Shown here piece by piece: positions 1 through 23,544 of a stretch of DNA of 23,544 bases. The notes beneath the pieces were generated by a model that worked only from the letters and a program-made list of their open reading frames with translations, was not told where the DNA came from and searched no databases. Position 1 is the stretch's first letter; each line of letters opens with the position of its first letter. The DNA comes from a virus. The stretch lies in the IMG/VR virus record IMGVR_UViG_3300027770_000261, positions 1-23,544 of that record; one strand, written 5' to 3'. The position numbers and the translations under genes are program-made.

Positions 1-129
1 TGTAACACCCATTGTAATGACTGCCCAATAGGCACCAGCAAACAATGCTGCTAGTCCTAGTATAGAATAATAAGCTCCTACAACGGATACGGCAATACCT
101 GATATGAAAAGTAATATCGTTAAAATCAT
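1..129 (-). CDS. small membrane protein, C-terminus outside window
   Basis: This is an open reading frame that starts with ATG at 129-127 and is still open at the left edge, giving the first 43 residues. They are almost entirely hydrophobic and rich in Ala, Gly and Ile, with probably two closely spaced membrane segments (about residues 2-18 and 22-40). The start lies 4 bases after the stop of the preceding 92-residue gene, as expected for the same operon. The N-terminus resembles a membrane protein that recurs in marine T4-like phages, but I cannot name a function. Partial, so the length is unknown. Confidence 0.6.
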   Translation of the reverse strand, partial: MILTILLFISGIAVSVVGAYYSILGLAALFAGAYWAVITMGVT

Positions 130-133
130 TTAA

Positions 134-412
134 TTATTTGTCTAATCTATCTATTTCTTCTACTGTAGGTCGTTTAGGTACAACGATAAATTTTTCGTTT
201 GGTTTTTTTATGCCTAAAAATTTTAAAAATTGTCTTGTTTCATTTTTAGCACATCTCTCAAAATAGTCGGCTGTCATTTTTGATACTGTCATACCCATAA
301 TAAAGTCTTTTATATGTTCTTTATAATTTTTTGTTAAACCACTTTTAAAACCTAGATAATAACTTAATCCTATAATTAGAATTGCTCCACTAAAAAATAG
401 TACTTCGTTCAT
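134..412 (-). CDS. hypothetical protein with N-terminal membrane segment
   Basis: A 92-residue protein with one hydrophobic segment at about residues 5-21, followed by a charged, Lys-rich soluble part. The predicted orientation is N-out with a cytoplasmic C-terminal domain, because basic residues follow the segment. The ATG overlaps the TGA of the Bax-like lysin gene by four bases, so the two are translationally coupled. Lying directly behind a peptidoglycan hydrolase, it could take part in lysis as a holin-like or regulatory membrane protein. That is context only: I see no recognised holin signature and one span is little evidence. Confidence 0.65.
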   Translation of the reverse strand: MNEVLFFSGAILIIGLSYYLGFKSGLTKNYKEHIKDFIMGMTVSKMTADYFERCAKNETRQFLKFLGIKKPNEKFIVVPKRPTVEEIDRLDK

Positions 413-1110
413 CTTTTAATAACTACCTTTCCATCTTGTCTTAATTTCTTAATTATATTTATAACTTGCTGGTCATAGTCTTTTGTAGTACTCCAACTAT
501 TAAGGCTACTTGCTAATTCTATAGCATCAACTTTACCATACCATCTATTTTGTTTATCTCTTAATCTTCTAAATTCCGTATATGCCTGTTTAGTATTAAG
601 GATTTTAATGTAATCACGGACTGAAGCACATTTAGTATTATATGATTTAACACGCCAAGATAATGTATCAGCATAACCGTGTGGTAACATACCAGCTTCT
701 TTATTCCATACTCGTATACCAAATAAATTATTTCCTTCACGAGCAAATCTACTTAAGCCAGCGTTACTCTCAATAATGGCCTGAGCAATAATAAGATCAT
801 CTGGTATTCTCTCGTTCTTATGTAATTCTAAATTAAGATAAGCAATACACCTTTGCATTGTTTTTATAAATTCTTCATCTGAACCAACTGTAATTCTAGG
901 TTCTGAAAAACCAATTTCTTTTGCCCATAAAATAGTTTTATCAGCAGCTTTTTCTTCTATGTTTATTTTAGATATGTAATTAGGATAAAATGTACCAATA
1001 CCAAAACCTATTAAACATATACCAGTAATTGCAATTATCTGTCTAGTGTGAAATCTTATCTTACGTGGCCATTTATATTTAAAATACCACTTTAAAGGTC
1101 TATGTTTCAT
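409..1110 (-). CDS. Bax/FlgJ-like glucosaminidase, membrane-anchored putative endolysin
   Basis: A 233-residue protein with a strongly basic N-terminus (residues 1-23), a Gly-rich hydrophobic segment at about 24-42, and then a glucosaminidase domain of the Bax/FlgJ type (GH73-like). The core motif around residues 108-115 (IAQAIIES) supplies the probable catalytic Glu114, followed by the typical GNNLFGI at 126-132 and a Trp-Ser-Tyr segment near 151-157. The family cleaves N-acetylglucosaminyl bonds in peptidoglycan. The weakly hydrophobic, Gly-rich anchor recalls signal-arrest-release endolysins, which would let the enzyme reach the periplasm without a classical holin. It lies between small membrane-protein genes. 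Enzyme class is fairly firm; the lysis role and SAR mechanism are inferred. Confidence 0.78.
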   Translation of the reverse strand: MKHRPLKWYFKYKWPRKIRFHTRQIIAITGICLIGFGIGTFYPNYISKINIEEKAADKTILWAKEIGFSEPRITVGSDEEFIKTMQRCIAYLNLELHKNERIPDDLIIAQAIIESNAGLSRFAREGNNLFGIRVWNKEAGMLPHGYADTLSWRVKSYNTKCASVRDYIKILNTKQAYTEFRRLRDKQNRWYGKVDAIELASSLNSWSTTKDYDQQVINIIKKLRQDGKVVIKR

Positions 1111-1433
1111 TATCTTTTACTCACTATATATTCGTAATAATTTCTTGGAGATTGTAATTCAGTAAATTCAGTTTCTTTTACAACTACTTTAACTTTTTTC
1201 TGTAAAAATAATAACCTATTATCGTTTAAATATCTGGACATAGTGGTAAATATTCTTTCAGATTCTTTTTGAGAAAAGTTATTTAAAACATCTTCTTGGA
1301 AATTGCCCTCATAATAAATTGCCTGTTCACCTTTATTTTTAAACCAAGCAAATTCTTCTACTTTCTTTATCGCTTCTAGTACTAATGGTTTTAAATAAGG
1401 ATCTTTAAACTTTTTTGTTTTCACTTCGTTCAT
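1110..1433 (-). CDS. hypothetical protein
   Basis: A 107-residue soluble protein, Lys/Glu-rich, with no membrane segment and no motif I recognise. Predicted to be mainly helical in the first two thirds and to end in a basic tail. Its TAA is adjacent to the ATG of the lysin gene, with a one-base overlap, so it belongs to the same operon running from the promoter at about 2.25 kb. Function unknown. Confidence 0.65.
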   Translation of the reverse strand: MNEVKTKKFKDPYLKPLVLEAIKKVEEFAWFKNKGEQAIYYEGNFQEDVLNNFSQKESERIFTTMSRYLNDNRLLFLQKKVKVVVKETEFTELQSPRNYYEYIVSKR

Positions 1434-1451
1434 AATATCTTTCTATGTTTT

Positions 1452-1865
1452 TTATAATTTTAAACCTACGTGTTTCAATTTTGGCTTAAAACTGTAAAAT
1501 AGTTTGTTGTGGGCACCATTATCATTTACCTGTGTAAACTGATAAAGATGTATCATTTCGTGGGCTAATGTATCCAAGAAATCTCTTTTACTGTCGTATT
1601 GTTTATCCATTTCTAATTTATATACTCTAGTACCTTTTCCTTTATATTCAAACATAACAACTTGACCCATACATTTTTGATATTTAAGTTCTTTGATTTC
1701 TATATCATTAAATGGTATTAATTTGTTATTAAAAATGCCAAGATTTAACATTTTAAAAAAATTTTTAATATCTTTATATGTGGTTTTATATTTCTCTTTT
1801 GAAGTTAACAATGGCTTAAGTTTTTTCTTAACAGTTAAAACTTTTTGTTTTGTTACCTTTATCAT
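1452..1865 (-). CDS. SprT-like zinc metalloprotein
   Basis: A 137-residue protein whose centre carries HExxH (His102, Glu103, His106, in AHEMIHLYQ), with a downstream His119 in a GAHNKLF context as the likely third zinc ligand. This arrangement matches the SprT/Spartan-type peptidase fold, where the HExxH helix is followed by a short loop to the third His. Marine T4-like phages often carry such a gene. Family members include DNA-protein crosslink proteases, but the phage role is not established. There is a very basic N-terminal 25 residues that could contact nucleic acid. It is in one operon with the genes on both sides (3-base gap upstream). Confidence 0.8.
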   Translation of the reverse strand: MIKVTKQKVLTVKKKLKPLLTSKEKYKTTYKDIKNFFKMLNLGIFNNKLIPFNDIEIKELKYQKCMGQVVMFEYKGKGTRVYKLEMDKQYDSKRDFLDTLAHEMIHLYQFTQVNDNGAHNKLFYSFKPKLKHVGLKL

Positions 1866-1868
1866 ACA

Positions 1869-2207
1869 TTACTTACAATCGTCTTGTACTTTTGTATCCT
1901 TTAGTAAACTACATTTATATGATTTGTCTGCTTCAAGTCTTAATTCGGCAGCCGCTTTATCTAATATAGCGGGTAAATACTTTTGTAATATATTAATACT
2001 GTCAAGAGCGAACAGATGAGCAACTCGTGCCAGTTCTTGTTCCATCAATTTAGAAGCATCAATCGGTTGGCCTGATACTTTTTGTGTTATCACGTGGCCT
2101 ATAACAGCCGTATTATATTCACTAGCCTTAACCGATTTCATAAAAAGGGTCAAAAGGCCATACACTAGTAAGCCTAGTATAGTAATGTAAATCAAAAACT
2201 TCTTCAT
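1869..2207 (-). CDS. hypothetical protein with N-terminal signal or anchor
   Basis: A 112-residue protein that begins with Lys-Lys and a hydrophobic stretch at about residues 4-24, followed by SVKAS, which could be a signal peptidase site. The rest is helical and ends in a short Cys-containing tail (two Cys, near residues 98 and 111) that could form a disulfide in the periplasm. It is the first gene after the promoter at 2236-2264 and so probably the first of the operon that also holds the SprT-like and Bax-like genes. No family recognised with certainty. Confidence 0.65.
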   Translation of the reverse strand: MKKFLIYITILGLLVYGLLTLFMKSVKASEYNTAVIGHVITQKVSGQPIDASKLMEQELARVAHLFALDSINILQKYLPAILDKAAAELRLEADKSYKCSLLKDTKVQDDCK

Positions 2208-2235
2208 ATATTTATTGTTTGTTGTTTATATGGAT

Positions 2236-2264
2236 AAGGTAACACTTTAATGTGTTTAGGTCAA
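2236..2264 (-). promoter_or_regulatory. promoter A: TTGACC, 17 bp, TACCTT
   Basis: On the minus strand a -35 element TTGACC (2264-2259) is separated by exactly 17 bases from TACCTT (2241-2236). Transcription would begin near 2229 and run into the gene at 2207. The -10 is poor, which would fit dependence on an activator. An inverted repeat (TAACACTT at about 2272-2265 and AAGTGTTA at about 2247-2240, minus-strand reading) brackets the -35 and spacer and could be an operator. The promoter shares an upstream box with promoters B and C. Confidence 0.6.
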
Positions 2265-2284
2265 GTGTTATAATAAAGAAATAA

Positions 2285-2314
2285 GTGTTTGAAATCAATG
2301 ACTTGAAGTCATTG
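2285..2314 (-). promoter_or_regulatory. upstream box and 19-bp perfect dyad of promoter A
   Basis: 2296-2314 is a perfect dyad, CAATGACTTGAAGTCATTG (9+1+9). The minus-strand box CATTGATTTCAAACAC occupies 2300-2285. The end of the box is 59 bases from the inner edge of the -10, exactly as in promoters B (7582-7597) and C (9220-9235). The likely reading is a binding site for a dimeric transcription factor at about -56 to -85. On the plus strand the dyad followed by TTTTT could also act as a terminator, but no plus-strand gene reads into it. Confidence 0.55.
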
Positions 2315-2320
2315 TTTTTA

Positions 2321-2343
2321 AAGGGTTTTTTAGGAAAACCCTT
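2321..2343 (-). terminator. stem-loop after the 171-residue gene
   Basis: AAGGGTTTT and AAAACCCTT form a perfect 9-bp stem with a 5-base loop, starting 7 bases beyond the stop of the gene at 2350. It separates one transcription unit from the promoter of the next. The tail on the minus strand is only modestly T-rich (TTT then A-rich), so termination strength is uncertain. Confidence 0.5.
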
Positions 2344-2349
2344 AAAACC

Positions 2350-2865
2350 TTAGTTTCTCATAAAATTGTCGTTCCAATTAAAGGCTTCTTTTACACAATT
2401 TTCTGTAAGTCCTTTATAGGTAAGATTCAATTTCTTGTCTTTTATATCAAGTAATGCTTGAGCGTCATCTTTATGTAATGCTTCTAGCATTTGTATAAAA
2501 AGAGTTTCTTTTTTAATTTTTGGTATATTACTTCCACCTTTAATGAATATATAAAGTTTTTTAGATTCATCTAATAAAGAAGTATGGTCTGTTCCAGCTG
2601 GCGCTTCGTTGGCCATATAAGGAGGTGTTCCTTCTGGTATATCCCAAGTAATTTTAGGATCAAAAGCTGCTTTTAATAGCTTTCTTAGACCTTGACTATC
2701 GTTTTTTCTTAAAACTTCTATTTTTAAAGGTTTGTCTTTAGCGTTATTTACTTTGGTAAATATTTCGTGTGCTAAAGGTCTAGCATTAGTAGCCGTACGT
2801 GCTGCCGCTGCCATTCCTTTTTTACTCATCAGGCTTGAGTGCCTGTCTTGTTGTGTTTCTGCCAT
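2350..2865 (-). CDS. conserved phage protein, DUF6433-like, unknown function
   Basis: A 171-residue soluble protein with a Ser/Ala-rich, flexible N-terminus (1-30) and a compact remainder. The middle carries EGTPPYMANEAPAGTDHTSL (about 78-97), which matches my memory of a family common in cyanophages and other marine T4-like phages (I believe DUF6433). No catalytic motif is apparent. The start is supported by GGAGT 8-9 bases before the ATG. It lies directly downstream of the RNase H gene and ends at a stem-loop, so it is the last gene of its unit. Function unknown; possibly structural or replication-associated. Confidence 0.75.
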   Translation of the reverse strand: MAETQQDRHSSLMSKKGMAAAARTATNARPLAHEIFTKVNNAKDKPLKIEVLRKNDSQGLRKLLKAAFDPKITWDIPEGTPPYMANEAPAGTDHTSLLDESKKLYIFIKGGSNIPKIKKETLFIQMLEALHKDDAQALLDIKDKKLNLTYKGLTENCVKEAFNWNDNFMRN

Positions 2866-2890
2866 AATTATTTACTCCAATATTCAAATA

Positions 2891-3736
2891 TTAAAAATCA
2901 CCAATGTTTGTCATTAATGCTTTTAGTTTATGTTCCATAAAATAAGGTAACAGTTTGGACCTGCTAGGTATTTTATAGTTCTTATAGGTATTTATAATAG
3001 TTCTTTCTAGCTCTTCTGGTATACAAGAAAGGTCTATTAATCTCTTATTTCTCTCATAATATTTACTGGTTTCACTGCCAAGAGGTATATTACTAACATT
3101 GGCCCATTCTTCAAGTCTTTTCTTATTAATAGGTCTTTGTTTCTCACCTGTTAAAAAGATGTCATCAGGACTTAATATATTGGGTATACCATCTGAACGG
3201 TCACCTTTTATAATCTGTTCGTGTAGAAATTTTTTAGGGTCTAATCCTTCACCAACAAACACCTTTTGTATAGGACTATATTGTTTAACATTTGGTTTAG
3301 TTTGTAATTGTATAAAGTCTTTATCACCACTTATAATCATAATAGGTTCATCTGTATGTTTTATAAGTGTAGCTATTATATCATCTGCTTCGGCCTTTTC
3401 TATATACATCATTATATAGGGAAAGTTTTCGGCAATTTCATTTTTAATTTCTGTAATAATTTTGAATATATTATCCCAATCTGTGGCAGAATCTACTCTA
3501 CCTTTTCTTCTAGCGTGTTTGTAATTGGGGTAAATGTCTCTACGCCAAGGGTCTCCAGCATCAGCACATAATATAATTTTATCTCCGTACTGTTCTTTAA
3601 ATTTTAAATTAAAACCTCGTAATGAATTAATGACCATATGCCTTACCATTTCTTTATTAGGTTTAATATCAGATTTACCTCTGGTCTGTGCCATAAGATT
3701 TGATATTAAAACTTGATTCAGGTCAATAAGGATCAT
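2891..3736 (-). CDS. rnh: T4 RNase H-like 5'-3' exonuclease / flap endonuclease
   Basis: A 281-residue protein of the FEN/5'-nuclease family, close in size to T4 RNase H (305). The acidic metal-binding residues are in the expected order: Asp5, Asp59 (in CADAGDPWRRDIYPNYK), Glu116 with Asp118 and Asp119 (EKAEADDI), Asp138 and Asp140 (SGDKDF), then Asp179 and Asp182 (GDRSDGIP). It removes RNA primers and flaps on the lagging strand in the phage replisome, matching the primase encoded upstream. The ATG has no Shine-Dalgarno sequence and follows a strong terminator by about 10 bases, so its expression may depend on read-through. Missing N-terminal variation suggests the chosen start is right because Asp5 sits in the first strand. 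Confidence 0.92.
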   Translation of the reverse strand: MILIDLNQVLISNLMAQTRGKSDIKPNKEMVRHMVINSLRGFNLKFKEQYGDKIILCADAGDPWRRDIYPNYKHARRKGRVDSATDWDNIFKIITEIKNEIAENFPYIMMYIEKAEADDIIATLIKHTDEPIMIISGDKDFIQLQTKPNVKQYSPIQKVFVGEGLDPKKFLHEQIIKGDRSDGIPNILSPDDIFLTGEKQRPINKKRLEEWANVSNIPLGSETSKYYERNKRLIDLSCIPEELERTIINTYKNYKIPSRSKLLPYFMEHKLKALMTNIGDF

Positions 3737-3746
3737 TTAAATAAGA

Positions 3747-3782
3747 AATGGAGGCGAGCGTTATATATTTCTCGCCTCCATT
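3747..3782 (-). terminator. strong rho-independent terminator
   Basis: A perfect 12-bp stem (AATGGAGGCGAG with CTCGCCTCCATT) and a 12-base AT-rich loop, followed on the minus strand by TTTCTTATTT. It is the clearest terminator in the window and lies 9 bases after the stop of the winged-helix-like gene at 3792. It suggests that gene is strongly expressed and largely insulated from RNase H. Confidence 0.85.
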
Positions 3783-3791
3783 ATTAACTAA

Positions 3792-4160
3792 CTACGCATT
3801 AATCGGAGAAAGTTCAGATTTTCTAACACTTACTTTATGGTTAGAATATTTGAACGGTGTTCCGTATAAAGCTTGAATACCAGCAGCAATAATTGCTCTT
3901 GTTGGTGTTCCAAGTCTATAAAATGTTTTACCAGCAACTTTGTTACCGTAAATCATATAGCCTTCTGATCTTAAAGTATCGATCATAGCTCTTGGTGATT
4001 CAAGATCAAATCTTGATCTTAAAGTTTTCCAAGCGATGTTCTCACCTTTAGATAAAAGGTTTAGTACTTTTGCTTTTTTTGATAAAGCTTTTCTACCACG
4101 TGTAGAAGTAGCTCTTTTAGCAGTTTTAATAACTACTAGATTTTTTAATGTATTAAACAT
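3792..4160 (-). CDS. putative winged-helix DNA-binding protein
   Basis: A 122-residue basic protein. Residues 1-30 are Lys/Arg-rich and probably disordered. Residues 28-85 look like a winged helix: a helix with KVLNLLSKGE, a turn, a recognition-helix candidate around RSRFDLESPRAMIDTLRSEG, and a beta wing ending in FYRLGTP. Similar small proteins recur in marine T4-like phages. The start has a very good Shine-Dalgarno AAGGAG 8 bases before the ATG, and the gene is followed by the strongest terminator here, so high expression is likely. It could be a transcription factor or an abundant DNA-coating protein; which one is unknown. Confidence 0.72.
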   Translation of the reverse strand: MFNTLKNLVVIKTAKRATSTRGRKALSKKAKVLNLLSKGENIAWKTLRSRFDLESPRAMIDTLRSEGYMIYGNKVAGKTFYRLGTPTRAIIAAGIQALYGTPFKYSNHKVSVRKSELSPINA

Positions 4161-4232
4161 TATATTTTCTCCTTATTTTCATTTACTATTTTACAACCGG
4201 CGACGGCGATTCCATAGGGAATTTCGTGTGAT
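4161..4232 (-). promoter_or_regulatory. intergenic leader of the winged-helix-like gene
   Basis: This 72-base gap is more GC-rich than its surroundings (CCGGCGACGGCG) and has a short inverted repeat ATTCC/GGAAT around 4210-4223. On the minus strand TAAAAT near 4190 could be a -10 element, but no good -35 precedes it. I list it as a possible leader or promoter only. Confidence 0.25.
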
Positions 4233-4718
4233 CTATCTGTCATTAGGTTCTTCAGGTAAATCAAAATCTGGTTCAAAGTTTGTCCAACCATCATTTGTTC
4301 TTTTAATTTCATCTTTAACATCTTTACTAAAAGGTTTATGTGGTTTATGGTTTTCTTCTGGTATTACTCTATTGTAATTAATGATAACTTGTGGGCCGAA
4401 TCTTGTCATTTTAACATCAACTATTTTATCAGCAAGTCTTTGTGCTGGGTGGTCAACTTCAAAATCTCTATAAATCATACCTCTCATAATATCTACCAAT
4501 AAACCTAAATCTTTTGTAAATTCTTGTGTTTCTGTTTTCATTGCCATTTCTACAAATTTTCTTAACACCATCATAGCAATTTCGTCAACATTTCCTTCAA
4601 CAAATTCTTTTGTATTTTCTAATCTAACTCTTTCACCTGCTGCTGGATCTTCTTTTGCTGTCTTTTTATTAACAATTCTTTCCGTTGGAAATAGAATTAC
4701 TTTATCGTTATCACTCAT
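4233..4718 (-). CDS. conserved hypothetical phage protein
   Basis: A 161-residue acidic protein. The N-terminus has VILFPTERI (7-15), then a helical segment (40-85) rich in Met and Val, a short beta region around RFGPQVIINYNRV (105-118), and a charged C-terminal tail rich in Pro and Asp. No cysteines, membrane segments or catalytic motif are evident. I think the family is shared among marine T4-like phages but have no function for it. Its ATG overlaps the glutaredoxin TAA by one base, so it is co-translated with it. Confidence 0.65.
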   Translation of the reverse strand: MSDNDKVILFPTERIVNKKTAKEDPAAGERVRLENTKEFVEGNVDEIAMMVLRKFVEMAMKTETQEFTKDLGLLVDIMRGMIYRDFEVDHPAQRLADKIVDVKMTRFGPQVIINYNRVIPEENHKPHKPFSKDVKDEIKRTNDGWTNFEPDFDLPEEPNDR

Positions 4719-5002
4719 TAATTATCTGATCTTGTAACTTTACCTTCAAAATCTACTAAATCTTTATCGTGTAGATATTCAACCAATTGATTGTAACCAC
4801 CAATAAGTTCACCATTAATCTTAATCTGTGGCATTGATCTAACATTTTTACCAATATCTTCAACTAATGCTTCAGTTGTTAAAAAATTCTCTAATTTTTT
4901 TTCTGTGTATGTAAGGCCAAGATTATTTAATAACAATTTGGCCTTTACACAATAACCACAATTATCTTTTGTGTAAATTGTAACACTAGATATAATGGTC
5001 AT
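4718..5002 (-). CDS. grx: glutaredoxin
   Basis: A 94-residue protein with a dithiol active site CGYC (Cys15, Cys18), cis-Pro58 in SMPQI and the GGYNQL glutathione-binding turn near 68-73, which covers the whole glutaredoxin fold. The role inferred from family and genome context is to recycle the redox-active C-terminal cysteines of the phage ribonucleotide reductase (NrdA), using host glutathione. It sits far from nrdAB, behind a lipoprotein gene, with the start one base after that gene's stop. Confidence 0.92.
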   Translation of the reverse strand: MTIISSVTIYTKDNCGYCVKAKLLLNNLGLTYTEKKLENFLTTEALVEDIGKNVRSMPQIKINGELIGGYNQLVEYLHDKDLVDFEGKVTRSDN

Positions 5003-5003
5003 A

Positions 5004-5621
5004 TTATTGTACTGTTTTTTCTTTAACTATTTCTTTAAAAGCTGTATCTGCTTTTTCCTTTAGTTTATAAGAGTTGGCTACTTCTTCAATATTGTAGTTA
5101 TACATCTTATTATATTCACCTAAAGGTAACTTTAATCCAACCCAAGCTCTATAATAGCCTTGATTAGTTAATGTAACTTCCTGAGCAAACACTTCATAAC
5201 CTCTAACAGGTGTATTTTGTATCACGTTTACTAAAGTAGATTCAACTTGTGATACTACAGTTTTTTGTTCTGATTTTCCTAATTCAGTTATAAACTGTTT
5301 AGATTGTTTGTTCATTTCGCCTTTAATAACATCAGCAATATCTGCTTTTGCTAACATTTTTGCTTTTTCAATAGCAAGGTTCAAATCTGGCGATACTGAG
5401 GTACCTGTACCAAATAAACATTCTTTGTCTGTTCCTCTTGATGCTTTTGTATTAAGATCACAAACTTCTTTTTGTTTTATTTGATTTACGTACCAAGCAG
5501 GAATAACGGTCAATGCGTTTTCTTTTTCTGCTTTAATTTCATAGGTTTGATTTAAACCTGTATTAGCACAAGCCCCTAATAAAAGGCCAAGTACTATTGT
5601 CATTGTTGTTCTTATCATCAT
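5004..5621 (-). CDS. LPP20-like lipoprotein
   Basis: A 205-residue protein with an N-terminal signal peptide and lipobox LLGAC (Cys18). The mature region has PAWYVN, then FGTGTSVSPDLNLAIEKAKM (about 70-89), which is the usual pattern of LPP20/FlgT-type bacterial lipoproteins (Gly-x-Gly followed by an Ala-rich helix). The C-terminal third is helical and charged. It would be an envelope lipoprotein made by the phage in the host. A near-consensus promoter (5649-5677) lies just upstream and AAAAGGAGT lies 17 bases before the first of two adjacent ATGs. Possible roles are superinfection exclusion or envelope change; neither is shown. Confidence 0.75.
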   Translation of the reverse strand: MMIRTTMTIVLGLLLGACANTGLNQTYEIKAEKENALTVIPAWYVNQIKQKEVCDLNTKASRGTDKECLFGTGTSVSPDLNLAIEKAKMLAKADIADVIKGEMNKQSKQFITELGKSEQKTVVSQVESTLVNVIQNTPVRGYEVFAQEVTLTNQGYYRAWVGLKLPLGEYNKMYNYNIEEVANSYKLKEKADTAFKEIVKEKTVQ

Positions 5622-5627
5622 ATAGTT

Positions 5628-5768
5628 TTATTTTGTACTCCTTTTTATATCATATACTAATTCTTGTGTTTTGTCAAGTCCTTTTTTCATATAACCAAAA
5701 AAGTCTTTACTGGACACGTCAAATAGTATAACCCAAAGAAGTGTTAATATAATAATGTTTTTAAACAT
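5628..5768 (-). CDS. 46-residue membrane peptide
   Basis: Short ORF whose ATG overlaps the TAA of the upstream 212-residue gene. One hydrophobic segment (about 4-16) is followed by an amphipathic Lys/Asp tail. The last third of the ORF coincides with a near-consensus sigma70 promoter, so either the coding sequence houses a promoter or the ORF is fortuitous. The tight coupling with both neighbours favours a real gene. Function unknown. Confidence 0.5.
   Translation of the reverse strand: MFKNIIILTLLWVILFDVSSKDFFGYMKKGLDKTQELVYDIKRSTK
5649..5677 (-). promoter_or_regulatory. promoter E: TTGACA, 17 bp, TATGAT
   Basis: Minus strand: perfect -35 TTGACA (5677-5672), 17-base spacer, -10 TATGAT (5654-5649, one mismatch). 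The start point would be near 5642, giving a leader of about 20 bases for the LPP20-like gene. It lies inside the 46-residue ORF and lacks the upstream box of promoters A-C. It would drive the lipoprotein, glutaredoxin and the genes beyond, up to the terminator at 3747-3782. Confidence 0.65.
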
Positions 5769-6406
5769 TATTGTACCTCCCATTCACCGTTCTTGTTAAG
5801 GCACGTCTTTCCGAACGATTTAAAAACGTGATTTGGTCTACTATAATATCGGCAGTATTCTGGAGCCGATACATCTCTATAATAGAATTGAGCAAACAGT
5901 TCCCAATAACCAGGAGTTAATAACCCCTTTCTACCGTCAGCACACTCCAAAATTTCTTTTTTAACTACACTATTTCCTTCATTTGTAATTTTTATTACAA
6001 CATAACAATTTTGATTAGCACTTTCTTTTGGTTTAATAGTTCTACTTAATTCAAAAGTATTTTTATTATTCAAATCGTCTATATCTTTAATAACTTTTTT
6101 ATATAAAGCATTGTCGTGTTGTTTTTCTTCTTCTGACATTTCAACTTTAGGCATAATAAATGTTTCATTTGCTCTTACTTTAGATATACCAATAGATAAA
6201 GCAAAATATACTAAAAATATAATTAAAAAATATTTTCTAATATTAGGTATTACTCTTTTTAATCTCCAAGAATATATCAATTGTTTTTTAGGTAACATTA
6301 ATATAATTAAAGAAAAAATACCTCTTATCATATAAATTAAAGTATCAATTAATTCTATAAAATAAGGTTTTAAAAAATTAGGTAATTTTTTTATATAACC
6401 ACTCAT
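5768..6406 (-). CDS. two-span membrane protein with surface-antigen-like C-terminus
   Basis: A 212-residue protein with two hydrophobic segments (about 15-39 and 59-77), followed by a polar region. The C-terminal 30 residues have a Cys185-Arg-x-Tyr segment and GKTCLNKNGEW (Cys202), resembling the end of rickettsial 17-kDa surface antigens (C-R-x-Y/F ... G-x-A-C-x-x-x-G-x-W). The lipoprotein encoded at 6697-7191 ends the same way, so the two probably share a periplasmic, disulfide-linked module. The ATG overlaps the TGA of the 34-residue gene by four bases. Function unknown. Confidence 0.65.
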   Translation of the reverse strand: MSGYIKKLPNFLKPYFIELIDTLIYMIRGIFSLIILMLPKKQLIYSWRLKRVIPNIRKYFLIIFLVYFALSIGISKVRANETFIMPKVEMSEEEKQHDNALYKKVIKDIDDLNNKNTFELSRTIKPKESANQNCYVVIKITNEGNSVVKKEILECADGRKGLLTPGYWELFAQFYYRDVSAPEYCRYYSRPNHVFKSFGKTCLNKNGEWEVQ

Positions 6407-6507
6407 TTAAATATTGCTATTAACATTAAAATTAATATAAAATATAAGCATATGCCTACACATACCGATTCTAATTGTTTTTTTTCTCTAGGATTTAATT
6501 GAATCAT
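6403..6507 (-). CDS. 34-residue single-span membrane peptide
   Basis: Short ORF with a charged N-terminal part (about 1-13) and a hydrophobic span at 15-33. ATGA overlaps link it to the genes on both sides, which is the best evidence that it is translated. It is the same kind of peptide as those at 7622-7717 and 23079-23141. Function unknown. Confidence 0.55.
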   Translation of the reverse strand: MIQLNPREKKQLESVCVGICLYFILILMLIAIFK

Positions 6508-6719
6508 TCTGAACCGTATTTTATTACATTTGGTGAATCATCAACATTATAAACTCCATATTCATTATAAATTAATGGTTCTGTGTTTTCAAGTTTAGAT
6601 AATGTATCTCTTATTTCGTAAAGTTCGTTTTCTAAACTTCTAAGAGGACTAAACTCTAATTCCTCTATTATTGCTTTTTCTCTTTCTTTTAGTCTATTAA
6701 TTGTTTCTTGGTCTATCAT
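6504..6719 (-). CDS. hypothetical coiled-coil protein
   Basis: A 71-residue acidic protein. The first two thirds form a heptad-like helix (INRLKEREKAI, then ENELYEIRDTLSKLEN), probably a short coiled coil; the tail is polar and Tyr/Asn-rich. A longer frame with a TTG start exists, up to 6767, but AAAAAGG directly precedes the ATG at 6719-6717, and the longer version would only overlap the lipoprotein gene further. Overlaps the lipoprotein gene end by 23 bases. Function unknown. Confidence 0.6.
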   Translation of the reverse strand: MIDQETINRLKEREKAIIEELEFSPLRSLENELYEIRDTLSKLENTEPLIYNEYGVYNVDDSPNVIKYGSE

Positions 6720-7191
6720 AACCTTTTTCCACCCACTTTCCATCTGGTTGTTGACAAGCAGTACCAAATACCACTTTTCTATTTACTCCGCCTATTCCTA
6801 TTAAAGGCCATTGACTTGTAATATCAATAGTCGCTTCATAGTCTTTACATTTAAAGGGGCCCTCCAAATATGTACTATAAGTTTTTATATTACCTGAATT
6901 GGCGGTCTTTTCATTATACCAATTTGTATAAGATGAAGATGAACCTCTATTTAAATGGTCTACAAATACAGCATTATGTACATCATAATCTGAATCATAC
7001 ATCAATTCAGCACCTACAAAAGCACCTGACACAGCACAAGCGGCCGCTACAACTGGACTATCTGTAAATTGTAAACAAGCGGCTGTCGTAGTCGTGGCAC
7101 CTAAAAAAGCGCCAGTATGACTACGATTATTAGCACACTGATTAACAACTAACAGTAAGAAAAGTAAATTAAATATTCGCCAGTTTTTCAT
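6697..7191 (-). CDS. 17-kDa surface-antigen-like lipoprotein
   Basis: A 164-residue protein with a signal peptide and a probable lipobox ending at Cys19 (VNQC, a weak match). A small-residue, Ala/Gly-rich region (27-61) resembles a glycine-zipper segment. The C-terminus has C115-KDYEAT and VFGTACQQPDGKW (Cys146, Trp153), a close parallel of the CREY ... YGTACRQPDGSW end of rickettsial 17-kDa antigens and their alphaproteobacterial relatives. It would be inserted in the host envelope. Such a protein in a phage could have been acquired from an alphaproteobacterial host. It is the second gene of the unit from promoter B. Role is unknown. Confidence 0.72.
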   Translation of the reverse strand: MKNWRIFNLLFLLLVVNQCANNRSHTGAFLGATTTTAACLQFTDSPVVAAACAVSGAFVGAELMYDSDYDVHNAVFVDHLNRGSSSSYTNWYNEKTANSGNIKTYSTYLEGPFKCKDYEATIDITSQWPLIGIGGVNRKVVFGTACQQPDGKWVEKGYDRPRNN

Positions 7192-7498
7192 TTTCTAATT
7201 CAGCTTCTTCTTCCCACATTTTTTGGTCATAAGTTTTACCAAATACTGACAAATAAAAGTAATCTCTAGGATTTTCACTTTCGTATGCTTTTAACAATTC
7301 TTCAAAATTAATATCTAAATTGTCATAAGTTCTAGGATTAACAGATTTATTTTTTATATGGTCTTTAAAGAATTGAATACGATTTGTGTATATATCGGTT
7401 TCTTTATCTTCTAATCTCTTTCTGGTTGAAAGAGCAACGTCTTTTGCTTTGGCGTCTTTAAACTCTTTGAAAAGAGTATCTTTATCATAAGTTATCAT
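7169..7498 (-). CDS. hypothetical protein
   Basis: A 109-residue, highly charged, helical soluble protein with many Lys and Asp/Glu and no recognisable motif. First gene after promoter B, with a leader of about 27 bases and no obvious Shine-Dalgarno sequence. Its 3' end overlaps the start of the surface-antigen-like gene by 23 bases. Function unknown. Confidence 0.65.
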   Translation of the reverse strand: MITYDKDTLFKEFKDAKAKDVALSTRKRLEDKETDIYTNRIQFFKDHIKNKSVNPRTYDNLDINFEELLKAYESENPRDYFYLSVFGKTYDQKMWEEEAELENEKLANI

Positions 7499-7532
7499 AA
7501 TATATATTTTAGTTAAGTTAGTCTTCCTATAT

Positions 7533-7561
7533 AAGGTAATACTTTTTTGTTCAAATTACAA
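7533..7561 (-). promoter_or_regulatory. promoter B: TTGTAA, 17 bp, TACCTT
   Basis: Minus strand -35 TTGTAA (7561-7556), 17-base spacer, -10 TACCTT (7538-7533). The -10 context GTATTACCTTAT almost repeats that of promoter A (GTGTTACCTTAT). Neither -35 nor -10 is strong, in keeping with activator control through the box upstream. It would start transcription near 7526 into the gene at 7498. Confidence 0.55.
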
Positions 7562-7581
7562 GCCTAAAGTCAAAGAAATAA

Positions 7582-7610
7582 GTATTTAAAAACAATGACT
7601 TCAAGTGACT
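7582..7610 (-). promoter_or_regulatory. upstream box and imperfect dyad of promoter B
   Basis: The minus-strand box CATTGTTTTTAAATAC (7597-7582) is 59 bases from the -10, as in promoters A and C. Beyond it the dyad CAGTCACTT/AAGTCATTG around 7592-7610 is a degenerate version of the perfect dyad at 2296-2314. The stretch is followed on the minus strand by TTTTT, so it may also serve as a weak terminator for the 31-residue gene just upstream. Confidence 0.5.
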
Positions 7611-7621
7611 GATTTATATAG

Positions 7622-7717
7622 CTATTTAAAGTATGACTCAATAACGTCATTTACCACGTGTTCGTATTTCCATCCAGCCCATATTCCTACAATCAGGCCT
7701 AGAAAAAACCAAATCAT
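7622..7717 (-). CDS. 31-residue single-span membrane peptide
   Basis: ATGA overlap with the preceding 49-residue gene. Hydrophobic, Gly/Trp-containing residues 2-16 form one membrane span and the rest is polar with several acidic residues. Last gene of the unit started by promoter C. Function unknown. Confidence 0.5.
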   Translation of the reverse strand: MIWFFLGLIVGIWAGWKYEHVVNDVIESYFK

Positions 7718-7863
7718 TTTTTACCTTTTTTTTTCATTGATGTTTTACCATTATTATCTTTATATAATGTAAATGAATTTTTACCATCAAAGTAATAACC
7801 ATCTACACTTTTTTTACTTTTTCTTTTTTTATCTATATCTTTAAATAAGTCTTTATTTGTCAT
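7714..7863 (-). CDS. 49-residue basic hypothetical protein
   Basis: Small, very basic protein. Lys/Arg-rich ends flank a central YYFDGKNSFTLYKDNNG segment that could form a beta hairpin. The ATG overlaps the end of the preceding gene by 11 bases and its TGA overlaps the next ATG by four. Could bind nucleic acid or membrane phospholipid; unknown. Confidence 0.5.
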   Translation of the reverse strand: MTNKDLFKDIDKKRKSKKSVDGYYFDGKNSFTLYKDNNGKTSMKKKGKK

Positions 7864-8182
7864 TTAAGATACCTGTTATTGAAATGTTTAAAGTATCAAC
7901 AGCACTTACAAATAAATTAGATATATCGTTAAATGTTTGTGTTACGCTTACAGTTATTGTTTCTGGCATATTAATAATTTGTTCTTTATTTACTGCCAAT
8001 TGAGCTTTACTATCTTCCCAACCTTGTTTTTGAAAAGATATAAATTCATTATATTGTTTTTCAAACCAATCGTTTAAATTAGATGTTTCATTTGCCACAG
8101 CTTTAGGAGCAAATAATAAAATTAAAATTAACATTAGAGCAAATAAGCTAGCTCCTATTAAGTCCCATTTTCTATTCCACAT
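7853..8182 (-). CDS. hypothetical protein with signal or anchor segment
   Basis: A 109-residue protein. A hydrophobic segment at about 9-30 ends in APKAVANE, which looks like a signal peptidase site (AVA-N). The remainder is helical, without Cys, with amphipathic character (FEKQYNEFISFQKQGWEDSK). Likely exported to the periplasm or anchored to the inner membrane. Its ATG overlaps the stop of the 99-residue gene by one base. Function unknown. Confidence 0.62.
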   Translation of the reverse strand: MWNRKWDLIGASLFALMLILILLFAPKAVANETSNLNDWFEKQYNEFISFQKQGWEDSKAQLAVNKEQIINMPETITVSVTQTFNDISNLFVSAVDTLNISITGILNDK

Positions 8183-8481
8183 TATACTTTCCTTCCCATT
8201 GTTTTAATATCGCTACTATCTACAACTTGATAGGCACCTTTATTATAGGCAATACCAATTGTTTTACCAGCTGGCAACTTAGTAGCATAAGTTCTTTTAT
8301 AAGTGTCGCCAACTATTCTATCACTTGTACGTATAGAATCTCTTACTTTATAATCAGGTATATCAAAACCAAGATGCCTGTTAATTATTTTTCCTTTAGC
8401 GGTCAAATTTAAACCCAATGATTTTAACCATTTACAGTGTTGTAATCTGGCCAAATCTAATTTTTGTTTATTTGTCAACAT
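8182..8481 (-). CDS. conserved hypothetical phage protein
   Basis: A 99-residue basic protein. The N-terminus (LARLQHCKWLKSLGLN) is helical; the middle has DIPDYKVRD and a SDRIVGDTYKR stretch; the C-terminus has LPAGKTIGIAYNKGAYQVV. This order recalls a short protein common in marine phages (with PDY ... TSD ... IGIA ... motifs), for which I know no function. No membrane segment. Its 5' end is overlapped by the 55-residue gene by 14 bases. Confidence 0.62.
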   Translation of the reverse strand: MLTNKQKLDLARLQHCKWLKSLGLNLTAKGKIINRHLGFDIPDYKVRDSIRTSDRIVGDTYKRTYATKLPAGKTIGIAYNKGAYQVVDSSDIKTMGRKV

Positions 8482-8635
8482 TTTTTTCTTTTGTATTCAC
8501 GTGTGATTGTTTTTTATAATTAAAAGATTTTGTATCTAAACCTTTTACATTAAGTTCAATAGAATTTGTATTTGAGTTAACCTCATTTAATATAGAACCT
8601 TTTTTTAATTTCATTTTTATAGTTCTATCACACAT
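8468..8635 (-). CDS. 55-residue basic hypothetical protein
   Basis: ATG one base after the TAA of the 63-residue gene, TAA overlapping the next gene by 14 bases. The translation is Lys- and Asn-rich and polar, with no membrane segment. A second ATG at codon 8 is an alternative start. It fills what would otherwise be a gap of 155 bases in a compact operon. Function unknown. Confidence 0.45.
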   Translation of the reverse strand: MCDRTIKMKLKKGSILNEVNSNTNSIELNVKGLDTKSFNYKKQSHVNTKEKNVDK

Positions 8636-8636
8636 A

Positions 8637-8828
8637 TTATTTACCGTATTTACTTTCAGTTTCTAATTGTAATTGTATATCAATATCTGATTCTGCTTTA
8701 TCTACATCTTCTTGTAGTTTATCTCTAAATCTAACGGCCGTATTTCTAGCTTCTTCTAAATCACTATGGTCAATTTGACTAATGATTTGATTAAGTATAT
8801 CTATTTGTATGAGTTCAATGTTTGTCAT
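8637..8828 (-). CDS. hypothetical coiled-coil protein
   Basis: A 63-residue protein, almost all helical, with a leucine/isoleucine heptad in the first half (IELIQIDILNQIISQI) and an acidic second half. The ATG overlaps the upstream TAA by one base. No family recognised. Confidence 0.6.
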   Translation of the reverse strand: MTNIELIQIDILNQIISQIDHSDLEEARNTAVRFRDKLQEDVDKAESDIDIQLQLETESKYGK

Positions 8829-9139
8829 TATATTGTTCCTTCTGTAGCATATTTGTCAAGTTCAACTTCATCTTGGTCAAGTGTATCAACCACAACTTTG
8901 CCTAACATTTCTTCAGTTTGATTATCATAACCAGTATCATAGTAATCTAACTCTAACTGGCCTGAATCTTCTCTTATAAGTTCTCTAAAACTATCTGTGT
9001 TAAAACCACCGTATTCTAAAGAAATGTCTCTTGCTTCATCAGCGTTTTTAGCTTTAACATAGTAAGATAATTGTACAGTGTAATCTTGTACAACTCTATA
9101 AACGTTTTTACCAACGTCATCTTTGTTTAAATATATCAT
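8828..9139 (-). CDS. hypothetical protein, AKNADEA-type domain
   Basis: A 103-residue acidic protein. Residues 18-48 (VQDYTVQLSYYVKAKNADEA onwards) have the beta-strand plus A-x-N-x-x-E-A helix pattern seen in several small phage and bacterial domains. The rest is Asp/Tyr-rich. First gene after promoter C; the start is supported by AAAAGGA 7 bases before the ATG. The acidity and early position would suit a protein that mimics DNA or binds a host factor, but nothing specific supports that. Confidence 0.62.
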   Translation of the reverse strand: MIYLNKDDVGKNVYRVVQDYTVQLSYYVKAKNADEARDISLEYGGFNTDSFRELIREDSGQLELDYYDTGYDNQTEEMLGKVVVDTLDQDEVELDKYATEGTI

Positions 9140-9170
9140 AATATAGTCCTTTTCAATTAGTTATACATAT

Positions 9171-9199
9171 AATATAACATCTTTTATACAATAAATCAA
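9171..9199 (-). promoter_or_regulatory. promoter C: TTGATT, 17 bp, TATATT
   Basis: Minus strand -35 TTGATT (9199-9194), 17-base spacer, -10 TATATT (9176-9171). The start point is near 9164, leaving a leader of about 25 bases with AAAAGGA before the gene at 9139. Of the three box-bearing promoters this has the best -10. Confidence 0.68.
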
Positions 9200-9219
9200 G
9201 CGTTCCAGCAAAGATTCTT

Positions 9220-9235
9220 GTGTTTAAAATCAATG
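9220..9235 (-). promoter_or_regulatory. upstream box of promoter C (half site)
   Basis: CATTGATTTTAAACAC on the minus strand (9235-9220), 59 bases from the -10 as in A and B. It matches the A box at 15 of 16 positions. The flanking dyad partner is not present, so it appears as a half site. No hairpin can form here, which argues that the conserved element acts as DNA and not as an RNA terminator. Confidence 0.5.
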
Positions 9236-9287
9236 TCTTAGCCGTATTATTCGTTCACGTTTTGTTCTACTGAAGGTGATGAGTGAA

Positions 9288-9965
9288 TTATTTCCAGTTA
9301 TCTTTGACCCATTGTTGATCTGATTCGTGTGGATTAGGTCTTCCGTGAAATACGGATATCTTAGCTTCAGGTGATTGTTCAAATGTCCATTTTGATTTAT
9401 GAAATCTTTTTTGTGTTCTATCTAACCATTTATATGATTGTGTCCACTCATCAGGATAAACTTTTAATATTTTTTCTTTTCTTGTTAAATCACTTATTAC
9501 ATTTTGGTCTCCTTGTACTTTTCTCCATCTTGGTCTATCTTTCATATATGGTTCCCATATTATATTAGATGTTGTTTTATTATTCCATTTCATTACACTA
9601 GAATTAAACCACGTATCTGGTTGACCAAAATCATTAATGATACCAAAGGTATCTTCATCACCCCAATTTACAAAACAATCTATATTTTTCAAAATAACCA
9701 CATCTAAATCTAAATAAAAATTTACTCCTTCAAGGCCAGTGTCAGGATTGAATAGTTGTAGTTTATTCCACCAACCTTCCATATCGTGTCGTGGAAATGA
9801 TTTAAAATGTATTTTGCCATATACTAAATCAAATAAATTGGTATGATCTGTAAAACAATAAAATTGATGTGGTACTGTTAAATGTCTTTGTACCATATTA
9901 TATAAAATTTGTACATATTCTGGTTTATATTTGTCACCATAATATACACAGCAAACGTTAATCAT
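9288..9965 (-). CDS. GT-A-type glycosyltransferase
   Basis: A 225-residue protein. The N-terminus (INVCCVYYGDKYKPEYV) is a typical first strand and loop of a nucleotide-sugar GT-A fold. The metal-binding DxD is DLD at 86-88 in NFYLDLDVVILKNID. A later QGDQNVISD segment (about 152-160) is also common in this group. Likely transfers a sugar from a nucleotide donor; donor and acceptor unknown. It is the last gene of the glycan cassette and overlaps the upstream gene by 8 bases. Confidence 0.75.
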   Translation of the reverse strand: MINVCCVYYGDKYKPEYVQILYNMVQRHLTVPHQFYCFTDHTNLFDLVYGKIHFKSFPRHDMEGWWNKLQLFNPDTGLEGVNFYLDLDVVILKNIDCFVNWGDEDTFGIINDFGQPDTWFNSSVMKWNNKTTSNIIWEPYMKDRPRWRKVQGDQNVISDLTRKEKILKVYPDEWTQSYKWLDRTQKRFHKSKWTFEQSPEAKISVFHGRPNPHESDQQWVKDNWK

Positions 9966-10773
9966 CTCTTTGTGCCTTCAATGTTTTATAAGCCGTACCA
10001 TTGGCCATTTCTTCTATAGTAAATTGATTTTCAGCAACATACTTTAACCAATCTTCCATTGTTTTTCTGCCAGGTTTAAAAGGTTTATCTATAAACTTAA
10101 TACCGTGTGAAGCAATAGGTGCTACAACGTTTGTTTTGCTACAAATAACTGGTACTTTATTCATTACAGCATCTATTGCTGATAAACTCATATTAGTTAC
10201 TAAACAATGACAATCTTTTAATTGATCTTTTATATCTGTATTCCAAAATTCATTTCCTGGCCTTGGTTTATTTCTAACCCTTATTTCTCTATCTGTAAAT
10301 TTTCTTATTTCAGTTGTCACCATATTAATCCAATCGGCCTGTGTAACTCCATTTATATGATATGTAACTGTTTCTGATGATGGTGCTAATAATATATGTT
10401 TACACTCTCCAGTATACCAACCTTTAAATTCTACATCTATGCCTTTTGACCTTAATTCTGCTAGTCTATGTCCTTCTGTTACTTTTCCACCAGTTGTATG
10501 TAATTTTCCTTTTACAATTCTAAAATATGTTTTATCTTTATTGATGATTCTAGGTTCTGGATATCTTACAATCTGTTCTGTTAAATATCCCACATCTACG
10601 TACCACCATTCTTCTCCCTTTTCTATTATCTCTTTTATCTTTGTAGTATTATTACCACCTAATCCCCAAAAGAAATGTACAGGTTTATCTTTTTCAGGCC
10701 AACCTTTTTGTAATGCTGGCCATATTTGGTGGGACAAACATTTTGTCCAATTCATAAAATGAAAAGTGTTCAT
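9958..10773 (-). CDS. putative glycan-biosynthesis protein, paralogue of next upstream gene
   Basis: A 271-residue protein with a GT-B-like outline: an N-terminal Rossmann-like half, then ILLAPSSETVTYH (about 128-140), EIRKFTDREIRVRNKPR (about 156-172) and LVTNMSLSAIDAVMNKVPVI (about 191-210). The last motif is the donor-site pattern of polysaccharide-export and Kdo or glycerol-phosphate-type transferases (Ser/Thr-x-x-Ser-x-x-x-Asp-Ala ... G/K-V-P). The protein encoded at 10770-11594 has the same motifs in the same order, so the two are tandem paralogues. ATGA overlap with it. Enzymatic activity is likely but not proved by any diagnostic residue. Confidence 0.6.
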   Translation of the reverse strand: MNTFHFMNWTKCLSHQIWPALQKGWPEKDKPVHFFWGLGGNNTTKIKEIIEKGEEWWYVDVGYLTEQIVRYPEPRIINKDKTYFRIVKGKLHTTGGKVTEGHRLAELRSKGIDVEFKGWYTGECKHILLAPSSETVTYHINGVTQADWINMVTTEIRKFTDREIRVRNKPRPGNEFWNTDIKDQLKDCHCLVTNMSLSAIDAVMNKVPVICSKTNVVAPIASHGIKFIDKPFKPGRKTMEDWLKYVAENQFTIEEMANGTAYKTLKAQRDD

Positions 10774-11594
10774 TTGTTTTTTAACCTATTCCAAGCAAAA
10801 CCATTTTCTATTTCACTCATTAAATATTGATTTGCTAATAAACTATCTATCCATTCTTCTCTCTTATCACTATATAAAGGTGTTTCTATATAAGATAAAT
10901 CAGTGTAAGATACTGGTACAGCAAAAGACATATTATCACAGAAGGATGGCACACCATTTATGATGGCGTCAACAGCAGCAGTTGATTGTGAAGTTACAAC
11001 AGCCCAAGCACTTTTAAGTTCTTCCATAAAAGGTATTTTACTATCTTTTTTTCTTATTCTTATTTCTCTTTGTGTGTATTGTTTTAATTTATTAATTGTT
11101 TCTTTCTCCCAATTTGTAAAATCATACCATAAATTAACGTGTTCTGATGGTGGCAATACTAAAATGTAATCTCCTTTTTTAGTCCAAGGTTTAATTTGTA
11201 TATATTTTTTAAATTTTATTAATCTTTGTTTATCTATATCATCTAATTTATCTATATAGGTTAACATCATACCATTTTTTGTCAAGCGATATATTCTTTC
11301 ATTAAATATAGAATTTTTACCGTGTTTTTGTTCTTTAAAATAATAAGCGTGGTCAAAATGATAATAAGTATGATTGATTCGTTGGCACTCTTTAATTAAT
11401 TCACCAGTACCTCTTAATATACCAAATACTGCTATAGGGTATTTTGTTAGATTGTTTTTATCAAATGTAGGCCAATTTGTTTGTTCATATTGTTCAACGC
11501 TTTTTAATTTAATGTGCAATATACCATTGGCACTTTTTACAAAAGGCCTTATTACTTGATCTGTAAGTTCTCTTGTTTCAAATCCTTGTATCAC
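10770..11594 (-). CDS. putative glycan-biosynthesis protein, tandem paralogue
   Basis: About 274 residues. Shares with its neighbour the series ILVLPPSEHVN, YTQREIRIRKKDSK, AVVTSQSTAAVDAIINGVPS and a final ENGFAWNRLK-type end. Start: an ATG at 11636 would overlap the glycosyltransferase gene by 46 bases; GTG at 11594-11592 forms a GTGA overlap with that gene's stop, the usual spacing here, and gives a length like its paralogue's (271). Neither has a clear Shine-Dalgarno sequence. Likely transferase of surface-glycan type; substrate unknown. Confidence 0.6.
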   Translation of the reverse strand: MIQGFETRELTDQVIRPFVKSANGILHIKLKSVEQYEQTNWPTFDKNNLTKYPIAVFGILRGTGELIKECQRINHTYYHFDHAYYFKEQKHGKNSIFNERIYRLTKNGMMLTYIDKLDDIDKQRLIKFKKYIQIKPWTKKGDYILVLPPSEHVNLWYDFTNWEKETINKLKQYTQREIRIRKKDSKIPFMEELKSAWAVVTSQSTAAVDAIINGVPSFCDNMSFAVPVSYTDLSYIETPLYSDKREEWIDSLLANQYLMSEIENGFAWNRLKNK

Positions 11595-12265
11595 TTTAAG
11601 TTTACTTCTACTGTTTGATGATATAATTTGAACCAATCAATAGTATAATCATATCCTTTATAATTTTCAAAATAAGGCCCACCCTTTGTGTAGTGAACAC
11701 ATTTTACATTTTCTTTATATTCATATTCACCTACTAACCAATTCCATTCAAGTGGTATTTCTCCTATAAGATGTTCTCCTTCTAACCATTTAAATTGATG
11801 AAGTTCTAAACCACTGGCCTTGTTTACATAATCTGGTGTTAATGTTGTACATTTTTTACAATTCATTAACATAAAACTTGACCAATTCTTTTTAGGATAT
11901 TTTGTTTGTATTTGTCCTAAAAATTTTGTTTCTTCTTTAGGAACATAATCGTGTTTACAAACCTGTACAGCATATTTGTCATCTCTTAATCGCCATAGTT
12001 CTGCTATATCAGTCATCATTAACATATCACAATCCATAAACAAAGCCCAACCTTGATAATTCATCAGGTGTGGTATTATAAATCTACTAAATGAAAATTC
12101 TGTTGATGAAAGATTGTTTCTTTCTCTTACAAAATCATCTTTAATATTTGGTAAATAGATTGGTGTAATTGAAACTGGTTTTGTACTATGTTTCAATATA
12201 CTTTCTGATAACACGTGATATGCTATCTTTTCTTTACTATCATAACCTATAAAAATGTTTATCAT
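11591..12265 (-). CDS. GT-A-type glycosyltransferase (GT8-like)
   Basis: A 224-residue protein. The N-terminus INIFIGYDSKEKIAYHVL is the first strand of GT8-like transferases, and DCD at 78-80 (ALFMDCDMLMM) is the metal-binding DxD. A Trp/Gly-rich segment (LEWNWLVGEY) and a His-Tyr-Thr-Lys-Gly-Gly-Pro-Tyr-Phe segment near the end are typical of the acceptor side and of the metal-binding HxxGxxKPW region, here modified. Its ATG overlaps the cupin gene's stop by four bases. Substrate unknown. Confidence 0.78.
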   Translation of the reverse strand: MINIFIGYDSKEKIAYHVLSESILKHSTKPVSITPIYLPNIKDDFVRERNNLSSTEFSFSRFIIPHLMNYQGWALFMDCDMLMMTDIAELWRLRDDKYAVQVCKHDYVPKEETKFLGQIQTKYPKKNWSSFMLMNCKKCTTLTPDYVNKASGLELHQFKWLEGEHLIGEIPLEWNWLVGEYEYKENVKCVHYTKGGPYFENYKGYDYTIDWFKLYHQTVEVNLK

Positions 12266-12609
12266 ACTTTAGTTCCTATTGTTCTTCTCACTATATCATT
12301 ATGGTTAAATTCAGCCCAATATAATTCAAAGGCAACTCCATTTTCTAGTCCTTCAAATTGATGTATTTTGCTAGGTTTAACTTGTGTAAAATCTCCTGCT
12401 TCTAATATAGTTTCATCTACTAAACCACCTTGATCGTCTTGCCAAACTCTTACTAACATTTTACCTGATTCTACATAAAAACCATTCCATTTAAATTTAT
12501 GTTCGTGTTCGGAACATTTATACCCTGCTTTAAATTCTATTCTATGAAACTCCAAAACACCATTAGCGTGTATTAGTTTTGTATTACCCCATATTTTTCC
12601 AGCTTTCAT
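12262..12609 (-). CDS. cupin-domain protein
   Basis: A 115-residue single-domain cupin. The first metal motif is EHEH (His35, His37) with Glu47, the second has His83 (KPSKIHQFEGL). Size and layout match small sugar-pathway cupins such as mannose-6-phosphate-isomerase-like domains and nucleotide-sugar isomerases. Between glycosyltransferase genes it may isomerise or epimerise a sugar, or sense one. The N-terminal GKIWGNT resembles cupins found in phage sugar clusters. No specific activity can be stated. Confidence 0.78.
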   Translation of the reverse strand: MKAGKIWGNTKLIHANGVLEFHRIEFKAGYKCSEHEHKFKWNGFYVESGKMLVRVWQDDQGGLVDETILEAGDFTQVKPSKIHQFEGLENGVAFELYWAEFNHNDIVRRTIGTKV

Positions 12610-13346
12610 TATTTTCTTCCTTTCGAATTTGGATTAAAATGTTTAGATTCAGCACTAAATCCTTGTAACTTTCTTCTAGGCCCTTTTACGTGATCGTATA
12701 TTTCACCTAGTACCGATCTGGCCTGTACGTGGCCTTTTGCTTCATCACCTATGTTTATATTTTTTGTATTAAAATCTCTTTCAAATCTTATTCTAATTAA
12801 ATCCCATATGTAACTATCGTGGTATTCTTTTTCATTATATATTAAATCTTCATTATACATTTTTTTCATATCCTCAAAATAATTCTTTGTGTCTTTATGT
12901 TTTAAATTCCAAGATAAAAATCCACATTCACTATACATACCACCTCTACCCAAATAAGTCATCATACTATCTTCTTTATATATATGTTCTTTTATGTAGT
13001 CTAATGTAAGTGGATTATGAAATACACTATCAGCATCTACCCATATTAATATGTCATAAGTATTATGATTTATGGCCTGTAGACCAGATTCAATAACACT
13101 ATACACTTTGTAACTAAATCTAACACCATCAACCCAAAAATCTTTAACAGGTCTATTTTTATTTCTTTGTACAAAGTCTTTACTATCTTGTCCTAATTCT
13201 ATTACTTTAAAATCTTTATAGGCTATATTAAATTTCTTTTCTGAATATATGTTTAGATCAAATGGCCAGTTATAAGTTTTTAAAAACCTATGAGCATATT
13301 CATTATATAATTTTTCATTAAAAGATGTTATTACTAATATTTTCAT
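12609..13346 (-). CDS. GT-A-type glycosyltransferase-like protein
   Basis: A 245-residue protein with an initial beta strand MKILVITSFN and a DAD motif (104-106) in ILIWVDADSVF, which is the DxD of GT-A nucleotide-sugar transferases. The later part is rich in Tyr and His (KEYHDSYIWDLIR) and ends in a basic Asn/Lys tail. It overlaps the cupin start by one base and begins one base after the asparagine synthetase stop. Probably transfers a sugar; donor unknown. Confidence 0.65.
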   Translation of the reverse strand: MKILVITSFNEKLYNEYAHRFLKTYNWPFDLNIYSEKKFNIAYKDFKVIELGQDSKDFVQRNKNRPVKDFWVDGVRFSYKVYSVIESGLQAINHNTYDILIWVDADSVFHNPLTLDYIKEHIYKEDSMMTYLGRGGMYSECGFLSWNLKHKDTKNYFEDMKKMYNEDLIYNEKEYHDSYIWDLIRIRFERDFNTKNINIGDEAKGHVQARSVLGEIYDHVKGPRRKLQGFSAESKHFNPNSKGRK

Positions 13347-15170
13347 TTATATACTCATATTAAATAATTTATACCAAGAAGCAAACATAGTCACAATAAA
13401 CAATTCTTTTTGTGATACTAAACCTATTGGCGTTTTGCCTATAAAGGTATCAAAATTTTTATTATTAAAATATCTATTTTCAATATCATCTTTTGTTATT
13501 TCAAATATGTCCATAATTTCTTTACTATTTAGAAGTGATCTAAAATAGTCTTTCATAGATGAATTGTTTTTAGCTGGGTGTGCTTTACTACCTACCATCC
13601 AATCATCTGTTGGCGAACGCCAACCTGATTTTACTTTATTTACAATACTGTCTGGTAATTTATGTTTATAAGCTTTTCTCAATAAATGTTTATTATGTAA
13701 AGAATGATTTACTTTTAAAAATTCATTATTTACTTTTTCTATACCCGGAATACTTCTTATAAAATCTTTAAAAACATTACACATCATAGGAAATCTGGCC
13801 TCCATACTAAATGCCATACCTAATTTATCATTACGTATTAAAAAATCTTCTGATAATACTTGTAAGCATTCTATATACATAAAATCATTTAATGGATCGC
13901 CTGTCAATTTGCCTTTGGGCAACCAAGACATTAGATACTCCCACTGTTCATTTACCGATATATTTAAATCTTTATTGTTTAAACCTTTATGACCTGATCT
14001 TAACATTTCTAATTTCTTTTTAAATGTTCTATCATCTTTTCTCAATATAGGTACTTGATGATGTTTGTATCCGGCCAATAACTCATCTCCTCCATCACCA
14101 CTTAATGTTACAGTCATACCATTATTTGATAATAGTTTATTAGTAGCATAGTATGCTGGAAAGCTTTTACCTTGTCTAGGTTCTTCTAAAGCTAAAACAC
14201 ATTTTTCTAAATTGTCAATCCATTCTTGCTCACCAATTAATACTTCTTTGTGATTTGAATTAAATTGTTCTGATAACATCTTTGCTAAGTTAGCATCTTC
14301 ATTATAATTACTATCTTTATGTGGCTCTACGAATCTTGTAGAAAATGTATTTGGTTTTGTTTTTGATGAATGTATTAATTCATAAAATATAGATGAACTA
14401 TCTAATCCACCACTTAAAAATAAACCTATCTCTCTACGGCCCATAAGAGTCATTTCAACGGCCTTTTTTAGTTTTTCTCTTATTAAATCTGGTATATCTT
14501 TTACGTTACCATCAAAAGGTATTATTCTATCGTTGTTTACATTTGTTGAATGTTTAGTATTTGTAGTAACATCAATTTCTAATATTTCACCAGGCACTAA
14601 TTTATTAATTCCTTCAAACATAGTTAAATAACCAGCAACTAAACCTGAATGATAATAATGTTTAAATCCTTCTTTAGAAACTTTACGTGGAAATCCTAAA
14701 GATAATATACTTTTAATTTCTGATGAAAAAACAAATCTGTTGTTAAAATTACAATAGTAAAAAGGTTTAGCACCGTTACTATCTCTTGCTATAATTAACT
14801 TTTTAGTTTTTTTATTATAACAAGCAAAGGCAAACATACCATCTAGTTTGTGTATAAAACTTTTACCATATTGTTCTATACCAGCCACCAATACTTCTGT
14901 ATCTGTGTTAGTTTTAAATGAATGATTTACCGTTGATTGTAATTCTTTATAGTTATATATTTCTCCATTATAAATTAATACATAATCATTGTGAAACCAA
15001 GGTTGTGAGGAGGCCTTTACTTCATCTACTATTGACAATAGATTATGACCTAATGTAATATGTTCATCATTCCATTGTCCATTACCATCAGGACCCCTAT
15101 GGTGTGCCTGTTTTATCATCTTTGACATAGACTCTTTAGAAGGCCAAAATATACCGTGAATAGCACACAT
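13347..15170 (-). CDS. asnB: asparagine synthetase (glutamine-hydrolysing), AsnB-like
   Basis: A 607-residue protein. An N-terminal class II glutamine amidotransferase domain begins with Cys2, the nucleophile, and has RGPDG (25-29) and NGEIYN (68-73). The C-terminal synthetase domain has the ATP PP-loop SGGLDSS (253-259) and SGDGGDELLAGY (357-368). AsnB makes asparagine from aspartate, glutamine and ATP; close relatives in polysaccharide loci amidate sugar carboxylates (for example uronamide formation). Position in the glycan cassette favours the second role. Gene name follows the family and the true substrate is open. Full length, no damage. Confidence 0.88.
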   Translation of the reverse strand: MCAIHGIFWPSKESMSKMIKQAHHRGPDGNGQWNDEHITLGHNLLSIVDEVKASSQPWFHNDYVLIYNGEIYNYKELQSTVNHSFKTNTDTEVLVAGIEQYGKSFIHKLDGMFAFACYNKKTKKLIIARDSNGAKPFYYCNFNNRFVFSSEIKSILSLGFPRKVSKEGFKHYYHSGLVAGYLTMFEGINKLVPGEILEIDVTTNTKHSTNVNNDRIIPFDGNVKDIPDLIREKLKKAVEMTLMGRREIGLFLSGGLDSSSIFYELIHSSKTKPNTFSTRFVEPHKDSNYNEDANLAKMLSEQFNSNHKEVLIGEQEWIDNLEKCVLALEEPRQGKSFPAYYATNKLLSNNGMTVTLSGDGGDELLAGYKHHQVPILRKDDRTFKKKLEMLRSGHKGLNNKDLNISVNEQWEYLMSWLPKGKLTGDPLNDFMYIECLQVLSEDFLIRNDKLGMAFSMEARFPMMCNVFKDFIRSIPGIEKVNNEFLKVNHSLHNKHLLRKAYKHKLPDSIVNKVKSGWRSPTDDWMVGSKAHPAKNNSSMKDYFRSLLNSKEIMDIFEITKDDIENRYFNNKNFDTFIGKTPIGLVSQKELFIVTMFASWYKLFNMSI

Positions 15171-15171
15171 A

Positions 15172-15828
15172 TTATTCTTTTAGATTACTCCTTAATAGTT
15201 CAACATCTGCTTTAAAATATCTATCACTTTTTTCCCAAGAATGTTTGTCAAACCAAATCCACTGCCTTGATTTTTTACCAGTAGTATCTTCAGCATATTG
15301 AGCTTTAGGATGTTTAAACAATACATCTACAACAATAAATCTTCCTATTTCTTGTCCTAATTTTACTAAGTATGTATCTCCGTATCTGTGTAAAAATTGA
15401 GGAGCATAAAAGAAACCTAAGAGATTAAATACCGTTCTACTCATAGCTGGAAAAGGATGCCTACCTCTTTCATCTTTCACACCCATAAAAAATATATTGT
15501 CTTTATTATATTGTTTAGCGGCCTCTTCCATTTTAATGTCCCAACCTTTAGTAACTATACCAGCATCATCTCCCATTAACATTATTATATCACCTTTGCA
15601 TTTGCCAGCTAATATAGTCCACATATGACCTGTAAATGTAAATATATCAACCATATATTCATTATGTTTTAATTGTTTAAATAAATTTACATAATCATCT
15701 TTAACTGGATCGTCATCTTGTATATAAAACCACAATTCATTTTGATTGATTTGTGTATTACGAAAGTCATTTATCATTCTTCTTACATTTTCTACACGGC
15801 CTCTGGTTGGACAAATTAATGAAATCAT
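15172..15828 (-). CDS. GT2-like glycosyltransferase
   Basis: A 218-residue protein. The start ISLICPTRGRVENVRRMI is the classic first strand of family-2 (GT-A) transferases, and LMGDDAGI (Asp87, Asp88) is the metal/nucleotide motif in place of DxD. FYIQDDD at 34-40 is the usual loop that binds the uracil or other base. The acceptor half has many aromatic residues. ATGA overlap with the epimerase stop. Probably adds a sugar in the same pathway as the epimerase; substrate unknown. Confidence 0.72.
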   Translation of the reverse strand: MISLICPTRGRVENVRRMINDFRNTQINQNELWFYIQDDDPVKDDYVNLFKQLKHNEYMVDIFTFTGHMWTILAGKCKGDIIMLMGDDAGIVTKGWDIKMEEAAKQYNKDNIFFMGVKDERGRHPFPAMSRTVFNLLGFFYAPQFLHRYGDTYLVKLGQEIGRFIVVDVLFKHPKAQYAEDTTGKKSRQWIWFDKHSWEKSDRYFKADVELLRSNLKE

Positions 15829-16868
15829 TTATATCTACCTACTATTTCTTTTATAGTTTCTTTTAGAGTATATTTTATTTCCCAATCAAAATGAGTATAT
15901 AATTTACCTACGTTAGAAATATACCATTGATGATCGCCTATTCTATTCTGTTCTTTTACAGTATAATTCATTTGTACTTTAGTATAATCTTCTATAATTT
16001 TTATTGCCTCTAAGATAGAACAACTGTTGTCTCTTCCACCACCTATATTATATACTTCACCGTTCTTAGGTAGTTCATAGAAATGCCAAAAACAATTTAC
16101 TAAATCATAACTGTGTATATTGTCTCTTACTTGTTTACCTTTGTAACCATATATTGTATATGGTATCTTCTCTATATTTGCTTTAACTAAGTAATTTAAA
16201 AAACCGTGCAATTCGGCACCAGCGTGATTGGGGCCTGTTATACAACCAGCTCTAAAGATACCTGTTTTTAATCCTATGTTTCTACCATACTCTTGTGCTA
16301 ATAAATCACCAGCACATTTAGATACTCCGAATAAACTATGTGTTGAGTTGTCTATAGACATTGTTTCATCTATACCATAATAATATTCGTGTGAAGTATC
16401 TATTTCATATCTTGTTTCTTTTTCTTTTAAAGGCAATCTGTTTGGTGTATCACCATAAACTTTATTTGTAGATACTTGAATAAAGACTGATTGATTAGAA
16501 TATATCTTTGTAAGTTCTAATAAATTTAAAGTACCTACAGCATTGATATTAAAATCTGTATGAGGTTCTTTAATAGCCCAATCGTGTGATGGTTGAGCAG
16601 CGGCGTGAATAATTAAAACTATATCTTTGCCATATTCTTTAAATATTTTTTCTAAACCAGAATATGATCTAATATCTACACTTTTATGTTTGTATCGGTG
16701 TTGAAACTTTAGTAATTCTTTCTTAACGTTTTCTGTACTGGCCTCTTTACCAAAAAAATATTTTCTGCTATCATTATCGATACCAATTACATCTAATCCT
16801 TTATTGATTAAAAACTTAACTGATTCAGAACCAACCAAACCTTGTGAACCTGTAACTAAAGCAATCAT
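15825..16868 (-). CDS. CDP-paratose 2-epimerase-like SDR
   Basis: A 347-residue extended short-chain dehydrogenase/reductase. Rossmann GxxGxxG is at 7-13, the NAD ribose Asp near 31, HAAAQPSHDWA (88-98), STNKVYGDTPNR (133-144), GIDETMSID and FRAGCITGPNHAGAELHGF follow. This motif order is that of CDP-paratose (tyvelose) 2-epimerase and its relatives, which build 3,6-dideoxyhexoses for O-antigen. The usual Tyr of YxxxK is Phe180 (HSLFGVSK, Lys184); I recall this in some relatives, but the catalysis may differ. Makes a nucleotide-sugar that neighbours could transfer. No CDP-sugar dehydratase is in the window, so a substrate must come from the host or elsewhere in the phage. Confidence 0.83.
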   Translation of the reverse strand: MIALVTGSQGLVGSESVKFLINKGLDVIGIDNDSRKYFFGKEASTENVKKELLKFQHRYKHKSVDIRSYSGLEKIFKEYGKDIVLIIHAAAQPSHDWAIKEPHTDFNINAVGTLNLLELTKIYSNQSVFIQVSTNKVYGDTPNRLPLKEKETRYEIDTSHEYYYGIDETMSIDNSTHSLFGVSKCAGDLLAQEYGRNIGLKTGIFRAGCITGPNHAGAELHGFLNYLVKANIEKIPYTIYGYKGKQVRDNIHSYDLVNCFWHFYELPKNGEVYNIGGGRDNSCSILEAIKIIEDYTKVQMNYTVKEQNRIGDHQWYISNVGKLYTHFDWEIKYTLKETIKEIVGRYK

Positions 16869-17272
16869 TTAGGAATCCTTGTATGTTTAATATGTGTTAA
16901 TGATTTTATTAGTTCTTTATCTTTTCTTTCTTTAATAAAATATCCTTCTATTTTTTCATAACCTTTTTCTTTAGCCCATAAAGCACGTTTATTGCCTAAG
17001 TGTACATATAAACCTTTTTTAAGTTTATTATCAGTATCTTTATGTTGTGGATTTTTTGGTAATATTCTGTCTATTACCCACTGTTCAGTTTCATCAGTTA
17101 CAACTATTGGATATAACATACCTGCTTTTTCAAAACTATCAAAATATCCAAACTCTTTAACTCTATTTTCCAACCAATTATCTGGTGGTATAGTAATTAA
17201 AGATTGTACATCAAATAATTGTATTGGTATTTTTATTTCAGATAGATGATTTTTAGCTTTTAATATTTTCAT
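16865..17272 (-). CDS. ParB-like domain protein
   Basis: A 135-residue protein. YPIVVTDE (54-61) is the first strand of the ParB/sulfiredoxin fold and GNKRALWAKEKGYEKIEGYFI (93 onwards) is its conserved box (Gly-Asn-x-Arg, Ala ... Gly-Tyr-x-x-Ile). The family includes nucleases, DNA-binding partition proteins and nucleotide-dependent (CTP) switches. Here it lies at the head of a glycan operon with ATGA overlap to the epimerase gene. It might bind CTP or a nucleotide-sugar, but no evidence points to that beyond context. Confidence 0.7.
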   Translation of the reverse strand: MKILKAKNHLSEIKIPIQLFDVQSLITIPPDNWLENRVKEFGYFDSFEKAGMLYPIVVTDETEQWVIDRILPKNPQHKDTDNKLKKGLYVHLGNKRALWAKEKGYEKIEGYFIKERKDKELIKSLTHIKHTRIPK

Positions 17273-17845
17273 TTAAGTTCCACATATTCTACTTTCAAAA
17301 TACCCTTTTTTAGCTATATAGTAAGCATCTACTATATCTGTAATCGGATTGTTAAGTGTAGGTATATCAAAGGCTTTCATAAGATTTGTATTGGTATCTT
17401 TTGTAAACTGTTCATACATCATTTGTTTATCAGCGTTACCTTTACCTGTAGCAAACTTTTTAATTACACTTGGTACTAATATTCTATAATCGTATTGACT
17501 TAATCTATACTTTAATATGCCACCGTTTTCTGCTATTTGAAATACGGCTTGACCTTTACTACCATAAGAATAGCCTTCAATGAAAATTTTAGGCTTTGTT
17601 AGTTTGTTTATGATAGATAATGCCCAAGTAGATAGGTTAGCAAATCTTTCTATAGGATTTTTATATTCAATATGTTCAGTACCTAATATATTCTTCATCA
17701 TATTACCTATATGTTTCTTCTTACTTGTTAAGTAAAAGAATTTACAATCTTCAAATTTAAGACTAACATCACTGACACAAATGGCCGGTGAGTTTAAACT
17801 AAAATCAATCCCAACTATCGTTGTCTGTTTCACTTGCTTCCTCAT
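17273..17845 (-). CDS. RuvC-like nuclease (RNase H fold)
   Basis: Up to 190 residues. Acidic residues in the RuvC order: Asp14 (VGIDFS), Glu90 (FIEGYSYG), Asp139 in GKGNADKQMM (the RuvC-type TGnG-Ad-K box), then Asp170 and Asp173 (TDIVDAYYIA). This supports a Holliday-junction or branch-cleaving nuclease, or a related structure-specific enzyme, in phage recombination and DNA packaging. Start: the ATG at 17845 has only a weak ribosome site; GTG at 17833-17831 is preceded by GAGGA at 5 bases and gives a 186-residue protein beginning just before the first strand. Follows nrdB through a small zinc-ribbon gene. Confidence 0.78.
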   Translation of the reverse strand: MRKQVKQTTIVGIDFSLNSPAICVSDVSLKFEDCKFFYLTSKKKHIGNMMKNILGTEHIEYKNPIERFANLSTWALSIINKLTKPKIFIEGYSYGSKGQAVFQIAENGGILKYRLSQYDYRILVPSVIKKFATGKGNADKQMMYEQFTKDTNTNLMKAFDIPTLNNPITDIVDAYYIAKKGYFESRICGT

Positions 17846-17963
17846 CTATCTCGTGACTACAAAATGGACACGTAATCGGATTCATTTCGTGTATCTCGTT
17901 GTTCCACGCTATTACATATTTAGTTTGACAGGAAGGACAAGTTTTTGTTTGTTTAGTAATCAT
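17805..17963 (-). CDS. zinc-ribbon microprotein
   Basis: A 52-residue protein with two CxxC knuckles, CPSC (9-12) and CPFC (32-35), an aromatic strand (KYVIAW) between, and an acidic tail ending in Trp-Asp. This is a compact zinc ribbon. The ATG overlaps the nrdB stop by one base, and the 3' end overlaps the RuvC-like gene by 41 bases. Similar ribbons occur beside nrdB or nuclease genes in marine T4-like phages, as far as I recall. Could bind nucleic acid or a transcription factor. Too short for usual gene finders, but the motif makes it convincing. Confidence 0.75.
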   Translation of the reverse strand: MITKQTKTCPSCQTKYVIAWNNEIHEMNPITCPFCSHEIDEEASETDNDSWD

Positions 17964-19066
17964 TATAGTTTAAACTTTTTAAATTGATCTTTAGTTACAT
18001 CTTGTTTAATTCCACCAATAACATAACTTTCTATTTCTGTTTCTTGTGGAGCATTTTGTTGACCTTTACTATTCAACCAATGATCTACCCAAGGTAATGG
18101 ATTTATCTTTGTATCATATATAGGATCTAATCCTATAGCCTTCATTCGTCTATTGGCCATATACTCTACAAATTGGTGTAAAAGTTTTTCTGATAGTCCT
18201 ATCATTGAACCTTGTGAAAACAAATAAGTTGCCCACTGTTTTTCTGAAGCTACAGCATCATCATACATTTTATAAACTTCTTTTTCGGTATCTTTAATAA
18301 TCTTTAACATCATCTTATCGTTCTCTACATCTTTATAGTTATTAATTATTCTTTGTGATACTGCTAGATGTTGACTTTCATCTCTAGCAATGAAAGATAT
18401 AATCTTTGCTGAACCTTCTAATAGTTTTAATTCACCAAAAGCAAAACTACAAGCAAACGATACATAGAATCTTAGTCCTTCTAATATGTTTACTGTTATT
18501 AAAGCCTTCCATAATCTTTTCTTCAATTCATACATATCAACTTTATCTGGTGTTAATTGATACTTGTAACCCATTTCAATAAGGTCATCATAAGATTTTG
18601 TTACAGACTCAGCTCTTTCTTCTATCTTCTTATCTTCAATAATTGTATCAAAGATTTCTCCAGGATTAGCATAAAGATTTTTAATAATGTAAGTGTATGA
18701 TCTACTGTGTATTGTTTCCATAAAATCCCAAGTTACAATACAACCTTCTAATTCAGGTAAAGAACAAAACGGTAAAAATGCCAAACAAGGTCCACGTCCT
18801 TGTACGCTATCTAACATTGTTTGGTATTTTAAATTAGATGTAAATATATTTTTTTGTTCTGGTCTTAAATCTAAGTAATCGTTACGATCTTTTTGTAATG
18901 ATACTTCTTCTGGTCTCCAAAAGAAACCTAATTGTTGCTGTGTTAACTTATCAAAAATAGGATACTTAAACGTATCATATCTTTGAACGGCTAAATCTTC
19001 ACCAAAGAACATACTTGCTTTAGTAAAATCTAAACCTTTTGATTTATTAAATACTGATCTACTCAT
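17963..19066 (-). CDS. nrdB: ribonucleoside-diphosphate reductase beta subunit, class Ia
   Basis: A 367-residue R2 protein. The di-iron ligands are present: Asp86, Glu117, His120, Glu196, Glu230 and His233, with the radical-forming Tyr124 in METIHSRSY. This is the normal class Ia (not Ic) arrangement. It provides the tyrosyl radical to NrdA so that NDPs are converted to dNDPs for phage DNA synthesis. The C-terminal tail (KDQFKKFKL) is like the peptide that docks into NrdA. The start has GGAG 5 bases before the ATG, and it begins 9 bases after the nrdA stop. Confidence 0.96.
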   Translation of the reverse strand: MSRSVFNKSKGLDFTKASMFFGEDLAVQRYDTFKYPIFDKLTQQQLGFFWRPEEVSLQKDRNDYLDLRPEQKNIFTSNLKYQTMLDSVQGRGPCLAFLPFCSLPELEGCIVTWDFMETIHSRSYTYIIKNLYANPGEIFDTIIEDKKIEERAESVTKSYDDLIEMGYKYQLTPDKVDMYELKKRLWKALITVNILEGLRFYVSFACSFAFGELKLLEGSAKIISFIARDESQHLAVSQRIINNYKDVENDKMMLKIIKDTEKEVYKMYDDAVASEKQWATYLFSQGSMIGLSEKLLHQFVEYMANRRMKAIGLDPIYDTKINPLPWVDHWLNSKGQQNAPQETEIESYVIGGIKQDVTKDQFKKFKL

Positions 19067-19075
19067 TTTTCTCCA

Positions 19076-21382
19076 TTATATTTTACAAGACTCACAATCG
19101 TCATCATCAATTGTTGGTGTTGTTTCTGGCACGTTATCTTTAAAACCTACTGGATGTGCCGGTTCATCTTCATCTCTCTTACCATCATATGTATTTTGAT
19201 AATAGGACGTCTTCCAACCATACTTATAGGTGGTCAATAGGTCGTTTATCATTTCTGATAATGGCGTCTGGCCACTATCATAATTTTCTGGATTATAAGA
19301 CCAATTACCACTTATTGCTTGGTCAAAATACTTTTGCATTACTGCTACTACATTTATATATCCTTCATTTGATTTCATATCCCAAAGTAAGGTGTAAAAA
19401 TTCTTCAATTGATTATAATTAGGCACCACTTGTTTTAATGGCCCTTTTTTAGATTTCTTTATAGACAAGTAATCTCTAGGTGGTTCTATACCATTTGTTT
19501 CATTAGATACAACGCTTGAAGATTCTGATGGCATTTGAGCCGAGAGTGTGCTATGTCGGAGGCCGGTCTCAACAATATCCTTCCTCAATTTCTCCCAATT
19601 AAATGATAGTTTTCTGGTAACTATTTCGTCTACCTCTTTTTTATAGGTATCAATTGGTAAGATACCATCAGAATATTTTGTACGATTAAAGTACTCACAC
19701 TTACCTTTTTCTTTTGCTAATTCGTTACTTGCTTTTAAAAGATAGTATTGGAATGCTTCTGTTAATTCATCTACTAATTTCCAAGCTGCCTTCTCGTGGT
19801 ACATTACTTTTTCTCTTGCTAGATAATGTGCTAGACCAATATAACCTATACCTAAACTTCTTCTAGCCTTAGTTGATATTTCTGCTGCTCTAACTGGATA
19901 TTCTTGGTGATCTATAATTTCATCTAACGATCTTACTGATAGATCACACAGTAATTCTAATTCATCTAAATCTTTTAATATACCTAAATTGATCGCCGAT
20001 AATATACATAATGCTATTTCTCCATCACCATCTATATGTTGAATTGGTTTAGTAGGTAATGTAATCTCTTGGCAAAGGTTAGACATAGTAATTGTATCTT
20101 TAAATGATGAGTGTGTATTACAATGATCTATATTCATAATATAGATACGGCCTGTTTCGGCTCTTTCTTTTAAAACACTTTGTATTAATTCTTGTGCTGA
20201 TATTTTTTTCTTTTTAATAGATGTTTTTTTTTCATATTCTTCATATAATTTATCAAATTTGGGAGTACCCCAAGCTTCATATAAATCTGGTACTTCGTGT
20301 GGTGAGAATAAAGTTATTTGTTCATCATTAATAAATCTTTGATAAAATAATTTAGATAGTTGTATTGAGTAATCTAATTTTCTTACTCTATTATCTTCTG
20401 AACCTTTATTGTTTTTTAAAACTAATATATCAGATATTTCTTGGTGCCAAATAGGAAAGTGAACTGTTGCACTACCACCTCTTACACCATTTTGTGTACA
20501 ACATTTAACTGTTGCCTCAAACTTTTTAAGAAATGGAATAACACCAGTATGTTGAACTTCTCCACCTCGTATACGTGAATTGATTCCTCTTATACGACCA
20601 GCGTTAATACCGATGCCGGCACGTTGTGATATATAACGGCCAATAGCCATATCACCACTAAAAATACTAGGAAGAGTATCATCAATATCAACGAGAACAC
20701 AACTAGCATACTGCTTAACAGGAGTCCTAACGCCAGCCATAACAGGAGTTGGAATATTAATTTTAAACCTCGAAATAGCATCATAATACTTTTTAACATA
20801 AGTCATCCTTTTTTCTTTTGAGTATTTTGCAAATATCGTTGCTGATATAAGCATATACATAAACTGAGGTGTTTCATAAATTTCACCTGAACTTCTATCT
20901 TGTACTAGGTATTTGTCTATCACTTGTCTTAACCCAGCATATGTAAAATTGTAATCTCTTGTGTGGTCTATCCACATATTCATACGATCAAATTCTGACT
21001 TGTCGTATAATTTTAAAATTTCTGGATCGTAAACTTTTTTATCTACACATTTTTTTGTGTGATCGTATAAGTGTGGATGGTCCCAAAGTTTTCTAAAAAT
21101 ACTTTTTCTTAAACTGAATAATAATAATCTAGCAGCAACGTATTGATAATTAGGTGTTTCTAATGAAATTAAATCTGAAGCCGACTTAATAAGAATTTGT
21201 TGTATTTGATCTGTAGATATACCATCAAAAAATTGTAAACCACTTTTCATTTCAACTTGTGATGCTGACACACCTGATATATCTTCACAAGCAAACTCCA
21301 CCATCTGGTGTATCTTTTCAATATTAAGAGGTTCTTTTTCTCTGGAATTTCTTTTCTGAACTAATATTTTTTCAGTTGTCAT
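19076..21382 (-). CDS. nrdA: ribonucleoside-diphosphate reductase alpha subunit, class Ia
   Basis: A 768-residue R1 protein. N-terminal ATP cone (residues about 4-95, allosteric activity site), then the ten-stranded barrel: Cys228 and Cys459 (redox pair), Cys437 in SNLCQEI (thiyl radical) with Asn435 and Glu439, Tyr727-Tyr728 (radical transfer from NrdB) and a C-terminal CESC (763, 766) that reduces the active site. In E. coli the last pair is CxxxxC, here CxxC. Glutaredoxin at 4718-5002 is the probable reductant. ATGA overlap with the primase gene. Complete, no intein or frameshift seen. Confidence 0.97.
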   Translation of the reverse strand: MTTEKILVQKRNSREKEPLNIEKIHQMVEFACEDISGVSASQVEMKSGLQFFDGISTDQIQQILIKSASDLISLETPNYQYVAARLLLFSLRKSIFRKLWDHPHLYDHTKKCVDKKVYDPEILKLYDKSEFDRMNMWIDHTRDYNFTYAGLRQVIDKYLVQDRSSGEIYETPQFMYMLISATIFAKYSKEKRMTYVKKYYDAISRFKINIPTPVMAGVRTPVKQYASCVLVDIDDTLPSIFSGDMAIGRYISQRAGIGINAGRIRGINSRIRGGEVQHTGVIPFLKKFEATVKCCTQNGVRGGSATVHFPIWHQEISDILVLKNNKGSEDNRVRKLDYSIQLSKLFYQRFINDEQITLFSPHEVPDLYEAWGTPKFDKLYEEYEKKTSIKKKKISAQELIQSVLKERAETGRIYIMNIDHCNTHSSFKDTITMSNLCQEITLPTKPIQHIDGDGEIALCILSAINLGILKDLDELELLCDLSVRSLDEIIDHQEYPVRAAEISTKARRSLGIGYIGLAHYLAREKVMYHEKAAWKLVDELTEAFQYYLLKASNELAKEKGKCEYFNRTKYSDGILPIDTYKKEVDEIVTRKLSFNWEKLRKDIVETGLRHSTLSAQMPSESSSVVSNETNGIEPPRDYLSIKKSKKGPLKQVVPNYNQLKNFYTLLWDMKSNEGYINVVAVMQKYFDQAISGNWSYNPENYDSGQTPLSEMINDLLTTYKYGWKTSYYQNTYDGKRDEDEPAHPVGFKDNVPETTPTIDDDDCESCKI

Positions 21383-22383
21383 ATATTACATTTCTTCCAA
21401 GTGTTTAATCGAGTTAATGCTGATAACTTATTGTATGTGTTATTACTTATAATACTTTTAACCTCTGGAATTAATTTACCTGAAGTAATTAAATCGTTTA
21501 TATCTTTTGATTGTATAGATTCTGGCCATATAAAAACATTATAATTATTATCAATTATTTTATACATACGTTTTACAATCTCTTTATTTCTAGGTTCATT
21601 ATCAAAAATATAAGTTACATTATCAGGATTTGTTTTTAAAGTTAAATCAGCACCTGCTGCCGCTAAACAATTATCTATAAACAAACTATCAATTGGGCCT
21701 TCTGTTATGTATATATGCTTTTGAAAATTAACTCTTTCTAAACCATATACCTTTTGTTTAGTTTCGTCAAGCTTAATTGTTAAATATTTTGGTTGTTCAT
21801 TACCAAATGCTCTACCTTGAAATGTAAATAAATTACCTGTTGTATCATAGAAAGGTATTATTAATCTTGGATGTTCACCTTTAAAATTATTAAATGTATT
21901 TGGTTTAATTTTATTAACCAAAGACATAAATTGATCTGTATAATAAAGTATATCAAAAAACTTATCTGGTATTTTTCTTTTGATAATATACTTCTTAGCA
22001 GGATGTTTATCTGGCAATTCTGATATAGTAGGTAATTCTTCTATAACACTAACTTCTTTAAACACTGGTGGTTTAAAATCAAATTTTGGTTCTGGTGTTG
22101 CTGGTGCTGATCCTTTATATCTCTCTAATATAAATTCACTATATAGTTTAGGGTCTATAAACTTAATAAAGTTGGCCAGATTTTGACCCATACCACAATT
22201 ATGGCATTTAAAGAACATATCGTTCTTAACTCTATAAAGATAGGCTCTTGCTTTTGTTTTATTCTTCTGTGAATCACCACAATGAGGACATCTAAAATTA
22301 AATAAGTGGTCGTTTTTTCTTTTGAACTTACTCAACCTAGACGATAATAAATTAATAAATTTTAAATCAATATAAGATGACAT
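21379..22383 (-). CDS. 61: DNA primase, T4 gp61-like
   Basis: A 334-residue primase (T4 gp61 has 342). The N-terminal zinc ribbon has CPHC (32-35) and CHNC (60-63), the TOPRIM domain has Glu228 (TEGPIDSLF) and Asp261-Asn-Glu263 in YIFDNEP. It makes short RNA primers for lagging-strand synthesis, working with the phage helicase (gp41, not in the window). No Shine-Dalgarno sequence; the ATG is only about 5 bases from the predicted start of a strong promoter, so translation may be leaderless from that promoter. Overlaps nrdA by four bases. Confidence 0.94.
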   Translation of the reverse strand: MSSYIDLKFINLLSSRLSKFKRKNDHLFNFRCPHCGDSQKNKTKARAYLYRVKNDMFFKCHNCGMGQNLANFIKFIDPKLYSEFILERYKGSAPATPEPKFDFKPPVFKEVSVIEELPTISELPDKHPAKKYIIKRKIPDKFFDILYYTDQFMSLVNKIKPNTFNNFKGEHPRLIIPFYDTTGNLFTFQGRAFGNEQPKYLTIKLDETKQKVYGLERVNFQKHIYITEGPIDSLFIDNCLAAAGADLTLKTNPDNVTYIFDNEPRNKEIVKRMYKIIDNNYNVFIWPESIQSKDINDLITSGKLIPEVKSIISNNTYNKLSALTRLNTWKKCNI

Positions 22384-22394
22384 AACACAGTATT

Positions 22395-22423
22395 AATATA
22401 CTACATTTTGTCTGATTTGTCAA
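22395..22423 (-). promoter_or_regulatory. promoter D: TTGACA, 17 bp, TATATT
   Basis: Minus strand -35 TTGACA (22423-22418, perfect), 17-base spacer, -10 TATATT (22400-22395). It is the best promoter in the window. The start point would lie near 22388, only a few bases from the primase ATG at 22383. It lacks the upstream box of A-C, as expected for a promoter that needs no activator. It would drive primase, nrdA, nrdB and the genes beyond. Confidence 0.75.
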
Positions 22424-22424
22424 C

Positions 22425-22850
22425 CTAATTAAATAGGCTTAATAGTTTATTGAAGTCTTTTGTTATTAGAAATACTATTACAATGGCAGCACCTAATAAT
22501 ATCCATCTGGCCTTTTCAAGCATACTAACTCTACTGCCTATATCATTTCGTAATGCTTTGATTTCTATGAGTAAACGTCTTTCAACTTGACTAATTTCTC
22601 TTTGTAATTCTCTATAGACACTGTCGATTTCTTCAGCTCTATCTTTTATCTTTTCAAATATAATTTCGTCTGTTTTTTCTTGTCTTTCAATTTTTTCTTC
22701 GTGTACGGCCAACATAGACTTAATACAAGATGACACGTCAGCAAGTTTCTCAATAGCCATATCTAAACGGTTATTGATGCTGCTAACGTTTTCAAGGTCT
22801 TTTTTAATACCTTCTAACTCTACTCTTATATCTAAGTTGTCGTTGTCCAT
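22425..22850 (-). CDS. coiled-coil protein with C-terminal membrane anchor
   Basis: A 141-residue protein. Residues 1-112 are a long charged coiled coil (for example NNRLDMAIEKLADV, EEKIERQEKTDEIIFEKI, LQREISQVERRLLIEIKALR), and residues about 115-131 (WILLGAAIVIVFLI) form one membrane span. The topology is N-in, anchored by its tail. Such proteins are seen in marine T4-like phages without a function assigned; candidates are lysis control or membrane attachment of replication. Only a weak purine-rich stretch precedes the ATG. Confidence 0.68.
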   Translation of the reverse strand: MDNDNLDIRVELEGIKKDLENVSSINNRLDMAIEKLADVSSCIKSMLAVHEEKIERQEKTDEIIFEKIKDRAEEIDSVYRELQREISQVERRLLIEIKALRNDIGSRVSMLEKARWILLGAAIVIVFLITKDFNKLLSLFN

Positions 22851-22898
22851 ACTTGTTCTATCTCTCTAAGAGATGTTTTTTAATCAGCAATTTAAAAA

Positions 22899-23045
22899 TT
22901 ACTTTGGTACGCTAGGCGTAGTTATGTATTTTTTGCTGTTACTTATATTTATGTTAATTAGCTCGTCTATATGTGCCCATTGGGCGCCTATCAAAATACT
23001 CAAAATAAAAAATATAACGGTTATTATTTTGTAAACTTTTGGCAT
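22899..23045 (-). CDS. 48-residue single-span membrane protein
   Basis: Short ORF with a hydrophobic segment at about 5-22 followed by a polar Asn/Ser/Lys tail. The nearest strong Shine-Dalgarno sequence (AAAGGAG) is about 20 bases upstream of this ATG and 12 bases upstream of another ATG at 23054, which opens a 34-residue, less protein-like frame. I prefer the membrane ORF on composition, but the ribosome site makes the start unclear. Function unknown. Confidence 0.45.
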   Translation of the reverse strand: MPKVYKIITVIFFILSILIGAQWAHIDELININISNSKKYITTPSVPK

Positions 23046-23078
23046 AATTGGAATACATTTGTACTCTTTTCTCCTTTG

Positions 23079-23141
23079 TTATTCTTTTATTATAATATAC
23101 CCGGCGACAACAATGATTATTACGGAAATTAAAATTTCCAT
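23079..23141 (-). CDS. 20-residue hydrophobic peptide
   Basis: Tiny ORF with an AAAAAAGG ribosome site 5 bases before the ATG. Nearly all residues between 3 and 18 are hydrophobic (Ile/Val), flanked by Glu at each end: a minimal membrane peptide. Its stop leads straight into the AAAGGAG of the following ORF, consistent with translational coupling. Could be a toxin-like or regulatory peptide; no family can be named. Confidence 0.4.
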   Translation of the reverse strand: MEILISVIIIVVAGYIIIKE

Positions 23142-23171
23142 ATTGCCTTTTTTGTTATGTTAGATTGTTTA

Positions 23172-23384
23172 CTACGCTACTTTAGTAAATAGTTGTTGAT
23201 TGTGCATAAGTCGTAGTCTTTCCATTTTCCATAGTTTGGTTAATGTTCGTCTTTTTCTTCTCTCTTTTTGTTTTCTTATCTGTATCCAGTTTAAATTTAA
23301 TAAGTATAATTTAAGTTTCTTTTCATTTCTAATTTGTCTTTTTGCTATCTTTCGTAACTTTCTTACTTGTAGTAGGGTTAACAT
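23172..23384 (-). CDS. very basic 70-residue protein overlapping the cyclase gene
   Basis: A 70-residue protein with about a third Lys/Arg and no acidic patch; helical with leucines. The ATG at 23384 has an excellent ribosome site (AAAGGA, 5 bases before), and the first 56 bases lie inside the 3' end of the cyclase gene in another frame. Basic composition suggests nucleic-acid or membrane binding. The Shine-Dalgarno site favours a real gene; the AT-rich composition can generate Lys-rich frames by chance, so some doubt remains. Confidence 0.55.
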   Translation of the reverse strand: MLTLLQVRKLRKIAKRQIRNEKKLKLYLLNLNWIQIRKQKERRKRRTLTKLWKMERLRLMHNQQLFTKVA

Positions 23385-23544
23385 TGTTATCCTTTACTGT
23401 GTAGATTGATACCATATTTGATTTGCCTTTTACTTGTACATCATCTAATTTAGAAAAGTTGAATTGATTTGAAATGTCTTTATAAGTATCTTCGCCAACT
23501 ACTAATGTAGCATCATAGTTTTTACTCACGCCTTCTAATCTACT
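23329..23544 (-). CDS. class III nucleotide cyclase, C-terminal part, cut by window edge
   Basis: The frame is open to the right edge, so only the last 71 residues are visible; the GTG at 23529 is an internal Val codon, not a start. The visible residues begin SRLEGVSKNYDATLVVGEDTY, then FNFSKLDDVQVKGKSNMVSIYTV. This is the end of the catalytic domain of class III adenylyl/guanylyl cyclases: the Arg in (N-x-x-x)-R-L, the I-x-V-x-E-x-x-Y strand and the V-K-G-K-x-x-x-V-x-x-Y/V end. A polar Ser/Lys/Thr tail follows. It would make cAMP or cGMP, but the specificity residues lie upstream of the window. Confidence 0.8.
   Translation of the reverse strand, partial: SRLEGVSKNYDATLVVGEDTYKDISNQFNFSKLDDVQVKGKSNMVSIYTVKDNNVNPTTSKKVTKDSKKTN

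Follow-up and report, generated by a model that had tools for sequence, protein, structure and literature searches.

A CHASE2-linked class III cyclase at the edge of a marine phage contig is a candidate readout of an exchangeable surface-export module

The window analysed here is a virus record of 23,544 bases that probably derives from a pelagimyophage-type relative of T4 from the sea, and the contig stops within the catalytic domain of a nucleotide cyclase. The minus-strand frame at its right edge (23329–23544) is open at the 5' side and comprises the C-terminal 71 codons and the stop of the cyclase gene; the frame reads SRLEGVSKNYDATLVVGEDTYKDI...VKGKSNMVSIYTV..., or more fully SRLEGVSKNYDATLVVGEDTYKDISNQFNFSKLDDVQVKGKSNMVSIYTV followed by a short tail. 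Since the record ends at 23,544, the 5' portion of the gene is unreadable from it. A Pfam search with the 71 residues alone returned no matches, the fragment being too short, and domains were therefore called on full-length relatives, which carry CHASE2 and Guanylate_cyc domains. The sole match of the fragment itself is PHROG 35576 (E 2.8e-4). Relatives of the fragment are encoded by 65 viral contigs, so that the edge cyclase is not a chance reading frame, and the best of these relatives, L001 and L002, show no difference from the window across all 71 amino acids and 213 nucleotides. Among the catalytic residues, only the Arg of the NLASRLEG motif and the Lys of VKGK fall inside the window. 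The first-pass annotation had read the fragment as the C-terminus of a class III cyclase, catalytic Arg included, encoded by a phage-type genome; the comparison with relatives bears this identification out.

In the full-length relatives, of approximately 540–690 amino acids, the class III cyclase domain (PF00211) is preceded by CHASE2 (PF05226), so the N-terminal CHASE2 sensor that had been guessed from the fragment is indeed present in them. In six full-length relatives, Guanylate_cyc scores 68–91 bits against a curated cut-off of 21.9 (E 1e-18 to 8e-26), and CHASE2 is above its curated cut-off in all six (E 3e-25 to 4e-41). The metal-binding Asp pair is found in 62 of the 62 aligned relatives that cover the region, as are the adenine-recognition Lys (62/62) and Asp (62/62); the catalytic Arg is present in 63/63 sequences, the window included, and the phosphate Lys in every aligned sequence covering the site (62–63). 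The transition-state Asn is conserved in 61/62, the lone exception being phage Melnitz, which has Ser instead. The Melnitz cyclase (L066) carries several further changes, and its activity appears less certain than that of the pelagiphage enzymes. In the catalytic part, dN/dS ranges from 0.014 to 0.17 (12 pairs), indicating strong purifying selection. Given the complete catalytic residues and this selection, members of the family are most likely active adenylate cyclases, and the degenerate, inactive remnant that the first-pass annotation had allowed for is ruled out in the relatives; the substrate-specifying residues point to cAMP as the probable product. An AlphaFold model of L004 (pLDDT 76, pTM 0.58) places N-terminal helices, a mixed alpha/beta sensor, three long helices (310–331, 334–359 and 366–398) and the cyclase domain in this order, and the best PDB matches to its catalytic part include Pseudomonas aeruginosa CyaB, Cya2 and Spirulina CyaC, at an rmsd of approximately 2–2.5 Å. 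CHASE2 would face the periplasm and the cyclase the cytoplasm.

The 3' end of the cyclase gene is overlapped in another frame by a minus-strand ORF (23172–23384) for a basic protein of 70 amino acids, which is kept in L001–L005 and matches no Pfam family above the cut-off; ORFs of 66–67 amino acids in L009–L016 are possibly related to it. Immediately downstream of the cyclase, most relatives encode a coiled-coil protein of the DUF7201 family that has a hydrophobic segment at its C-terminus (22425–22850 in the window, minus strand; PF23831, E 1.9e-19, and synteny). It is usually followed by the primase, nrdA and nrdB, and the same four genes are found in the window. The primase (21379–22383, minus strand; named from sequence and neighbourhood) is syntenic in more than 50 loci and forms part of the invariant phage backbone that follows the module, to which the large subunit of ribonucleotide reductase, NrdA (19076–21382, minus strand; synteny, named from sequence), also belongs. 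Farther away, at 9288–16868, lies a block of genes for glycosyltransferase-like, asparagine-synthase-like and NAD-dependent epimerase-like proteins (names from sequence), which probably corresponds to the hypervariable island known from pelagimyophages.

On the other side of the cyclase, the relatives whose sequence extends upstream, L004 among them, encode CsgF, CsgG, a curlin-repeat-like protein and a FecR-domain protein, and the cyclase is usually the last gene of this curli module. In L009 and L054 it is located on the opposite side of csgF and is inverted, yet still lies within the module. The long FecR-like protein matches Pfam FecR weakly (E 0.03, below the cut-off). As the contig stops inside the cyclase gene, the window's own membership in a curli module would follow from its relatives; L004 is 98.3% identical to the window across 6.4 kb. 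Four loci from MAGs binned as Flavobacteriaceae, Saprospirales or Pelagibacter (L067, L070, L073 and L074) also carry a phage-type curli module. They were considered as bacterial host homologues and dropped, because of the module type and because L073 also encodes a terminase, a portal and a major head protein; misbinning of phage contigs is the probable explanation.

The presence of a cyclase in the curli (type VIII secretion) module is already known. Annotated cyclases adjoin the curli genes of Pelagibacter phage HTVC008M and Methylophilales phage Melnitz, whose modules have the same genes in the same order as the relatives described here, and in the pelagiphage module Wittmers et al. 2022 (PMC9599517) described an adenylate cyclase together with FecR and a histidine kinase; Zaragoza-Solas et al. 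2020 (PMC7029224) and Buchholz et al. 2022 (PMC9004378) discuss the curli genes but not the cyclase. The cyclase of L004 is 53% identical to that of HTVC008M and 49% to that of Melnitz. The view of the first-pass annotation that such cyclases are unusual in phages thus holds in general but not for the pelagiphage lineage, where they are common, annotated and published. The two genes of ~90–98 amino acids just upstream of csgF (L073:6384–6952 and L005:675–1209), where the published module places a histidine kinase, contain no histidine-kinase domain recognized by Pfam, so the published kinase annotation may merit a re-check. Their products resemble small membrane or coiled-coil proteins, and L005:675–953 corresponds to phrog_18771. 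The available part of Wittmers et al. contains no mention of CHASE2, of sensor types, of co-variation with FecR and curli genes, of junction swaps or of a type I alternative. In the literature as a whole, access to which was limited, no report was found of CHASE2 sensor co-variation, junction swaps, the type I/FecR-adhesin alternative or a contig with both modules.

Site-by-site comparison of the window with L001 and L004 revealed a mosaic. To the right of 23,036, all 32 of the two-way informative sites agree with L001, which has a type 2 sensor, whereas from 23,021 leftward 115 of the 118 informative sites agree with L004, of the type 3 sensor lineage (both counted by hand). With its two sides matching different relatives, the window is likely a recombinant, or an assembly chimera, joined within 23021–23036; the edge sequence favours, with some uncertainty, a type 2 sensor for the window itself. 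Contig ends of the relatives fall within 3 kb upstream of the cyclase in 46 of 63 contigs versus 5 of 63 downstream, the contigs being not fully independent, and such clustering is expected if co-occurring strains differ there.

The relatives possess three classes of CHASE2, the distribution of which suggests repeated replacement of the sensor. In three pairs of loci (L003/L004, L011/L012 and L043/L045), the sensors are only 25–36% identical while the cyclase domains are 90–98% identical, and the jump in identity coincides with the beginning of the cyclase domain (QIKKQFEHYL) in protein and DNA alike. A single origin of the type 2 and type 3 sensors is rejected by the DNA tree of the cyclase domain (p-AU 2e-7). 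Pairwise identity of CHASE2 tracks that of csgF, csgG, curlin and FecR (Spearman 0.66–0.77 across 12–16 loci), whereas identity of the catalytic domain shows no such relation (-0.11 to -0.35 over the same genes, 12–16 loci). Furthermore, the sensor type agrees with the FecR type in all 22 loci that have a typed FecR, and the association persists in the 17 loci left after dereplication (Fisher p 4e-4). Since CHASE2 co-varies with FecR and the curli genes and the catalytic domain does not, the sensor half of this single gene belongs evolutionarily to the export module and the enzyme half does not. The sensor thus appears to be exchanged together with the genes for fibre or adhesin export, leaving the enzyme half nearly unchanged.

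The same cyclase is also found beside an exporter of a different kind. In the marine MAG record L069 and in at least 32 viral contigs, type I secretion genes (an OEP outer-membrane protein, the ABC membrane part and HlyD) replace the curli genes next to the CHASE2-cyclase, and in those contigs whose sequence reaches far enough a giant FecR-containing protein is encoded upstream of it. The type I set with the giant protein is located in L088–L167 and at L069:2231–9508; in L134 the giant protein has 1696 amino acids and, by eye, combines a FecR-like N-terminus with an extended coiled coil and cadherin-like repeats. The exchange of sensors extends across the two module types: L157, with curli-type neighbours, and L089, with type I secretion, have cyclase domains that are 96% identical and sensors that are 28% identical. 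In L090 the two modules adjoin one another, and each includes a separate cyclase with a full set of catalytic residues. Searches of the type I contigs of 103–148 kb for the T4 hallmarks gp23, terminase N domain and gp19 found none, the gp19 search having lacked a working control.

On balance, we consider it probable that the protein is a receptor adenylate cyclase that reads out the phage surface-export module, with FecR–CHASE2 sensing the state of export and the cyclase making cAMP. The phage would export a curli fibre or adhesin through its own module; the FecR-domain protein and CHASE2 would most likely form a matched periplasmic pair, in line with gene adjacency and co-variation in the relatives, and may contact each other; this pair would sense the state of the exported fibre or adhesin and gate the cyclase, which would turn the signal into cAMP. 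Bacterial systems offer partial precedents. In the BiofilmReg system, FecR and a CHASE2 histidine kinase are encoded in one biofilm operon (PMC5192318), which resembles the phage arrangement in having a periplasmic FecR-domain protein encoded beside a CHASE2 receptor and a link to biofilm or export, but differs in that the output is a histidine kinase rather than a cyclase. Sinorhizobium meliloti CyaD1 likewise couples a CHASE2 sensor to a class III cyclase and becomes constitutive upon removal of CHASE2; it is, however, a chromosomal bacterial regulator that acts through Clr, and the available part of the source describes no curli module (PMC5498481). In rhizobial or roseobacter plasmids, FecR is encoded beside a relative of the CHASE2-cyclase in three of three regions, two of which also include an exporter and a cNMP-binding protein, whereas no cNMP-binding domain was found in the complete Melnitz genome or in the other phage records searched, so that a cAMP output would need a host receptor. 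A broader reading, which we hold only tentatively, is that exchangeable trans-envelope cassettes exist, in which each exporter, be it the curli type VIII system or the type I system with its secreted FecR-adhesin, moves together with a FecR–CHASE2 sensor of its own and is fitted to a conserved adenylate cyclase, the infected cell reporting export by means of cAMP.

It is rather unlikely that the cyclase is instead a metabolic gene of which only the output matters, with cAMP switching on host or phage genes, curli included, and CHASE2 sensing a general envelope or nutrient cue. Such a role was proposed by Wittmers et al. by reference to the control of enterobacterial curli through CsgD, although that study reports no CsgD (PMC9599517), and it agrees with the independence of the catalytic domain from the curli genes. 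It leaves unexplained both the invariable match of CHASE2 and FecR types and the pair of cyclases on the contig with two export modules, and the phage records searched hold no receptor for the nucleotide. The related suggestion of the first-pass annotation that the enzyme redirects host metabolism is compatible with the data but does not account for the sensor or for its linkage to FecR and curli.

The sensor swaps could also be read with little weight given to cyclase activity, the conserved catalytic domain serving mainly as a homology anchor for the exchange of surface modules. DNA similarity in the swapped pairs that begins at the cyclase domain, contig ends that cluster just upstream and the mosaic of the window at 23,021–23,036 are all in line with this proposal, which is nonetheless improbable, since the domain is under strong purifying selection and its catalytic residues are complete, which an anchor would not require. 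Assembly chimeras of co-occurring strains as the source of both the ~23.03 kb junction and the mosaic sensor pattern are a decidedly improbable account: assembly of short metagenomic reads can fuse strains where their sequences are conserved, but the sensor types recur across independent samples with matching FecR types, the swaps inside curli phages are three and separate, and two of the swapped pairs are alignable for approximately 6 kb downstream of the junction. For the window taken singly, a chimera is a more serious possibility. The idea of the first-pass annotation that the protein is a decoy or competitor against a cyclic-nucleotide defence such as Pycsar, which uses cCMP/cUMP, draws on the general fact of a phage gene in cyclic-nucleotide metabolism and is highly improbable in view of the adenylate-type substrate residues (62/62), the membrane receptor architecture and the embedding in an export module, and no Pycsar-type cyclic-nucleotide effector was recognised among the neighbours of the cyclase in the relatives.

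Sibling capture, a pinholin and an uptake pore have been proposed as roles of the pelagiphage curli genes. If FecR, CHASE2 and the cyclase constitute a dedicated readout of export, the role of these genes becomes testable. The readout of export favoured here suggests that an envelope-to-cell second-messenger signal operates during infection by phages of some very abundant ocean bacteria, and that one enzyme may accept, interchangeably, surface modules built on two unrelated kinds of secretion system.
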